From Planctomycetaceae bacterium (lineage in GTDB: Bacteria > Planctomycetota > Planctomycetia > Pirellulales > PALSA-1355): 64,000 nt of DNA. The position numbers were made by a program, and so were the translations under genes. Location of the stretch: positions 190-64,189 of the forward strand of contig PLYM01000213.1 in assembly GCA_003153375.1 (NCBI GenBank), written 5' to 3'. Of this stretch, positions 1 to 64,000 are shown one piece after another. Under the pieces are notes generated by a model. That model had not been told where the DNA came from. It saw nothing but the letters and a program-made list of their open reading frames with translations, and did no database searches. Within the stretch, counting starts at the first letter, position 1. Every line of letters starts with the position of its first letter.

Positions 1-72
1 GAGCGGGAGGTGGAAACGGAGCATGGTGCAGCTAGTGAGGCACCGGCAGACGAAAGGGCCGGCAACCGATAG
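1..72 (+). CDS. C-terminal tail of a gene cut by the window edge
   Basis: Frame 1 is open from the first base to a TAG at 70-72 and encodes an acidic tail that includes 'EHGAASEAPADERAGNR'. Only 23 residues are visible, so no function can be given. The amino-acid composition resembles the disordered C-termini of other proteins here, but a chance open frame is possible. It is absent from the ORF track because it has no start codon. Confidence 0.3.
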   Translation, partial: EREVETEHGAASEAPADERAGNR

Positions 73-79
73 GCCAAAC

Positions 80-385
80 CTAAACCACCGCGCCACTTCT
101 CGACTCTACTCGACTCGATGACCGCTGCGATTGCGGGACGCCGGTCAAGAATCTTGACAGAGCAGTGTTATCCAAACGGTCTGCATCGACGGCGATCAAC
201 GCGCGTATGGCCCGGCGAATGGGCTCAGGCAGCGAGAACCAAGCGGCGACGATTTTGGCCACTCCGGAGTCTCCTGCAATACTTTCTACAACACAGTTCG
301 GGCCTTCGCCTTCCTTTCTTCGCGTTTCTTGACTATGTTCGAATCTTCGCGCGATTCGAACATGTATCCCTCGAGCTGTTGTTCT
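80..385 (-). pseudogene. possible C-terminal remnant ending in an 'AAW-LPEPIRRAI' motif
   Basis: The minus frame is open from about 385 to a stop at 80; the only listed start is a GTG at 262. The segment 'IVAAWFSLPEPIRRAIRAL' resembles a short helical C-terminal tail (AAW..LPE.IR..I.AL) that I associate, from memory only, with planctomycete proteins near recombinase genes. No upstream domain exists in this frame because a TGA closes it. I read it as a fragment; it could also be a short real gene or chance. Confidence 0.25.
335..363. repeat. perfect 11-bp inverted repeat (hairpin)
   Basis: The arms 'ATGTTCGAATC' and 'GATTCGAACAT' are exact reverse complements separated by the 7-nt loop TTCGCGC. 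There is no T-run, so a classical intrinsic terminator is unlikely. An operator or the end of an old mobile element is possible. Confidence 0.5.
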
Positions 386-568
386 TCACGTAGCCTGCGC
401 TAGGTTCGGCCGGCACCTTGTGCCGCTGAGTCCCTCGGCAGCGATCAGCATTGGCTAGCGCCGGCGACTCTGGGTAGTGACCCGTTTTGAAAAACGGCGT
501 GAAGTGCAAAAAGACTTTCAATCTTGCAGTCGGCGTCGTGACACGACCAGCGGCTTTTAGGTGTTGCC
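386..568. other. non-coding stretch, nothing recognised
   Basis: Together with 73-385 this forms about 500 nt with no convincing gene. The short ORFs in the track here lack ribosome binding sites and overlap each other on opposite strands. Apart from the hairpin at 335-363 I see nothing specific. Confidence 0.4.
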
Positions 569-793
569 ATGTTAGGGTCGCACGAACATGCGGCGCTTGA
601 GAAACGATCGCACGAGCTGGTGCGTCAACTCGACGCGGTGGCCGCCTGTCGGATCGAACCCGCGTTCAGCATTTCGCTGCAGGTTCGACTGTGCAAGGAG
701 CTCGCCAAGATCCGCATGATCCTGCGAGGAGCGCCGATGCACTTCACGCCACAAGCCTTGGGAAGCGAGCATCCTTCGCTGCCGGTCGCCTAG
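569..793 (+). CDS. small hypothetical protein (74 aa)
   Basis: The 74-aa ORF starts at ATG 569. It reads as a mostly helical, charged polypeptide with segments such as 'KRSHELVRQLDAVAA' and 'VRLCKELAKIRMILRG'. There is no signal peptide, membrane segment or recognised domain. It is convergent with the small membrane-protein ORF at 825-1094. No Shine-Dalgarno is evident, which is common in this window. I do not recognise the family. Confidence 0.4.
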   Translation: MLGSHEHAALEKRSHELVRQLDAVAACRIEPAFSISLQVRLCKELAKIRMILRGAPMHFTPQALGSEHPSLPVA

Positions 794-824
794 CTGGGAC
801 CGGGCAACGGCCGCAACACCGGCA

Positions 825-1094
825 TCAACGACGCAACGCGAGTTGCACGCGCGTCGATAGGCGTGCGAGTCGGACCGCGCGGCGCAATTGGTTGGCGAGC
901 CAGCGCGGCGACTCGGCCGCGCGGGCGGCCTCTGCCCGCGACGCGGCATCCTTTCCGCCCAACAAGCGGTCGGCGAAGACCAGCGCTTCGTTGACGGCTA
1001 GCGCCACCATCACCGCCCACGGCAAGCCGGTTTCGAGGCTGCCGAACAGGAGCAGGAACACTAGTGTGCAGCAAACAAGGCGGAGGGCGTTCAT
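825..1094 (-). CDS. small membrane protein (89 aa), unknown function
   Basis: The protein begins with one hydrophobic segment at about residues 3-40 ('LVCCTLVFLLLFGS' then 'LPWAVMVALAV') that could be a signal anchor or two short helices. An Arg/Ala-rich, probably cytoplasmic tail follows. ATG at 1094, stop at 825. The hydrophobic-then-basic pattern is protein-like and less likely in a shadow frame, but overlapping plus-strand ORFs cannot be fully excluded. Family not recognised. Confidence 0.4.
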   Translation of the reverse strand: MNALRLVCCTLVFLLLFGSLETGLPWAVMVALAVNEALVFADRLLGGKDAASRAEAARAAESPRWLANQLRRAVRLARLSTRVQLALRR

Positions 1095-1360
1095 GGCGGT
1101 GCTTCTCGTGGAACGTAAAGGTGACTCATCAGAGTCTACGCGGCGGGATGTAAAGCGGGCGTTAAAAGCGCGGCCGGGGGCATTAAGAACAGATCAAAAT
1201 CTGTTGTTGCGGCCGCTAGCAGCCGACATCAGGTGGAGTGGGCGGACCGTTGTGGACGTGCGTGGTACGCGATATTTACGCCCTTTTTATGAGCGGGGTG
1301 ATAGGGTTAGGGGAGTGCCGCCGCGTGGCGGCGATTCATGGAATTCGAGGCGAGAAGGAA

Positions 1361-1717
1361 ATGACTCCGATCAAGGTCTACGACGAACTGCCGGCGTTCG
1401 AGCGACGCACGCCGCCGGTCACACGCGAGCGTGCCGCGCTGACGGGAATTGTGTGTACGAAGCGGATTGGCAGCGACGCGATCGAAGTGTCGCTGGCGTT
1501 TGGCGACGCCCGCATCGCGACGCTGCGCGTTGGGCTGCGCGACTTCTTGCACTTCGGTTATTTTCTGTTGGCGATTCGCACGGCGATGGAAGCCGGCACG
1601 ATGGTTGACGCCACGATCGATCGAGGCCGGCTGCGAGAGAGTTGGGAGCCGCGGTGTGCGGTTCTGGAATCGAGTCTTTGCCAGGCGACGTGCCGCGATG
1701 AACACTCCGAACTATAA
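1361..1717 (+). CDS. hypothetical protein (118 aa)
   Basis: The ORF track starts this frame at 1238, but the ATG at 1361 is preceded by 'GAGAAGGAA', a good ribosome binding site, and begins 'MTPIKVYDELPAFERR'. The product is a soluble 118-aa protein with alternating hydrophobic strands ('IEVSLAFGDARIATLRVGLRDFLHFGYFLL') and no recognised catalytic motif. Its 3' end overlaps the next gene by 20 nt in another frame, so the two are probably co-transcribed. Function unknown. Confidence 0.6.
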   Translation: MTPIKVYDELPAFERRTPPVTRERAALTGIVCTKRIGSDAIEVSLAFGDARIATLRVGLRDFLHFGYFLLAIRTAMEAGTMVDATIDRGRLRESWEPRCAVLESSLCQATCRDEHSEL

Positions 1718-2090
1718 AGTACACTTCCGTGGCGGGCCGTCGGACGGCGTGGTGGTCGCCGCGACGGCCTTTCCGTTCGGCAGCACGCTGTGGATGCCGG
1801 CCAGCGCCGCCGCTTTGCGGCCGACGACCGATGCAGGCCCGCTGCCCCCAGGCCAGTACCGCTCGGTCTACCGTTTGCACGCCACTCATCACCTGGTGGA
1901 ATCTCACCAGCCCACGATCGTACACGAGTTTCATTTCGCCGGATTCGAAATGCTGCGGCGCTCGCCGTGGGAGACGTCGTCGGCCGGCCTGGGCAGCCAT
2001 TGGCTGAACCGGGCGGTGAATCGGCTCTGGCATCGCAGGTCGCGGAATCTCTGGATTCCGCTGGGCATGGGCCCCGCCGAATCGGCGTGA
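1698..2090 (+). CDS. hypothetical protein with an 'FRGGPSDG' N-terminus (130 aa)
   Basis: The internal ATG at 1698 begins 'MNTPNYKVHFRGGPSDG'. A short 'Y.V.F.GGP.DG' opening is a recurrent feature of small uncharacterised bacterial proteins, and this supports the start over the upstream ORF-track start at 1449. The remainder is soluble and includes 'YRSVYRLHATHHLVES'. The start lies inside the 3' end of the preceding gene, which suggests translational coupling. Function not known. Confidence 0.55.
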   Translation: MNTPNYKVHFRGGPSDGVVVAATAFPFGSTLWMPASAAALRPTTDAGPLPPGQYRSVYRLHATHHLVESHQPTIVHEFHFAGFEMLRRSPWETSSAGLGSHWLNRAVNRLWHRRSRNLWIPLGMGPAESA

Positions 2091-2255
2091 ACGGCTCGAC
2101 CGCTACCGAGCGCAATGGCCGCTCGAAATGCTTACGAAAAGGTAACCGTGTCGGGCGGCGCTGCCGCTGCGCGGGTGCCGGTTCTGAAGTAGCGTTTGCT
2201 AGGCGGCAAGGGCGATCAGCACCGGAGACGCATCACAGCAACGGGAGAGAGCACC

Positions 2256-2882
2256 ATGACGAGCCAGATGAATCATTTGTTGGCGGTTGGGGCGATGTTG
2301 GGCGTGTTGATGGTTGGCACGCATTCGCACGCGGCGGGAGGCGGGCACGGCGGAGCGGGACACAGCGGCGGAAGTAGTGCCGGGGGTCAGGGTGGTCACG
2401 CGCATCACGGAAATTACGATGCCCATCACGTACACCATGATCGGCACAACGTGCAGCACGATCGGGCCAACGTGGCCAAGGATCGGCAGCAAATTCAGAG
2501 CCAGGCCAACAAGCTGCAGGGTGACGGCAAGAAGCTGGGCAGCGATTGGCAGCAATTGCAGACCGATCGAGCCAACGGCAACACGGCGGCCGTGGCGGCC
2601 GACCAGGCGAAGCTGCGCGGCGACATGCAGACGTACCGCAGCGACCGTAACGCGCTGCACCAGGACGAACGAAACCTGGGCCGCGACGAACACAACCTGC
2701 GCCACGATGAACACAGGCTGCACCACGACGAGCGCAATTTAGCGCGCGATCGTCGCGAAACCGAGCTCGGCCAGGGCCATGTGGTCTCCGGGCCCGTGCA
2801 GGCATCGACACCCGTGACGACGACCACCACGCACCCCATCACGACGACGGTGCCGACGACGCTAACGGGGGCGGGGAATTAG
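2256..2882 (+). CDS. secreted His-rich heptad-repeat protein (208 aa)
   Basis: ATG 2256 with 'GGGAGAGA' upstream is preferred to the track start at 2196, because it places a signal peptide at the N-terminus ('LLAVGAMLGVLMVGTHSHA'). A Gly/His stretch with HH pairs follows (residues about 27-60). Residues about 60-175 are charged coiled-coil-like sequence with 7-residue repeats of the type 'DEHNLRH', 'DEHRLHH', 'DERNLAR'. The tail is Thr-rich. It may bind metal ions or act as an envelope spacer; both are inferences. The stop codon runs straight into a 7-nt repeat array. Confidence 0.75.
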   Translation: MTSQMNHLLAVGAMLGVLMVGTHSHAAGGGHGGAGHSGGSSAGGQGGHAHHGNYDAHHVHHDRHNVQHDRANVAKDRQQIQSQANKLQGDGKKLGSDWQQLQTDRANGNTAAVAADQAKLRGDMQTYRSDRNALHQDERNLGRDEHNLRHDEHRLHHDERNLARDRRETELGQGHVVSGPVQASTPVTTTTTHPITTTVPTTLTGAGN

Positions 2883-2945
2883 TAGTGGTTGGTGATTAGT
2901 GGATAGTGAGGGCAGGGATTGGGGATTAGGGGCTAGCGGTAAGGA
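2883..2945. repeat. degenerate 7-nt repeat array, G-rich arm (TAGTGGN)
   Basis: Directly after the TAG stop of the His-rich gene the sequence splits cleanly into heptamers: TAGTGGT, TGGTGAT, TAGTGGA, TAGTGAG, GGCAGGG, ATTGGGG, ATTAGGG, GCTAGCG, GTAAGGA. It faces a pyrimidine-rich heptamer array at 2973-3042. The same TAGTGGT-TGGTG vocabulary recurs at 51462. Confidence 0.7.
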
Positions 2946-2972
2946 AGACGCTCACTGCAGCCCGTTATCTTT

Positions 2973-3042
2973 GCTGCCTCCGGTCTCCAGTCTCCCGCCT
3001 CCTCTTCGGTACCTTCGGCCTACAGCCTACAGTCTTCAGCCT
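2973..3042. repeat. degenerate 7-nt repeat array, C-rich arm (NNNGYCT)
   Basis: Ten consecutive heptamers mostly end in CCT or TCT: GCTGCCT, CCGGTCT, CCAGTCT, CCCGCCT, CCTCTTC, GGTACCT, TCGGCCT, ACAGCCT, ACAGTCT, TCAGCCT. On the minus strand this is an AGRCYGN series that starts at the stop codon of the PhnD-like gene (3041-3043). The intergenic space between these two convergent genes is therefore almost entirely heptamer repeat. Confidence 0.65.
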
Positions 3043-4195
3043 ATTTGCTCTCGTCTTCGGTGGGCGGGCTTTCGGTCTTGGCGCGGAGGCGCTGGCCGAA
3101 GCGGGGATCGAAGGCGTCGTCGATGTTGCGGACGAATTCGAAATCGCGCTTGTAGTCGATGGGCAGGAAGCGAAGCGGCTTGCCCGAGATTTCGTCGGGG
3201 GCGCCCTTCTGGTTCTCGAAGTCGGTGATGGCGAGGGTGATCTTGCCGGCCAGTGCCGGTTGCAGCTGGTGAACGGTGCCGATCGTGAGGTGGGGAATCA
3301 CTTTCGACTGATAGATCGTGTGAAAGTCGGACTCGGCGACGCGGCCGCGCTTGATTTGGCTTTGCACCTTGTCGTCGGAGAGCGCCGCCACTTCGATCTC
3401 GCCGGCGGCCAGCCGATGAATCGACTCGGACTGGCCGAACGACCAGCTCACCGAATAATCGCTCGCCGGTCGCAGGCCGGCCTCGCGCATCAGCACGGCG
3501 ACGGCGGCCCGATACCCCGTGATTGAGTCGGGGCGGGTGCAGGTCAGCACGTGCCCGCGCAATTCGGCCAGGCTCTTGATCTTGCTCTTGGTCGAGACCG
3601 CGATGTCGAGCCGATTGCCCTGGGCTCCGGCCTCGGTGCCGAGCACGGTGCAGGGAATGAAGCCGGCATTGTTGACCAGGTTGGGCGTGTCGGCCGAGTG
3701 CAAGGCCACGATGTGAATCTTGCCCGCCTTGACGGCCGAGACGTCGTGGACGCTGCCTTCATATTCCTGGAGCACGACCTCGCGATCGGTGGCCTGGGCC
3801 AGAATGGCGCGGAGCCCGTCCCAATCGACCGGCGGCGCGTCGGCCTCGAGGTCGACATTGTGGGCCAGCACCAGCGTCTGAGGGTCGAGCAGATCGGCGG
3901 CGCTCGTGGGCGCGTCGGCCAGCAGCCGGCCCTGCTTGTCCGTATACTCGGGCGACAGCCGCTTGCGCATCGGCGCGATCACGCCCTGCGACGCCACCAG
4001 CCGGTTCTCACTCGCCGTCGCCACGGCCCGATCCTGCTGCAACTTGAACATCCCCAGCAGCGCCACGATCACCACCGCCGCCAAACCCAAATAGAGCGAA
4101 GATCGCACCGCCCACCGCAACTGGCCCGAAGAGGCGGAAGTGTTTTGCGAACCACGAAAACCCGGTCCGACCGGCGAGGAAGAGTCGCTGTGCAT
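3041..4195 (-). CDS. membrane-anchored PhnD-like phosphate/phosphonate-binding protein (384 aa)
   Basis: Periplasmic binding-protein fold resembling PhnD of phosphonate ABC transporters. Residues about 27-50 form one membrane anchor ('SLYLGLAAVVIVALLGMF') with no lipobox. The domain from about residue 95 includes 'KIHIVALHSADTPNLVNNAG', 'KSLAELRGHVLTCTRPDS' and 'AAGEIEVAALSDDKV', the usual order of this fold. No permease or ATPase gene lies nearby, so it may work as a sensor, or with a transporter elsewhere. ATG at 4195. The ligand cannot be read from sequence. Confidence 0.8.
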   Translation of the reverse strand: MHSDSSSPVGPGFRGSQNTSASSGQLRWAVRSSLYLGLAAVVIVALLGMFKLQQDRAVATASENRLVASQGVIAPMRKRLSPEYTDKQGRLLADAPTSAADLLDPQTLVLAHNVDLEADAPPVDWDGLRAILAQATDREVVLQEYEGSVHDVSAVKAGKIHIVALHSADTPNLVNNAGFIPCTVLGTEAGAQGNRLDIAVSTKSKIKSLAELRGHVLTCTRPDSITGYRAAVAVLMREAGLRPASDYSVSWSFGQSESIHRLAAGEIEVAALSDDKVQSQIKRGRVAESDFHTIYQSKVIPHLTIGTVHQLQPALAGKITLAITDFENQKGAPDEISGKPLRFLPIDYKRDFEFVRNIDDAFDPRFGQRLRAKTESPPTEDESK

Positions 4196-4398
4196 GTTTT
4201 TTGATATTGGAGTTGGACGGATTGAATCAACGCGCCGCCGGCGGCCGTCGCTTCAATCGGAAACGCCCCCAGCCGCCACGAACCCCCGAATGTAGCAAGG
4301 GATTGTTGGGATTTGATGAGAATTTTGTGAGGGGTGGTGGGCACTTAGTGTGTTGATGAATTTTGGCCAGGATTGAGGCACAGATAAATTGCGTTTGC

Positions 4399-4635
4399 TC
4401 ATAGGCTGACCACATAGGGAACCAAAATCAACGAGCTGATGAATCCAGAATGAAACGCCAGATTCAGTACCGCATTCCCCACCATCGCCGTCACAGCTAA
4501 TCCTTGGAGGATTTTTAAGCTTAGGGGGGCTGGCGAAAAGACTCGCTCCCATGAAATGCCCCTCCACCATAGCAGCAACGGGATCAAGAGCATGGTCAGT
4601 GAGAAGTTCAGGGAAACGTTGTCGAGTGTTTCCAT
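4399..4635 (-). CDS. small two-helix membrane protein (78 aa)
   Basis: ATG 4635 has 'AGGAG' 7 nt upstream and is preferred to the ATG at 4650. The product 'METLDNVSLNFS...' has two hydrophobic segments ('LTMLLIPLLLWW' and 'LAVTAMVGNAVLNLAF'). It starts just downstream of the transposase remnant's stop codon and has lower GC than its neighbours, so it may have arrived with, or be a leftover of, the mobile element. Function unknown. Confidence 0.5.
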   Translation of the reverse strand: METLDNVSLNFSLTMLLIPLLLWWRGISWERVFSPAPLSLKILQGLAVTAMVGNAVLNLAFHSGFISSLILVPYVVSL

Positions 4636-4649
4636 TGGGCGACTCCTCA

Positions 4650-4790
4650 TTAACTCGTTGCGGTTTTCTCTAGCATCTGCCGAACCGTCCAGCGGTGGTT
4701 GGCCACGCCGCTCGCAACGGCCGGGGTCGTCTTGAGGGTTCCATGCACCCGCACGAAATCATAGTGGCAAATATATAGAGGGCCAGCATA
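4650..4790 (-). pseudogene. IS1-like transposase C-terminal remnant
   Basis: The minus frame ending at 4650 reads 'YICHYDFVRVHGTLKTTPA', then 'GVANHRWTVRQMLEKTATS'. This matches the C-terminal pattern of IS1-type DDE transposases ('Y.NF.RIH.TLR.TPAM.AG..D..W....L'), with the catalytic Glu region upstream lost. Only about 45 residues remain. Beyond about 4790 the frame enters the inverted-repeat element and similarity stops. It is a dead mobile-element fragment. Confidence 0.65.
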
Positions 4791-4795
4791 GCCAA

Positions 4796-4880
4796 GTAGG
4801 TCAGGCCACTGGCCTGACAATTCCTCTGGCCTTGCGCGGTACGTCGTCCACGAGGATGTCAGGCCAGTGGCCTGACCTAC
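4796..4880. repeat. REP-like element: perfect 24-bp inverted repeats with palindromic cores
   Basis: The arms 4796-4819 and 4857-4880 are exact 24-nt reverse complements, and each carries its own near-palindrome 'TCAGGCCACTGGCCTGA'. The 37-nt centre contains a further weaker inverted match (TCCTCTGG / CCACGAGGA). The 85-bp unit can fold into nested hairpins. It lies between the transposase remnant and the 3' end of ugd, so it may be a REP/MITE-like element and may also act as a terminator. Confidence 0.75.
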
Positions 4881-4909
4881 GGTCTGACCTTCAATCTTCT
4901 GCCTCCACC

Positions 4910-6217
4910 TCACACGCTCGCTCGTCCAATCGAGTGGTACGTGAAGCCGGCGGCTTGCATGTGGGCGGGGTTGTAGAGGTTGCGGCCGTCGAAGATGACG
5001 GGGGTCTTCATCAGCTTGCGCATCCGGGCGAAGTCGGGCTGCAGGAATTCTTTCCACTCGGTCATGATGGCCAGCAGATCGGCCCCTTCGAGCGCGGCGT
5101 AGGGATGGTCGCAATAGACGAGCTTGTCGCCATACTGCTTGCGGACGTTTTCCATGGCTTCGGGGTCGTGAACTTGCAGCCGGGCGCCGCCGGCCAGCAG
5201 GCGATCGACCAGCACCAGGGCCGGGGCCTCGCGAATGTCGTCGGTGCGCGGCTTGAACGACAGGCCCCAGATGGCCACGGTGCGGCCGGCCAGGCGACCC
5301 GCGAAGTGCTTTTCGATTTTCTCGGGCAGGATGCTCTTCTGGCGCGTGTTCACGCTGTCGACCGCTTCGAGAATGCGCGGATCGACGCCGGCCGAGCGGG
5401 CCATCGAGCTCAGCGCGCGGACATCCTTGGGAAAGCAACTGCCGCCATAGCCCACGCCAGGGAACAGGAAGGCGAAGCCGATGCGGCTGTCGTGGCCGAT
5501 GCCGCGGCGGACGTCGTTGATGTCGGCCCGCATGCACTCGCAGAGATTGGCCACCTCGTTGATGAAGCTGATCTTGGTCGAGAGCAGGGCGTTGGCCACG
5601 TACTTGGTCATTTCGGCGCTCTCGGGCGACATGACCAGAAACGGTTTTTCGGTGCGCAGGAAGGGGGCATAGAGAGCTCGCAGCACTTCGCCCACCTCGG
5701 GCCGGCGGACGCCGACCACGACGCGATCGGGCTTCATGAAGTCCTCGATCGCCGCGCCTTCCTTGAGAAACTCGGGGTTGCTGGCCACGTCGCAGGTGCG
5801 GCCGGTGCGCTTGGCGAGCCGCTGGCCGATCTCCCAGTTGGTGCCCACCGGCACCGTGCTCTTGGTGACCACGATGGCCGTGAGCGGCAGGTGCGGCGCC
5901 ATGTCTTCGACCACGGCGAACAAGCTCGACAGATCGGCCGAGCCGTCGTGCGAGCTGGGCGTGCCCACGGCCAGAAAGACCAGCTCCGCGGAACCGACGG
6001 CGGCGGCCAGGTCGGTGGTGAAGTGCAGCCGGCCGGCCTCGGCGTTGTGCTCGACCATCTCGGCCAGGCCCGGCTCATAGATCGGAATGCCGCCGGCGTT
6101 AAGCTGGTCAATCTTCTGCTGGTTGATATCGACGCAGGTGACGTCGTTGCCGCTGTCGGCAAAGCAGGTGCCCGTCACGAGTCCGACATAACCGGTTCCC
6201 ACGACCGCTATTTTCAT
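4910..6217 (-). CDS. ugd: UDP-glucose 6-dehydrogenase (435 aa)
   Basis: NAD-dependent oxidation of UDP-glucose to UDP-glucuronate, a cytoplasmic step that supplies exopolysaccharide and glycan precursors. The Rossmann motif '[10 protein letters not shown]' is at residues 7-16, the 'NPEFLKEG' signature near 147-154, and the catalytic cysteine is Cys261 in '[10 protein letters not shown]'. The C-terminal domain has '[16 protein letters not shown]'. Length is normal for the family. ATG at 6217. Followed upstream on the same strand by gmd, so the pair makes nucleotide-sugar precursors. Confidence 0.95.
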
Positions 6218-6360
6218 CGCCTGCTGGCTCTCTGGAAGAAGGGTTGCCGCGAGGGCCGAAAGGCCCGAATTGGATATTTTTCAAGCCTAGCATAGCAACG
6301 GGCCGGATGCGACCGGGGGGAAAAGATGACGGCCGCTTGGGTCCGTTTCGCACGCGTTTT

Positions 6361-7371
6361 TCAGGCGTCGTCGCGGTGCCAGCCTTCCTCGGACTTTTCG
6401 CGACGGAGGTCGCGGGCGATGCGCTCGAGATCGGCGTCGACCATCATGGCGACCAGGCCGGCGAAGCTGACTTTGGGGGCCCAGCCGAGTTGGGCGCGGG
6501 CCTTGCTGGCGTCGCCGCAGAGGGTGTTGACGTCGGCGGGACGCAACAGGGTCGGGTCGGTTTCGACATACTGCTGCCAGTCGAGGCCGACGTGGCGGAA
6601 GGCCAACTCGACCAGGTCGCGCACCGAATGCTTGATGCCCGTGGCGATCACGAAATCGCCGGGCGTGTCTTGTTGCAGCATCATCCACATGGCTTCGACA
6701 TAGTCGCCGGCAAAGCCCCAATCGCGCTGGGCGTCGACGTTGCCGAGCTTGAGCTTGTCGAGCAGGCCGAGCTTGATGCGGGCGACGGCGTCGCTGACCT
6801 TGCGGGTGACGAACTCCTTGCCGCGCAACGGCGACTCGTGATTAAACAGAATGCCCGAGCAGGCGAAGATGTTGTAGCTCTCGCGATAGTTGACCGTGAT
6901 CCAATGGCCATAGGCCTTGGCCACTCCGTAGGGGCTGCGGGGCCAGAAGCCGGTTTCCTCGTTCTGCGGCTCCTCCTTCACGCGGCCAAACATTTCGCTG
7001 CTGCTGGCCTGATAGAAGCGGATGGTGGGATCGATCAGGCGGATGGCTTCGAGCACGCGGGTGACGCCCAGGGCCGTACACTCGGCCGTCTGCAGCGGCA
7101 GCATGAAGCTGGTGGGCACGAACGACTGAGCCGCGAGGTTGTAGACTTCGTGCGGCCGAATTTCGGTGAGCAGCGTGACGATCGAAAGTTGATCGAGCAG
7201 GTCGGCCTGGTGCAACTGGGCCCGGCCGCGCAAACGGTCGGTGCGCTCGAAGCCGGCGGTGGTCGTGGGGCGCACCATGCCGTGTACTTCATAGCCCTTG
7301 CCGAGCAGGAACTCGGCCAGGTAGGCGCCGTCTTGGCCCGTGATGCCGGTGATCAGTGCGCGACGCGCCAT
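6361..7371 (-). CDS. gmd: GDP-mannose 4,6-dehydratase (336 aa)
   Basis: Short-chain dehydrogenase family enzyme that converts GDP-mannose to GDP-4-keto-6-deoxymannose, the precursor of GDP-fucose, rhamnose and perosamine. The N-terminus has the NADP-binding '[20 protein letters not shown]'. The active-site 'SSSEMFG' (about 123-129) and Tyr148/Lys152 of 'YGVAK' are intact, and '[17 protein letters not shown]' is diagnostic for Gmd. ATG 7371. It lies 51 nt downstream of gyrA on the same strand. Confidence 0.95.
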
Positions 7372-7422
7372 ATTCGCAGGCTTTGGAATTGCGGCTGGAG
7401 GATTTGGCAGCGAGGTCGTCGC

Positions 7423-10248
7423 CTATTCGTCGGATGCTTCGTCGTTGGTTGCGTCGTCGTCCGCGGCTGCTGGTTTGGCGGCTGGCGGCGTGGGGCCCTT
7501 GGGCGCGGCGGCGTCGTTGGCGCCGGCGTTTTCTTCGCGCGGCACGCGGACGATGGCGGCCAGGGTGTCGCCTTCGTCGAGGCTCATGATCCGCACGCCT
7601 TGGGTGTTGCGGCCGATGACGCTGATTTCGCCGGCCACGATGCGCTGCAGCTTGCCGCGGGCGGTCATCATCAACAGCTCGTCGTCGTCGCGCACGCCGG
7701 CCACGCCGATCACCGGTCCGTTGCGATCCGTGGTCTTGATGTCGCGCAGGCCCTTGCCGCCGCGGCGCTGGGTGCGATAGCGATTCGAGGACGAGACTTC
7801 ACCCTCCTCTCCGCCGGCCTCGGTTGTTTCGGGCTCGGCCGCTTCGACTTCGTCCTCGGAAACGATTTCGCTGTCGCCCTCAGCGCCGGTGCTGGCCAAC
7901 GGGCTGTTGGGCCCGAAGGGGGTGCGCTTGCCGTAGCCGTTCTGGCAGGCGGTCAGCATCGTGGCCTCGGGCTCGGCCACGACCATGCCGACCAGGTGGT
8001 CGTCCTTGCCCAGGTTGATGCCTTTGACGCCGCTGGTGTTGCGGCCCATGGGGCGGGCGTCGGCTTCGCTAAAGCGAATGGCCATGCCGCGGGCGGTGGT
8101 CAGCACGACTTCGTCGCCCAGTTTGGTGATCGCCACGTCGACCAGTTCGTCGTCTTCGCGCAGCTTGATGGCGATGATGCCGCCGCGCATGGGACGACTG
8201 AACTTGTCGAGCGCGGTTTTCTTCACCAGGCCGCCGCTGGTGGCCATCATCAGATAATGGTCGGGCAGGCTGAAATCGCGCACAGCGCGGCAGTCGGCCA
8301 CTTTCTCGCCTTCGACGAAGTTGAGCAGATTGACCACGGCCCGGCCGCGGCTCTCGCGGCTGAGTTGCGGCAGGTCATAGACCTTCTGCCAATAGACCTT
8401 GCCACGGTTGGTGAAGAACAGCAGGTAGTCGTGGGTGCTGGCCACGAACAGGTGCTCGATCGGATCTTCCTCTTCGGTCTTGGCTCCCTTCATGCCCTTG
8501 CCGCCGCGATGCTGGGCGCGGTAGGTGCTGGCGGGGGTGCGCTTGATGTAGCCGTTGTGGCTGATCGTGACCACCATGTCTTCTTCGGTGATCAGGTCCT
8601 CCAGATCGATCGAGCCGATCTCCTCGCCGCTGATCTCAGTGCGGCGCTCCTCGCCGTGCTTGCGCTTCAGCTCCAGGCAATCGTCGCGGATCATGCCCAG
8701 GATGATCTTGTCGTCCGACAAAATGCGCAGGTACTCGATGATTTCCTCGAGCAGCTTCTTGTACTCGCCGCCGAGCTTTTCCTGTTCCAGATTGACCAAC
8801 TGGCCGAGGGTCATGCGCAGGATGGCTTCGGCCTGCACGGGGGTCAGCGTGTAGGTGTCGCTGACGCCGCGTTCCGACTGGAACACGGCAAAGCCGGCGT
8901 CGCCCAAGGCGCGCTGCATCATCGAGGCCGGGGCTTCGACCCCCAGCAGCCGGGCCTTGGCCTCGGCCTGGTTGGCCGACGAGCGGATGACGCGAATGAT
9001 CTCGTCGATGTTGGCGTGGGCCAGCAGCAGGCCTTCGACCGTGTGCTTGCGCGCCCGCGCGCGGGCCAGCAGGAACTGGGTGCGGCGGCGAATGACGTTC
9101 AGCCGGTGGCGAATGAACTCTTCGAGCAGCCCCTTGTAGCTCAGGGTGCGCGGCTTGCCGTCGACCAGCGCCAAAAAGATCAGCGAGAACGAATCTTGCA
9201 GCGGCGAGAATTGATAGAGCTGGTTAAGGACGATCTCGGGATCGGCGTCGCGCTTCAGCTCCAGGATCAACCGCACCGGCTCTTTCAGGTCGCTTTCGTT
9301 GCGGATGGCCGAGATGCCCTTGATGCGGTCCTCGTTCACCAGGGCCGCGATGCGCTCTTCGACCCGGTCGCGGGCTTGCTGGAAGGGAATTTCGGTGACG
9401 ACGATGCGAAAGCGGTTCTTGCCGAACTCCTCGATGCGGGCCCGCGCGCGGACGGTGATCGTGCTGCGGCCGGTGTGATAGCCGCGGCGGATGCCGCTGC
9501 GCCCGCAGACGATGCCGCCGGTGGGGAAGTCGGGGCCGGGGCAAATCTCGAGCAGTTCGTCGATCGAAACGTCGGGGTTGTCGATCACGCGGACCAGCGA
9601 TTCGCAGACTTCGCCCAGGTTGTGGGGCGGAATCGAGGTGGCCATGCCGACCGCGATGCCGTTGGCCCCATTGACCAGCAGGTTGGGGAACCGCGAGGGG
9701 AGCACCGTGGGCTCGGTGTGCCGCTCGTCGTAGGTAGGTATATAGTCGACCGTGTCCAGCTTCAGATCGTCGAGCATCAGGGCCGCGATGGCCGACATGC
9801 GTGCTTCGGTATACCGCATGGCGGCGGCGGGCAGCCCGGCGATCGAGCCAAAATTGCCCTGCTTGTCGATCAGCGTGTGCCGCATGTTCCAGTCTTGGGC
9901 CATGCGGACCAGGGTCGGATAGATGATCGCTTCGCCGTGCGGGTGGTAGTTACCGCTGGTGTCGCCGCAGATCTTGGCGCATTTGACCCGGCTGGCGCCT
10001 GGGGTCAGGTTCAGGTCGTTCATGGCGACCAGGATGCGCCGCTGCGAGGGCTTGAGGCCGTCGCGCACGTCGGGCAGCGCGCGGCTGACGATCACGCTCA
10101 TCGAGTAGGTGAGGTAGCTGTCTTTCAGCTCCTCTTCGATGGGCAGATCGATCATTTTGCCTTGATGGTAGTCGGGCCCGGCATGAGAGAAGGCGTCGCC
10201 CTGCGGTTCGATGTCGTCCGCTTCGTTGTCGTTATCGTCGTTGGCCAA
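7423..10248 (-). CDS. gyrA: DNA gyrase subunit A (941 aa)
   Basis: Type II topoisomerase breakage-reunion subunit. '[21 protein letters not shown]' opens the winged-helix region; catalytic Tyr146 is in '[11 protein letters not shown]'. The C-terminal propeller has 'QHRGGKG' in the first blade and a canonical GyrA box 'QRRGGKG' in a later blade, joined by an acidic insert. The track start is a TTG at 10248 preceded by 'AAAGGA'; an in-frame ATG at residue 32 is the alternative. At the quinolone-resistance positions the sequence is '[10 protein letters not shown]', so Ser83 and Asp87 (E. coli numbering) are Ala and Pro. Confidence 0.97.
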
Positions 10249-10748
10249 AACCGGTCCTTTCAGGCAACTTCCGTCAGGCGACCACGACCCTGTGGCCCCC
10301 CAGAAAAACCCCGCCCAGAGGCGGGTCCCAGCAGAGAGAGAATTCTATCGGTTTGCCCCCCCGCCGACAACGCGTGATGGGCGGCGGGGGCTGTTTGTAA
10401 GTGCCCATGCCAGAGCGGTTTGCGAAGGGGGCCGCGGAGGTTGGATCAGCCACAGAGCAGCGGATCGTCGAGCCCCGCAAATTTCGCCCAGTTTGCCGCA
10501 GTTCCTAGTCGACGTTGGACGGTTGGGTGCCATGCCCACGCTCGCGTGGGCATGCTTGTGAAGGGGGTGAGCAAGGTCGAGCCGGTACTGGAATTTCACC
10601 GGGCGGTAGAACGCACTTGGGTTTGTCGCGGGACGGCGACAGGTCGCTTGGGCACGGGCGATTCAGTCCTGTGCGGCAAGGTTTCGGTACAATAGTCGGT
10701 CCTGCGACGACGCAAACGTTCTCAATCGCACGAAGAAATGGATGCATC
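10249..10748. other. 500-nt divergent intergenic region
   Basis: This region separates gyrA (minus) from the nucleosidase-domain gene (plus). It contains the hairpin at 10531-10554 and a possible -10 'TACAAT' at 10688-10693 facing the plus-strand gene, without a clear -35. No convincing coding frame is seen. Confidence 0.4.
10531..10554. repeat. 10-bp perfect hairpin 'CATGCCCACG'
   Basis: The arms CATGCCCACG and CGTGGGCATG flank the tetraloop CTCG. There is no T-tract. It looks like a REP-type palindrome. A related GTGGGCC hairpin occurs at 37840. Whether it recurs genome-wide cannot be told from this window. Confidence 0.55.
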
Positions 10749-12515
10749 ATGTCAATGAGCTGGCGCGTAACACTTGAGACATTGCTCGCGCAATTCCAAA
10801 CTGCCGCTTCACGGTCTCAATGTCTGCACCACATGCTCGTGGAAGTTGCAGACGACGAACGTGACAAATTGACTGGTCCGGAATGGTTCAATCCGTACGA
10901 GAGTAAGATTCGCTTCGTGGATGGCCAGCCGCAGTATGGAAAATGGGACTTGTCCAAATCTACTTTTCTGCCCGGAATCAGTCCGGGCTTTCGAGAACCA
11001 AATCCGGACGAAAAGTTCGATGAAAAAGATTCCGGCAGGGTAGTGAAAGATCTGTCGGGCGTAGTTCGCGCAGTTAAAGTTCCGATGACGCTTCGCCAAG
11101 GATTCTATTGTGGCGTGGCGTCCGACATCGTTTCGTCCTTTGAGTCGTTGGCCGATGCGGCTGCGAGCGCGATCGCGGGATCGAGCAATCTTGATGAGCA
11201 CGTATTCGGCTCGGATCTAAGCGACATTTTTCGACATCCGCGAGGCGGTGTGCGTTACCTATTCGGTGACGTGCCAGTTGCTCCCGAACACTTTATCGCA
11301 CAGGGATGGCAAGCTGGAGTTCTGGCATTTCCGGCTGGTGTGCTGATTGACGTTCCGATATCTGAAAGTATGCCCAACGCAAGCAATTGGGTGCTCATGC
11401 TCCACCGACTGGGCTGGCGTCATGTGGATGGCAGCGCGCTAAGAGCACGACGGTTCGCTTGGGAGGGGACAACTGAAGTCGCGTTAGAGTTGCTCACTCA
11501 CGGCGAAGCGGGAAGTCTCGCTGGCGCGTCTGAGCGTTTCGCCAAAATCTCGCGATATTCCTTCTATTCTATTTTAGGCACAAAGGATGCGCCTCTAGAC
11601 GTAAATCTGGCGTCGGTATTCGCGATTCAGATGCTTTTGAGCGACCTATCGACAAAAGAGCCGCAGAAGGAGCAGGCGCGTGATGCCGCAGTCGATTACA
11701 CCAAAGAGAAGTGGAAGCACCTTGTATTGCCCGCGTTGCGCGTCGTCAATGAGGACGAGGCGCTCGAAGCATGCACGCCAAGAGTTGGGATTCTTGTCGC
11801 CACCGACGTGGAGAAGGACGCCGTCCTGAAGAAAATGCGGCCTCCGGCTAACAAGCGCGGAGTGTTGCAAGTTTATTCGGGACGCAACACCTACTATCTG
11901 GGGCGACTGGGCGTGACGAATGTGGTTCTCTGCATGACTGCCATGGGATCATCTGGAAGAGATGCATCAACTATCGTTACCGTTGAACTGATACAAGCGT
12001 GGAAACCGGCCGCAGTGATTATGGTGGGAATCGCATTTGGCAAAGACGCCACCAAACAGCGGATCGGAACGGTGCTTGTGTCGGACAAGGTTCTCTCCTA
12101 CGAGCAGCAACGCATTGGCAAAGACTCAAGCGAAGACCGTGGTAACGAACCATTAGCCGGAACGGTATTACTGAACCGATTTCGAAACGTCGTTGGATGG
12201 GATTTCAAATCACCGGACGGGCAGAAGTGTAGCTTCCAGGTGGGGCCGGTACTCTCGGGGGAAAAGCTTGTCGACAACGTCGAGTTCAAGAATAGCCTAT
12301 TCGATCGGTTCCCGACGGCAATCGGCGGTGAGATGGAGGGTGCAGGCGTGGCTGCGTCGGCTGCCCGGAATGGCTGCGAGTGGATTGTCGTAAAGGGAAT
12401 CTGTGATTGGGGAGATGGATCAAAAACGAAAGTGCACCAGGAGTTCGCAGCGGCGGCCTCTATCGACCTCGTTGAGCATGTTCTGAACCAATTGGGGGCT
12501 CTTGATTCACTGTAG
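10749..12515 (+). CDS. unknown N-terminal domain fused to a C-terminal nucleosidase/phosphorylase domain (588 aa)
   Basis: ATG 10749 begins 'MSMSWRVTLETLLAQF'; the longer track ORF extends into non-coding sequence. Residues about 1-340 match nothing I recognise and lack signal peptide or membrane segments. Residues about 344-585 show the MTA/SAH nucleosidase / purine nucleoside phosphorylase fold: 'RVGILVATDVEKDAV' at the start, the 'VGIAFGKD' glycine loop, 'GGEMEGAG' (Glu528-Glu530, nucleoside-binding Glu-Met-Glu), and 'VKGICDWGDGSK' with candidate acid Asp553. This 'GICDW.D..K' form is typical of nucleosidase domains attached to conflict or NLR-like proteins, not housekeeping Pfs. Codon use is more A/T-rich than its neighbours, which suggests transfer. 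It is a solitary gene with large flanking spacers. An antiviral nucleosidase effector is an inference. Confidence 0.8.
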   Translation: MSMSWRVTLETLLAQFQTAASRSQCLHHMLVEVADDERDKLTGPEWFNPYESKIRFVDGQPQYGKWDLSKSTFLPGISPGFREPNPDEKFDEKDSGRVVKDLSGVVRAVKVPMTLRQGFYCGVASDIVSSFESLADAAASAIAGSSNLDEHVFGSDLSDIFRHPRGGVRYLFGDVPVAPEHFIAQGWQAGVLAFPAGVLIDVPISESMPNASNWVLMLHRLGWRHVDGSALRARRFAWEGTTEVALELLTHGEAGSLAGASERFAKISRYSFYSILGTKDAPLDVNLASVFAIQMLLSDLSTKEPQKEQARDAAVDYTKEKWKHLVLPALRVVNEDEALEACTPRVGILVATDVEKDAVLKKMRPPANKRGVLQVYSGRNTYYLGRLGVTNVVLCMTAMGSSGRDASTIVTVELIQAWKPAAVIMVGIAFGKDATKQRIGTVLVSDKVLSYEQQRIGKDSSEDRGNEPLAGTVLLNRFRNVVGWDFKSPDGQKCSFQVGPVLSGEKLVDNVEFKNSLFDRFPTAIGGEMEGAGVAASAARNGCEWIVVKGICDWGDGSKTKVHQEFAAAASIDLVEHVLNQLGALDSL

Positions 12516-12656
12516 ATCGTTTTTTGGACCGACTCGCATTTGTGGGCATTGCACTGACATGGTCGAGTGACGTGGCGCTTTTCGGGATGTTGCACGGGCG
12601 CGCGACTACGATGAAAGAAACGTGTTTGTGGCGAAACGGACTTAGGAGAGTTGACA

Positions 12657-13523
12657 ATGTTGGTGCAACGGGTGAAAACGACCGGCAGATTCTGGCTCGC
12701 AGGACTTGCAGTTGCCTGCGCGGGCCTGGCCCGGGCGGACGATGCCGAGTGGGCCATCTACGTGATGAAGGCGGATGGCAGTGCGGCGCGGCGGGTGTGT
12801 CGGGTGGAGGGGTTTTTGGCGCATGGTTCGGCCCGATGGTCTCATGATGGCAAGCGGCTGGCGTTTGATGTCAGTGGCGGGCCGAACGGGGCGCGGAAGA
12901 TTTTTGTGGTCGACGTGACGGGGGAGAGCTTGCGCGAGATCGGCGAGAACGCGGCCACGCCGGATTGGGCGCCGGACGACAAGCAGTTGATCTTCATGCG
13001 GTTCGGCGGCGAGCCGAGCACCTGGGTGCAGAATCTCGACGGCCAGGGACTGACGCGGCTGGCGGCGGCGACGTGCGCCCATTGGTCGGCTGACGGAAAC
13101 CAGATTCTGTTCATGGACGCGGCCGAGCGCAGCCTGTTGTCGCTCGACCTGGCCAGCGAAGATCAACGCGTGCTGCTGGAGGGGAAATATGCACGGATCG
13201 AGCCGGGCTTCGATTGGTCGCCCGACGCGAAGCGGGTGGCGATGATCGGCGTCTATCCGAACGACAGCCGCGAGCTGTTGATTCTCGAAGCCGACGGCAG
13301 CCAACGCGTCCGGCTCGACAAGGGTCGGCTCGAGGGGGCGGTCAGTTGGTCGCCGGACGGCAAGCGGCTGGCCATGTCGGTCGACTTCAAGGTTGTGATT
13401 CTCGACGCCGACGGCAACGCGCCGGCTGGCATCGTGCCGGGGCAGACCGGCCGCAGCACCGACCCGGCCTGGTCGCCGGATGGCAAGTGGCTGGTGTTCG
13501 GCAGCGATCGGGCGGCGGAGTAG
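12657..13523 (+). CDS. secreted TolB-like beta-propeller protein (288 aa)
   Basis: ATG 12657 follows 'AGGAGAG' by 7 nt; the track's TTG at 12651 is less likely. The signal peptide 'FWLAGLAVACAGLARADD' leads into repeated WD40-like/PD40 blades, each with the pattern 'W..DGK.L.F': 'RWSHDGKRLAFD', 'DWAPDDKQLIFM', 'HWSADGNQILFM', 'DWSPDAKRVAMI', 'SWSPDGKRLAMS', 'AWSPDGKWLVFG'. Six blades resemble the TolB C-terminal domain, without the TolB N-terminal domain. It probably acts in the periplasm as a binding scaffold. Its partner is unknown. Confidence 0.8.
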   Translation: MLVQRVKTTGRFWLAGLAVACAGLARADDAEWAIYVMKADGSAARRVCRVEGFLAHGSARWSHDGKRLAFDVSGGPNGARKIFVVDVTGESLREIGENAATPDWAPDDKQLIFMRFGGEPSTWVQNLDGQGLTRLAAATCAHWSADGNQILFMDAAERSLLSLDLASEDQRVLLEGKYARIEPGFDWSPDAKRVAMIGVYPNDSRELLILEADGSQRVRLDKGRLEGAVSWSPDGKRLAMSVDFKVVILDADGNAPAGIVPGQTGRSTDPAWSPDGKWLVFGSDRAAE

Positions 13524-13918
13524 TTCGGCGCACGGCGCTCAAGGCGCCTTGGTCCGCGGCTAATTTGCTGCCGGCAGGGCTCTCGATTCATCCGGTGGGT
13601 TGGCGGGCAATTTCCCTGCAATTTCCCGGGTTTCCTCCGCTGTTGGGGGGCGAGGGATGCCGAAACAATCGGCAGAACCGCACGAATAAAAGCTACCGAT
13701 CCGGTGGCTTACGCCTTTTGGTGTGCTATTCGGCGCGCCCTGGCGGTCAGGTGACCTAGGTTTGGTCAAATCCCGCGTCCTACCGCTATTTTCCGCGCGC
13801 TATCCCACCAGCGAGTTGGCCCCCACGGGCGGCTTGCCGAACGAACCCCACGAATTCACGTTGCCCGGCCGCTGACGGTCACGGGCGATGTCACACCCCA
13901 GGGCAGAGATACCAAACC
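13524..13918. other. 395-nt intergenic region, nothing specific seen
   Basis: This stretch lies between the propeller gene and the giant beta-helix gene. The 69-aa minus ORF and other short ORFs in the track have no supporting start signals. A weak inverted match around 'GCTACCGATCCGGTGGC' (about 13691) is the only structure noted. It presumably contains the promoter of the giant gene. Confidence 0.35.
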
Positions 13919-16900
13919 ATGTTTTCGAAATTCCGCTCAGGTCCAAAAAAGTCGAAGCCGTCGAAGAAGCCCGCCAAGCGTGCGCTGAATTTGGAACATT
14001 TGGAACGGCGGTTGGCCCTGACCTCGTTCGCGGTATTGAATCTCGACGACAGTGGCGCGGGCTCGTTGCGACAAGCGATGTTGGACGCCAATGCCAACGT
14101 GGGCGCCGACGTCATCGACTTCAACATCTCCGGCACGATTCTTTTGACCAGCGGCGCTCTGCCCACGTTGACCGACCAGGTGTCGATCGAAGGCAACACG
14201 GCGACCAGCTTCACGTCGTCGCCAGTGGTCGAAATCGATTGCAACGGCTTGGGCGGCCTGACGTTTGATTCCGGAGCGGCCGACTCGGCGCTCGTCTCGC
14301 TGGCCGTCGTCAACGCCAGCGGCAACGGCGTGACGCTCAACGGCGCGGGCGGCATGACGATCAGCGGCAATTACATCGGCATGGACCTCAACGGCTCGAC
14401 GATTGAAGCCAACGCGGGCAATGGCTTGGAGCTCGACGCTTCGAGCGGCAACACGATCGTCGGCAACCTGATCAGCGGCAACCAGGGCAGCGGCTTGCTG
14501 CTCGATGCGGCCAACAACAACATCATTACGACGAACCAGATCGGCACCAACTCGATCGGAATCTCGAAGCGCGGCAACCTGCAGAACGGCCTGTATCTCA
14601 CCGACGGTTCGCAGGGCAACACGATCGGCGAGGTGGGCGCGGGCAACACGATCTCGGGCAACGCCGGCCACGGCGTGCTGATCGCCGGCCTGGCCACCGC
14701 CAATACGCTGGGCGGCAACTTCATCGGCACCGATGTGACCGGCACATTGGCCCTGGGCAACAGCCTGGACGGCGTGGCCATCGTGAGCGCCAATGGGAAC
14801 GTGGTCGGACAGACCGATCCCACCTCAGGCGTGACCTATTACAACGCCAGCCTGGCCTCGCTCCAGCAGCCCGTCGCGACCTGGCAGGGCATTCGGGCAG
14901 CCGATTCGCCGGGCCAGTACCTGATCACCGGCACGACGGAGTCCCAGCAGGGGTTGTTGTTCGAAGGGACGATCGCGGGCGTGGGCACCTCGTACCTGGT
15001 CAATTTCCCGGACGCCGCCACCACGAGCGTCTACGGCCCCGACAACCTGGGCAACGGCAATCTGAACCTGGTCGGCAGCTACAAGAACTCCGACGCCAGC
15101 ACGGCGGATGTGAAGGTCAACGGCTTCTTGTTCTCGGGCACGACCGCCGACCTGTCGAACAGCGCCAACTATCAGACGATCGACCATCCGGGCGCCGAGT
15201 TCAACTATGTTCACAGCACGATGGGTGGACTGGTCGTCGGGAACTACGACAGCCAACCCGATCACGGCTTGGGCGGTCTGCCGCTGGGTCCGGGTCATGC
15301 TTACATTTACGACGCCAATACCCAGTCGTTCCTCACCGACGTCGTCTATCCGGGATCGGTGAGCAACACGGCCTATGGCATTTGGTACAACGGCGGCACC
15401 AGCTATACGATCGTCGGTAGCTATAGCGACGGCTTCGTCAACAACTTCGACGATCAAGGCTTGCCGATCGGCACGGCCTACATGGTCGACTACGACTCGG
15501 CCACCGGCGACTTCACGAACTGGGCTTCGTTCACCTATCCCGGCGGCTTGAATTTCGTGAGCCACTTCGACGGCATCAGCAGCGTGCAGCCGGGCGTCTA
15601 CACGCTGAGCGCCGACTCGGTGCAGATCGGCGGCGGCAGCAACCTGCTGCAGGGTTCGTTCGTGACCGTCACGCGGAATCAAGACGGCACGTTCGGTCCG
15701 GCCACGTGGGTGAATCTGAACTATCCGGGCATCGACCCCAGCACGACCATCGCCAGCTCGAACTCGGTGTACGGCAACCAGGCGGTCGGCGTGGTGTTTG
15801 GCGCCGGATCGCCCTTCTCGTTCCAGGCCACGGTGAACACCGGACCGCAATTGTCGAACGTGATCAGCGGCAACGGACTGAACGGCGTCGAGATCTATGG
15901 CGCCAACAACAACACGGTCGGCCTGAACTATATCGGCACCGACGTGACGGGTGCTGCCGACCTGGGCAACCTGGGCAACGGCATTCTGATGATGTATGCC
16001 GCCCAAGGAAACACCATCGGCGGCAGCGGTCTGAGCAACACGATCTCGGGCAACGATTGCCACGGCATCCTGGTGACCAACGGCGCCACGGCCAACACCG
16101 TCGCCAGCAACTTCATTGGCACCGATGCGACGGGCACGGCCACGATTGGCAACGGCATCGACGGCGTGGCGATCGTCAGCGCCAGCGGCAATACGATCGG
16201 CAACATCAACCCGGTCACGAGCGTCGTCTACAACACGGCCGCCGAGGCCAGCCAGGTGAACCCCGTCAGTGGCTGGCAAGGCATTCGCGAATCGGACACG
16301 GCCGGTCAGTACCTGATGACGGGCACCTCGGGTTTGAACGGCTTGTTGTTCGACGGCACGATGGCCGGCGATGGCACGTCCTACCTGGTCAACTACCCGA
16401 ACGCGTACAGCACGAGCGTTTATGGCCCCGACAACCTGGGCAGTGGCAACCTTCGCCTGGTTGGCAGTTACCGCAACTCGGACTACACCACGGCGTCGGT
16501 AGCCGTCAACGGCTTTGTGTTCGAGGGCACGACCGCCAATCTGGGCGATCCCGACTACTATCGCACGATCGACTATCCGGGTGCCAAGTACAACTTCATC
16601 CACAGCACCGCGGGCGGGCTGGTGGTGGGCAACTACGACAGCTCGGCCAACGTGGACGGCACCGACGTGCCGCTGGGCGCCGGCCATGCGTTCCTTTATG
16701 ACCTGGCCACCGCCACGTTCCTGCCCGACGTGGTCTATCCGGGCTCGATCAACGATACGGCCTATGGCATCTGGTACAACGGCGGCACCAGCTATACGAT
16801 CGCCGGCAGCTATACCATTCCGAGCGGCCAACAGACGCTGGCCAGCGCGTACCTGGTCGACTACGACTCGGCCACCGGCACCTACTCGAACTGGACCTCG

Positions 16901-19075
16901 TTCACCGATCCCAGCGGCAGCAACCTGCTGACGCACTTCCAAGGCATCAGCAGCACGGAGAAGGGCGTCTACACGATGGCGGCCGACTCGGTGCAGGCCG
17001 GCACGGGGATTCCGACGCAAGGCTCGATCGTCACCGTAGTGCGAAATGCCGACGGCTCGTTCGGCCCGGCTTCGTGGGCCAAGCTCAACTATCCGGGGCT
17101 CGATCCGAGCACCTATCTGACCAGCAATGACTCAGTGTATGGCAACCAGGTGGTGGGCATCGTGATCGGCGGAGGCACGACCTTCAGCTATCAGGCCACG
17201 GTCAACACCGGCTTCCAGTTGTCGAACGTGATCAGCGGCAACGTCGGCAACGGCATCGGGCTGTATGCGGCCAACGACAACCAGATCGCGATGAACTATA
17301 TCGGCACCAACATCACCGGCACCGTCGATTTGGGCAATGGCGGCAACGGCATGTTGCTGATGTACGGCTCGGCCAACAACACGATCGGCGGCGAGGCCAC
17401 GGGCGGCAACAACCCGACCGGCGGCGACGATACGGCCGACATCGTGATCGCGCGGCCGCCGATGGGCAACCTGATCTCGGGCAATGCCGTCGACGGCATC
17501 TACATGACCGGCCAGGCGACCGGCAACCTGCTGGTCGGCAACTTCATCGGCACCGACGCCTCGGGCAATGTGGCCCTGGGCAACAGCGGCGACGGCGTGG
17601 CGCTGTTCGAGGCCGATGGCAACACGCTCTTGGGCTGCAACTTCGAGCAGGATCCGTTCGTGTTCTACAACGTGATCAGCGGCAACGGCGGCAACGGTCT
17701 GACCGTGAACAATTCGGACGACACGACGATTCAGGGCAACTTTTTCGGCATGGGCGCCAACAATGCGACCCGGGTAGGCAATGCCGGCGACGGCGTGTTG
17801 GTCGAGGGCGACTCGGCCCACACGGTGATGGGCGGACCGATTCCGCTGGGCAACGTTTCGGCCGCCAACGGCGAGAACGGCGTCGAGGTGCGCGACACGG
17901 CCAGCGACTTCACGACGTACAACACCTTCACCGGATTGGCCGCGTTCTCCGACGTGACGACTTACGGCAACGACGGCGACGGCATGCTGATCACCACGAG
18001 CGGCGCCGGAATCCTGATTCGCACTTGCATCGTCACGTCAAACGGTGGAAACGGTATCGAACTTGGCGGCGAGGCCAACGGCGTGCGCGTGGCCGGCAAC
18101 CTGATCGGTGTGTATGCCGACGGCACGACCGGGATGGGCAACCAGGGTAATGGTGTGGCGATTACCGGGGACGCTCACGACAACATCATCGGCGGACCGC
18201 AGCCGACGTTCAACGTGGTTCCGCACAACGTCATCTCGGACAACACCCTGAACGGCGTGGCGATTCTGGACACCGCGCACGACAACACGGTGAATTTCGG
18301 CTTCATCGGCACCGTGTTGAATGGCACGCAGGCTCTCGCCAACGGCGGCGACGGCGTGCTGGTCGACGGCGGCACTTCCAACGCGATCGGCTCGACCGAT
18401 TCGACGCTGCCCACGGTGATCAGCGGTAACAGCGGCGACGGTGTCGAGTTGATGAACACCAGCGGCAACACGGTGCAGGGCACGATGATCGGCACCGACT
18501 CGCTGGGCGTCACGAACGTCGGCAACGGTGGCAGCGGCATCCATATCCTCAACGGTTCGAACAACACGATCGGGCAGGCGCTCAGCGTGCCGCCGAACTC
18601 GCAATCGGTGTCGACGCCTCCGAGCGACACGCCGGCGGTTCCGGGCAATACGATTGCCTTCAACGGCGCCGCGGGAGTGGCCATCGACTCGGGTCTCGAT
18701 AATGGCATCCATCAGAACTCGATCTTCAACGTCAATACGCTGGGGATTCTGCTGGGACAGGGGGCCAATCACAATCAAAATACCCCCAATCTGCTGTCGG
18801 CTCACCAACTGTCGAACAGCGTCCAGGTGTCGGGCACGTTGAATTCCGCGCCCAATAGCGTCTACACGCTCGAGTTCTATGCCAGTCAGGGTAGCGGTAC
18901 GATTGGCAGGACCCCGATCGGCTACCAGGCGGTGCGCACTAACGCGGCTGGCTTCGCCGCGTTCTCGTTCTATGGATCGAAGCCGGGGCCCAGCGAGACC
19001 TTCATCACCGCCACGGCGACCGACGTGGACCAGAACACCTCGGAGTTTTCGAACTACGTCTCGTCAGTAATCTAA
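13919..19075 (+). CDS. giant LEPR-XLL-type right-handed beta-helix surface protein (1718 aa)
   Basis: The N-terminus is basic and then reads 'LNLEHLERRLALTSF', a LEPR-XLL-like planctomycete export/anchoring motif, with no classical Sec peptide. 'NLDDSGAGSLRQAMLDAN' and the following 'DVIDFNISGTI' are the usual opening of parallel beta-helix surface proteins. Many Asn/Gly-rich coils with 'NTIGG' and 'GNFIGTD' follow. Inside, a unit of about 464 residues is tandemly duplicated: 'WQGIR' at about residues 322 and 786, both followed by 'SVYGPDNLG', 'GLVVGNYDS' and 'YGIWYNGGTSYTI'. The C-terminal domain ends 'TATATDVDQNTSEFSNYV', typical of these proteins. Likely an extracellular adhesin or matrix protein; the ligand is unknown. 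Confidence 0.9.
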   Translation: MFSKFRSGPKKSKPSKKPAKRALNLEHLERRLALTSFAVLNLDDSGAGSLRQAMLDANANVGADVIDFNISGTILLTSGALPTLTDQVSIEGNTATSFTSSPVVEIDCNGLGGLTFDSGAADSALVSLAVVNASGNGVTLNGAGGMTISGNYIGMDLNGSTIEANAGNGLELDASSGNTIVGNLISGNQGSGLLLDAANNNIITTNQIGTNSIGISKRGNLQNGLYLTDGSQGNTIGEVGAGNTISGNAGHGVLIAGLATANTLGGNFIGTDVTGTLALGNSLDGVAIVSANGNVVGQTDPTSGVTYYNASLASLQQPVATWQGIRAADSPGQYLITGTTESQQGLLFEGTIAGVGTSYLVNFPDAATTSVYGPDNLGNGNLNLVGSYKNSDASTADVKVNGFLFSGTTADLSNSANYQTIDHPGAEFNYVHSTMGGLVVGNYDSQPDHGLGGLPLGPGHAYIYDANTQSFLTDVVYPGSVSNTAYGIWYNGGTSYTIVGSYSDGFVNNFDDQGLPIGTAYMVDYDSATGDFTNWASFTYPGGLNFVSHFDGISSVQPGVYTLSADSVQIGGGSNLLQGSFVTVTRNQDGTFGPATWVNLNYPGIDPSTTIASSNSVYGNQAVGVVFGAGSPFSFQATVNTGPQLSNVISGNGLNGVEIYGANNNTVGLNYIGTDVTGAADLGNLGNGILMMYAAQGNTIGGSGLSNTISGNDCHGILVTNGATANTVASNFIGTDATGTATIGNGIDGVAIVSASGNTIGNINPVTSVVYNTAAEASQVNPVSGWQGIRESDTAGQYLMTGTSGLNGLLFDGTMAGDGTSYLVNYPNAYSTSVYGPDNLGSGNLRLVGSYRNSDYTTASVAVNGFVFEGTTANLGDPDYYRTIDYPGAKYNFIHSTAGGLVVGNYDSSANVDGTDVPLGAGHAFLYDLATATFLPDVVYPGSINDTAYGIWYNGGTSYTIAGSYTIPSGQQTLASAYLVDYDSATGTYSNWTSFTDPSGSNLLTHFQGISSTEKGVYTMAADSVQAGTGIPTQGSIVTVVRNADGSFGPASWAKLNYPGLDPSTYLTSNDSVYGNQVVGIVIGGGTTFSYQATVNTGFQLSNVISGNVGNGIGLYAANDNQIAMNYIGTNITGTVDLGNGGNGMLLMYGSANNTIGGEATGGNNPTGGDDTADIVIARPPMGNLISGNAVDGIYMTGQATGNLLVGNFIGTDASGNVALGNSGDGVALFEADGNTLLGCNFEQDPFVFYNVISGNGGNGLTVNNSDDTTIQGNFFGMGANNATRVGNAGDGVLVEGDSAHTVMGGPIPLGNVSAANGENGVEVRDTASDFTTYNTFTGLAAFSDVTTYGNDGDGMLITTSGAGILIRTCIVTSNGGNGIELGGEANGVRVAGNLIGVYADGTTGMGNQGNGVAITGDAHDNIIGGPQPTFNVVPHNVISDNTLNGVAILDTAHDNTVNFGFIGTVLNGTQALANGGDGVLVDGGTSNAIGSTDSTLPTVISGNSGDGVELMNTSGNTVQGTMIGTDSLGVTNVGNGGSGIHILNGSNNTIGQALSVPPNSQSVSTPPSDTPAVPGNTIAFNGAAGVAIDSGLDNGIHQNSIFNVNTLGILLGQGANHNQNTPNLLSAHQLSNSVQVSGTLNSAPNSVYTLEFYASQGSGTIGRTPIGYQAVRTNAAGFAAFSFYGSKPGPSETFITATATDVDQNTSEFSNYVSSVI

Positions 19076-19141
19076 CGGTAAGCGGCGCGATCGGCACTCA
19101 AACGCCGATCGCGCCCATCCGTTCGGCAAACGGCGATCCCG

Positions 19142-19585
19142 TTACGACCGCGACTTGTCGCGGGTCTGGCGTTCGATGGTGGCGCGGAGTTGTTCTTCGT
19201 GCTCGCGCAGCTCGGGCGTGGCCGCGTCGCCGAAGTCCTCGATGCCAAAGACAGGGCGAATCTCGATTTCGCCGTCGGTGAGCATGGGGTTGGGACAGCG
19301 CTTGACCCACTCGATGGCCTCGGCCAGTGACTTCACATCCCACATCCAGAAGCCGGCGACCAGTTCCTTGGTTTCGGCAAAGGGGCCGTCGATGACGGTG
19401 CGACTCTTGCCGGAGAAGCGGACGCGTGCGCCCTGGGAGCTGGGCTTCAGCCCGTCGCCCGAGAGCATGATGCCGGCTTTGACCAGCTCTTCATTGAACT
19501 TGCCCATGGCTTCGAGCAATTCCTGGGTTGGCAGTACGCCGGCTTCCGAATCCTTGGTGGCTTTGACCATGACCATGACTTTCAT
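19142..19585 (-). CDS. YciI/DGPF-family protein (147 aa)
   Basis: Small cytoplasmic ferredoxin-like alpha/beta protein of the YciI/DGPF family, with the hallmark 'DGPFAETKELVAGFWMWDVKS' and a preceding 'VRFSGKSRTVI'. ATG 19585 has 'GGGAGA' upstream. It is the last gene of a minus-strand group sigma factor - YciI - DoxX - YciI. DGPF proteins are the standard genetic partners of ECF42 sigma factors and their biochemical role is unclear. It is longer than the other copy (118 aa) because of a charged C-terminal extension. Confidence 0.88.
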   Translation of the reverse strand: MKVMVMVKATKDSEAGVLPTQELLEAMGKFNEELVKAGIMLSGDGLKPSSQGARVRFSGKSRTVIDGPFAETKELVAGFWMWDVKSLAEAIEWVKRCPNPMLTDGEIEIRPVFGIEDFGDAATPELREHEEQLRATIERQTRDKSRS

Positions 19586-19741
19586 TGTCGTATCTCCCGT
19601 GGTTGAAGGTGTGGTGGCGCTGGCCTGATAAGCGGCTGGAGCGCGAGTTTGTCGAAATCACGATCGGGGTCGAACGCGGACGTGCGCGATCGACAGCTTG
19701 GGTCTTGTGCTAATGCTTCTTCGAATGGCGCTGGCGCCGGG

Positions 19742-20146
19742 TTAGGTGCGCCAGGGGACCAGGGCCCGCAGCCGCGGGTCGCGGAGGTAGAGTCCGCCCC
19801 ACAGCAGCGCGCCGAACACGACGGGGAAGAGGATGGCGAACCATCCCTCGCTGAGGCGCACGTGGCTGGCCACGGCCCCGCCCAGATAGCCGGTGAGCAG
19901 AATCGCTCCGAGCACCGCCGTTTGAGGAATCAGGTAGAGAATGGTAATCACGGTGACGACGATGCCCAGGGGGACGATGCAGCTTTCGGGATAGCCGATC
20001 TGGACGGTGCCGTCGATCACGAACTGCGGCTTGACGACTTTCATCACGCCGTCGAGCAGCATGAACGCCGCCGGCAGCAGGCTCATCACCCATCCGCCCC
20101 AGAACATCGCTTTGGAGTTGCCGGCCGTTTCGGGATTCGCGTGCAT
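19742..20146 (-). CDS. DoxX-like membrane protein (134 aa)
   Basis: Four predicted hydrophobic segments: 'MFWGGWVMSLLPAAFMLLDGVMK', 'CIVPLGIVVTVITILYLIP', 'VLGAILLTGYLGGAVASHVR' and 'FAILFPVVFGALLWGGLYLRD'. The conserved 'LLTGYLGGAVASHVR' is typical of DoxX-like proteins that sit beside ECF42 and YciI genes. ATG 20146 has 'GGAGAA' upstream. The role is unknown; DoxX relatives are linked to redox processes in the membrane. Confidence 0.85.
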   Translation of the reverse strand: MHANPETAGNSKAMFWGGWVMSLLPAAFMLLDGVMKVVKPQFVIDGTVQIGYPESCIVPLGIVVTVITILYLIPQTAVLGAILLTGYLGGAVASHVRLSEGWFAILFPVVFGALLWGGLYLRDPRLRALVPWRT

Positions 20147-20225
20147 GGTTCGTTCTCCAAAAATGCAGGGGCCAAAATGCGGGGGACAGGATGCCTTAGT
20201 TTAACGCGGCGCCAGGATGTGGCTA

Positions 20226-20582
20226 TCAGGCCTCGGCCAGGCCGGGCAGCTCCATGACGGGGCGCACTTCGACCGTGCCCTTGCGTGCGCCGGGGATGCG
20301 GGCGGCGATGCCGATGGCCTCATCGAGATCGCGGGCTTCGACCAGAAAGTATCCGCCCAGTTGCTCGCGGGTTTCGGCAAACGGACCGTCGGTCACTTGT
20401 CGCTTGCCGCCGCGAATTCGCACGCTGGTGGCCGAGGCCACGGGGTGCAAGGGAGCGGCCCCCAGGTAGTGGCCGCCAGCGTGCAGGTCGTGCGTCAACT
20501 GCGTCGACTCGAGATAGCAGTGCTCGCGTTCGTCGTCGGTCCAGGCGTTTTCGTCGCTGTAGATCAGCAGCATGTATTTCAT
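20226..20582 (-). CDS. YciI/DGPF-family protein (118 aa)
   Basis: 'MKYMLLIYSDENAWT' is the standard start of DGPF-family proteins, and 'VTDGPFAETREQLGGYFLVEARDLDEAI' is the family core. The ribosome binding site 'GGGGAGAG' precedes ATG 20582. It lies 110 nt downstream of the sigma factor gene, the classical ECF42-DGPF arrangement, so it is probably the direct partner or target of that sigma factor. Confidence 0.9.
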   Translation of the reverse strand: MKYMLLIYSDENAWTDDEREHCYLESTQLTHDLHAGGHYLGAAPLHPVASATSVRIRGGKRQVTDGPFAETREQLGGYFLVEARDLDEAIGIAARIPGARKGTVEVRPVMELPGLAEA

Positions 20583-20692
20583 GGCTTCTCTCCCCAGATT
20601 ATTCAGATGGTTGGTCCTGCGGATGTCCTCTGCAACGTAGTCGATTGGCGGCGGCGGGAATCGACAGCGTAGCCGATATCGTGACGATTTTT

Positions 20693-21934
20693 TTAACCCA
20701 GCTCCTGCAAACGCCTTGCCAGAAACCGTCGCTCAGGCTCCTGACGGGCCAGGTCCAGGGCACGCTGATAGGAAGCTTGGGCCTCGCGGCTATTGCCCTG
20801 CCGCCGGCACAGATCGGCCCGGGCGGCGTGGGCCAGATGATAGTCGGCCAGGTCGCCGCTGGCCAGGATGGCGTCGATGAGGGCGACGCCGGCCGCGGGG
20901 CCATCGCGCATCGCCACGGCCACCGCGCGATTCAGCTCGACGATCGGCGAGGGTTCGGCCCGGGCGAGTAGCTCGTAGAGCGCGGCGATTCGCGACCAAT
21001 CGGTCGCGGCGGCGCTGGGCGCGGCGGCGTGGACGGCTGCGATGGCGGCTTGGATCGTATAGACGCCCACGTTGCGCGACGCCAGGGCTTGCTCCACGAG
21101 CGCTCGGCCCTCGGCGATTTGTTCGCGATTCCACAGTGCGCGGTCCTGGTCCTCGAGCAGCACGATGTCGCCCTCGGCGGTCGATCGCGCGGCACGCCGC
21201 GACTCTTGCAAGAGCATCAGCGCCAGCAGGCCAACCGCTTCGGGGTCAGGTAGCAATTCACAGAGCAGGCGTCCGAGTCGGATCGCTTCCAGCGACAGCT
21301 CGCTGCGGGTCACGCTCTCGCCGGATGATGCCGAGTAGCCCTCGTTGAACACCAGGTAGATCACCGACAACACCGAATCGATTCGATCGGGCAGGTCGGC
21401 GATTGACGGCACCTGGTAGGGGATCTTGGTGTCGCGAATCTTGGCCTTGCCGCGCACGATGCGCTGGGCGATCGTCGAGGGAGTGGTCAGGAAGGCGGCC
21501 GCAATCTCCTCGGTCTTCAGCCCGCACACTTCGCGCAGCGTGAGCGCGACCTGCGCTTCGGGAGCTAGCGCCGGGTGGCAGCAGGTGAAGATCAAGCGCA
21601 GCCGGTCGTCTTCGATATCCTCGGCTTCGTCAGGCGGCGAGGATTGGTCGATTTCGCGAGCGATGCTCTCGAGCGAGGCGTCGAACCGCGCGCGGCGGCG
21701 CACGGTGTCGATGGCCTTGAAGCGCCCGGCCGAAACCAGCCAGGCACGCGGGTTCGCGGGCACGCCCTCGCGCGGCCACTGTTCGATGGCGACCACGAAC
21801 GCTTCGTGCAACGCTTCTTCCGCCAGATCGAAATCGCCCAGCAGGCGGATCAGCGTGGCGAGCACGCGCCGCGACTCCGAGCGATAAATGTCGGCCAGCG
21901 CTTGGCGCGTTTGCTCGGCGTTGGGTTCGCTCAT
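20693..21934 (-). CDS. ECF42-group RNA polymerase sigma factor with C-terminal TPR-like extension (413 aa)
   Basis: Region 2 is at about residues 10-75 ('EEALHEAFVVAIEQWP', 'RAWLVSAGRFKAIDTVRRRARFD') and region 4 at about 125-175 ('LTLREVCGLKTEEIAAAFLTTPSTIAQRIVRGKAKIR'). A long alpha-helical C-terminal extension follows, with 'FNEGYSASSG', 'ELNRAVAVAM' and TPR-like 'YHLAHAARADLCRRQGNSREAQASYQRALDLA'. This layout and the adjacent DGPF/YciI genes define the ECF42 group, whose extension replaces an anti-sigma factor. ATG 21934. Confidence 0.92.
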   Translation of the reverse strand: MSEPNAEQTRQALADIYRSESRRVLATLIRLLGDFDLAEEALHEAFVVAIEQWPREGVPANPRAWLVSAGRFKAIDTVRRRARFDASLESIAREIDQSSPPDEAEDIEDDRLRLIFTCCHPALAPEAQVALTLREVCGLKTEEIAAAFLTTPSTIAQRIVRGKAKIRDTKIPYQVPSIADLPDRIDSVLSVIYLVFNEGYSASSGESVTRSELSLEAIRLGRLLCELLPDPEAVGLLALMLLQESRRAARSTAEGDIVLLEDQDRALWNREQIAEGRALVEQALASRNVGVYTIQAAIAAVHAAAPSAAATDWSRIAALYELLARAEPSPIVELNRAVAVAMRDGPAAGVALIDAILASGDLADYHLAHAARADLCRRQGNSREAQASYQRALDLARQEPERRFLARRLQELG

Positions 21935-22017
21935 GGGGGAAATCCTGCATGCTCCGCGTGATGTTTGACCCTCAAACTAGCCCGAAGCGCCAGCGAGGGA
22001 AAGTGCCGCGTGCCGTT

Positions 22018-22081
22018 GGAGGCGTTACGCGCCCTTGCTTGCGCTGCGGGTTAGTGGGAAGGAGGTTGGTGGGAAGGGGGC
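22018..22081. repeat. repeat-like 3' end: GTTAGTG/GTTGGTG units and a 'CCCTTGCTTGCGCTGCGGG' block
   Basis: Directly after the stop of the symporter gene (minus) lie GTTGGTG (22065-22071) and GTTAGTG (22050-22056), the same units as in the 51.5-kb heptamer array, spaced by 8 nt. They are followed by a GC-rich block 'CCCTTGCTTGCGCTGCGGG' that looks like a dispersed element. Period and family membership are less clear than at 2.9, 51.5 and 56.6 kb. Confidence 0.4.
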
Positions 22082-23728
22082 TTAGCGGAAGAACCAACAC
22101 ATCCCAAGCGTGCAGGCGATGAGGGTGGCGGCCCACAGGCGGTCGTTTTGCCACCATTGGCGGGGAGTGATGGCGTCGACGCGCGGCTCTTGTTGGTAGC
22201 GCGACCAGGTGAAGTGCTCGCGGTCGGGGTCGCGCTCGCTCTGGGTGGCCAGACTGACGACGATCAGCACGACGTAGCAACCGACCGTGGCCAGGCCGGC
22301 GCGGTGAAAGGCTTGCAGCGTGTGCTCGAAGCCGTAGGAGGCGCCCTGGTCGAAGAGGATCGACAGGATCGGTCCGGCGAGGATGCAGACGAACGACGCG
22401 GTGCGCGTGATCAGCGGTTGCAGGATGCCGGCGACGTAGGCCACGATAACGCCCGGCACCAGGTAGGCGTTGAAGTCGGCCATGCGGTTGAAGATGCCGC
22501 CCTTGGTTTGACCGAAGTACAACGACAGCGCGATGGCCGTGCCCACCATGACCATCATCGCCGCCCGGCCCGTCCAGATGAGCCGCATTTCCGAGGCTTC
22601 GGGGCGGATGTATTTCTTATAGATGTCGAACGTGAACAGCGTGGCGGTGGAGTTCATCATCGAGTCGATCGTCGAGAGAATTCCCGCGGCCAGCCCGGCC
22701 ATCACGATGCCCACCAGGCCATAGCCCGCGGGCAGCAGGGTGCGCGTCAGCCCGGCGAAGGCCGTGTCGCTTTCGGTGGCTGGATCGATGGCCAGGATGT
22801 AGCCGGCGGCCATGCCGGGCACGATGCAGAGGAAGGGGATCAGCAGCTTGAGGAAGCCGGCGGCGATCGTGCCCATGCGGGCGTCCCAGTCGCTGCGGGC
22901 GCCGAGCGTGCGCTGCACGATGAACTGATTAGTGCCCCAATAATAGAGGTGCAGCACCATCAGGCCGCTGAGCACGCCGCTCCAGGGAAGCTCGGGATGG
23001 CTGGCTTCGAAAAAGACGTGGAACTTTTCGGGCTGCTTTTCCAGCAAGCCCGAGAGTCCGCCGACGTCGGGATGCCAAATGGCCAGCACGGCCAACAATC
23101 CGCTGCTGACCAGCAGCAGCACGCTTTGCACGACGTCGTTGAAGATGTCGGCCTTCAACCCGCCGTACATCGTGTAGGCGGCGGCCACGACGGCCATCAG
23201 CACGACGGCCATCTCATAGCTGATCGCGTAGGGCGAGTCGGCCGTGAGCGTGGCCATGGTCAGCGCGCCCAGGATCATCGTGCCCACCATCTGAATTAGC
23301 AGGAAGGCCATGTTGGTGATCGAATACACCAGCCGGCTGCGATCGTCGAACCGCCGGCCCAGATACTCCGACAGCGTATAGAGCCCCATGCGGCGATAGA
23401 GGGGCAGAAAAAAGTAGCACAGCGTCAACAAGCCGAAGATGGCGCCGAACTCGAAATTCGCCTGGGCGAAGCCTTCCTTCAGCCCCGCGCCCATCATGCC
23501 CACCATGTGGTGCGAGCTGATGTTGGTGCCAAAGATCGAACCCGCCACGGCCCACCAGGCCACGGTCTTGCCCGCCAGATAATAGTCGCTGGTGCTCTCC
23601 TCCTTGCGACCGATCCACATGCCAAACAGCGTCACCCCAATGATGCTGCCCGCCAGAATCGCCACATCCAGCCCCTGCATGGGCACGCTGGCCGATTGAG
23701 CCAAGAGATTCAGAGTCGACGCGGGCAT
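22082..23728 (-). CDS. sodium:solute symporter, SSS family (548 aa)
   Basis: Multi-pass inner-membrane protein of the SSS (SGLT-like) fold. 'GSIIGVTLFGMWIGRKEESTSDYYLAGKTVAWWAVAGSIFGTNISSHHMVG' is the family N-terminal signature (Na+ site region), and 'GLAAGILSTIDSMMNSTATLFTFDIYKKYIRP' is the conserved mid-protein motif. About 13-14 hydrophobic segments. ATG 23728 with 'GGAGAA' upstream. The substrate (sugar, sialic acid or similar) cannot be decided. It is divergent from the NHL-repeat gene. Confidence 0.9.
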   Translation of the reverse strand: MPASTLNLLAQSASVPMQGLDVAILAGSIIGVTLFGMWIGRKEESTSDYYLAGKTVAWWAVAGSIFGTNISSHHMVGMMGAGLKEGFAQANFEFGAIFGLLTLCYFFLPLYRRMGLYTLSEYLGRRFDDRSRLVYSITNMAFLLIQMVGTMILGALTMATLTADSPYAISYEMAVVLMAVVAAAYTMYGGLKADIFNDVVQSVLLLVSSGLLAVLAIWHPDVGGLSGLLEKQPEKFHVFFEASHPELPWSGVLSGLMVLHLYYWGTNQFIVQRTLGARSDWDARMGTIAAGFLKLLIPFLCIVPGMAAGYILAIDPATESDTAFAGLTRTLLPAGYGLVGIVMAGLAAGILSTIDSMMNSTATLFTFDIYKKYIRPEASEMRLIWTGRAAMMVMVGTAIALSLYFGQTKGGIFNRMADFNAYLVPGVIVAYVAGILQPLITRTASFVCILAGPILSILFDQGASYGFEHTLQAFHRAGLATVGCYVVLIVVSLATQSERDPDREHFTWSRYQQEPRVDAITPRQWWQNDRLWAATLIACTLGMCWFFR

Positions 23729-23900
23729 GGAAGGGTTCTCCGCCTGGGGGAAAGCAGCGTGTTAAATCTAGCGAGCGCGGCGGCCCAGCGGAATGGAGGA
23801 TCAGACCCGCGCGGCAATCACTTGCATCGGCCGATGCTGCGTGCGACCATGAAAACCGATGGTCATGGCCGTTTTCTTGCCCGAGCAGACCGGAGGCAGC

Positions 23901-24899
23901 ATGAAGCTTCAGCGCCGAGAGTTTACGCGGGCAGGTGCGTGTTGGTTGGCGTCGCTCGCGGCGCGGCCGCTCGTGGCGGGGGCCGATCCGCCGGCCGATG
24001 CTGCGCCGGCGCCGCGCGTGGTGCACAGCTGGGGCACCAACGGCAACGGCGACGGGCAGTTCGATATTCCGATCGCGATCGTGATCAATCCTCAGGACGA
24101 GCTGTTGATCACTGACTTTCGACAGAAGGACGCGGCGGCCAAGGCCCGATTGCAGCGTTTCGATCCCCAGGGTCGGTTTCTCGGAGCATTCGAAATGCAG
24201 CCGATGCCCGGCGGACTGGCGCTGGACAAGGAAGGGCTGCTGTATGCCACGCACATGATGCGGCACAAGGTGACCGTCTCCGACCAGCAGGGCAAGTTGA
24301 TTCGCGAATTTGGCAAGCAGGGAACGGCGCCCGGCGAATTCGAGCAGCCGGGCGGGATTGTGTTTGGTCCGGACGGATCGCTGTATGTGGCCGACCAGGT
24401 GAATCGGCGCGTGCAGCGACTGACGCCGCAAGGCGAGCCGATCAGCGCTTGGGGCCGCTATGGCGTGCAGCCGGGCGAGTTCGGTGGCAACACGTCGCCG
24501 AAGTCGCGCGTCGGCGGTCCGCACTTTCTGGCCTTCGACAGCCAAGGCCATCTCTATACGACCGAAGGCTCAGTCGGGCGCGTGCAAAAGTTCAAGGACG
24601 ACGGCAGCTTCGTGCTGGCCTGGGGCGACAACCAACAAGGCCCCGGCCATTTCGGCAGCCCCTCAGGTCTGCAAGGCCCGATCGGCATCGCCATCGACGC
24701 GCGGGACGAAGTTTGGGTCAGCGCCACCAACCACCTCGTGCAACAGTTCACCACCGACGGCCTCTACGTGCGCGGCCTGGGCGGCGAAGGCGCCGAACTT
24801 GGCCAGTTCAAAACCCCCCACGGCCTGGCCTTCGACAGCCAAGGTCATTTGTACGTGCTCGATTCGCGCAACTCGCGGGTGCAGAAGCTGGCGGTGTGA
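23901..24899 (+). CDS. Tat-exported NHL-repeat beta-propeller protein (332 aa)
   Basis: ATG 23901 with 'GGAGG' 5 nt upstream is preferred to the track start at 23859, because it puts the twin-arginine signal 'QRREFTRAGACWLASLAARPLVAG' at the N-terminus. The mature part has NHL repeats with the pattern 'P.GI..DS.G.LYV.D..N.RVQ.F': 'PGGIVFGPDGSLYVADQVNRRVQRL', 'GHLYTTEGSVGRVQKF', 'GLAFDSQGHLYVLDSRNSRVQKL'. A periplasmic propeller for binding or sensing is likely; enzymatic activity is not evident. Confidence 0.85.
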   Translation: MKLQRREFTRAGACWLASLAARPLVAGADPPADAAPAPRVVHSWGTNGNGDGQFDIPIAIVINPQDELLITDFRQKDAAAKARLQRFDPQGRFLGAFEMQPMPGGLALDKEGLLYATHMMRHKVTVSDQQGKLIREFGKQGTAPGEFEQPGGIVFGPDGSLYVADQVNRRVQRLTPQGEPISAWGRYGVQPGEFGGNTSPKSRVGGPHFLAFDSQGHLYTTEGSVGRVQKFKDDGSFVLAWGDNQQGPGHFGSPSGLQGPIGIAIDARDEVWVSATNHLVQQFTTDGLYVRGLGGEGAELGQFKTPHGLAFDSQGHLYVLDSRNSRVQKLAV

Positions 24900-25128
24900 G
24901 GGGGTGGCGAAAGTCCACGACTCAACTGGCAGCGCGGCGGCTCGCTACAACCGCTACGCGCGGAATCAGGAGACCGGTGACCAAGCGCGCCGAGGTTAGT
25001 GGTGGGGTTGTTTGCGGAGATTGCGTAAAAATTCCGGCTCCCGTTCGCCGATAGTTGATTGTGATAGCGCCGTGGGCTCAAGGAGGCTCGCGGATTTCAT
25101 CAACGGTTGCGGTGAGCTGAGCAATTCC

Positions 25129-27351
25129 ATGAAGCGAGAGCAGGACGCGATCAAAGTCGGGGTTGGTGGGGTGGGTGCAGGTGGGTTGGCGGGCGCGTTC
25201 CGCGGACCGTGGCTGTGGGCTGCGTTGTTGGTCTTGCTGACGACGATCGTCTATTGGCCAACGCTGGCAAACGGATTTGTTTCGGACGACAGGTATCACG
25301 TCGTCAATAACATCTCCCTGCGGTCGCTCGGGGGTCTATGGGATATTTGGTTCAAGCTGGGCACCATCCAGCAGTATTATCCGCTGACCCATAGCGCCTT
25401 CTGGGCGCAATTTCAACTTTGGGGGCTCGATCCGCGCGGCTATCACGTGGTGAATTGGCTGCTGCACGGCATCGGGGCCGTGTTGGTTTGGCGGTTGTTG
25501 TTGCGGCTGGAAGTGCGCGGGGCCTCGCTGGCCGCGGCGGTGTTTGCCGTCCACCCGGTACACGTCGAAAGCGTGGCCTGGGCCAGCGAATTGAAGAACA
25601 TCCTGTCGTTGGACCTGGCGCTGGTGTCGCTGCTGACCTATTTGCGGTTTTCGCCACCACTCAGGTCCGAACAGGCAGCCCACGAAGCGGCGTCGGGCCA
25701 AGCGCGGTGGTCCTGGTATGCGTTGGCGTTGGCTTGTTACGTGGCGGCGCTGCTCTGCAAGTCCGTCACGGTCAGCGTTCCGGCGGTGCTGCTGGTGATC
25801 GACTGGTGGAAGCGAGGGCGCATTGCGCGTCGCGACGTGGCGGCACTCGTTCCGTTCTTTGTCGCCGGGCTGTCGCTGGCCGTGCTGACGATTTGGATGG
25901 AAAAGACGTTTGTCGGCGCGAGCGGCCAGGAATTCGAGCTATCGCCGATCGAGCGCGTGCTGATCGCCGGACGGGCGTTATGGTTCTATGCCGGCAAGCT
26001 GATCTGGCCGGCGTCGCTCGTGTTCTACTATCCGCGTTGGACAATGGACGCCGGCGTGTGGTGGCAGTACCTGTTTCCCGCGGCGGCGCTGCTCGCCCTC
26101 GGCGTGTTGTGGATGGCTCGCTCGCGAATGGGTCGCGGGCCACTTGCCGCGGCGCTGATCTTCGCCGGAGTGCTCGTGCCGGCGCTGGGCTTCATCAACG
26201 TCTACCCGTTTCGCTTCTCGTTCGTGTCCGATCATTATCAATACCACGCCAGCATCGCGTTGATTGCCCTGGCGGCAGCGGGCGCGGCCTGGCTGGGAGA
26301 TCGACTTTCCCAAACTCGGCCTGTCTTGGTTCCCATGGCCGTTGCGGGATTGCTGCTTTCGCTGGTCGTGGTTTCGCTGGAACAGGTGCCCGTGTATCAC
26401 GATGCGGTCACGTTGAATGCCGACATTGTCGAGCACAACCCCGATTGCTGGGCGGCACACCATAACCTGGGGGTCGCCTTTCAATCGCTGGAACAATACG
26501 ACCTGGCTCTGACCTACTTCAATCGGGCGATCGAGGTTTTTGGCCGGCTGGCCACGGCGAGCCCGACGATTGGCAGCTATCGCAATGACCAGGCCGCGGA
26601 TCTGGTCAACGTCGGCTTCTTGCAGCGCAAATTGGGGCGAGTGGCGGAATCGGACAGCGCGTTTCGGCGAGCTATCGCGGTTCGCGAGACGCTGGTCCGC
26701 GACTTTCCTAGTGCGATCGAATATCAAGAAGGGCTTGCCCGCTGTTACGTTAATCTCGCGATCGCGCGACAGATGAGCGGTGATGCGGCGGATGCCGCCG
26801 TCTGGCACCGCCAGGCGATCGCGGCTCGCGAGCAATTGGTTCGCGAGTATCCCTCCGTCGCTCGCCACGCCGATGGCCTGGCCACGAGCTATGGCGATTT
26901 GGGTCAAGCGCTATGCGACGCGGGGCAATTCTCGGAGTCGGAGGCGACGCTTCGCCAGGCGATCGAATTACGCGAGCGGTTGGTGCGCGAGAATGCCGCC
27001 GAGAGCGATTTTCGCGAGCGTCTGGCTTGGAGTCACGGGCAACTGGCCCAGGAGCTGCTGCGGGACGGTCGCCCTACTGAGTCGGAAGCCTCGCATCGAC
27101 GAGCGCTCGCCATCCGCGAGCAACTCGTTCGCGATAATCCTGGAGTCAGCAAGTATCGGTACCAGGTAGCCCTCAGTTCGGTCGACGTCGGACTCGCGCA
27201 ACGCGAAACCGGGCGACAGGCCGCTGCCGCCGACTCGATCTCGCTGGCGCAGACGATTTGCGAACAGCTCGTGCGCGACTATCCCACCGTGAGCGAGTAC
27301 CGGGAAAGCCTGGCCTGGTGCCAATCTCATCGCGAGCCGCAAGGTCGTTAG
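25129..27351 (+). CDS. TMTC-like GT-C membrane glycosyltransferase with C-terminal TPRs (740 aa)
   Basis: ATG 25129 ('MKREQD') is chosen over the upstream track start because upstream codons look non-coding. Residues about 25-430 form roughly ten membrane helices. 'NGFVSDDRYHVVNN' carries the acidic pair of GT-C enzymes, and 'AVFAVHPVHVESVAWASELKNILS' is the TMTC/DUF1736 signature. From about residue 440 a periplasmic part has six to seven TPR-like units with repeated 'RRAIA.RE.LVR..PS'. This suggests lipid-linked sugar transfer onto exported proteins. Convergent with the DUF4838 gene. Confidence 0.82.
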   Translation: MKREQDAIKVGVGGVGAGGLAGAFRGPWLWAALLVLLTTIVYWPTLANGFVSDDRYHVVNNISLRSLGGLWDIWFKLGTIQQYYPLTHSAFWAQFQLWGLDPRGYHVVNWLLHGIGAVLVWRLLLRLEVRGASLAAAVFAVHPVHVESVAWASELKNILSLDLALVSLLTYLRFSPPLRSEQAAHEAASGQARWSWYALALACYVAALLCKSVTVSVPAVLLVIDWWKRGRIARRDVAALVPFFVAGLSLAVLTIWMEKTFVGASGQEFELSPIERVLIAGRALWFYAGKLIWPASLVFYYPRWTMDAGVWWQYLFPAAALLALGVLWMARSRMGRGPLAAALIFAGVLVPALGFINVYPFRFSFVSDHYQYHASIALIALAAAGAAWLGDRLSQTRPVLVPMAVAGLLLSLVVVSLEQVPVYHDAVTLNADIVEHNPDCWAAHHNLGVAFQSLEQYDLALTYFNRAIEVFGRLATASPTIGSYRNDQAADLVNVGFLQRKLGRVAESDSAFRRAIAVRETLVRDFPSAIEYQEGLARCYVNLAIARQMSGDAADAAVWHRQAIAAREQLVREYPSVARHADGLATSYGDLGQALCDAGQFSESEATLRQAIELRERLVRENAAESDFRERLAWSHGQLAQELLRDGRPTESEASHRRALAIREQLVRDNPGVSKYRYQVALSSVDVGLAQRETGRQAAAADSISLAQTICEQLVRDYPTVSEYRESLAWCQSHREPQGR

Positions 27352-27391
27352 AGACGGTCACGGTTGCGGGCTGGGCAACAGACGCGATGCA

Positions 27392-29560
27392 TCAGTTGGC
27401 GTCGTCCTTGAACAGCGCTTCGTTGGCGCCGGCCTTGCCTTCGAACAGGGTCTCGATGTTGATAATCTGGTTCTTTTCGACCGTGGCGTTGCTGATGTAG
27501 TCGGAAACGAACTGGTGGCGAGGGTCGCGGCGGAAAGCGATCAGTTCTCGCATCGCCTGCCGCGCCTGCGCGAGCTTCTTTGGGTCCTTGGGTGCCGAGC
27601 CGCGTTCGGCGCCGGGGCTCTCGAAGTCGAGGAACTCCTGGAGCCGAGTGGACAGGAGGGCGTGCCGCAGTCCGGCCTGCAGAAACTCGACGCGCTGGGC
27701 AAACTCAGGCGAGGGATCCTTTCTCGCGGTCTCGAGAGCTTTGGCCAGGATCGCCTCGGCGGGACGGTAGACCTCGGGCGGATAAGCCAGGTAATGCCCG
27801 CGAATCCGTTTCAGCCTTTCCAAGGCGCCCTTGGGATCGACGCTGATGTCTCGGACGGGCGGCCGCGTGGCGGCGTAGTTTTCCCAATAGTCGAAATATT
27901 GTTGGACGTCGGCGGCGGCAGGCCCGAACGCGGAAAAATACTCCTGCCGAATCGTTTCGATCTCCAGATCGGGGCTCCACAGCAGGCGATGGTGCATGTA
28001 GGCCATCGGTCCATGAGCGGCCCAACTGAAGGTGTAGGCACGAAGGCTGATGCCGGCCATGCCGTGTTGATAGGCGAAGCGGAAGAATTCTCCGCTCTGC
28101 CGGCTGGTGATGTTGGGCGTTACGTAGCTGTTCAATAAGTAGTTGGATCCGTTGACCAGCGACATGCCGGTCTGGCTCCAGGCCAGCCATTGGTCGCGAT
28201 ACCACTGGTCTTCCTCACGGCTCATCGGATACCAGCCATCGCGCGATCCGTAGATGACGAACTCTCCAAAAATGTTTTTGTCGAGCTTGATTCCGCTGAG
28301 CGGCCCCGGCAGGGTGTTGTGATAGAGATAGACGCCGATCTTTACCCGCGGGTTGCGCTCGACGGCCAGGTCATGCACCGCTTTCCAATAATGGGCATAG
28401 CGATCGCCCATGGCTCGCGGGGTGTATTTCAGGAGTCGAAAGTCCTCGGGGAAATCGGTGGGCTGCGGACCGTCCCAGGCCAGGCATTGCGGGCATTGGC
28501 ACATGCTCTCGCCCCCGGCGTCGGCTTCGCCGAGGGTCAACACATCGCCGCCGTCCCAGGCCTTGTTCACGATCGCGTGCTGCAACTCGACGTTGGAAAC
28601 GCAGAGCGGAGTCCAGGCGCCGGCGCGGGGCGTCTTGAGTCCGCGCTGGCCGTCGGCGCGCATGGCAAACCACTCAGGATGTTGCTGGCCATACTCGGCC
28701 CACCAATCAGTGATGCCGGCGATGACGTGCGAGCCCAGGATCACGCGCGGCTGCTCGATTTGCGTCACGCGGCGATGTCGGCGATGGAAGATCTCCACGG
28801 CCTTGCCATAGGTGTAGCCGGCCTGCTCGCTGGGAAACACGAGCTTGCTGACGACCTCTTCCGACAGCCCGCCGACCTTATAGTTGCGCGGCACTTTGCG
28901 GCCGAAGTAGGAGCCGGTCAGGAAAATTTGCCCCAGATCCCATCCGCCCAGATTGCGGTAGAGCAGCTTGGGTTTGACGGTCTTGTTGACCGCGGGAAAC
29001 ACGGCACTCGTTCGACGCGGCACATAGGTTCCCAGTTCGCCCGGCCAGAGCCAGCGCACGCCGAGATGATCTTCCAACAATTCGTACACGCCCAGCAACG
29101 TCCCGCTGTGTACGCACTCCATGGCCAGCGGATTCCACGGCTCCGAGTAGAGCGGTCGGGTGCCGTGATACTGATCGGGCAGCAGTTCTTTGCCGACGAT
29201 ATACAAGTCGTTGCCGACAGTGCGCAGCACGTACTCTTCGACCTCGAGCTGGTCGGCATCGATGCCTTGCTGGCGGGCGGCCTCGCTGACGCCGATGAAG
29301 ATTCGGCGGTCGTAGCCCGCGGGGATCTCCGTTTCCACGGCGACCGGCAATTGCTGGCCGGTGGCTTTCTTGACGTGGCTGATCAGTTCCTCGGCGGCAT
29401 AGGCGGCGACCGGCGACGGTTTGACCGCAGTGACTACCACGGCGCGGGCCTTGCCGTCGCGCACGAGGGTGACTTGCGAGAAGGCCGCGTCCTCACCGGT
29501 GCGGAGAGACAATGCAGCGAGCGCTATCAGGAAGATTGCGAGGCGGATCAGGCGGGTCAT
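27392..29560 (-). CDS. secreted DUF4838 protein, alpha-glucuronidase-like (722 aa)
   Basis: ATG 29560 ('MTRLIRLAIFLIALAAL') gives a signal peptide; the 53 extra residues of the track ORF are non-coding. Residues about 35-150 form a glycosidase-associated N-terminal domain ('AAYAAEELISHVKKATGQQLPV', 'RIFIGVSEAAR'). The DUF4838 barrel-like part includes 'SGTLLGVYELLEDHLGVRWLWPGELGTYVP' and the Cys pair 'CQCPQCLAW'. The family is related to GH67-type enzymes and common in planctomycetes. A periplasmic polysaccharide-degrading role is probable; the substrate is unknown. Confidence 0.85.
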   Translation of the reverse strand: MTRLIRLAIFLIALAALSLRTGEDAAFSQVTLVRDGKARAVVVTAVKPSPVAAYAAEELISHVKKATGQQLPVAVETEIPAGYDRRIFIGVSEAARQQGIDADQLEVEEYVLRTVGNDLYIVGKELLPDQYHGTRPLYSEPWNPLAMECVHSGTLLGVYELLEDHLGVRWLWPGELGTYVPRRTSAVFPAVNKTVKPKLLYRNLGGWDLGQIFLTGSYFGRKVPRNYKVGGLSEEVVSKLVFPSEQAGYTYGKAVEIFHRRHRRVTQIEQPRVILGSHVIAGITDWWAEYGQQHPEWFAMRADGQRGLKTPRAGAWTPLCVSNVELQHAIVNKAWDGGDVLTLGEADAGGESMCQCPQCLAWDGPQPTDFPEDFRLLKYTPRAMGDRYAHYWKAVHDLAVERNPRVKIGVYLYHNTLPGPLSGIKLDKNIFGEFVIYGSRDGWYPMSREEDQWYRDQWLAWSQTGMSLVNGSNYLLNSYVTPNITSRQSGEFFRFAYQHGMAGISLRAYTFSWAAHGPMAYMHHRLLWSPDLEIETIRQEYFSAFGPAAADVQQYFDYWENYAATRPPVRDISVDPKGALERLKRIRGHYLAYPPEVYRPAEAILAKALETARKDPSPEFAQRVEFLQAGLRHALLSTRLQEFLDFESPGAERGSAPKDPKKLAQARQAMRELIAFRRDPRHQFVSDYISNATVEKNQIINIETLFEGKAGANEALFKDDAN

Positions 29561-29786
29561 GGTGGATCTCGGTGAGGAGCAATGCAGGAGGAGCCCAGTC
29601 GGCAGCGAATCCTTGCGGCCCATTGTAAGTCCGGCGGTTGTCAAAGTCGAAGTGGCCAGAAGCGGCGTCTGGATTGCAATCTCGTAAGGTTGCTCGATTC
29701 GATCTTGGCGCATTCGCAACCGGCGGGATAGGATCGCGCGGCTGGCGTGTGTCGCGAATTATTTTGATTGGTAGCGGAGCTGCGTC

Positions 29787-30419
29787 ATGGAAACGGTCAG
29801 TCGTCGGAGCGTGATGGGGTTGGCGGCCAGTGTGATTGCGGGCGGGATGCTGGTGGGCGAAGTCGCGGCCTCCGAAGTCGCGAACGACTCGAAGGGGGAG
29901 CCGGGCGAGTCGGCGGGCGGCAAGTCGGAGTCGGTCTACAAATTTTGCATGGGAAAAGCGACGCCGCGCCATTTTGGCAACAGCTCGATTCGCGAACACA
30001 AGTTGCACGATTTTCCGATGTCGGCTTCGATGTCGGCCAGCTTGATCACGCTGGCCCCAGGCGACATGCGCGAGCCGCACTGGCATCCGAATTCGGACGA
30101 GTGGCTGTTCGTGATGGCCGGCACGATTCGCATGACGATCGTCGACGGCAAGGGCGAGTCCTCGCAGTTCGAGTGTGGGCTGGAGGACGTGGCCTTCACG
30201 CCGCAGGGGTTTGGCCACTATGTGGAGAACATCGGCGACGGCGAGGCCCGGCTGATGCTCATTCACAACCACGCCGAATTCACGACGGTGAACCTGAGCG
30301 AATGGGTGGCTGCGGGCTCGACTTCGGTGTTTGCCTCGACCCTGAAAATGCCGGTGCGGGCCTTTGACGATGTTCCGACGAAACGCGTTTTCATCGGGCC
30401 GAAAGTCGCCAAGGATTGA
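29787..30419 (+). CDS. Tat-exported cupin, oxalate decarboxylase-like (210 aa)
   Basis: The N-terminal 'SRRSVMGLAASVIAGGMLVGEVAASE' is a twin-arginine signal. A single germin-type cupin follows: motif 1 'REPHWHPNSDEWLFVMAGTIRM' supplies two His and one Glu metal ligands, and motif 2 'FTPQGFGHYVENIGD' supplies the third His. Oxalate decarboxylases have two such domains and this protein has one, so the catalytic assignment is uncertain. It is followed by a DUF1501 gene on the same strand after 148 nt. Confidence 0.85.
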   Translation: METVSRRSVMGLAASVIAGGMLVGEVAASEVANDSKGEPGESAGGKSESVYKFCMGKATPRHFGNSSIREHKLHDFPMSASMSASLITLAPGDMREPHWHPNSDEWLFVMAGTIRMTIVDGKGESSQFECGLEDVAFTPQGFGHYVENIGDGEARLMLIHNHAEFTTVNLSEWVAAGSTSVFASTLKMPVRAFDDVPTKRVFIGPKVAKD

Positions 30420-30567
30420 TAGCGGGCGGATCTCCGCACTCCAGGGGCCGTCATGGCTGCCACGAAAGGTTGGCATCCGGGGCGCCGGCATCGTAAACTA
30501 TCGTTCCGACGCGTAGGACGCAGGGCGGCGTTGACGATCGGGTTCGCTGGGGCGCGGAGAACTTACC

Positions 30568-31953
30568 ATGAGCAGCTTTTCGATGTCGCGACGGGAGCTG
30601 CTGCGGTTTGGCGCGCTGACCTTGGGTGGGTTGAATCTCGTCGATCCCTTGCGGTTGCGGGCGTTGGGCAAGACGGGCGGCACGGCCCGGCATTGCATCT
30701 TCGTGTTTCTCAACGGCGGGCCGGCGCATCTCGACACGTTCGATATGAAGCCCGACGCGCCGGTCGAAATTCGCGGGCTGTTCCGCCCCATCAGCACCTC
30801 GGTGCCGGGCATCGAGATCACGGAGAAGCTGCCCTCGCTGGCGCGGTTGGCGCATCATTTTGCCATCCTGCGTTCGGCCACGCATCCGCTGAGCGCTCAC
30901 AACAGCAGCGCGGCCTATGCCCTCAGCGGTCACTCGCCGGGCAGTGATGCCAATATCCGCCCGACGCCGAACGATCATCCGACCTATGGTTCGGTCGTCG
31001 CGAAAGTCTTGCCGAAGATTGGCGGCATGCCCCCCTTCGTGCTGACGCCGACCTTGCTGTTCGACATGGGTTTTCCTACTCCCAGTGCCGGCGGCGGGTG
31101 GATGGGCAATCGGTACGATCCTCTGCCGGCCGTGCGTAATCGCATGATGGCTCGCTCTCCAAGCTGGGAAGGCAAGCTGCCCGTGCCCACAGGGCTGGGG
31201 CTGCCGGATGAGTTGAGCGTGGAGCGCATGCAGCAGCGCGTGAAGTTGTTGGGGCAGGTGGACGAGGCCTTTGCGGCGGCCAAGTCGGCGGCCGAGCGGT
31301 CGAGCTGGGATGCGCACCAGGCCGAGGCGCTGGACGTGATTCTTTCGCCCACGACGCGCGCGGCCTTCGAGGTCAGTCGCGAGCCGGCCGCGATGCACGA
31401 TCGTTATGGCCGTTCGGAAATGGGACAGGTGCTGCTGCTCTCGCGGCGGTTGATCGAGGCGGGCGTGCGTTTCGTGACGGCCAACGCGGTTTCGAATCCG
31501 GCGAACACCACGTTGTCGGCTTTCCAGATTTGGGACACGCACCGCGATCATTTCCGGCTCTATGAACAGAACCTGCTGCCCGAGCTCGATCAGGGGCTGT
31601 CGGCATTGATCAGCGATTTGGACGAACGGGGGCTGCTCGACGAGACGCTTGTGATCGTGATGGGAGAGATGGGCCGCACTCCCAAGATCAATAGCAACCC
31701 GGACGGCGGCCGCGACCATTGGGGTCAGGCCTACTCGGTGCTGTGGGCCGGCGGCGGCATCCGCGGCGGCCAGGTCGTGGGCGCGACCGATCATCACGGG
31801 GCGTTCGTGAAGGACGCGCCCGCCCGGCCTGATGACATCGCCGCCACGCTCTACGAACTGCTGGGCATTCCCCACGATCTGGTGCTGCGCGACGCCACGG
31901 ACCGTCCGCACCGCATCACCGAAGGCACGCCGATTCGGCAGTTGATCGGCTGA
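30568..31953 (+). CDS. Tat-exported DUF1501 protein (461 aa)
   Basis: ATG 30568 with 'GCGGAGA' upstream. The twin-arginine signal 'SRRELLRFGALTLGG' is followed by the DUF1501 core: 'HCIFVFLNGGPAHLDTFDMKPDAP', 'LRSATHPLSAHNSSAAYALSG', 'DTHRDHF', 'LVIVMGEMGRTPKIN' and 'GRDHWGQAYSVLWAGGGI'. The fold is alkaline-phosphatase/sulfatase-like, but the nucleophile Cys/Ser motif of true sulfatases is absent. Many planctomycete copies pair with a DUF1549/DUF1553 cytochrome gene; this one does not. Function unknown. Confidence 0.92.
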   Translation: MSSFSMSRRELLRFGALTLGGLNLVDPLRLRALGKTGGTARHCIFVFLNGGPAHLDTFDMKPDAPVEIRGLFRPISTSVPGIEITEKLPSLARLAHHFAILRSATHPLSAHNSSAAYALSGHSPGSDANIRPTPNDHPTYGSVVAKVLPKIGGMPPFVLTPTLLFDMGFPTPSAGGGWMGNRYDPLPAVRNRMMARSPSWEGKLPVPTGLGLPDELSVERMQQRVKLLGQVDEAFAAAKSAAERSSWDAHQAEALDVILSPTTRAAFEVSREPAAMHDRYGRSEMGQVLLLSRRLIEAGVRFVTANAVSNPANTTLSAFQIWDTHRDHFRLYEQNLLPELDQGLSALISDLDERGLLDETLVIVMGEMGRTPKINSNPDGGRDHWGQAYSVLWAGGGIRGGQVVGATDHHGAFVKDAPARPDDIAATLYELLGIPHDLVLRDATDRPHRITEGTPIRQLIG

Positions 31954-31985
31954 GTGCCCGGGACAATCCTCTTTAAGGAGCCCTC

Positions 31986-32885
31986 GTGATACGCCATCGC
32001 TTCCTCGGCTTGATGTTGGTGGGCATCCTGTTATCGGCGGCAATTCCGGTTGCCGAAGCGCACGCGGACGATCCGTTGGATGCGTTTCCGACGGCGGAAA
32101 AGACGGCCGCGCAGCGGGTCAAGGGGCTCAGCGACGCACAGCGCGAAGCGATTCGCCTGCCCGAGAAGGGGACGGACGTCGTGTTCAGTATCGCCATGCT
32201 GCCGACCGCGAATGGTCCGGGCGATGCCGCGACGAAGGCCGAACCTTGGCTGCGGGTGTTTGCCGATGGGCGGATCAACTGTGGCAGCTCGATGCCTTTG
32301 TCGGTCGAGCGCCGCGACGACACGTTGACCAAGGCCGAACTGGCCTGGCTGTTGCACCTGGCGGTTGACGAATGCCAAATCCTCAGCCGGACCACGAAGG
32401 ACATCGAGGCGGAATTTCAACAGAGCCGTTCAGCGAAACCGGTGCCGGGTGAGCCGCAGCAATCCTTTCAGTATCGCGTCGAGCTGCCTTCGGGAAAAAA
32501 TGAGCTGTTGATTCCCGAGAAGGCGCTGATGTTGCGGCCTTTGCGCGCGAACCTGCAACTGGGTGCTTTTGCCAGCTTGAACAGATATGCCAACTTCCTG
32601 GCCGCGCGAGCGCACCTGGGCGATGCCAAGCAGCGCCAGTCGTTGCTCGACCAGTTGAACGACAAGCTGAAAACGGAACAGCCGACGGCTCCGGCGTTTC
32701 GCATGGAGCACCTGGGCGGAGCACTCAACACCCCAAGGGTTGATTTGACCGCGGCCTTCGAACAGGAAATCGAACTGGAGCCCGGCAAATTCAAACGCGT
32801 GACGGGGAGCATCCTGCGCAAGGAGAAGGGGGCTCCGCCCGCCTTTTCGATTAGCGCCATGGAATACATGAAGCTTCGGCCGTAG
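31986..32885 (+). CDS. secreted hypothetical protein (299 aa)
   Basis: GTG start at 31986 with a strong 'AAGGAG' Shine-Dalgarno. The signal peptide 'FLGLMLVGILLSAAIPVAEAHADD' is clear. The mature protein contains 'WLRVFADGRINCGSS' and 'LTKAELAWLLHLAVDECQIL', followed by a region rich in 'R.NLQLGAFASLNRYANF'. No catalytic motif is seen. It lies 32 nt after the DUF1501 gene, so it is probably in the same transcript. Not assigned to a family. Confidence 0.75.
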   Translation: MIRHRFLGLMLVGILLSAAIPVAEAHADDPLDAFPTAEKTAAQRVKGLSDAQREAIRLPEKGTDVVFSIAMLPTANGPGDAATKAEPWLRVFADGRINCGSSMPLSVERRDDTLTKAELAWLLHLAVDECQILSRTTKDIEAEFQQSRSAKPVPGEPQQSFQYRVELPSGKNELLIPEKALMLRPLRANLQLGAFASLNRYANFLAARAHLGDAKQRQSLLDQLNDKLKTEQPTAPAFRMEHLGGALNTPRVDLTAAFEQEIELEPGKFKRVTGSILRKEKGAPPAFSISAMEYMKLRP

Positions 32886-32962
32886 GCAGAGCCGGTCGCG
32901 TTGTTGCACTTCCTATGCTCAATGCTCGGAACCCATTTTCTAGTGATGTCCCGGCATCGCTC

Positions 32963-32990
32963 TTGACATGCAACCAAAAGGTTGCATAAT
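32963..32990 (+). promoter_or_regulatory. promoter and embedded operator of the first ArsR-SRPBCC operon (leaderless)
   Basis: A consensus -35 TTGACA (32963-32968) and a -10 CATAAT (32985-32990) are separated by 16 nt. The spacer and the first -10 bases are filled by the perfect palindrome TGCAACC-AAAA-GGTTGCA (32969-32986). The ATG of the ArsR gene follows the -10 by 6 nt, so transcription should begin at or within a base of the start codon. This predicts a leaderless, autorepressed mRNA. Confidence 0.8.
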
Positions 32991-32996
32991 CAGCCC

Positions 32997-33326
32997 ATGA
33001 GTGAGGGCATGGACAAAGTGTTCAGGGCGCTAGCCGATCCGGGCCGGCGGCGGTTGCTCGATCGGCTGCATGCCGACAATGGGCAAACGCTGGGGGAGCT
33101 TTGCAGGCATTTGAAGATGTCGCGGCAGGCGGTGACCAAGCATCTGAAGTTGCTGGAAGCCGCGAACCTGGTGGCCGTGATCTGGCGAGGCCGCGAGAAG
33201 CTGCACTATCTGAATCCCGTGCCGATTGTGGAAATCGCGGATCGTTGGATCGGCAAGTACGAGCGCGGCCGGCTGCGTGCTCTGGCCGATCTCAAGAAAC
33301 AACTGGAAGGAGAAACCGATGGCTAA
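32997..33326 (+). CDS. ArsR-family transcriptional regulator (109 aa)
   Basis: Winged-helix repressor of the ArsR group that partners AHSA1 proteins. 'VFRALADPGRRRLLDRL' is the conserved first helix and 'GELCRHLKMSRQAVTKHLKLLEAANLV' the recognition helix-turn-helix; the wing is 'WRGREKLHYLNP'. No metal-binding CxC motif is present, as usual for this subgroup. ATG 32997 sits 6 nt after the -10 element, and the TTG at 32982 in the track lies inside the promoter and is rejected. It overlaps the next gene by 8 nt. Confidence 0.92.
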   Translation: MSEGMDKVFRALADPGRRRLLDRLHADNGQTLGELCRHLKMSRQAVTKHLKLLEAANLVAVIWRGREKLHYLNPVPIVEIADRWIGKYERGRLRALADLKKQLEGETDG

Positions 33327-33780
33327 TTCGCGCTTCGTGTACGTGACCTACATTCGCACCACGCCCGAAAAGCTGTGGCAGGCACTCATCGATCCGGAGT
33401 TCACCCAGCGCTACTGGTGTGAAACCCGGCACGAGGTCTCGTCGCACAAGGGTGGGGCTTGGCGAATCATGGCTCCCGATGGCCGCGTGGCCGACAGTGG
33501 CGAAGTGCTGGAGATCGAGCCGCACCGCCGGCTGGTGCTCTCGTGGCGCAACGAGTTTATGCCCGAGCTGCGTGAGGAGGGTTTTTCGCGGCTGACCTAC
33601 GAGTTGGAAACCGTCGGCGAATCGGTGAAGCTGACCGTGATTCACGAGATGGACAAGCCCAACTCGAAACTCATCGCCACCGTCTCGACCGGCTGGCCCC
33701 ACATCCTGGCCAGTTTGAAGAGCCTGCTGGAAACCGGGGAGCCGTTGGAAGAGACGACGCGATGGCCGAAGGGGTTTTGA
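33319..33780 (+). CDS. SRPBCC/AHSA1-family protein (153 aa)
   Basis: Bet v1-like fold with a hydrophobic ligand cavity. 'FVYVTYIRTTPEKLWQALIDPEFTQRYW' is the typical opening and 'GGAWRIMAPDGRVADSGEVLEIEPHRRLVLSWR' the central sheet. ATG 33319 has 'GGAAGGAG' upstream and overlaps the ArsR stop, so translation is coupled. ArsR and AHSA1 pairs are common in bacteria; the ligand is unknown. Confidence 0.92.
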   Translation: MANSRFVYVTYIRTTPEKLWQALIDPEFTQRYWCETRHEVSSHKGGAWRIMAPDGRVADSGEVLEIEPHRRLVLSWRNEFMPELREEGFSRLTYELETVGESVKLTVIHEMDKPNSKLIATVSTGWPHILASLKSLLETGEPLEETTRWPKGF

Positions 33781-33887
33781 GACGGCCTGAGTGGTTGGCT
33801 GGTGGCTGCTGTATACTCGGACCGTTGGATGTTGCCGGCAGAGGACGCCGGAAGTTCAGCAATCCACCGAAGGGCCACGAACACGCC

Positions 33888-34544
33888 ATGCACGATGACA
33901 GCTATCGGCAACTTCTACGACGCGCGGTGATCGCTTTGTCGATCTGCGCGGTGGCGGTGGTGGTTTGTTATTTTGGGGTCGATCGGCCGGTGGCGTTCTT
34001 CGTGCATCAGCAGGGGATCAACGAGATTCGGGTTTTCCGTTGGCTGACTTTGCCGCCGCCGCTGTTGCAGTCGTGGTCGCCATTGATTTTGGTGCTGCTG
34101 ATGGTCAGCCGGGCGTTTGCGCCGTGGGCTCGCTGGCAGAAGGTGCTGCTGGTGGCCTGCTTGAGCATGCTCATGGCCAACGAGTTTCGCGTGTCGCTGG
34201 GTGATCTGTTTGGCCGGTACTGGCCGGAGACGTGGTTCGACAATAACCCGTCGCTGATCGGCAACGGCACCTATGGGTTTCATCCGTTCGTGCATGGCGA
34301 CGACCTGGGCAGTTTTCCGTCGGGGCACGCAGCCCGGATTTTAGGCTTTGCCACGGTGTGGTGGCTGGCCATGCCCCGCAGCCGCGCGGTATGTGTCGTG
34401 GTCTGCCCGCCGATGCTCTTCAGCTTGGTGGCGATGAACTACCACTTCGTCGGCGACGTGGTTGCCGGCGGCACGTTGGGGGCCATTGTGGCGATGTACG
34501 CGGTGCGGCTGGCCGATCTGCGAAGGCGCGAAGACGTGGTCTGA
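33888..34544 (+). CDS. PAP2-family membrane phosphatase (218 aa)
   Basis: Integral membrane lipid phosphatase of the PAP2 superfamily. The central motif 'DDLGSFPSGHAARILGFATVWW' carries the catalytic His, and 'NYHFVGDVVAGGTLGA' carries the second His/Asp. The first motif region ('RVSLGDLFGRYWPETW') keeps the basic and R.WPE pattern of the bacterial acid phosphatase-like branch. Five to six hydrophobic helices. ATG 33888 is chosen because upstream codons overlap the preceding gene. Likely acts on undecaprenyl or lipid phosphates. Confidence 0.88.
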   Translation: MHDDSYRQLLRRAVIALSICAVAVVVCYFGVDRPVAFFVHQQGINEIRVFRWLTLPPPLLQSWSPLILVLLMVSRAFAPWARWQKVLLVACLSMLMANEFRVSLGDLFGRYWPETWFDNNPSLIGNGTYGFHPFVHGDDLGSFPSGHAARILGFATVWWLAMPRSRAVCVVVCPPMLFSLVAMNYHFVGDVVAGGTLGAIVAMYAVRLADLRRREDVV

Positions 34545-34571
34545 CCGTTGGGCCCGCGGCGGGGCGATCGA

Positions 34572-34877
34572 CTAACCGGCAGCAGGTCCGGCCATCCAAC
34601 GCGCGTATCTGCGTTTTGCGACGAAAAGCAACAGCAAGCCGCTCAAGGCCAGCAGCGACCAGCGAAGGTACGTCGCTTCGCTGAACGAAAGCCCGAGCCC
34701 GGTCCAAAGTGCCATGTGCGCGGCCAGGCAGACCGGGCACTTGGGCATCAGCACCCAGACGGCGAGCGAGAACGTTCCGGCGGCGAACTCCCAACTGCGC
34801 CGCGGCTCAAGCGGCGCGGGTGGGCAATCACCGTGGCAGCATCCGCCGTTCAATGGCAATCCTTCTCGTGGCAGCAT
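34572..34877 (-). CDS. small membrane protein with an 'MPKCPVCLAAH' motif (101 aa)
   Basis: The N-terminal third contains 'GCCHGDC', followed by two hydrophobic helices: 'FSLAVWVLMPKCPVCLAAHMALWTGLGLS' with a CPVC dithiol, then 'WSLLALSGLLLLFVA'. Its start overlaps the DUF899 3' end by 28 nt, so the two are co-transcribed. A CPxC pair in a membrane helix suggests thiol chemistry or metal handling. It is not a recognised Mer protein, and the function is inferred only weakly. Confidence 0.65.
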   Translation of the reverse strand: MLPREGLPLNGGCCHGDCPPAPLEPRRSWEFAAGTFSLAVWVLMPKCPVCLAAHMALWTGLGLSFSEATYLRWSLLALSGLLLLFVAKRRYARWMAGPAAG

Positions 34878-35620
34878 GATCCGGCGCCCTGCGATGTCGG
34901 TTCATATTTGTCGTGATGACGCACCCACGCCATGGGCGAAGGCAAGCCGCCTTCGTTGCGTCCCTTGGTTACGCGGTCGAGGATGGCGTAGGTTCCCAAC
35001 ATCGCCTCCAGGCCGCGGCCATAGGTGGAGTAGGTGTGAAATATCGTACCGCCGGGATCCTTGCAGAAACAACTCAGGCCGGGATTTTCCTCACCATGCG
35101 GAGCAGTGGTGGCGAAGTTGTAGGCCTTCGCGCCGCTGTCGACTTCTTGCTTGGTGAAGTACACGCCAAAGTCGCGGTTGAAGTCGTTGCCCCCGGACGA
35201 CACCCAGCGAAAGTGCCAGCCCATCCGCTTCGGGAACGCGGCCAGTTTCTCCACGGGCGCCCGCGAGATCAGCACCAACGAGACGTCGCGCGCCCCCAGA
35301 TGCTCGACCGCGCCCTGCATGTGATCCATCACATACGAGCAGCCCGGGCAACCCTCTTCCCAATCGGGACCAAACATGAAGTGATAGGTGGCCAGTTGGC
35401 TCCGTCCGTTGAACAGATCGGCCAGGCTAAGTTTGCCCTGGGGCCCGGTGAAGACGTATTCCTTCTCGACGCGGGTCCAGGGAAGTTCGCGCCGCAGGCC
35501 GGCGAGCTCATCGCTCAAGCGGGTCAGTTCCTTTTCTTTCGCCAGGAACTGCGTGTGGGCGGTCAACCATTCGCGACGTGAGACGACTTGCGGATCTCGG
35601 GTGGCCGTGGCGGTATTCAT
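34850..35620 (-). CDS. DUF899 thioredoxin-fold protein (256 aa)
   Basis: Conserved DUF899 protein: 'VVSRREWLTAHTQFLAKEKELTRLSDELA' at the N-terminus, 'PWTRVEKEYVFTGPQGKLSLADLFNGRSQLATYHFMFGPDWEEGCPGCSYVMDH' carrying the CPGC dithiol, and 'PGLSCFCKD.GG.IFHTYSTYGRGLE'. The thioredoxin-like fold and redox motif suggest an oxidoreductase, but the activity is not established for the family. It is the third gene of the minus-strand ArsR operon (ArsR - SRPBCC - DUF899 - CPVC protein). Confidence 0.9.
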   Translation of the reverse strand: MNTATATRDPQVVSRREWLTAHTQFLAKEKELTRLSDELAGLRRELPWTRVEKEYVFTGPQGKLSLADLFNGRSQLATYHFMFGPDWEEGCPGCSYVMDHMQGAVEHLGARDVSLVLISRAPVEKLAAFPKRMGWHFRWVSSGGNDFNRDFGVYFTKQEVDSGAKAYNFATTAPHGEENPGLSCFCKDPGGTIFHTYSTYGRGLEAMLGTYAILDRVTKGRNEGGLPSPMAWVRHHDKYEPTSQGAGSCCHEKDCH

Positions 35621-35663
35621 GACGGAGAAGTCCTGAAAGTTATGTTGATTGAGCTGTCGGTCG

Positions 35664-36149
35664 TTATTTCTTGCGCTGCGTTGAGGTGCTCTGCGTGGAG
35701 GTGCGCTCCGCGCGTGCGCCGATTTTCTCGATCCAATGGCTCCATCCCTTGGTCATGCCCTCGCGATGTTCGGGCGTGATCCATCCCATGCCGCGGTGTA
35801 CGAACGTCAAGCGGGTGCCGCTTCCCTGGGCGGTGAAACGATATTGGATATGATTGGCCGCGGGATAGGACATCATCAAAGGTCCGCAAATCTCGAGCAA
35901 CGTCGGGGGCTTGATCACCTGCACGTGTCCCCACAGGTGGCCCGCGTTGTTTCCCAAATCGCGAAACCATCGCCCGCCGGGCCAGGCTTCGAGCTTGAAC
36001 GGCATTGGCGTGCCATCCATCATTTGCGAGTCGGGACCAATTTCGTCGAGCATCGCCGCGAAGGCGACCTCGATCGGCGCGGCGATGTCGATCGACTTGT
36101 GAATCTCGACGGATTCGATTGAATGCTGGCGTTGCGTTTCGGTGGTCAT
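35664..36149 (-). CDS. SRPBCC/AHSA1-family protein (161 aa)
   Basis: 'SVEIHKSIDIAAPIEVAFAAMLDEIGP' opens a Bet v1-like domain, and 'ANHIQYRFTAQGSGTRLTFVHRGMGWI' forms its C-terminal half. ATG 36149 overlaps the ArsR stop by 4 nt (ATGA), giving tight translational coupling; 'AAAGGAA' lies upstream. The last residues are Thr/Ser/Gln-rich. It is the second copy of the ArsR-SRPBCC pairing in 4 kb, but its sequence is not close to the first, so this is not a recent duplication. Confidence 0.9.
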   Translation of the reverse strand: MTTETQRQHSIESVEIHKSIDIAAPIEVAFAAMLDEIGPDSQMMDGTPMPFKLEAWPGGRWFRDLGNNAGHLWGHVQVIKPPTLLEICGPLMMSYPAANHIQYRFTAQGSGTRLTFVHRGMGWITPEHREGMTKGWSHWIEKIGARAERTSTQSTSTQRKK

Positions 36150-36523
36150 GAGGTTCCTTTCTTGCGAGTTGATCGCTCGGCGGTGCTTGCCAGGTTCTGG
36201 GCACGGCGCTCGGCCCGCACTTTGATTCGGTCGAGCTGACGTTCCCAATGTTGTTCGAACGACTTCACCCAGTCGTAGACGGGCCGCAGCTGATCGACGT
36301 TGAGTTCGTAGACCCGGTGCTGACCCTGCTTGCTGACGGAAACGAGACCGACCTCGCGCAGCACGCCCAAGTGTTTCGAAACGGCCGGCTGCGGCAGTCC
36401 CAGCGTGACGACGATGGTGCCCACGGCCAGGCCGCGGCCTCGCGACAGCAGGTCGATGATCTGCCGTCGTCGCGGTTCGGCAATGGCGGTAAAGACGTTG
36501 GACGCTGAGGCGGTTCGTGACAT
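36146..36523 (-). CDS. ArsR-family transcriptional regulator (125 aa)
   Basis: 'VFTAIAEPRRRQIIDLLSRG' and the helix-turn-helix 'VGTIVVTLGLPQPAVSKHLGVLREVGLVSVSKQGQHRVYELN' define an ArsR repressor of the AHSA1-associated type. The wing is followed by 'WVKSFEQHWERQLDRIKVRAE', a dimerisation/C-terminal helix. ATG 36523 is 6 nt from a perfect TATAAT, so the mRNA is probably leaderless. It likely represses its own four-gene operon via the palindrome in its promoter. Confidence 0.92.
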   Translation of the reverse strand: MSRTASASNVFTAIAEPRRRQIIDLLSRGRGLAVGTIVVTLGLPQPAVSKHLGVLREVGLVSVSKQGQHRVYELNVDQLRPVYDWVKSFEQHWERQLDRIKVRAERRAQNLASTAERSTRKKGTS

Positions 36524-36529
36524 GCCGGG

Positions 36530-36557
36530 ATTATATTCCCAATACGGAATATGTCAA
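36530..36557 (-). promoter_or_regulatory. promoter and embedded operator of the second ArsR-SRPBCC operon (leaderless)
   Basis: On the minus strand TTGACA (36557-36552) and TATAAT (36535-36530) match consensus exactly with a 16-nt spacer. The palindrome ATATTCC-N6-GGAATAT (36533-36552) spans the spacer and overlaps both hexamers. The ATG at 36523 follows the -10 by 6 nt. The geometry is identical to the promoter at 32963, but the operator sequence is different. Confidence 0.85.
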
Positions 36558-36646
36558 GCGCGAGAAAAATAGCCGGCCACAAAACGGCCTGTTGAATGCA
36601 AAGAGGGGGCGGGTCGGACTGTTTGCTAGCCGGGCTGCTGGCAGCG

Positions 36647-37633
36647 TCACGTTTTTTGCTGGCGGCGCGATGCTTCGAATACGGCGGCAAAGGTGAACCC
36701 GCCTTGCAGCGTGCCCTGCGGGTCGATGTAGTACCAGTCGTTGAGGTTCGCAAGGCTGACGCTGGCTTTCGAGCCCAATTCCAGTGGGGCCAGGTTAGCG
36801 GGAGCGTTGGCCAGCGTGCCGTAGACCAGGTCCCCTTCCAGCGCGGTCACGGTGACTCAGATGTATTCGGTCACGTGCTCAGATCGGAACGGCGCCTTGA
36901 TGGAAAAGTCTTCGCCGGCGGTTGTTTCATACGCGGCCACGAATTGCGGTCAGTTCGCTCGCGCCTTGGCCACCGCCTCCACCATCAGGGGGGTCGTCGT
37001 CGGAAACGGAAATGACGGGCGCGGTCAGCGAATGCTGCAAAGCGGCCAGAGGGTCGTCGGATTGCAGGGCGCGCAGGGTCTCCTCGTGGATGGGATAGCC
37101 CCGCTCAGTATCGGGAACTTAAATCAGCAGGCAATTCTCGTCCAAAAACTCCGCCAGCAGCTTCGCCAGCCGTCGGTAGCACTCGGTAATTTCCGCGTCG
37201 GTCGCTGAGCTGTTGGTTGCCAGGTCATCGAAGGAAAACCAGGCCCGATGTTGGGCGAAGAGGCGTCGAGTGCGCAGATCGACTCCGCCGCCGTCTCGGG
37301 ATCGTTCACATAAGGGCAGGGCACTCAATTGACCAGGTAGGCCCGGTTGTGGTGCACGATCGTGTTGATGAAGCCCGCACAGACCGCGAACCCGTCGGGC
37401 CCCTCGGCGGTGCCATCGCCCAGGTCGGCATTCCACGCTCGGCTGGCCATTTTGGCGAGCACGACCTGGTCGAACGTCACGGGCTCGCGCAGCAGCGCGA
37501 CCAGCGAAATCATGCGCCCTGCGCGTCGCCTGCGTCGCCGCCAGTAGAGCCAAACCGCGACACCCGCCGCCGCGGCCGTGGCGACCAACGTGATCCAGAT
37601 GATGAGCTGCACGGTGTGTGGCATCGAAATCAC
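36647..37633 (-). pseudogene. decayed gene for a membrane-anchored DUF2314 protein
   Basis: The N-terminus at 37624 has a membrane anchor ('HTVQLIIWITLVATAAAAGVAVWLYW'), then 'AFINTIVHHNR' homologous segments, and the C-terminus carries a DUF2314-like domain ending 'GSKASVSLANLNDWYYIDPQG'. Reading through needs at least six repairs: TGA at 37325-37327, a frameshift near 37275, TAA at 37119-37121, a one-base expansion in the six-G run at 36988-36993, and TGA at 36950-36952 and 36857-36859. The last two replace expected Trp codons ('N*PQFV', 'I*VTV'). Stops plus frameshifts indicate a dead gene. Confidence 0.8.
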
Positions 37634-37729
37634 TCGATGACCGCCGCCAGCCCAAGGGCGTGCCTCCCAGCGAGCAAACGCTTGTCAGGGAAGCAGCGCG
37701 CCGGCGTCGGTTGATTAGTATACATACGT

Positions 37730-37747
37730 ACATTATCATAATAATGT
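37730..37747. promoter_or_regulatory. AT-rich palindrome upstream of the DUF2314 pseudogene
   Basis: ACATTAT-CATA-ATAATGT is a perfect 7-bp-arm palindrome in an AT-rich island, unusual for this GC-rich region, about 105 nt upstream of the pseudogene start. It may have been the operator or promoter of that gene. No clear -35/-10 pair could be fixed. Confidence 0.4.
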
Positions 37748-37839
37748 CCGAAAGCAAGAGGTATACCAACCAATGAACCGGTGACGGTGAGGCGGGCATC
37801 CGTTAATTCCGAACGCCAGGGAGCGTGGAGCTTGCCCAC

Positions 37840-37856
37840 GTGGGCCTTTGGCCCAC
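37840..37856. terminator. GC hairpin downstream of the sulfatase gene
   Basis: GTGGGCC-TTT-GGCCCAC forms a 7-bp perfect stem 43 nt after the sulfatase stop (minus strand). No T-run follows, so it may be a factor-dependent terminator stem or a dispersed palindrome. Confidence 0.35.
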
Positions 37857-37898
37857 AGGGATTTCGCCACGTCTACCATCCGCCAAGAGGGGCCCGCC

Positions 37899-40310
37899 TT
37901 ACTTCTTCGGCGTCACGTCGAAGGTGATCTTTTCGATCGATCCGGTGAAGGCGAACGGCATCTTGCTCATGTAGTCGGCGTCGACGGGCGAAATCGAGTC
38001 GCGGCCGACCTCGAAGGGTTCGACGCCGTGGCGAAACATGGCCTTCTTCGTTTCGCCTTCGGCGGCCAACTGGCCGTTGACGAACAGTTTTACGGTCGCT
38101 CCGTCGCTGATCGTGCTGCCCTTGGGGGTGCCCTTCGACACATAGTCCAGCTTCAACGTCACCTTGCCGGCCGGCAACTTGTCCTGGGCCTCGACGTCGT
38201 AGAACTCGAAGTCGGCCATGTTGTAATGGTAGGCCGGCTTGCCGTCCTTGACGCACAGAGTCCATCCGCCCGAGATGCCGCCGGCGCAGGCGATCACGCC
38301 TTCGCAGCCGGCCTCGGGCACGATCAGGTCGGCCGTGATCGTGTGCGAATTCGGATAGACCATGGGGCCGATGGGCTCCGGCAACCGGACGTTGTTTCCA
38401 AAGTAGGTCCAACTGGTGCGGGGCGCGCCGGCGATGCGATTTCGCGAGTCGAGTCGTTCGGCCAGCCGTGGATCGAGCGGAAGGACATCGTACTTCTTCG
38501 CCTCTTCGACGAACAGCGTCTGGAGCTCTTTCAACTTCTGCGGATTCTTGGCCGCCAGATCGTCGGCCTGGCTGAAGTCGGCATCGAGGTTGAATAGCTC
38601 CCAGGGAGCCTTGAGAAAGTCCCCCTCCTTGCCCGCCGTGGTCCACGGCACTCCAAAGCGACTGCTGGCCAGCCAGCCGTCGTGATAAATGGCCCGATTC
38701 ACGAACATCTCATAGTACTGCGTCGTGCGCTTGCTCGGCGCTTTGGGATCCTCGAAGGTCGAGACCATCGACACTCCCTCGATGGGCTTCTGCGCGATGC
38801 CGTTGACGGATTTGGGCGCGGCGATCTTGCAGGCCTCGAGAATGGTGGGCGCCACGTCGATAACGTGGTGATACTGCGTGCGGATCTCTCCCTTGGCCTT
38901 GATGCCCCGGGGCCAGTGTACGATCAGTGGGTTTCGCGTGCCGCCCAGGTGACTGGCGACCTGCTTGGTCCATTGAAACGGCGTGGCCATGGCCCAGGCC
39001 CAGCCAACCGGCACGTGGGGCTCCGACTCGGGGCCGCCGATCTGGTCGATGCGTTTGATGATGCTAGGCAGGCCGGGGTTGAACCCGACCAGGCTGGCCA
39101 CTTCGTTGAAGGTTCCTTCGAGTCCCCCCTCGGCGCTGGGGCCGTTGTCGCCCACGACGTAGAAGACCAATGTGTTGTCGAGCTCGCCGGACTTTTCCAG
39201 GCTGTCGATCAGCCGTCCGACGTGAAAATCGGTGTGGGCCATGAAGGCGGCGTAGTTTTCCATCAGCCGGCAATAGACCTGTTTGGCGTCCGCGGGTTGA
39301 TTGTCCCAGGCCGGAATCTCCTTGGGCCGCGGCGTGAGCTTCGCGCTGGCTGGAATGACTCCCACCTTCTTTTGCTGGTCAAAGGTGATCTCGCGCTGCC
39401 GGTCCCAGCCGTGGTCGAACTTGCCGACGAACCGGGCTCTCCAGTCGGGCGGAGCGTGGTGCGGGGCGTGCGCGGCACCGGTGCTGAAGAAACAGAACCA
39501 CGGTTTCTGCGGATTGGCCGCGCGGGTGTTGCTGGTCCAGGCGATGGCCTCGTCGGTGATGTCGGCGGTGAAGTGGTATCCCTGTTCCGGCGACTTGGGG
39601 GCGTTGACCGGCGTCGTGTTGCGATACAGCACGGGATAGTACTGACTCGTTTCGCCCTGATTGAAGCCGTAGAAATATTCGAAACCCTGGCCGGTGGGCC
39701 AGCGATCGAACGGACCGGCGGGGCTGATCTCGGGCTCAGGCGTGTTGTGGGCCTTGCCGAACATGGCCGTGGCATATCCATTGTCGCGCAGCGTCTCGCC
39801 CACCAGGGCGCAACTGCGGGGGATGATCCCGGTGTAGCCAGGATATCCGGTGCCGCATTCGATGATGACGCCGGTGCCAGCGCTGTGATGATTGCGGCCC
39901 GTCAACAAGGCCGCTCGCGTCGGCGAGCAGAGCGCCGTGGTGTGAAAGCGGGTGTACTTCAACCCGTTGTTGGCCAGCTTGTCCATGTTCGGCGTGGGCA
40001 CCGGCCCGCCAAAGGTTTGACACATGCCGAATCCGACGTCATCGAGCAAGATCAACAGCACGTTGGGGCTGCCGGCGGGCGCTTTGACGGGCTGCGGATA
40101 ACTGGGCGTCGAGTCCTTGTAGGTCTGGCCGATCTTGCCCTTGAACGCGGGGTCGGGCTGCGGAAGCTGCGCGCCGCTGGCGACGGTCTTGCCGGCACTC
40201 TTGTCTTGAGCATGCGCTAAGTTGGCGAGCCGGCCCGAGGCACACAGCCAGCCGATCAGAGCTCCGGCGAAAAGCATCGCCACCGCGGTGAAGCGCATGG
40301 AACGTGACAT
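37899..40310 (-). CDS. secreted arylsulfatase-type sulfatase (803 aa)
   Basis: The N-terminal hydrophobic segment 'FTAVAMLFAGALIGWLCASG' directs export. The alkaline-phosphatase-fold domain has the metal Asp pair in 'LLILLDDVGFG' (Asp90-Asp91) and the formylglycine motif 'CSPTR' at 128-132 followed by 'AALLTGR', so an active type I sulfatase is expected if an FGE is encoded elsewhere. The C-terminal third (about residues 640-803) is a beta-rich domain with 'LKLDYVSKG' and 'VKLFVNGQLAAEG', resembling a LamG/carbohydrate-binding fold. The substrate is probably a sulfated polysaccharide. Confidence 0.93.
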   Translation of the reverse strand: MSRSMRFTAVAMLFAGALIGWLCASGRLANLAHAQDKSAGKTVASGAQLPQPDPAFKGKIGQTYKDSTPSYPQPVKAPAGSPNVLLILLDDVGFGMCQTFGGPVPTPNMDKLANNGLKYTRFHTTALCSPTRAALLTGRNHHSAGTGVIIECGTGYPGYTGIIPRSCALVGETLRDNGYATAMFGKAHNTPEPEISPAGPFDRWPTGQGFEYFYGFNQGETSQYYPVLYRNTTPVNAPKSPEQGYHFTADITDEAIAWTSNTRAANPQKPWFCFFSTGAAHAPHHAPPDWRARFVGKFDHGWDRQREITFDQQKKVGVIPASAKLTPRPKEIPAWDNQPADAKQVYCRLMENYAAFMAHTDFHVGRLIDSLEKSGELDNTLVFYVVGDNGPSAEGGLEGTFNEVASLVGFNPGLPSIIKRIDQIGGPESEPHVPVGWAWAMATPFQWTKQVASHLGGTRNPLIVHWPRGIKAKGEIRTQYHHVIDVAPTILEACKIAAPKSVNGIAQKPIEGVSMVSTFEDPKAPSKRTTQYYEMFVNRAIYHDGWLASSRFGVPWTTAGKEGDFLKAPWELFNLDADFSQADDLAAKNPQKLKELQTLFVEEAKKYDVLPLDPRLAERLDSRNRIAGAPRTSWTYFGNNVRLPEPIGPMVYPNSHTITADLIVPEAGCEGVIACAGGISGGWTLCVKDGKPAYHYNMADFEFYDVEAQDKLPAGKVTLKLDYVSKGTPKGSTISDGATVKLFVNGQLAAEGETKKAMFRHGVEPFEVGRDSISPVDADYMSKMPFAFTGSIEKITFDVTPKK

Positions 40311-40432
40311 GATGTGAATCCTTGCCGTGGGAGTTGCCTTGGTCCGACCGTTCGCATATCGGTCTTGCCCAATGGATTAGAACGGAAAGAGGTGCGCGAA
40401 GTCCACCGCCGATCCCACGTTGGTGCGGCCCG

Positions 40433-41902
40433 CTACTGCGCCTTGCCGATTAGTTCCGGCTGCTTGAGGCGGAAGAAGCCGACGTTCGATTCGGAGTTGA
40501 AGGCGAGGTCGTCGCCGGTGAACTTCAGACGGAAGGTGACGATGAAGGGGGTTTCGTAAAAGCAGACCTTGGCCGTGAACTCGTCGTTCATCCAACCGCC
40601 GGCGACCGCCACGGGCTGTCGCGGCAGCAGGCCCCAAGCGGCTTGTCCGGACAGCCATTTGCCATGGCCGCAGTCGATGCATTGCTCAGTGCCGTCGGCC
40701 CGGATGACCAGCGCGTCGTGGCCGTCGGCCGGGTCGCGCGCCAGAATGATCGATTCGAGCTTTTGTTCGTTGGCCGGGAAGGTGTACGTCTTGCCGGCGA
40801 ACCGCGGGTTTTCTGAAGCGGCCGCGGGCAAGCGAACGGCGAGCCCGCTGAGCTTCTGACGAAGCTTGCTCGCGGCTTCGCCGTCGGGTGCCAGCGAGGC
40901 GGGCTTGAGCGCGGGCAGGAGCTTGTCCCAAATCAGATTCAGGATCTCCTGCATGTTCTTGACGCCGCTGGTGATCACGACCACGGCATCCTGCTCGGGC
41001 ATGACCACGCAGTATTGGCCGAACGCCCCGTCGCCACGATAGGCGCCGTGGCGGCAGCGCCAGAACTGATAGCCATAGCCCTGATCCCAATCGCTGAGCG
41101 GGCTGCTGCCGTTCGAGGTTTGTCGCGACGTGGCGGCTTCGATCCACTCGCCGGGCACGAGTTGTTTGTCGTGCCACATGCCTTTCTGTAAGTAGAGCTG
41201 GCCAAAGCGGGCGATGTCCTCGGTGCGAATGCTCAGCCCGTAACCGCCGGTGGAGATGCCTTCGGGGCTGGTTTCCCAGGTGGGGTGCTCGATGCCCAGT
41301 GGCTCGAAGAGCCGCGGCGCGAGGTAGTCGAGCAGAGTCTGGCCGGTCACTTTCTGTACGATCGCCGACTGCATGTAGGTGGCCGACGTGTTGTAAAGAA
41401 AATGCGTGCCGGGCTTGAACGCCACGCGATGGTCCAGGAAGGTTTTGGTCCAGGGCTCCTTGGTCGTGCGTAGCGGCTCGGACTCGTGGCCGGTCGCCAT
41501 GCGCAACAAATCGCTCACGCGCATCGCCTTCAAATAATCGCTCGGCTCGGCCGGTGCGGCGTCGGGAAAAAACTTCAGTACCGGGTCGTCGAGGCTCAGC
41601 TTGCCTTCGGCGATCGCCAGGCCCACGGCGGTGGAGGTAAAACTCTTGCTCAGCGAGTAGAGTGAGTGCCGTGCCTCGGCATGGTAGGGCGCCCACCAAC
41701 CTTCGGCCACAACCCGGCCATGTCGCAAGAGCATGAAGCTATTGAGCGAATCGATCTGGTCGATCGCCTCGACAAACGCCAACACCTCGGACGAGGAGAC
41801 GCCTTCACTCTCCGGCGCGCTGCGGGGCAGCGGAGCTGAGGACGCGCGGAGGGGAATGATCGAGATCAAGACAAGCAAGGCGGCGCGAAAGGCAGGCTTC
41901 AT
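40433..41902 (-). CDS. exported serine hydrolase, beta-lactamase/class C type (489 aa)
   Basis: The signal peptide 'FRAALLVLISIIPLRASSAP' precedes a penicillin-recognising domain: the SxxK motif is 'SLSK' (Ser83-Lys86), the second motif region is 'FLYNTSATYMQSAIV', and 'GYGLSIRTEDIARFGQLYLQKG' is typical of this family. The last 120 residues form a separate beta-rich domain seen in related secreted hydrolases. It acts outside the cytoplasm; the substrate (peptide, ester or beta-lactam) is not determined. It lies 122 nt upstream of the sulfatase gene on the same strand. Confidence 0.9.
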   Translation of the reverse strand: MKPAFRAALLVLISIIPLRASSAPLPRSAPESEGVSSSEVLAFVEAIDQIDSLNSFMLLRHGRVVAEGWWAPYHAEARHSLYSLSKSFTSTAVGLAIAEGKLSLDDPVLKFFPDAAPAEPSDYLKAMRVSDLLRMATGHESEPLRTTKEPWTKTFLDHRVAFKPGTHFLYNTSATYMQSAIVQKVTGQTLLDYLAPRLFEPLGIEHPTWETSPEGISTGGYGLSIRTEDIARFGQLYLQKGMWHDKQLVPGEWIEAATSRQTSNGSSPLSDWDQGYGYQFWRCRHGAYRGDGAFGQYCVVMPEQDAVVVITSGVKNMQEILNLIWDKLLPALKPASLAPDGEAASKLRQKLSGLAVRLPAAASENPRFAGKTYTFPANEQKLESIILARDPADGHDALVIRADGTEQCIDCGHGKWLSGQAAWGLLPRQPVAVAGGWMNDEFTAKVCFYETPFIVTFRLKFTGDDLAFNSESNVGFFRLKQPELIGKAQ

Positions 41903-42261
41903 GGAGTCGATGGTCCTGGCGGAAAGTTTTGAAGGGCCGGTACGGAGCCGTCGATTAGCCTACTCGCCGGGTGACGCCATGGCCAGAAGTTGGCCACGGT
42001 TCCTGGTCGCGCAAAAGGAATGTTGGCTCTGGGGATGCTGCGGAAAGCGGGATGCTGTCGTGGCGAATTCGCTGGAAATTAGGCCAGTCGTTTTGGTAGG
42101 TTGCCCGATCGTCGAGCGGGTTCGGCGGCGCCGGAAGAAGCGACAAACCGCTTCCTGCTCGAAGATCGTCAACGAGACTGAAGGGCGAGCCTCACGACGC
42201 ATCCTCAGCCCCATCTGGCCGTGGCCTATCACTTCGTTTCTTGCAGACACAAGGAGGTCTC
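41903..42261. other. 359-nt divergent intergenic region, nothing recognised
   Basis: The region separates the minus-strand hydrolase from the plus-strand LRR gene and presumably holds both promoters. ORFs listed here are short, start inside neighbours or lack start signals. No repeat or hairpin stands out. Confidence 0.4.
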
Positions 42262-43009
42262 ATGCGAGATGATTCTCTCAATCAAATCACTGAGCAAACT
42301 GACGGACCGCCCCCCAGTGAGGCCTGGCTATTCGCGCAAGCCATCATGGGAAATCCGATTCCCCGAATTGTCAGCCCGGAAGCGGCGGCTCGAGCGAAGC
42401 GCGACGAATTGCAGCGACTGGCCCAATTATCGGCGCCGCGACGTCGATTTGGCAGCCGTCGCATGTATTGCACGGATCGCGAGTTTGCGGAGATTGTCAT
42501 TGTGCGCTGGCAGATTCCGTGATGCGGATCTCGCGCCGCTGGCGGCACTCTTCGATCTCGAGAAATTGTCTCTATCCGAGAACGACAAGATCAATGGCAC
42601 GTTTTGCGTGCATCTGGCCGGGCTGCGGCGGCTGCGGGAGCTGTCGCCTGGAGAGCACATTAGCGACGATGGGCTCGCGTGCATTGCGAGGATTGCAAAC
42701 CTCGAAACTTTGTTTCTCAAGGGACCATTCTCTGACGCCGGCTTGGGACAAATCCGCTCTCTCAAACGCCTGCAGACGCTGTACGTCACCTCGGAGCGAG
42801 TCACACCTGAGGGTCTTGCCGTCGTGGCAGAGCTTCCGGAATTGACGGACCTTGGCCTGAGAGTCACGCCGGTTACCGACGCCAGCGTTCCGATACTCGC
42901 GCGTTGCAAGGCGCTCGCATCTCTTACGCTGTTCCACTCCGACTTGACGTACGAGGGCCGCAAGCTGCTGCGTGAGGCATTGCTCGATTGCGATCTCGAC
43001 GAGCACTGA
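42262..43009 (+). pseudogene. leucine-rich repeat protein gene with a frameshift
   Basis: A strong 'AAGGAGG' precedes ATG 42262, which encodes 'MRDDSLNQITEQTDG' and continues to 'RAKRDELQRLAQLS'. This frame stops at 42522, but from about 42440 the next frame encodes leucine-rich repeats: 'VACIARIASLRRLSLCAGRFRDADLAPLAAL', 'LACIARIANLETLFLKGPFSDAGL', 'LAVVAELPELTDLGLRVTPVTDAS', to a stop at 43009. Removing one base in 'GGCGCCGCG' near 42436 would join the frames. A recent inactivation or a sequencing error is more likely than programmed shifting. LRRs of this type mediate protein contacts in planctomycetes. Confidence 0.7.
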
Positions 43010-43086
43010 GGAACAGGCTTCGAGTCAACCGTATTCGCGTCGTTGGTTCAATCGAACCAGGCGCACATGATTCAAAGGCCTACCGA

Positions 43087-45249
43087 CTACCCCTTCCCCG
43101 GCGGAATCTCCTTCTCGGCCATGTGGGGCAATCCAAAGTAGCCGAGTTGGTGCATGCGTTGGATGAGGCTTTTGGCGAGGGAGCCGGCGGCGGTGGCGCC
43201 GCTGCCGGAGTGCTCGAGGACGACGACGAAGGCGTAGCGGGGGGAGTCGGCGGGCGCGTAGCCGGCGAACCAGGCGTGGTCTTCGCTCTTGGGGCCGGTT
43301 TCGGCGGTGCCGGTCTTGCCGGCGATGGGCACCGACGCGAGCCGCACGGTGGCATAGGCCGTGCCGTTGGGATCGTCGACGGTGCGGCGCATGCCTTCGC
43401 GCACGGCGGCGAGAGACGACTCGCTGAGGCCGGCGATGCGAGTCGAATCGGACAGCTCGGTGTGCGGGGTGTCGTGCGTGTCGCCGTCGTCGATTTGGTC
43501 GCGCAGCAATTTGGGCGTGATCAGGTAGCCGCCGTTGGCGATCGCGGCGAACAGGCGGACGATTTGCAGCGGCGTGGCGGTGAGCGTGCCTTGGCCGATG
43601 GCCATGGCTTGGGTCTGAGCGGTCGGTCGCAGTTCGGCGGCGGAGGGCAAGTTGCCGGCGGCTTCGTCGGGAAGTTCCAGGCCCGAGCGGCGACCGAAGC
43701 CGCAGCGGGTGGCCCAATCCAACAGCGGCACGGCGCCGAGCTGGCGGACGTGATGAAAGAAATAGACGTTGCAGCTTTGGGCCAGGGCATCGGCCAACGT
43801 GACGTCGCCGTGGCCCACGCCTTGCTGGCGATAGATCTGGCACCGCAACCGATCGGGGTCTTCGAGATAACCCTGGCAGGTGAACGGCTGCTGGGGATCG
43901 ATGACCTTGCCTTCCAGCAGGGCCAACGCCGTGAGCGGTTTGAACACCGAGCCGGGAGGCAGGGCCATCTTGGTGGCGCGGTCGAACATCGGCTGGTGCG
44001 GATCGGCCAGCACGGCCTCGACGCGCCGCTCGCCGGCGGCAAACCAGTTGGGGTCGAAGCGCGGCGCGCTGGCGGCGACCAGCAGCTCGCCCGAGTGAAT
44101 TTCGAGCACGATGACGGCGCCGCCGTGGCTGTCGCCGGTGATGCGCTCGCGGCGCCGCAACGAGCGATCGAGCAACTGCTCGGCCGATTGTTGCAACTGA
44201 ACGTCGAGCGTGAGCACCACGTCGCCGCCCGGCAGGCTAGCGCGGTGTAGCGTCGTGTCGAGCAACCTGCCGCGATGATCGGTGAACTGGGTTTCGAGAC
44301 CCAGCCGGCAGCGCAGCGTTTCCTCGGCCAATCGCTCAACGCCCGTCATGCCGACGGGCAGCTCGCCGGTTTGCCAGGGCTCGAGCGGCATGGCCGTGGG
44401 GCTGTTGCCGTTGGGCTGGCCGACGTAGCCCAGCAGGTGCGCGGCCACAGTGGCCTGCGGATAATCGCGACGCGTGTACTCGATGATCTTTGCGCCGGCA
44501 TATTTCTTGGGGTCGCCCGTGATCTGGGCCACGACCTCGGGTGGCAGGTCATCGACAACCCGGTGATAGGCCACCTGCTCGGCGATGATCACGGCCGGCG
44601 GCGGCAGCCGCTCGGGCGGAGCAAACAACCCGGCCACGATCGAGCCGACCGAGAGTTCCGCATCGGGCGCTGCCGTGGCGCTCTGCTCGGCGTAGCGATC
44701 GAGCCGCCGCTCGTTGACGTGCTCGGCCAGTTGCGAGACGCGTCGCTGGATGCGCGCGGTGCGCGCTTGCCACTGCGCTGGCGGCAACTGGCAGAGCGCG
44801 GCCAATTGGCGATGCCACTCGGCCAGCTCCTCGCGAATCGTCGCCTCCATGGCCGCCACGCGCTCGGGTTGGCGGCGCTCGCCGCGCGACAGGCGCGCGC
44901 GGGCCTGACGCCGCAGCCAGGCCGGTTCCGGCGGATTGGCCAGGTGATGAAACTCGATGGCTAGCGCCTTGGCGCGGCGGTCAGTGGCCAAGGGCGTGCC
45001 GTCGCGGGCGCGAATCGTGCCGCGGCTGGCGGCTGGCTCGACCGTGCGCTCCAGCGGTCGTGCGGCCAACTGGCGAAAGTTCTCGCCATCGGAGATTTCC
45101 AATTGCACCGCGCGGCCGAAAATGAACAGCAGGGCCACGGCGAACAAGGCTAGTACGATCCACAGCCGGTCGCGGGTGCTGGCTGGCTGCTCATCGCGGC
45201 CGTCGTCGACGATCTGCTGCCAATCGAAGTCAGGCTGGAGAGGATGCAT
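43087..45249 (-). CDS. mrdA: penicillin-binding protein 2-type transpeptidase (720 aa)
   Basis: Monofunctional class B PBP for elongation-type peptidoglycan cross-linking. One membrane anchor ('LWIVLALFAVALLFIFGRAVQL') and a dimerisation domain ('ASRGTIRARDGTPLATD') lead to the transpeptidase: 'PPGSVFKPLTAL' with the SxxK serine, 'SCN' as SxN ('LAQSCNVYFFHHV'), and 'AGKTGTAE' as KTG. An additional 120-residue Arg/Gln-rich helical insert follows the dimerisation region. ATG 45249, 15 nt after mreB. Its presence agrees with peptidoglycan in Planctomycetes. Confidence 0.92.
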   Translation of the reverse strand: MHPLQPDFDWQQIVDDGRDEQPASTRDRLWIVLALFAVALLFIFGRAVQLEISDGENFRQLAARPLERTVEPAASRGTIRARDGTPLATDRRAKALAIEFHHLANPPEPAWLRRQARARLSRGERRQPERVAAMEATIREELAEWHRQLAALCQLPPAQWQARTARIQRRVSQLAEHVNERRLDRYAEQSATAAPDAELSVGSIVAGLFAPPERLPPPAVIIAEQVAYHRVVDDLPPEVVAQITGDPKKYAGAKIIEYTRRDYPQATVAAHLLGYVGQPNGNSPTAMPLEPWQTGELPVGMTGVERLAEETLRCRLGLETQFTDHRGRLLDTTLHRASLPGGDVVLTLDVQLQQSAEQLLDRSLRRRERITGDSHGGAVIVLEIHSGELLVAASAPRFDPNWFAAGERRVEAVLADPHQPMFDRATKMALPPGSVFKPLTALALLEGKVIDPQQPFTCQGYLEDPDRLRCQIYRQQGVGHGDVTLADALAQSCNVYFFHHVRQLGAVPLLDWATRCGFGRRSGLELPDEAAGNLPSAAELRPTAQTQAMAIGQGTLTATPLQIVRLFAAIANGGYLITPKLLRDQIDDGDTHDTPHTELSDSTRIAGLSESSLAAVREGMRRTVDDPNGTAYATVRLASVPIAGKTGTAETGPKSEDHAWFAGYAPADSPRYAFVVVLEHSGSGATAAGSLAKSLIQRMHQLGYFGLPHMAEKEIPPGKG

Positions 45250-45263
45250 GGCGGCCCGTGGGG

Positions 45264-46313
45264 TCAAACGTCCTCATCGCTCGATTGCATCGCGCCGCGC
45301 CAGCGGTCGAAATGCTCGAGGCAGATGTGGGTGCCGCGGGCGACGGCGGTCAGGGGATCGGCACAGACGCGCGTAGGCAGTCCGGTTTGTTCGGCCAGAA
45401 AACGATCGAGCGAACGCAGCAGCGAACCGCCGCCGGCCAATACCAGGCCGTTATCGACCAGGTCCGAGGCCAGGTCGGTGCCGCACTGGTCGAGCGTGGC
45501 TTTGACGGCTTCGACGATCTCCAAGAGCGGCGTGCCGAGCGCCTCGCGCACTTCTTCGCTGGTGATCGTGGCCTTGCGCGGCAGTCCGCTGATCATGTCG
45601 ACGCCGCGCACTTCGTCGGAAAGTTCATCCTCGAGCGGATAGGCGCTGCCGATTTCGATGCGCAAGCGTTCGGCGGCGCTCGAGCCGATGCGCAGGTTGT
45701 AGTGGCGGCGCAGATAGTCGACGATCGCCCGATCCATGGCGTCGCCGGCCACGCGCACCGATTGCTGGGCGACGATGTCGCCCAGGCTGAGCACGGCCAC
45801 TTCGGTGGTGCCGCCGCCGATGTCGCAGATCATACTGGCCACCGGCTCGGTCACGTTCAGGCCCGCTCCGATGGCGGCCGCCTTGGCTTCGCTCATCACG
45901 AGCACCTGCCGCGCGCCGGCGCGCTGGGTGCTGTTGTAGACGGCCCGCTTTTCGACCGGCGTGATGCAGCCGGGCACGGCCACCAGCACGCGCGGCTTGA
46001 CGCGAAAGCCCGCGGCGCCGGCCTTGCGAATGAAGTAGCGTAGCATGGCTTCGCACAGCTCGAAATCGGCGATCACGCCGCCGGTCATGGGTCGCACGAC
46101 CGAGATCGATTGCGGCGTGCGGCCTTGCATTTGCTTGGCCAGATGGCCGACGGCGCATCCGCCCGAGAGGACGCGATTGGTGCCCTCTTCGACGGCGACG
46201 ATCGAGGGTTCGTTGAGCACGAGTCCGGCGCCGACGACGCTGACGAGCGTGTTGGCAGTGCCCAGGTCGATGGCCAGGTCGGAACCCAGCACGGCGAGAA
46301 GTCGATGGAGCAT
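45264..46313 (-). CDS. mreB: rod-shape actin homologue MreB (349 aa)
   Basis: Bacterial actin-fold ATPase. 'DLAIDLGTANTLVSV' is phosphate loop 1, 'VPGCITPVEKRAVYNSTQRAGA' the characteristic MreB/Mbl segment, 'MICDIGGGTTEVAVLSLGDIV' phosphate loop 2, and 'GLVLAGGGSLLRSLDRFL' the adenosine loop. Length is normal (about 330-350). ATG 46313. It is immediately upstream of the PBP2 gene and downstream of an MreC-like gene, so this is the elongasome locus. Confidence 0.95.
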   Translation of the reverse strand: MLHRLLAVLGSDLAIDLGTANTLVSVVGAGLVLNEPSIVAVEEGTNRVLSGGCAVGHLAKQMQGRTPQSISVVRPMTGGVIADFELCEAMLRYFIRKAGAAGFRVKPRVLVAVPGCITPVEKRAVYNSTQRAGARQVLVMSEAKAAAIGAGLNVTEPVASMICDIGGGTTEVAVLSLGDIVAQQSVRVAGDAMDRAIVDYLRRHYNLRIGSSAAERLRIEIGSAYPLEDELSDEVRGVDMISGLPRKATITSEEVREALGTPLLEIVEAVKATLDQCGTDLASDLVDNGLVLAGGGSLLRSLDRFLAEQTGLPTRVCADPLTAVARGTHICLEHFDRWRGAMQSSDEDV

Positions 46314-46365
46314 CCTTGCCCAGTTCGTTCGAGTTGTTGGTGCGAAACCGTCGCGGTATCCGTTC

Positions 46366-46641
46366 CTAACGGGGAGGCTTCAAGATCAAGCCGTAGGCAT
46401 TCATCTCGGCATACAGACAGATGCAGGCGATGACGATGGCGACAAACGACAAGGCCAGCATCACAGTGTAGATGTCGGCCTTCGGTTTTTCGACCGCGAT
46501 GGCGCGCTGCTTGGGCGCGGCCGGCGTCTTGGCGGCCTTCGGAGCCTTGGGCGCCTTGGCGGGCTTGGCTGCTTTCGCGGGTTTCTCCGCGGCGGCGTCC
46601 TTGTCCTTCTTCTTAGCTGACCTTAAGCCGAGTGGCGACAT
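46366..46641 (-). CDS. small Lys/Ala/Pro-rich single-pass membrane protein (91 aa)
   Basis: Residues 8-45 are a low-complexity Lys/Ala/Pro stretch ('KPAKAAKPAKAPKAPKAAK'), followed by one membrane helix 'IYTVMLALSFVAIVIACICLYAEM'. It overlaps the end of the upstream coiled-coil gene by 29 nt and lies 52 nt before mreB. Its place in the operon corresponds to MreD in other bacteria, but it has a single helix and no MreD similarity. A PBP/MreB accessory role is an inference. Confidence 0.7.
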   Translation of the reverse strand: MSPLGLRSAKKKDKDAAAEKPAKAAKPAKAPKAPKAAKTPAAPKQRAIAVEKPKADIYTVMLALSFVAIVIACICLYAEMNAYGLILKPPR

Positions 46642-47443
46642 CGTCGTCTTTCTGAATAGCGCCCTTCTTGAAGCCCGGCAAAATCTTGCCGACGGCCCGA
46701 TCGGTCGAGGCGTGCAACACTTCGACCCGACCCAGATACTTGCTGCCGCGGAACACTTCGACCGTGTGACCCTGGCGCAGGCCGTCGTCGCTGCCGAGGG
46801 AGATTTCGACCATGTTGTCGCGGTTGACGGCCAGCACCTTGCCGCGCGCCAGCGGCGGCAGATGATCGACCGGCGTGTCCTTGGTCAGTCCATGAGCATC
46901 GAGCACGCGGCGCGAGGCGGCCACCTGGCCGGCCAGTTGCACGCTGCGCTCGTCGAGCCGTTTCAGTTCGCCTTGAGCCTGGTGGATGCGATCGGTCAAT
47001 TTGACCACCTTGTCGAAGTGCTGATCGCGATCGGTCTGGGCTGTACGTGTTTCGACTCGCAATTCGTCGACTTCCTTGGTCAGCTTCGCCAGGTTTTGCT
47101 GCGCCGTGTCGAGCGCGGCCACGGCCGCTTTGTCCTTGGTCATCAGCGAGTCGCGCTCTTTGACCAGCGTGTCGCGCTGCGTCTGCAGTTCGGTCTTTTC
47201 GGTTTCGAGCTTGGCCAGAGCCTGACGCTTGGCCAGGGTTTCATCTTCGATTTGCTTGACGAGCCGGGCTTGTTCGTCTTGCGCCTTTTGCAATTCGCCT
47301 CGGGCCGCGTCGACGCTGGTTTGCAGGCTGGCGGCCTTGGTCTTCCAGTTCTCGTGCGTGCCATAAACGGCAATCGCAAACGACGCAAAGACCAGGCTCA
47401 TCACGAAGATGAGGACGACGAAAATCTTGCCAATCAGGTTCAT
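46613..47443 (-). CDS. membrane-anchored coiled-coil protein, MreC-like architecture (276 aa)
   Basis: An N-terminal anchor ('IFVVLIFVMSLVFASFAIAVYG') is followed by a long coiled coil at about residues 30-190 ('LQTSVDAARGELQKAQDEQARLVKQIEDE', 'LEKEKTEL'-type heptads). The beta-rich C-terminal part has 'GKVLAVNRDNMVEISLGSDDGLRQGHTVEVFRGSKYLGRVEVL', which resembles the MreC pattern 'V....V.I..GS.DGV..G..V....G.VGRV'. MreC has this order (anchor, coil, beta domain), so it is a likely functional counterpart next to mreB. The similarity is by eye only. Confidence 0.75.
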   Translation of the reverse strand: MNLIGKIFVVLIFVMSLVFASFAIAVYGTHENWKTKAASLQTSVDAARGELQKAQDEQARLVKQIEDETLAKRQALAKLETEKTELQTQRDTLVKERDSLMTKDKAAVAALDTAQQNLAKLTKEVDELRVETRTAQTDRDQHFDKVVKLTDRIHQAQGELKRLDERSVQLAGQVAASRRVLDAHGLTKDTPVDHLPPLARGKVLAVNRDNMVEISLGSDDGLRQGHTVEVFRGSKYLGRVEVLHASTDRAVGKILPGFKKGAIQKDDDVATRLKVS

Positions 47444-47607
47444 ACGATCATTCCTGGAAGCGCACCAGCCGAACCAGCTTGCCTCAGCCCTGTTGCCGGA
47501 GAGCTCGAACTAATGGTGGACCACTGGGGAACACGAAAAGGAGCACGTCGAGAGTTGCCAAGTTTTTATGCAGACAGGAGATAACTCAGCCAGAACTGCC
47601 AGTTTGC

Positions 47608-47637
47608 AGTATAATTAGGCCCGATTTGCCAAGTCAA
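47608..47637 (-). promoter_or_regulatory. putative promoter of the mre-type operon
   Basis: On the minus strand TTGACT (47637-47632) and TATACT (47613-47608) are separated by 18 nt in an AT-rich island. Transcription would start near 47600, giving a leader of about 160 nt before the MreC-like gene. The leader contains a repeat of TTGCCAAGT (47555 and 47626). Confidence 0.45.
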
Positions 47638-47739
47638 TCACGGAAGTTCAAATCTGACAAGATAGGGTAGCTGGGTGGTCCGTTTGGGCGGGCAGGGCAC
47701 GTCTCGCGCGGCCTCGGTCCAGCGGCCTGGAACCGCTAG

Positions 47740-49413
47740 CTAAGCGCTTGTCGCCGTGGGCTTTTGGCGGTCTTGGCGACGCTGCCGAAGCCCCGCCAGG
47801 GCCAGGGCCGCCACGGCCAGGAAGCACACGGCCGCGGGCTTATCGCCGTGGTCCAGATACCAACTGCCGCGCGAATCGATTGCCGGGGTGGCGACAATCA
47901 CGTCGGTCGCGCGGCGCGGACCCTGGGCCACGATCTGGCCATTGGAGTTGATCCAGGCCGAGAACCCCGTGTTGGCTGCGATCAGGAAGGGCTTGCGGCA
48001 CTCAACGGCCCGAAACACGGCGCAGGCCAGGTGCAGATCCAACTCGGCCGAGCCCCAGAACCAACCGTCGTTGGTCAGATTCACGAGCACGTCGGGCGGG
48101 CGACCCTCGGAACGCAACTGGTTGATCTGCCCCGCGATGAAATGGCCGAGCGTGTTTTCGTAACAGATGTTGATGGCAAACCGCGCGCCGCCGGCTTCGA
48201 TCGCCAACGGTTTGTCGCCGGCCAGCGAGCCGCCGGGCAGGGGCGTCAGTCGATAGAGCCAGGGGAAAGTGTCGGCAAAGGGCACGTACTCGCCAAAGGG
48301 AACCAGGTGGCACTTGTCGTAGCGGGCCACGATGTCGCCCTCGCGGTTGGCGAACAACGCCGAGTTGTAGTTCTCGATGCCGTGCGCGGTGTAGTTGATC
48401 GTGTCGACGCCGATCAGGCAGGGCACGTCGAGCCGCACGACCGTGCTTTCGATGGCCAGGCGGCTGCGGGCCTCGATCTGCTCGGGCGTCCAGCGCACCG
48501 TGGCCGGCGGTTGATAGTCCTTGTCGAAAGTGTACCACGGTTCGCGAAACATCGTCTCGGGCCAGACGATCAACTGCAAATTCGGATGCGCATTGACGGC
48601 TTTGCGCGACAGGCCGTAATATTGATCGAAGATTTCCTGCCCCTGGCGCGGGTCGTATTTCATATCGATGTCGATCGAGCCCTGCACCAGCGCCACCTCG
48701 GGCCCCGGATGCGTCGTCTCCTGGCCCATTCGCCAGACGCCATAACCCAGCACCGCCGCCAACACGCAGGCCGCCAGCAGCAAAGGCCACCAGGCGCGGC
48801 GCTGGCCGCCTGCGGGAATGAGATAGGCCAGGCAGGTGCCGGTCAGCACGATCACGAAGCTCAAGCCGAATTCGCCCAATACGTCGCAGATCTGCAACAG
48901 CAGGGGCCAGCGGTATTGGGTGTGCGAGACGCCGGCCATCGTAAAGCCGCCGAGAAAATGAGCGCGGGCCCATTCGAGCCCGGTCCACACCACGGGCACC
49001 GCGACGATCGGCGAAATGCGCCAGAGGTGAACCGCCACGCGGCTGAGGCCGATGAACATCGCGAAGTAAAACGCCAGATAGAACGACACGGCCAGCAGCC
49101 CAAAGCCGGTGGCCCAATGCGGCAGCGTGACCCAGTGCAACGCCGAGAGCCAGAAGATGAAGCTCGACAGCCACAGCATCGCATAAGGTCGCTTGCCGGC
49201 GAGCATGGGACGACGAATCAGGATCACCCAAGGAATGGCGGCCAGCCAGGCCAAGGGACTCAGAGCCCAAGGGGGCAGCGCGGCGCACAACAGCGCCTGC
49301 CCGGCCAGCGCGATGGCCAGTGTCGATTGCCACCAGGGAGCGCGCGGCGCGGGCACGACGGGCGACTGCGACGCGCGTTTCGCGTTTCGAGGTTTGGTTT
49401 GCTCCGTGGGCAT
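47740..49413 (-). CDS. lnt: apolipoprotein N-acyltransferase (557 aa)
   Basis: Transfers an acyl chain to the N-terminus of lipoproteins in the inner membrane. Residues about 30-240 form some six helices with the Lnt motif 'WTGLEWARAHFLGGFTMAGVSHTQYRWP'. The nitrilase-type domain holds the catalytic triad: Glu in 'LIVWPETMF', Lys in 'ARYDKCHLVPFGEYVPF' and Cys in 'FAINICYENTLG'. ATG 49413 is preferred; the longer track ORF runs into moeA. It follows moeA by 50 nt. Confidence 0.93.
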   Translation of the reverse strand: MPTEQTKPRNAKRASQSPVVPAPRAPWWQSTLAIALAGQALLCAALPPWALSPLAWLAAIPWVILIRRPMLAGKRPYAMLWLSSFIFWLSALHWVTLPHWATGFGLLAVSFYLAFYFAMFIGLSRVAVHLWRISPIVAVPVVWTGLEWARAHFLGGFTMAGVSHTQYRWPLLLQICDVLGEFGLSFVIVLTGTCLAYLIPAGGQRRAWWPLLLAACVLAAVLGYGVWRMGQETTHPGPEVALVQGSIDIDMKYDPRQGQEIFDQYYGLSRKAVNAHPNLQLIVWPETMFREPWYTFDKDYQPPATVRWTPEQIEARSRLAIESTVVRLDVPCLIGVDTINYTAHGIENYNSALFANREGDIVARYDKCHLVPFGEYVPFADTFPWLYRLTPLPGGSLAGDKPLAIEAGGARFAINICYENTLGHFIAGQINQLRSEGRPPDVLVNLTNDGWFWGSAELDLHLACAVFRAVECRKPFLIAANTGFSAWINSNGQIVAQGPRRATDVIVATPAIDSRGSWYLDHGDKPAAVCFLAVAALALAGLRQRRQDRQKPTATSA

Positions 49414-49463
49414 GCGCTTTAGCCTATGTCGATCGGGCAGGTTTGCCCAGACCGGTTGCGGCT

Positions 49464-50684
49464 CTAGCGTGGCAAGCGCAACACGCGCACCATCTCGCCG
49501 CGCGCGATGGTGCGATCGCCGGCCGGAAAGCAGGCCAGCGAGTTGGCGGTCGTCAGCGTGCGCAAATCGCCCGAGCCTTGCCAGCGGAGCGGCTCGACCG
49601 AGGGAATGCCGGCCGACGGCGTGAGCCGCGCGGGATGGTAGGTGGGCCGATCGCCCCGATGCGTGTACTCGGCGCTCAATTCGGCCAGGACTTCCTCGAG
49701 CGCGAGGTCCTGGCGACCGCACAAGCGGCCGATCGCCGGACGGACGAACAACTCGAAGCAGACCAGACTGCTCACCGGATTGCCCGGCAGGCCGAAGACG
49801 AGCCGTGAGTTTTTCTCTTGCACGCCAAACCAGAGCGGCTTGCCGGGCTTGAGTCGGATTTTATGAAAGACTTGCGCGACGCCCAGTTCCTCGAGCACGC
49901 TGGGCACCAGGTCGAGCACGCCGGCCGAGACGCCGCCGGCAATCACGAGCACGTCGGATTCGAGTCCCCGAGCGATGCGATCGCGCAGCTCGCCACGCAC
50001 GTCGCGGGCGATGCCCAGATCGACCGGCGTGGCTCCGGTCTGCGCGGCGGCGGCCAGCAGCATCGATCCGTTGCTGTTGCGAATCTGTCCGGCAGCGGGC
50101 GTTTGCGACGGGGGGACCAGTTCGTTACCGGTCGCCAGCACAGCCGCCGTCGGACGTCCGATGGCGCTGACGTGGGTGCGACCGATTTCGGCGGCCAGGC
50201 CGAGTTCGATCGCCCGCAGGACACAGCCCTCGCTTAACACCAGATCCCCGCGGGCCATTGAAGACGCGCGGAGCATGATGTTCTGGCCACTGGCGGTCCG
50301 CAGCGGCGCCAGATGCACGCGGCCCAGGGGCTGATGCTCGTCGGCGAGTCGCGATTGCTCGATCATCACGATCGCGTCGGCGCCCGCGGGCACGGGCGCG
50401 CCGGTCATGATGCGGGTCGTCTTGCCGCGCACGACGGTGTGCGTGGGCAGGTTGCCGGCGGTGATTTCTTCCAGGATGTCGAACTCGGCCGGTCCGGCGA
50501 CCAGATCGGCAGCCACGACGGCATAGCCGTCGACCAGCGACTTGTCGTGCGGCGGCGAGTCGACGTCGCTGTGAATGGCTTCGGCCAGCACCAGTCCCAA
50601 GGCCTCGGCGAGGGGGAATTGCGCCGGCGCTCGCGGCGTCACCCGCAGGAGCACTTGCCGCAAGGCCTCGTCGACGCTCAACAT
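49464..50684 (-). CDS. moeA: molybdopterin molybdenumtransferase MoeA (406 aa)
   Basis: Inserts molybdate into adenylated molybdopterin in molybdenum-cofactor synthesis. 'MLSVDEALRQVLLRVTP' is a typical start. 'DKSLVDGYAV' (usually DNSAMDGYA), 'RIMTGAPVPAGADAIVMIE', 'VLATGNELVPP', 'ITGGVSAG'-like 'VIAGGVSAGVLDLV' and 'VFGLPGNPVSSLVCFELFVRP' are the family motifs. The start at 50684 fits the family, and the longer ORF-track version runs through pabA in another frame. Length is normal. It follows pabA with 56 nt spacing. Confidence 0.92.
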   Translation of the reverse strand: MLSVDEALRQVLLRVTPRAPAQFPLAEALGLVLAEAIHSDVDSPPHDKSLVDGYAVVAADLVAGPAEFDILEEITAGNLPTHTVVRGKTTRIMTGAPVPAGADAIVMIEQSRLADEHQPLGRVHLAPLRTASGQNIMLRASSMARGDLVLSEGCVLRAIELGLAAEIGRTHVSAIGRPTAAVLATGNELVPPSQTPAAGQIRNSNGSMLLAAAAQTGATPVDLGIARDVRGELRDRIARGLESDVLVIAGGVSAGVLDLVPSVLEELGVAQVFHKIRLKPGKPLWFGVQEKNSRLVFGLPGNPVSSLVCFELFVRPAIGRLCGRQDLALEEVLAELSAEYTHRGDRPTYHPARLTPSAGIPSVEPLRWQGSGDLRTLTTANSLACFPAGDRTIARGEMVRVLRLPR

Positions 50685-50740
50685 GGTGGTCGCGCTCGGG
50701 GGATGGATCGGTCGACGTTTGAGGCCGCTATCCGGCAACC

Positions 50741-51370
50741 CTACTTGGCGCGCGCGGCGCCGGCTGGCGCGGGCTGGTACTGGGCCGGTGGCACTTCCAG
50801 GAAATGTTCCAGCAGCTTGACGCCCGAATGGGTCAGAAAACTTTCGGGATGGAACTGCAGGCCGAACAGCGGGTAGTCGCGATGGCGAATACCCATGATC
50901 TCGCGCGAGCCTTCGGGCGCGTTGCTCCAGGCGCAAACGATCAGGTCGGGGTGCAGCGTGTCGGGCTGAATGACCAGGCTGTGATAGCGGGTGGCTTGCA
51001 GCGGGTTTTCGAGTCCGGCGAACAGTCCCTGATTGTCGTGATGGATCCAATCGGTCTTGCCGTGCATCAGTCGCTTGGCCCGCACGATCGTGCCGCCGGT
51101 GGCCTGCCCGATGGACTGGTGTCCGAGGCACACGCCCAGGATCGGAATCTGGCCGGCGAAGCGGGTGACCACGTCGCACGAGATGCCGGCCTCGCTGGGC
51201 GTGCAGGGACCCGGCGAAATGATCAGATGCGTGGGTCGCCGCTCAGCGATTTCGTCGAGCGTGATCTGGTTGTTGCGATGCACCTCGAGTTCCAACGACG
51301 GATCGATCTCGCCCAACCGTTGCACGAGGTTGTAGGTGAACGAGTCGTAATTATCGATTAGCAGAATCAT
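50741..51370 (-). CDS. pabA: glutamine amidotransferase of PabA/TrpG type (209 aa)
   Basis: Glutaminase subunit of aminodeoxychorismate or anthranilate synthase. 'MILLIDNYDSFTYNLVQ' is the family opening, 'IISPGPCTPSEAG' the second motif, the nucleophile is in 'LGVCLGHQSIGQA', and the catalytic 'FGLQFHPESFLT' has His and Glu. Whether it serves folate (PabA) or tryptophan (TrpG), or both, is not decidable; no PabB/TrpE gene is next to it. A degenerate piece of this gene recurs at 53370. Confidence 0.9.
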   Translation of the reverse strand: MILLIDNYDSFTYNLVQRLGEIDPSLELEVHRNNQITLDEIAERRPTHLIISPGPCTPSEAGISCDVVTRFAGQIPILGVCLGHQSIGQATGGTIVRAKRLMHGKTDWIHHDNQGLFAGLENPLQATRYHSLVIQPDTLHPDLIVCAWSNAPEGSREIMGIRHRDYPLFGLQFHPESFLTHSGVKLLEHFLEVPPAQYQPAPAGAARAK

Positions 51371-51461
51371 CGATCGTGCGAAGTCGGGAAGGGGAATCGA
51401 GCGGCCGGTGGGGGCAATCTAATGATACGCGACACGGGGCGGGGAAGCGAGGTTCGGGAGA

Positions 51462-51580
51462 TAGTGGTTGGTGGCTAGTGGTTAGAGAAGAAAACACGGA
51501 AGGGGCATGGACGAAGCTGGGGTTTGCCCGCGCTTTGTTCTTCGTCACTAACCACTAGCCACTAGCCACCAACCACTTTA
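51462..51580. repeat. facing 7-nt repeat arrays forming an inverted repeat
   Basis: The left arm reads TAGTGGT TGGTGGC TAGTGGT TAGAGAA (51462-51489). The right arm reads CACTAAC CACTAGC CACTAGC CACCAAC CACTTTA (51546-51580), the reverse complement with one extra heptamer. The right arm contains the TAA stop of the DUF1559 gene. The centre (51490-51545) is unrelated sequence. The vocabulary matches the array at 2883. Confidence 0.75.
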
Positions 51581-52360
51581 CTCCGCATACGTCCCATCGT
51601 CGACCAGCACCATTTTATCGGGGTACATGTCCTCGATGGCGTCTTCCCAGCGCATCGTGTTGACGTGGCCGTCGAGGTAGAGGTAGTTGGCCAGTCCGGC
51701 GTGGCGCTGGCTGGCGATCCAGGGGCCGATGATGTTGGTGCCCAGCCAGATGTCATAGTCGTCCTGGCGGGGGTCGTTGCCCGTGGAGGCCGTGAAGGCG
51801 TCGGCATTGCGTTCCGAGAAGCAGAGGAATTGCGAGGTGCCGACGAGGGTCTGAAAACGCTGAAAGGTCCACAGGCCATAGCGGCGAGTCTTGTGACTCA
51901 ACAGCGAGTTCATTGTGTAGCTGGTGCGGTCCGACAGGCCGTCGGACTGACCGGTGTCGTCGAGAAAGACGGCGGGCGTCGACAGGTCGTCCGCGCAGCG
52001 GTAGATCTGATCGTCGACGATTCCCGCGCGGGCCAGTTGCTCGGCATCACCGATCTGGCCGCCGATGTAGGGCTGCAACTTGTCTTCCCAATAGATCTCG
52101 GCGAACGAATCGGCCGCGGCTACCTGGGCGTCGACTTCGGCCAGGAACGGATGGTGCAGGAAGAATCGCCCGTGGTGCGTGTCGTAGTATTGGTGAACGG
52201 CCAGGGCGATCTGCCGCAGATTCGAGGTGCAGGCGGTTTTGCGGGCGGCCTCGCGGGCTGCCTGAATCGCTGGCAGCGGCAGAGCCACCATCACGCCGAT
52301 GATCGCGATCACCACCAGCACTTCGACCAACGTGAAGCCGGTGCGGTTTCTAGTTGACAT
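51578..52360 (-). CDS. DUF1559 protein with a pilin-like N-terminus (260 aa)
   Basis: '[53 protein letters not shown]' is the planctomycete type: prepilin peptidase site G/FTLVE, one hydrophobic helix, then the '[20 protein letters not shown]' signature. The C-terminus has '[15 protein letters not shown]' in place of the usual 'G.NVLF.DGSV'. ATG 52360 lies inside the end of the upstream TPR gene (11-nt overlap), so the two are coupled. DUF1559 genes are highly multiplied in planctomycetes; function unknown. Confidence 0.92.
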
Positions 52361-53249
52361 GTTGCGGACTCCTCGACTGGCGGATGCGAGGCGCGTCGAT
52401 CGATTGGCGCAGCCAGCCGATTTGCTCGTGCAATGCATGGATGTGTTGGGGGTCTTCAGCAGCGACCGCGTCGGCGGACAGGGCCGCTTCGGCGGTGTCG
52501 AGCGATGCACGGGCGCTGTCGAACAGCTTGAGCGCCTGTTGCGATTTGGCAATCTCGATCAGCAGACCGGCGCGCCGCGCCGGCTGCGCGTGGCCGTGGT
52601 AGGCCAGCAATTCGCGGCGCAGCACGATCGACTCGCGGTGCTGGCCGTCGCGCGCCAGCTCGAGTGCCACGCAGGCCGTGGCGGTCGCCCAGGCGGCGCT
52701 ACGCGGAGGCGCGGCTTGGCGGAAGTCGCGGCAGGCTTCGATGCCTTGCGCCGGCTCGACGTGATCGACCACGAGTAGGGCCTTGGCCCCGAGCAGTTGC
52801 AAACGTTGCGCGGGATCGTCGACGGCGTCGCGCAGTTGGCGATCGAAACAGGCGACCCCCTCGTCGACGCGGTCGAGATTGAACAGGTTGAACGCCACGC
52901 GACCCAGCAGCCACTCGGTCTCGGCCGACGTGGTGCGCAAATCGGCCAGCAGCCGGCGGGCGTTCTCGAGGGCCGCGAGATGCCGGTGACCGGCTTCGAG
53001 CCGCTGCTGGAAGGCGACTTGGCGGGGCCAGTTTCGCTCAGTCTGGGAGAGATCGGGGAGCAGAAGAGCAAACGCGGGAGGCGCTACGCGGGCTGACGAA
53101 TGGCCTGCCGGCTGCACCGAGACCACGGCGCCGTGCGGGCCAGCGTCGGTCGCCGGCGCGGAGATCAGCGTGGGAGTGATCGAACCGGCCAGACTGGCGG
53201 CGAGGATCACGCCCAGGAAGATTGCTGTCCGCTTTGTGCCGCGTGCCAT
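52350..53249 (-). CDS. exported TPR-like hypothetical protein (299 aa)
   Basis: An N-terminal signal/anchor ('[23 protein letters not shown]') precedes an all-helical region with TPR-like repeats: '[18 protein letters not shown]', '[26 protein letters not shown]', '[33 protein letters not shown]'. Positions fit about five degenerate TPRs. It is the upstream partner of a DUF1559 gene with overlapping stop and start, so the products may work together at the cell surface. Confidence 0.75.
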
Positions 53250-53369
53250 CAGTTCCTTCGTTCGTCCGCGTTCACGGCCTAATTACTCGCTTGCCGAGCC
53301 GGCCTGCAATTTACCGCGTTCGGCGGATTTGGTCCAACAAGTGTGCCGGTTGATAGCCAGGTATTAGAT

Positions 53370-53443
53370 ACACGCCCAGGATCGAATCTGGCTGGCGAAG
53401 CGGGTGACCACGTCGCATGAGATAGCGGCCTCGCTGGGCGTGC
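53370..53443 (-). pseudogene. degenerate 74-bp copy of an internal piece of pabA
   Basis: 53370-53443 matches 51130-51204 inside pabA over about 75 nt with one deleted base and four substitutions, for example 'ACACGCCCAGGATCG' and 'GCGGGTGACCACGTCGCA' in both. It lies three bases from the end of the downstream gene and has no open frame of its own. It looks like a remnant of a duplication of the pabA region or of a gene conversion tract. Confidence 0.8.
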
Positions 53444-53446
53444 GAT

Positions 53447-53857
53447 TCAGCGATTGTGGAGGCTGGTCTGTTTGGGTCTTCGCAGTTCGATCTCCTGGGC
53501 CGAGAGTTGTTGCGCTTTGGCCAGGCGAATGACCTCGTATTCCGCGTCGGCCCAGTTGCCAGCTCGCGCTAGGGCGATAATCGACTCGAAAGCCGCGAAT
53601 TGCTCGTCGTCCAACTGGCCCGCCTCTCGCCGCTTCGAAGCCAGCCTGGCGTTGTCTTCAAGCCAATCCGATCGTCGAGCCGAAATCGCGGTGCGCAACG
53701 ACTCGATCAGTCGATAGTTCTTGGCCCCCACCTGCGGAGGCCCGCCGCAGCCGGCGGATACGACCAGAATTGCGACCAGCCAGTTGGCCGACGGATGACG
53801 GCGAGTCGGTCGGTCGACGAGACAAACCGATCGGTGATTTCGGCGCGAGTTTATCAT
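53447..53857 (-). CDS. putative lipoprotein, small (136 aa)
   Basis: ATG 53857 overlaps the stop of the upstream DUF1559 gene (ATGA, 4 nt). The N-terminal region 'WLVAILVVSAGCGG' has a lipobox-like VSAGC, after a charged stretch of about 25 residues that is long for a signal peptide. The mature part is helical and charged ('LEDNARLASKRREAGQLDDEQFAAFESIIALARAGNWADAEYEVIRLAKAQQ'). DUF1559 genes are often followed by such small lipoproteins in planctomycetes. Confidence 0.75.
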   Translation of the reverse strand: MINSRRNHRSVCLVDRPTRRHPSANWLVAILVVSAGCGGPPQVGAKNYRLIESLRTAISARRSDWLEDNARLASKRREAGQLDDEQFAAFESIIALARAGNWADAEYEVIRLAKAQQLSAQEIELRRPKQTSLHNR

Positions 53858-54807
53858 GGTTCTTGAACGTCCACTTCGTTTCCAGCCCGGGTCGACATCG
53901 CCGACCAAACGAGTTGATTGATCGAGTCGAGAACGAATCGCACGCTACCGTCGCCGTACAACACGTTGCAGCCGTTGCCGTGCTCGGAGTACATCGCGTC
54001 CGGATCGCTGCTGGTATTGGGGGGCAGAATGAACGAGGGAATGTCGCCGCCGGGTCCGGCATGCACATTGATCTGTGGCGCGGCCAGGTCGCAGTCGCCG
54101 AATGGAAAAGTCGGGCCGGGACACGTTGCCGCGGTCGGCACGATGCCAACCCAGGTCGAGTCGTTGTGCACGGGCGTTTGCTCGCCGAAGAACGTCGTAT
54201 GGCTTGTGCCGTCGGTGATGTCCCTGAAGCGGATGCGGCTATTGCGGAAGAACACGCCGTCGGCGAAAGGCCTCAGGTCCGCTGCCGTGTTGTCCCACAC
54301 GTTCATGCGGCCGGCCGAGGCCACGTAGTGGGCTCGGGCGAATTCCGCCAACGTCTTTCCCGTGGCATCTTGCACCTGGTACGTGGTCGACAATTCACTC
54401 ACGCTGGGACAGAGAAAGTTGGGTATGACGCGCCGGGCCGCCGTGGCGTTGGCAGGCGACCAGCATGGCGATTTCAGATCCAACGAATCTCGAATGTTCG
54501 CAGCTTCCATGAAGGGCAGCAACTCCTCCAAACACGTCCAGCCCGGGCCGGCGTCGCCCGTATCGGGGTCCGCGGGCCCCATGACGCCGCCGGGTTGCGC
54601 CAGGTAGGCGCTCGGCAACTGAGTCTTCGCATCGTGAAATGCGCTGAGGGCAACGCCGAGTTGCTTCAGGTTGTTGACGCACTGGGTTCGCCGGGCCGAT
54701 TCACGTGCCGCTTGCACGGCCGGCAGCAGCATCGCCACGAGCACGCCGATGATCGCGATGACGACCAATAGCTCGACGAGCGTGAACGCTCGCTTTCTAG
54801 TTTGCAT
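53854..54807 (-). CDS. DUF1559 protein with a pilin-like N-terminus (317 aa)
   Basis: '[55 protein letters not shown]' is the canonical DUF1559 opening. The C-terminal 'MYSEHGNGCNVLYGDGSVRFVLDSIN' is the canonical C-terminal motif, here with GC instead of GVN. Cys residues in 'GWTCLEEL' and 'PNFLCPS' may form disulfides. ATG 54807. Divergent enough from the DUF1559 protein at 51578 that they are not a recent duplication. Confidence 0.94.
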   Translation of the reverse strand: MQTRKRAFTLVELLVVIAIIGVLVAMLLPAVQAARESARRTQCVNNLKQLGVALSAFHDAKTQLPSAYLAQPGGVMGPADPDTGDAGPGWTCLEELLPFMEAANIRDSLDLKSPCWSPANATAARRVIPNFLCPSVSELSTTYQVQDATGKTLAEFARAHYVASAGRMNVWDNTAADLRPFADGVFFRNSRIRFRDITDGTSHTTFFGEQTPVHNDSTWVGIVPTAATCPGPTFPFGDCDLAAPQINVHAGPGGDIPSFILPPNTSSDPDAMYSEHGNGCNVLYGDGSVRFVLDSINQLVWSAMSTRAGNEVDVQEP

Positions 54808-54926
54808 GGCGGAATCCTTCTCTCAGGGCGGGACGCCGCATTCGTTGCGCGCAATCGCGCAGCGTATAATGGCGTCAGGATGGAGGAACGAGCGCAACGG
54901 CGGCGCAGCCGCGCCGCAAGAGGGCG

Positions 54927-55667
54927 CTACACCCTGGGAGGACGAATGGGCGGGGCCTGATCGGCCGCCGCGACGTGCGTGCCGTCGAGAGCGAGCCACG
55001 CGACGACGTTCCATTGGAACTGCCAGGTCACGCTGGGCGGTGCCGGCACGACGGCGCCGCTTTGGCACCAGCTGTCGGCCAGGCCGCGACACTGACGTGC
55101 TTTGACGCCGATCACCAACGTGATGCCGAGCGAATCGTCATCGCGATCTTCGCAGCAACCGCTGGTGTGGTCGTGATGTTGGTGGGTTGCTACGCGGGTG
55201 TCAGAGTGGACTCGCTGAGCGGTGGACGACTCGTGCGGCGGGCAGGCACTGCTGGGCAAGCCAGCAGTGGCACACGAATGCGAATCGGTTTCGCAGGCGG
55301 CGCGGTCATGATGCGCACAGCACGATTTGCGCGGGGCCGGATGTGCCGCTGACACCTCCGCGCTCGAGTGCGGCTCGGCCTCAAGCGCGGCGACTTCGGC
55401 GATCAGCTTGGCGGGGGGCTCGACGTGATGCTCGTGGGCCCAGGCCAGTTTTTCGCGCGGAGTAAAGCAGCAGCAATGGTCCCAGCACTGCGCGGCGGTC
55501 GCGCAACCGCAGGCATGATGCTGGCACGGGAAAGCGCCGCCTGGTTTGCTGACAGCGGCCGGCAGCGGAAAGCCAATCGTGGTCGCCAGGTAAGCCACGA
55601 TTGCCAGCGTCACCACCACGCGCCGCTCGGCGGTGCGGTATCGTCGGAATGGACGCAAGCAACGCAT
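54927..55667 (-). CDS. exported Cys/His-rich protein (246 aa)
   Basis: ATG 55667 gives 'MRCLRPFRRYRTAERRVVVTLAIVAYLATTIGFPLPA', a signal peptide; the longer track ORF is shadow. A first Cys/His cluster is 'CQHHACGCATAAQCWDHCCCFTPREKLAWA', with conserved-looking spacing. A second region is rich in Cys and His ('CCAHHDRAAC', 'HQHHDHTSGCCEDRDDDS'). A hydrophobic C-terminal part follows. Metal binding (Cu, Zn or similar) in the periplasm is suggested by composition but not shown. It stands alone on the minus strand. Confidence 0.75.
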   Translation of the reverse strand: MRCLRPFRRYRTAERRVVVTLAIVAYLATTIGFPLPAAVSKPGGAFPCQHHACGCATAAQCWDHCCCFTPREKLAWAHEHHVEPPAKLIAEVAALEAEPHSSAEVSAAHPAPRKSCCAHHDRAACETDSHSCATAGLPSSACPPHESSTAQRVHSDTRVATHQHHDHTSGCCEDRDDDSLGITLVIGVKARQCRGLADSWCQSGAVVPAPPSVTWQFQWNVVAWLALDGTHVAAADQAPPIRPPRV

Positions 55668-55928
55668 GTCGTGCAATCCACGGTCACTGGCAACACGGGG
55701 CAGGCGGCCCCCAAATGCAGGGGGCCCAACGCAGGGCATGGATCCTAGACCCGGCAAATAGCCCCTGTCAACTAAATGCCGGGGGCCGTGCAGGGAACGC
55801 CCGTCGAAACCACGGTGCGAACTGCTCTTTAAGGCTCGCGGCCGACACTGTACTATTCGCCCCGCGCCACGGGACACTCCCGCGCCGCCGCGAGCGAGGC
55901 TTTCAGTCCACAACCATCGGGTGACGCT

Positions 55929-56204
55929 ATGAGCAATATGGGTGTCTTTGGCTGGATTCGCGAAAGCGTCAGGCAGTCGGTGCTCTTGGGCTTTTCCGAC
56001 GCCGTCGAGCAGTTGGGCGCCTCGGCTGACGGCAGCGAACCGCTGCATCCCCAGTTGGCCGCCGTGCTGCGCGACCGAGCGCCGGCCGCCGTCACGCATC
56101 AGAGCGAGCGCGCGACTTCAAAACCCGATCGCAAGCGTCTCGGCCGCTCATTGGAACAACTGCGGCAAACGGGCGGTCCCAAGGCCGCCGAAGGCAACGC
56201 TTGA
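55929..56204 (+). CDS. small hypothetical protein (91 aa)
   Basis: 'MSNMGVFGWIRESVRQSVLLGFSDAVEQLG' followed by a charged, disordered tail ('KPDRKRLGRSLEQLRQTGG'). No domain recognised. The first 30 residues look like an amphipathic helix and suggest a real, conserved small protein. A second ATG four codons in is an alternative start. Divergent from the Cys/His-rich gene. Confidence 0.6.
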   Translation: MSNMGVFGWIRESVRQSVLLGFSDAVEQLGASADGSEPLHPQLAAVLRDRAPAAVTHQSERATSKPDRKRLGRSLEQLRQTGGPKAAEGNA

Positions 56205-56611
56205 GCCAATTCGGGCTTGGCCCGCCTTGTGGCCAGCTCGAGCCCCCGCGACAGGTTGTTGTCACAGCGATAACATCCCTGGGTCACTCACCTCGCCATT
56301 GCCCGGCCATCGGTCGGCTGGACTATTCTCTAAACTGAATCCAGACAGGTCGTTGCGCCCCAATCGCCACCTGCATCCGCCGCCAGGGCACGAACTTTGC
56401 GTTGGCTGGTAAGCGAGGCAAGAGTTCTCGGTCTTGCCGGTCGTTTGCCAGGAATCCCCCGTTTGAGCGGCAGCAGCACGCCGTAACAAATGCGCTCGCT
56501 GTGCGCCCTGGGGATCTTAGCGGCGAGCCTCCTCCCCAAATACGCTCGACCGTCAGCGGGCTCTAAGTTGTCGCCAGAGTCGTTCCCGCTGCGGTCGGGC
56601 GCTTTAAGAGA

Positions 56612-56706
56612 AGGATGAATCAGGAAGGATGAAGGATGAAAACGAGGAAAGCCAGGCAGGGTCGTCCTGGTTTTTTTATCCTTCCGCCTTCATCCTTCAT
56701 CCTTCC
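56612..56706. repeat. facing 7-nt repeat arrays (AGGATGA / TCCTTCA)
   Basis: Left heptamers: AGGATGA ATCAGGA AGGATGA AGGATGA (56612-56639). Right heptamers: TCCTTCC GCCTTCA TCCTTCA TCCTTCC (56679-56706). The arms share an exact 18-nt inverted repeat (56623-56640 with 56689-56706). The centre includes a T7 run after 'GTCGTCCTGG'. The sequence differs from the TAGTGG family but period and geometry are the same. Confidence 0.75.
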
Positions 56707-56722
56707 ATTCTGCCCCTTGCTT

Positions 56723-56742
56723 TACTGACCGGATGGTCGGTA
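56723..56742. promoter_or_regulatory. putative operator of the TetR-etf operon
   Basis: TACTGACC-GGAT-GGTCGGTA is a 20-bp inverted repeat with 7 of 8 arm positions paired, located 70 nt before the TTG start of the TetR gene. Size and symmetry fit a TetR-family operator. It is the only strong dyad in the promoter region besides the heptamer arrays. Confidence 0.6.
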
Positions 56743-56812
56743 GAATTTTTGGAGGCCCGGTTTTTCCGGGGTTTTTCTGCCGCCGTGATGGCTCGTGGAT
56801 GTGAGCTGACGC

Positions 56813-57427
56813 TTGAAGACGCCCAAAAAGCCCGCCCTGGCCGCCGAGAGCGATCGCACGATTGACATCTACGTCAAGGCGGCCGAAATATTCCACGAGC
56901 AGGGCTTCGACGCCACCTCGATGAGCTCGATTGCCGCCGCGGTCGACCTGACCAAGGCCGGCCTCTACTACTACATCGAGAGCAAGGAAGATCTGCTGTT
57001 CGCGATCATGAACTATGCCATGGAGCGGCTCGAGACGATGGTCATCGAGCCCTCGCGGCAGATCGCCGATCCGCGCCAGCGGCTCGAGAGCATCATCACC
57101 CGGCATGGCCGGCTGCTGACCGAGGGGAACAAGGCGATCACGATCCTGACCGACGAGATCGAGGGCCTGAAGCCCAAGCATCGCAAGGAGATCCTCGACC
57201 GCAAACGCGTCTATTTTGATTTCGTCCGCGAGACGCTCGAGGCCCTGCGGGCAGACGGCCAATTGCGGCCGGTGAACACCACGGTGGCCACGTTCAGCCT
57301 GTTCGGCACGCTGTTGTGGCTGCCGCGCTGGTTTCGTCCCGACGGGCCGCTGTCGAGCGAACAGGTTATCGAAGAAATCACCCGCATCGCCTCTGGCGGT
57401 TTGCTGAACAACTGTGCGAAGAACTGA
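56813..57427 (+). CDS. TetR/AcrR-family regulator (204 aa)
   Basis: TTG start at 56813; no upstream in-frame start exists (TGA at 56807). Residues about 14-62 are a TetR helix-turn-helix: 'IYVKAAEIFHEQGFDATSMSSIAAAVDLTKAGLYYYIESKEDLLFAIM'. The C-terminal ligand domain is alpha-helical and resembles regulators of fatty-acyl or steroid degradation genes ('LFGTLLWLPRWFRPDGPLSSEQVIEEITRIASGGL'). Its stop is 3 nt from etfB, so it heads the operon and probably responds to an acyl-CoA. Confidence 0.9.
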   Translation: MKTPKKPALAAESDRTIDIYVKAAEIFHEQGFDATSMSSIAAAVDLTKAGLYYYIESKEDLLFAIMNYAMERLETMVIEPSRQIADPRQRLESIITRHGRLLTEGNKAITILTDEIEGLKPKHRKEILDRKRVYFDFVRETLEALRADGQLRPVNTTVATFSLFGTLLWLPRWFRPDGPLSSEQVIEEITRIASGGLLNNCAKN

Positions 57428-57430
57428 TTC

Positions 57431-58228
57431 ATGAACATCATCGTTTGCATCAAGCAGATTCTCGATCCCGAAATTCCGGCTCGCGATTTTCGCGTCGACA
57501 GCGCCAAGCGCGAGGCCGAGCGCGGCAGCGCCAACCTGGTGACGAACATCTTTTGCGAGAACGCGCTGGAAACGGCGCTGCAATTTCGCGAAGCGCACGG
57601 CGGTAAGATCACGGTCGTCTCGGTCGGGCCCGAGGGAGCCGAAGACGTGCTGCGCAAGGCGCTGGCATTGACGGCCAACGAGGCCGTGCTGGTGATCAAC
57701 GACGCGCCGGGGTTGGCCGATCCGCTGTTCGTGGCCCGCACGCTGGCGGCGGCGATTCGCAAGATCGGCGCCTTCGACGCGGTGCTGCTGGGGCGCGAAG
57801 CTGGCGATTGGGGCGCGGGCCAGACCGGCGGACTGCTGGCCGAGGAACTGGGGCTGCCCTGCATTTCGTTTGCCGAATCACTCGCGCCCGCGGCGCCCGG
57901 TGCGGTGCAGGTGAAGCGGCAGACCGACAGCGGGTGGGAATTGCTCGAATCGACAATGCCGCTAGTGGTGACGATCACGAATCACGAGAAGAACGTGCCC
58001 CGCATTCCCAAGACGCGCGACGTGATGCAGTCCTATCGCAAGCCGCTGACGAAGTGGACGCTTGCGGACGTGGGCATCGATCCGGCTAGCACGGCGGCCT
58101 ACTACGAAGTGGCCGAGCTCTCCATTCCGCGCAAGGAAACGCAGTGCGAGTTCATCGCCGGCGACACGCTGGAAGCCAAGATCGACGCCTTTGCCAGCCG
58201 GCTGACCGAAGTGATGCGGGCACTCTAG
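57431..58228 (+). CDS. etfB: electron transfer flavoprotein beta subunit (265 aa)
   Basis: 'MNIIVCIKQILDPE' is the canonical EtfB opening, 'GREAGDWGAGQTGGLLAEELGLPCIS' the AMP-binding region, and 'PLVVTITNHEKNVPRIPKTRDVM' the conserved C-terminal part (AdPR family motif near 190-205). Together with EtfA it carries electrons from acyl-CoA dehydrogenases. ATG 57431. Confidence 0.95.
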   Translation: MNIIVCIKQILDPEIPARDFRVDSAKREAERGSANLVTNIFCENALETALQFREAHGGKITVVSVGPEGAEDVLRKALALTANEAVLVINDAPGLADPLFVARTLAAAIRKIGAFDAVLLGREAGDWGAGQTGGLLAEELGLPCISFAESLAPAAPGAVQVKRQTDSGWELLESTMPLVVTITNHEKNVPRIPKTRDVMQSYRKPLTKWTLADVGIDPASTAAYYEVAELSIPRKETQCEFIAGDTLEAKIDAFASRLTEVMRAL

Positions 58229-58323
58229 CCGCCCGTGGTCTCGGGAAAGTGAACCCCGAAAAGAAATAAAGTCAACGCAACCCAGACCAGCAACTCAGCA
58301 ACAGCAACCGAGCGAGGATTATC

Positions 58324-59292
58324 GTGGGCGACGTCGTTTGTTATTTGCCGGCCAAGGCCGGGTGGGATCGCTCGGCGCAGGGCGTTTTGGGCGCCGGCCG
58401 GCGGTTGGCCGACAGCCTCGGCGCGAAGCTGCGTGCCGTGGTGCTGGGTCCGACCGATGAGGCGCTCGTGCAAGGCGCGGCCGCCGTGTCCGATTCGGTG
58501 GCCGTGGCCGATCATCCGCTGCTGGCCGAATATCATCCCGAAACTTTTCTTGCGGCACTGGTCGCGATCTGCAAGCCGCTCGCGCCGCGGGCCGTGCTGT
58601 TGGGCAACGATACCTATGGCCAGGAGCTCGCGGCTCGGCTGGCGCATCGTCTGGGTGGTAGTGCCGCGGGCGATGCCGTGGGCATTGCGGTCGCTGGCGA
58701 CAAGCTGCACGTGACGCGCGGCGTCTATGGCGGCAAGGCCACGGCCGTGATCGCGCTGGTGCGTTCGCCCGGCGTCGTTTGGCTGCGCGCCCGCGCGATG
58801 GATCCGGCGGACCCGGCCGGACGCGCCCCGGGCGAAGTGCAAAAGGTCACCGTCGACCTGGCGGCCGATCCGCGTGTGAAAGTGGTTTCGCGGCACGTCG
58901 AAGCGAAGGAAGGGGTCAAGCTGGAAGAAGCCCGCGTGATCGTTTCCGGCGGCCGCGGCCTGGGCGGGCCCGAGCCCTTCAAGCAACTGCAAGAACTGGC
59001 CACGACGATGGGCGCGCAGATGGCGGCTTCGCGGGCCGCGTGCGACGCCGGCTGGGTGCCCGCTTCGTGGCAGGTGGGACAGACCGGCAAGAAAGTCGCG
59101 CCCGAGTTGTATCTGGCGATCGCCATTTCGGGCGCCAGCCAGCACATCATGGGCATTGCCGACTCGAAGGTGATCACGGCCATCAATCGCGATCCCGACG
59201 CGCCGATCTTCAAGCATTGCAGCTTCGGCCTGGTCGAGGATTATCAGAAAGTGATCGGACCCTTGCGCGAGAAACTTGCAAAGAACGGCTAA
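58324..59292 (+). CDS. etfA: electron transfer flavoprotein alpha subunit (322 aa)
   Basis: GTG start at 58324 with 'GAGGA' upstream. The N-terminal alpha/beta domain has '[21 protein letters not shown]'. The C-terminal FAD domain has the full motif '[15 protein letters not shown]', '[12 protein letters not shown]', '[28 protein letters not shown]' and '[21 protein letters not shown]'. Length is normal. It follows etfB after 95 nt. Confidence 0.95.
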
Positions 59293-59318
59293 CGCGGGCC
59301 TTCGGCCAAATCTCCACC

Positions 59319-61319
59319 ATGAACGACCCGTTGCAGGCCACGCGCCAAGTCTTGTGGAACATCGACCACGTGTGGGTCATGTACGCGCTGCTGCTGCCGA
59401 CGATGGGCGTGGCCGGCTATGGCATCTATCGCCGCGTGCAGCGCTGGCGGCGCGGGCTGAGTGAGAATCGTTTCGATCGGCCGCTCGAGCGCGTGGCCCT
59501 GTTGATGCAAAACGGGCTGCTGCAATTGCGCACCTGGCGGAAGCTCTATCCCGGCACGCTGCACGCGATGATCTTCTGGGGCTTCATCGTGCTGACGATC
59601 GCCACGACGGTCGTGATGATCGACTACGATTTCGGCATCCCGATCATGCGGGGCAATTTTTATCTCTACTTCCAGTCGCTGACGGTCGACATTTTTGGCG
59701 CCTTGGCGATCGTGGGCATTGGCATGGCCGGCTATCGCCGCTGGATCGCGCGGCCCTCGCAACTGGTCTACACGCGCGAGGCCGACGGGCTGCTGGTGCT
59801 GATCCTGGTGATCCTGGTCTCGGGCTTTTTGATCGAAGGTTGGCGCATCGCGGCCACGGACGACCCGTGGGGTGCCTGGTCGCCGTTTGGCAAGCTGGTG
59901 GCCGACGTCTCGCGGCAGGTGATGTCGGTCGACGCGATGATCGTGGCGCATCGGCTGACCTGGTGGTCGCACCTGCTGCTGGTGTTCGGCCTGATCGCCT
60001 GGGCGCCGTATACCAAGTTGGTCCACGTGGTCACGTCGCCGTTGAATCTCTACACGGCACGGCTGGCGCCGATCGGGGCGACGCTGCGGAAGATCGATTT
60101 CGAGCATTCCGAAAAGCTGGGCATCAACTCGCTGGCCGGGTTCACCTGGAAGGACCGGCTCGATTTCGACGCCTGCACCGAGTGCGGGCGTTGCACGGCC
60201 GTGTGCCCGGCCAACCGGGTGGGCAAGCTGCTCTCGCCGCGCGACATTATTCTCGACCTGCGCAGCCTGGCCAACGATCCGCAGGCCGATCCGACGCAAT
60301 CGTACATTGGCGCGACGCCGGCCCTGTCGGTCGAGGCGCTGTGGCAGTGTACGACCTGCGGCGCGTGCGTCGAAGCCTGCCCGGTGTCGATCGAACAGAT
60401 GCCCAAGATCGTCGACACGCGGCGCTTCCTGGTGATGGAAGACGCCGAGTTTCCCGAGACGATGCAGCAGGCGCTCACTTCACTTGAGACGCGCGGCCAT
60501 CCGCTGCGGGGCACGGCGTTCTCGCGCGTCGATTGGACGCAGGGGCTCAACGTGACCACCATGGCCGAGGCCAAGGACGCCGACGTGCTGTTGTGGGTCG
60601 GCTGCGGCGGGGCGCTGGTCGAGCGCAATCAGAAAGTCGTGCGATCGCTGGCGCAGTTGTTGACCAAGGCGGGGGTGAAGTTCGCCATCCTGGGCCGCGA
60701 GGAGAAGTGCACCGGCGATCCCGCGCGTCGGATCGGCAACGAGTTCTTGTTTTCGATGCTGGCCGAGGAGAACATCGCCACGCTCGACCGCTATCAGGTC
60801 AAAACGATCGTCACGTCCTGCCCGCATTGTTTCAACACGTTCCAGAACGAGTATCCGCAGTTTGGCGGCCGGTATGAGGTGTTTCACCACAGCGAGTACC
60901 TGGCCAAACTGGTGAGCGAGGGCCGGCTGTCGGCCGATTTGCCCAGCGACAAGACGATCACGTTCCACGATCCCTGTTACCTGGGCCGGCACAACGGCGT
61001 TTACGACGCGCCGCGGCAGTTGGTGCAGATTTCGAGCAGTCTGGCGCCGGTCGAGATGCAGCAGAGCCGCGAGAACGGCTATTGCTGCGGTGGCGGCGGC
61101 GGCATGAGCTTCATCGACGAGCCGCCCAACCAGCGCGTGAACCAGGAGCGGGCGCGGCAAGTGCTCGAGACCAACGCCGACGTGGTGGCGGTCGGCTGCC
61201 CGTTTTGCATGACGATGCTCGAGGACGGCATCAACGCCCGCAAGGGCGACCGCGACGTCAAGGTGATGGACATCGCCGAACTGTTATGGCAAGCCGTGGA
61301 GCAGTCGCCGACTTCGTGA
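59319..61319 (+). CDS. EtfD-like membrane Fe-S oxidoreductase (666 aa)
   Basis: ATG 59319 ('MNDPLQATRQVLWNIDHVW') is preferred to the long track ORF, which begins in etfA. Residues about 20-260 form five to six helices of a NarI-like cytochrome b anchor with several His ('HAMIFWGF', 'HRLTWWSHLLLVFG'). Two 4Fe-4S motifs follow: 'CTECGRCTAVCP' and 'CTTCGACVEACP'. Two CCG domains end the protein ('VGCGG' plus 'CPHCFNTF'; 'CCGGGGGMSFIDEP' plus 'GCPFCMTML'). This order matches Fe-S oxidoreductases that move ETF electrons to quinone (EtfD type). Confidence 0.88.
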   Translation: MNDPLQATRQVLWNIDHVWVMYALLLPTMGVAGYGIYRRVQRWRRGLSENRFDRPLERVALLMQNGLLQLRTWRKLYPGTLHAMIFWGFIVLTIATTVVMIDYDFGIPIMRGNFYLYFQSLTVDIFGALAIVGIGMAGYRRWIARPSQLVYTREADGLLVLILVILVSGFLIEGWRIAATDDPWGAWSPFGKLVADVSRQVMSVDAMIVAHRLTWWSHLLLVFGLIAWAPYTKLVHVVTSPLNLYTARLAPIGATLRKIDFEHSEKLGINSLAGFTWKDRLDFDACTECGRCTAVCPANRVGKLLSPRDIILDLRSLANDPQADPTQSYIGATPALSVEALWQCTTCGACVEACPVSIEQMPKIVDTRRFLVMEDAEFPETMQQALTSLETRGHPLRGTAFSRVDWTQGLNVTTMAEAKDADVLLWVGCGGALVERNQKVVRSLAQLLTKAGVKFAILGREEKCTGDPARRIGNEFLFSMLAEENIATLDRYQVKTIVTSCPHCFNTFQNEYPQFGGRYEVFHHSEYLAKLVSEGRLSADLPSDKTITFHDPCYLGRHNGVYDAPRQLVQISSSLAPVEMQQSRENGYCCGGGGGMSFIDEPPNQRVNQERARQVLETNADVVAVGCPFCMTMLEDGINARKGDRDVKVMDIAELLWQAVEQSPTS

Positions 61320-61425
61320 AGCGCCGCCGGCGATCACGCGGGTCGATTGCTCAACGACAAAAGTCGAAAAACATTCAGCACGTGAAATCAAGCGAAACCA
61401 GATCTTCCACGTAGAAAGGCACGTC

Positions 61426-62604
61426 ATGGATTTAGGTCTCACCCCCAGCGAACAGAAATTTCGCGATGAGTTGCGCACGTGGCTCAAGGCCAACTTGCCG
61501 CCCAAGACGAGCCACTCGGTCAAGAACGCCGCGTCGGCCGCCGCCTATCACGCGTATCTGAAGGATTGGCAGCGCAAGCTGTATGACGGCGGCTATGCCG
61601 GCATCAATTGGCCCAAGGAGTTTGGCGGCCGCGGAGCCACGTTCATCGAACAGGCCATCTTCCAGGAAGAGTTGGCGCTGGCCGATGCTCCGGAGCGGAT
61701 GGGCACGATTGGCCAGGGACTCGTCGGGCCGACGATCATCACCGTGGGCACCGAGGAGCAGAAGAAACGCTACTTGCCGGGCATTCTCTCGGGCGATGAA
61801 GTCTGGTGCCAGGGCTTTTCCGAGCCGAACGCCGGCAGCGACCTGGCTTCGCTCGAGACCAAAGCCGTGCTCGAGGGGGACGAGTTCATCGTCAACGGCC
61901 AGAAGATCTGGACCAGCTATGCCCACATCGCCGACTTGTGCATGCTGGTCGTGCGCACCGACACCAGCGCCGCGAAGCACAAGGGATTGACCTGCCTGTT
62001 GGTCGACATGAAGACGCCGGGCATCACGGTGCGGCCGCTGAAGATGATGTCGGGCGACGCGGGCTTCAACGAGATGTTCTTTTCCAACGTGCGCGTGCCC
62101 GCGAGTTGCGTGCTGGGCGCGGTGAACGAAGGCTGGCACGTGGCGATCACGGCCCTGAGCAACGAACGGGCCAACCTGGGCACGGGCCTTTACGTGATGT
62201 TCAAGCGCAACCTCGAGGCGGTGCTGGTGCAGGCCCGCGAGATGAAGCGGCACGGCAAGCCGGCGATCGAGGACCCGGTGCTGCGGCAGAAACTGGCGCA
62301 GGCCCACGTGGATCTCGAGGTGTTTCGACTCAACACGACCCGCGCCCTGAGCCAATTGAACAAGACCGGGATTCCGGGTCCGGAGGGATCGATTCAGAAA
62401 TTGTACTGGAGCGAATTGAATCAGCGCAACGCGCAGATCGCGATGGAAGTGCTCGGTCCTTACGCCCAGTTGACGGAGTTCGACAGCGGCCGTTGGATTT
62501 ACAACTATCTGCGCTGCCGCGGCAACACGATCGAAGCCGGCACCAGCGAGGTGCAGCGCAACATCATCGCCCAGCGCGTGCTGGGCTTGCCCCGCAGTTA
62601 CTAA
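61426..62604 (+). CDS. acyl-CoA dehydrogenase, subunit 1 (392 aa)
   Basis: FAD-dependent acyl-CoA dehydrogenase. Residues about 125-145 read 'WCQGFSEPNAGSDLASLETKA' and are the substrate/FAD signature, 'VNGQKIWTSYAHIADLCMLVVRTD' continues the middle domain, and the C-terminal 'RCRGNTIEAGTSEVQRNIIAQRVLGLPR' is the family C-terminal signature. ATG 61426. It is separated by 64 nt from a second, divergent acyl-CoA dehydrogenase; such pairs often form heteromers for bulky substrates. Confidence 0.93.
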   Translation: MDLGLTPSEQKFRDELRTWLKANLPPKTSHSVKNAASAAAYHAYLKDWQRKLYDGGYAGINWPKEFGGRGATFIEQAIFQEELALADAPERMGTIGQGLVGPTIITVGTEEQKKRYLPGILSGDEVWCQGFSEPNAGSDLASLETKAVLEGDEFIVNGQKIWTSYAHIADLCMLVVRTDTSAAKHKGLTCLLVDMKTPGITVRPLKMMSGDAGFNEMFFSNVRVPASCVLGAVNEGWHVAITALSNERANLGTGLYVMFKRNLEAVLVQAREMKRHGKPAIEDPVLRQKLAQAHVDLEVFRLNTTRALSQLNKTGIPGPEGSIQKLYWSELNQRNAQIAMEVLGPYAQLTEFDSGRWIYNYLRCRGNTIEAGTSEVQRNIIAQRVLGLPRSY

Positions 62605-62668
62605 TCGCCGCGCACTTGCGGTCCGGTCACTCAACCCCAATCAATCAACTGACACGAGGATATTCGCC

Positions 62669-63781
62669 ATGGAATTCGATCTCTCGAAACCGCAAAAACT
62701 GTTGCAGAAATCGGCGCGCGACGTGTTCGCGCGCGAGTGCCCGGCCAAACGCGTGCGCGAGCTGATGGCCACCGACACGGCGCTCGACGCCAAACTATGG
62801 TCCACCGTGGCCGATCAGGGTTGGCTGGGCATTCATCTGGACGAGTCCCACGGCGGCCTGGGCCTGGGCACGGTCGATCTGGCCGTGGTGGCCGAAGAGA
62901 TGGGACGCGCCTGCTTTCCCGGTCCCTTCCTGGGCACGGTGTGGGCCGCCACGCTGCTGTCGGCCGCCGGCGGCAAGTCGAAATTCCTGGAGCCGCTGAC
63001 GACGGGCGCGGCCAAGGGAGCGGTGGCGCTGCTCGAGGCCGATGGCTCGTGGAATCCGGACCACGTGCAGCTCAAGGCCACGGCAGCCGGCGGTGGATAC
63101 AAGCTGACCGGCCGCAAGGCGTTCGTCTCGGATGCCAACGTGGCCGATACGATCGTGTGCGTGGCCCGCGGCGCCGATGGCCTGGTGCTGTTGGCCGTGA
63201 GCGCCAAGGATCCGGGCGTCAAGATCACGCCGACTTCGGCGCTCGATCAGACGCGCAAGCTGGCCGACGTGACGTTCGAGGGCGTTTCGGTCGCCGCCGA
63301 CGGCGTGATTGCCACCGGCGAAGCGGCCCGCAAGGCGCTCGATCACTCGTTGCAAGTGGCCACGCTCGTTACCGCGGCCGACATGCTGGGCGGCATGCAA
63401 TGGATTCTGGCCGACTCGGTCGAGTATGCCAAAACGCGACAGCAATTCGGCAAGGTCATCGGTTCATTTCAGGCCGTGCAGCACATGTGCGCCGACATGC
63501 TGTTGTGGACCGAGAGCTCGCGCTCGGCGATCTATTACGCGGCTTGGGCCTTGGGCGCCGAGCCTGCCAGCGCGGCGTCGGCGATCGCCAATGCCAAGGT
63601 CTACGTCTCCGACGCTTCGCGCGAAGTGGCCAACCGAGGCGTGCAGGTCCACGGCGGCATCGGCTTCACCTGGGAGCACGATCTGCAACTGTACTACAAG
63701 CGATCGAAGGCTTCCGAGATCCTGTTCGGCGATGCGACCTATCACCGCGAACAGGTCGCGGCGCTCGCCTTCGATGCTTGA
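62669..63781 (+). CDS. acyl-CoA dehydrogenase, subunit 2 (370 aa)
   Basis: 'WSTVADQGWLGIHLDESHGGLGLGTVDLAVVAEEMGRACFPGPFLGTVWAA' is typical of the second member of heteromeric acyl-CoA dehydrogenases. The middle domain has 'TGRKAFVSDANVADTIVCVAR', and 'SVEYAKTRQQFGKVIGSFQAVQHMCADM' is the C-terminal helical signature. The usual C-terminal 'EG.SE...N.IA..' motif is absent ('ILFGDATYHREQVAAL'), so it may not be the catalytic subunit. ATG 62669. Confidence 0.92.
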   Translation: MEFDLSKPQKLLQKSARDVFARECPAKRVRELMATDTALDAKLWSTVADQGWLGIHLDESHGGLGLGTVDLAVVAEEMGRACFPGPFLGTVWAATLLSAAGGKSKFLEPLTTGAAKGAVALLEADGSWNPDHVQLKATAAGGGYKLTGRKAFVSDANVADTIVCVARGADGLVLLAVSAKDPGVKITPTSALDQTRKLADVTFEGVSVAADGVIATGEAARKALDHSLQVATLVTAADMLGGMQWILADSVEYAKTRQQFGKVIGSFQAVQHMCADMLLWTESSRSAIYYAAWALGAEPASAASAIANAKVYVSDASREVANRGVQVHGGIGFTWEHDLQLYYKRSKASEILFGDATYHREQVAALAFDA

Positions 63782-63812
63782 GCACGTTTGACGCGTGAAC
63801 GAGCGACGGCAA

Positions 63813-64000
63813 TCAGGGATTGAAGTCGGTTTGATACGCGCCCGGCGGGTGGACGGTGGCCGGCTGCACTCCGCCTGACTGGCTATCGCGCGGGGCGAAC
63901 GGGCTTTGCGGCCCTTCGGTGAAAAAGCCCGTGGTGCGCGGGCCCGATTGCCGGAAGGGCGACTGCACCGGGCGCTGATAAGACGGCGGCAAGCTCGATT
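63813..64000 (-). CDS. C-terminus of a Pro/Ser/Gln-rich protein, cut by the window edge
   Basis: The minus frame is open from the window edge to a TGA at 63813. It encodes 62 residues rich in Pro, Ser, Gln and Gly, for example 'QRPVQSPFRQSGPRTTGFF' and 'PPGAYQTDFNP'. Internal similarity ('QSPFRQSGPR' and 'QSPFAPRDSQ') suggests a low-complexity tail. It is convergent with the acyl-CoA dehydrogenase gene. It is missing from the ORF track because no start lies in the window. Confidence 0.55.
   Translation of the reverse strand, partial: SSLPPSYQRPVQSPFRQSGPRTTGFFTEGPQSPFAPRDSQSGGVQPATVHPPGAYQTDFNP

What the first reader, a model, noticed from the sequence alone, without database searches (positions are those of the whole stretch)
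2883..3042. Heptamer repeat arrays fill a convergent intergenic region and begin at both stop codons
Seen: nine G-rich heptamers follow the stop of the His-rich gene, and ten NNNGYCT heptamers run up to and into the stop of the PhnD-like gene. The sequence is degenerate but the 7-nt register is kept. This resembles the short tandem heptamers (STRR) of cyanobacteria, which I have not seen described for planctomycetes. Possible roles: transcription end structures, mRNA protection, G-quadruplexes, or decay products of a slippage-prone element.
Basis: seen in the sequence. Interest (0 to 1): 0.62.

Follow-up and report, generated by a model that had tools for sequence, protein, structure and literature searches.

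The report
Inverted heptamer arrays at gene ends
Between two genes that point at each other lies one worn copy of a family of short DNA elements built from 7-letter repeats that start at the genes' stop codons; the family is scattered over this planctomycete-like genome and resembles unexplained repeats known from Xanthomonas and cyanobacteria.

Summary
Window 2883-2945 (purine-rich) and 2974-3043 (pyrimidine-rich) have period 7 (p about 1e-4 and 5e-5), each begins at a stop codon, and the spacer has none. It is not a local oddity: in 1.98 Mb of the same genome an HMM finds 80 such arrays (2 in shuffled DNA) of five heptad types, typically 31 nt, often as inverted pairs, always purine arm first (23 of 23). 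They are densest between convergent genes, rare between divergent ones; 40 of 43 stop-side arrays lie within -25..+20 nt of the stop (17 expected). Paired arms match each other (p=5e-5) and many carry an inner ACGAAG box (32/80 vs 3.7 expected). One type is patchy across the order and occurs once, exactly, in a Chloroflexi MAG. Rehm et al. 2015 (PMC4692102) reported the same layout, unexplained, for Xanthomonas and Nostoc heptamers. I read it as a dispersed inverted-repeat element whose arms are heptad arrays; spread by copying is inferred. The window copy is composite, with unmatched arms and no significant hairpin, so probably decayed. G-quadruplex, intrinsic-terminator and pure-slippage readings fit less well.

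The parts
2256..2882 (+). His-rich small protein gene upstream; its stop TAG (2880-2882) abuts the left arm
   Evidence: ORF and sequence
2883..2908 (+). Left outer purine arm, type C heptads (AGTGGTT-like)
   Evidence: HMM score 27; period 7
2914..2948 (+). Left inner purine arm, type D heptads (AGGGRTT-like), shifted 2 nt in register
   Evidence: HMM score 28
2949..2975 (.). Spacer without heptad periodicity
2976..3043 (-). Right arm; outer part type A (AGGCTGA-like), inner part type E (AGGCYGG-like), one register; an ACCGAAGA stretch between them resembles the family's inner box
   Evidence: HMM score 55; heptads listed
3041..4195 (-). PhnD-like substrate-binding protein gene; its stop TAG is part of the right arm
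   Evidence: PF12974, E=1.5e-28
51462..51577 (.). Second element of the family in the window, type C arms on both sides, good hairpin
   Evidence: z -9.7 and -6.6
56610..56705 (.). Third element in the window, type B arms on both sides, good hairpin
   Evidence: z -5.2 and -5.8

Best explanation
The region is one copy of a family of short inverted-repeat elements scattered through this genome. Each element is a purine heptad arm (typically 31 nt), often an ACGAAG-like inner box, an unrelated spacer of roughly 15-100 nt, and the reverse complement of such an arm. The outer ends lie at gene boundaries, most tightly at stop codons, which many arms themselves supply. The most likely mechanism, in my view, is that arms are copied from place to place (transposition, or conversion between copies; the machinery is unknown), that insertions survive mainly where they do no harm, at gene ends, and that slippage and type switching then alter them. 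In an element with matched arms the transcript can fold into a long hairpin. The window copy is a worn composite: two arm types on each side, not matched by type, no significant hairpin. Shown: periodicity, dispersal, polarity, edge position, arm matching, inner box, patchy distribution. Inferred: copying as the source, tolerance at gene ends as the filter, decay of this copy.
For: 80 arrays in 1.98 Mb against 2 in shuffles; type B as 19 near-identical 36-nt copies in the genome, 0 with the pattern read backwards, with fixed heptad order, which slippage alone would not give; length peak at 31 nt; polarity 23 of 23 in this genome and about 19 to 1 in independent contigs; arms of a pair match (p=5e-5) and an inner ACGAR box in 32 of 80 arms, 3.7 expected; very uneven copy number between relatives and an exact 36-mer in a Chloroflexi MAG; between two genes at C273:52711-52853 own has 142 bp where G002 has 27 and G003 43.
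Against: No transposase or other machinery was tied to the arms (two Y1_Tnp genes exist, no clear link). No target-site duplication could be examined. Types A and C show no fixed heptad order, and D and E at most a weak one. Spacers are unrelated, so whole elements are not copies of one another; only arms could be. About half of the arrays have no detected partner. At one conserved gap relatives seem to have heptads of other words, which suggests long-lived sites rather than fresh insertion.
Confidence: 0.42

Rival explanations
1. Functional hairpins: the inverted arms fold in RNA as long stems after or between genes, ending transcription from both sides or protecting mRNA ends, and selection keeps the arms matched.
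For: Matched arms (p=5e-5) and strong folds on both strands in most same-type elements; density highest between convergent genes and lowest between divergent ones.
Against: The window copy does not fold better than shuffles and has no terminator-like site; 8 of 23 pairs have different types; arms also lie just before start codons; about half of the groups have a single arm.
Confidence: 0.25
2. Simple slippage arrays: heptamers expand by polymerase slippage and persist in intergenic DNA, with no element and no function (the proposal of Mrazek et al. as reported in PMC4692102 and PMC4679880).
For: Heptamers are the commonest long repeats in many bacteria (as reported); long perfect arrays in some relatives; no fixed heptad order in types A and C.
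Against: Length peaks at 31 nt, type B is a fixed dispersed sequence, the inner box lies outside the heptads, polarity is near-absolute and arms are paired.
Confidence: 0.15
3. Recombination joints: arms at successive gene boundaries recombine, so that whole genes are lost or gained between them, and the elements are the joints.
For: At C138:27717-27882 an element stands where G001, G002 and G003 have a dehydrogenase-like gene; about 6 of 12 elements with data sit at synteny breaks.
Against: By a hand count about 3 of 9 array-free gaps in one region are breaks too, so there is no demonstrated excess; Rehm et al. found repeat regions more stable in Xanthomonas.
Confidence: 0.08
4. G-quadruplex elements: the purine strand folds into quadruplexes near gene ends.
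For: Type D has runs of three or four G at 7-nt spacing (2914-2934 in the window); GGGAATC-type oligonucleotides form quadruplexes in vitro (PMC4692102).
Against: The consensus of types A, B, C and E has only GG doublets, so a canonical three-tetrad quadruplex is not available.
Confidence: 0.05

Closest known systems
G-rich heptamer repeats (GGGNATC, GGGGA(C/T)T) of Xanthomonas and Nostoc, Rehm et al. 2015 (PMC4692102)
   Same: Heptamer arrays of about four units, intergenic, purine strand starting next to the 5' neighbouring ORF whatever its direction, overlap with stop codons, convergent inverted pairs, few between divergent ORFs, function open
   Different: Other heptad words, mostly without G3 runs; five types side by side; arms matched within pairs and an inner ACGAAG box measured here; patchy copy number
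TAACTGA repeats of Beggiatoaceae (PMC4679880)
   Same: Dispersed intergenic heptamers, patchy across distant phyla
   Different: Those lie mostly just upstream of start codons, with one inverted repeat reported; a single unit; no paired arms
STRR sequences of cyanobacteria
   Same: Tandem heptamers in intergenic DNA
   Different: Known to me mainly from memory and from citations in the papers read; not compared sequence by sequence
REP/REPIN elements
   Same: Short dispersed extragenic units, often doubled as inverted pairs
   Different: The arm is a direct-repeat array, not a palindrome with a GTAG or CGTC tag; no RAYT link shown

Membership tests
Intergenic heptamer arrays of the Rehm 2015 kind | Tandem 7-nt units, typically four, dispersed in intergenic DNA | tested here: met
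   80 arrays, length peak 31 nt
Intergenic heptamer arrays of the Rehm 2015 kind | Purine strand begins next to the 5' neighbouring ORF irrespective of its orientation; stop overlap | tested here: met
   40 of 43 stop-side and 17 of 32 start-side arrays near the edge, 17.2 and 9.7 expected
Intergenic heptamer arrays of the Rehm 2015 kind | Convergent inverted pairs; few arrays between divergent ORFs | tested here: met
   23 pairs, all purine arm first; 7 arrays in 96 kb divergent against 22 in 38 kb convergent
Intergenic heptamer arrays of the Rehm 2015 kind | Unit GGGNATC or GGGGA(C/T)T with G3+ tracts | tested here: not met
   Only type D comes close; the other four types lack G3 in their consensus
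REP/REPIN | Palindromic unit with GTAG or CGTC tag | tested here: not met
   Arms are direct-repeat arrays
REP/REPIN | Associated RAYT transposase | tested here: inconclusive
   Two Y1_Tnp genes; one has a D-type arm and an A-type element within about 1 kb, the other none
MITE | Terminal inverted repeats | tested here: met
   Paired arms match
MITE | Target-site duplication and a transposase with the same ends | not tested
   No empty-site sequence could be fetched
Intrinsic terminator | GC-rich stem-loop followed by a T run at the window element | tested here: not met
   0 found in 2600-3300

The most novel reading that the evidence does not exclude
The arms are written by a templated process: an enzyme extends a 3' end reading TCTTCGT (the complement of the inner box) with about 31 nt of pyrimidine heptads, so both ends of an intergenic segment gain a heptad arm. 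That would account for the polarity, near-constant length, inner box, interchangeable heptad types and wide spread, and would be a new kind of DNA-writing element. No enzyme or template was found or sought in depth, and the inner box was not seen in the other genomes.
Probability: 0.08. Interest if true: 0.9.

Novelty: new variant of a known kind. Interest (0 to 1): 0.5.

Why it matters
The same unexplained grammar (about four heptads, purine strand reading outward from gene ends, inverted pairs) appears in a further, unrelated group with different heptad words, so an explanation tied to one unit such as a GGGNATC quadruplex is not enough. Five co-existing families, an inner box and very uneven copy number between relatives make the origin of such arrays testable by comparing close strains.

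Tried and rejected
The reversed-sequence control for the HMM was useless, since reversed arrays are still arrays; block shuffles were used instead. Weak period 7 at all gene edges: absent once detected arrays are removed. Stops in all three frames on the purine strand: 19 of 80 arrays against 4 in shuffles, but 7-nt periodicity itself spreads a stop over all frames and type E has none, so no stop-cassette function is claimed. Rfam: no match. Plasmids: weak partial matches only. Remnant of the lost dehydrogenase gene in the spacer of C138:27719-27877: none. PhnD orthologues in relatives: no heptad array called by the HMM in the five loci scanned, and no comparable period-7 stretch in most of eight loci. 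Gene calls are my own simple codon-usage calls; starts are less sure than stops. The HMM was trained on the same 1.98 Mb it was run on.

Full report
Check of the observation. Window 2883-2945 matches itself at lag 7 in 32 of 56 positions (shuffle mean 18.6, p=1e-4) and 2974-3043 in 37 of 63 (mean 19.1, p=5e-5); the spacer has no signal. The left arm starts directly after the stop TAG of the His-rich ORF (2880-2882); the right arm, read on the minus strand, opens with the stop TAG of the PhnD-like gene (PF12974). The left arm is a TAGTGGT-type and a TAGGGGT-type piece out of register by 2 nt; the right arm keeps its register while changing type.

Genome-wide. BLAST of the region in its own 6.70-Mb genome gave 51 places, many in inverted pairs. 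I fetched pieces, joined them with the window to 1.98 Mb, called genes by codon usage and measured lag matches: lag 7 is in clear excess in intergenic DNA. A heptad HMM with five types (A AGGCTGA, B AGGATGA, C AGTGGTT, D AGGGRTT, E AGGCYGG) found 80 arrays against 2 in block-shuffled DNA. Part of the set was chosen by large or hit-bearing contigs, so I give no genome total.

Anatomy. The 80 arrays make 56 groups: 22 '+-', one '++-', 18 '-', 15 '+', none '-+'. In contigs from the viral collection '+-' order outnumbers '-+' about 19 to 1. Length peaks at 31 nt. Stop-side arrays lie within -25..+20 nt of the stop in 40 of 43 (17.2 expected), start-side arrays within the same distance of the start in 17 of 32 (9.7 expected); 28 arrays begin before or within 2 nt of the end of the neighbour's stop codon. 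There are 22 arrays in 38 kb of convergent, 46 in 161 kb of codirectional and 7 in 96 kb of divergent intergenic DNA. Regions without detected arrays show no period 7 at their edges.

Arms as pairs. Own arms pair better than permuted arms (-39.3 vs -27.7 kcal/mol, p=5e-5); 15 of 23 pairs share a type. Most same-type elements fold well below shuffles, the window copy does not. An ACGAR box lies within 25 nt on the inner side of 32 of 80 arrays, 3.7 expected, and on the outer side of one; it was not seen in the other genomes. Type B has a fixed heptad order and 19 near-identical 36-nt copies in the genome; types A and C have no fixed order, D and E at most a weak one.

Distribution. The type B 31-mer (up to 2 mismatches) is in 16 of 247 genomes of the order, in none of the same-genus or same-family genomes, but 104, 77 and 52 times in three others. 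Type C is in own (28 matches) and the same-genus genome (21), weak in G002, absent in G003. B and C arrays share contigs, including the window, so contamination does not explain the difference. The exact 36-mer occurs once in the genome-contig collection, in a Chloroflexi MAG, as one arm of an inverted pair; misbinning of that contig was not excluded. Pieces of genome G072 carry dense arrays of many heptad words, often of different types on the two sides.

Synteny. In C138:26-41 kb an element at 27719-27877 stands where G001, G002 and G003 have a dehydrogenase-like gene of about 1 kb (in G001 the contig ends inside it). At 28659-28783 the relatives look heptad-like by eye with other words (not tested statistically). 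At C273:52711-52853 own has about 142 bp, G002 27, G003 43, and G001 about the same as own. About six of 12 elements with data sit at synteny breaks, but a hand count gives about three of nine control gaps in one region, so no excess is claimed.

Known work. Rehm et al. 2015 described G-rich heptamers in Xanthomonas and Nostoc with a preference for four units, placement beside the 5' neighbouring ORF whatever its direction, overlap with stop codons, convergent inverted pairs (70 and 75 cases in the two xanthomonads) and few between divergent ORFs, and left the function open. MacGregor 2015 described TAACTGA repeats in Beggiatoaceae with patchy spread. A satellite survey names a heptamer family in Chloroflexus. 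I found no account for planctomycetes in the open library.

Judgement. The finding is real and belongs to a known, unexplained kind, in a lineage for which I found no description and with a richer anatomy. I favour a dispersed inverted-repeat element spread by copying and tolerated at gene ends (0.42), with RNA hairpin function next (0.25) and slippage alone third (0.15). The window copy itself looks decayed.

Noticed in passing
window 55246-55279: REP-like palindrome GCACTGCTGGGCAAGCCAGCAGTGGCAC; four more copies (up to 6 mismatches) in the 1.98 Mb and about 20 matches in relative G003, several as inverted pairs 75-95 nt apart, unrelated to the heptads.
   Followed up: partly
L152:404-1285 and L153:324-794: Two IS200-like Y1_Tnp genes in the genome; no clear tie to the heptad arms.
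   Followed up: partly
window 2428-2731: The His-rich gene upstream has its own 21-nt (7-codon) repeats, a coding repeat unrelated to the intergenic heptads.
   Followed up: no
C138:27717-27882 (L098): A dehydrogenase-like gene kept in three relatives is missing and a heptad element stands in its place.
   Followed up: partly
L205-L208 (G072): A genome of another family with very dense heptad arrays of many different words at both edges of intergenic regions.
   Followed up: partly
L151:2644-3144: A contig labelled Chloroflexi carries an inverted heptad pair with the exact 36-mer and a further heptad-like array nearby.
   Followed up: partly
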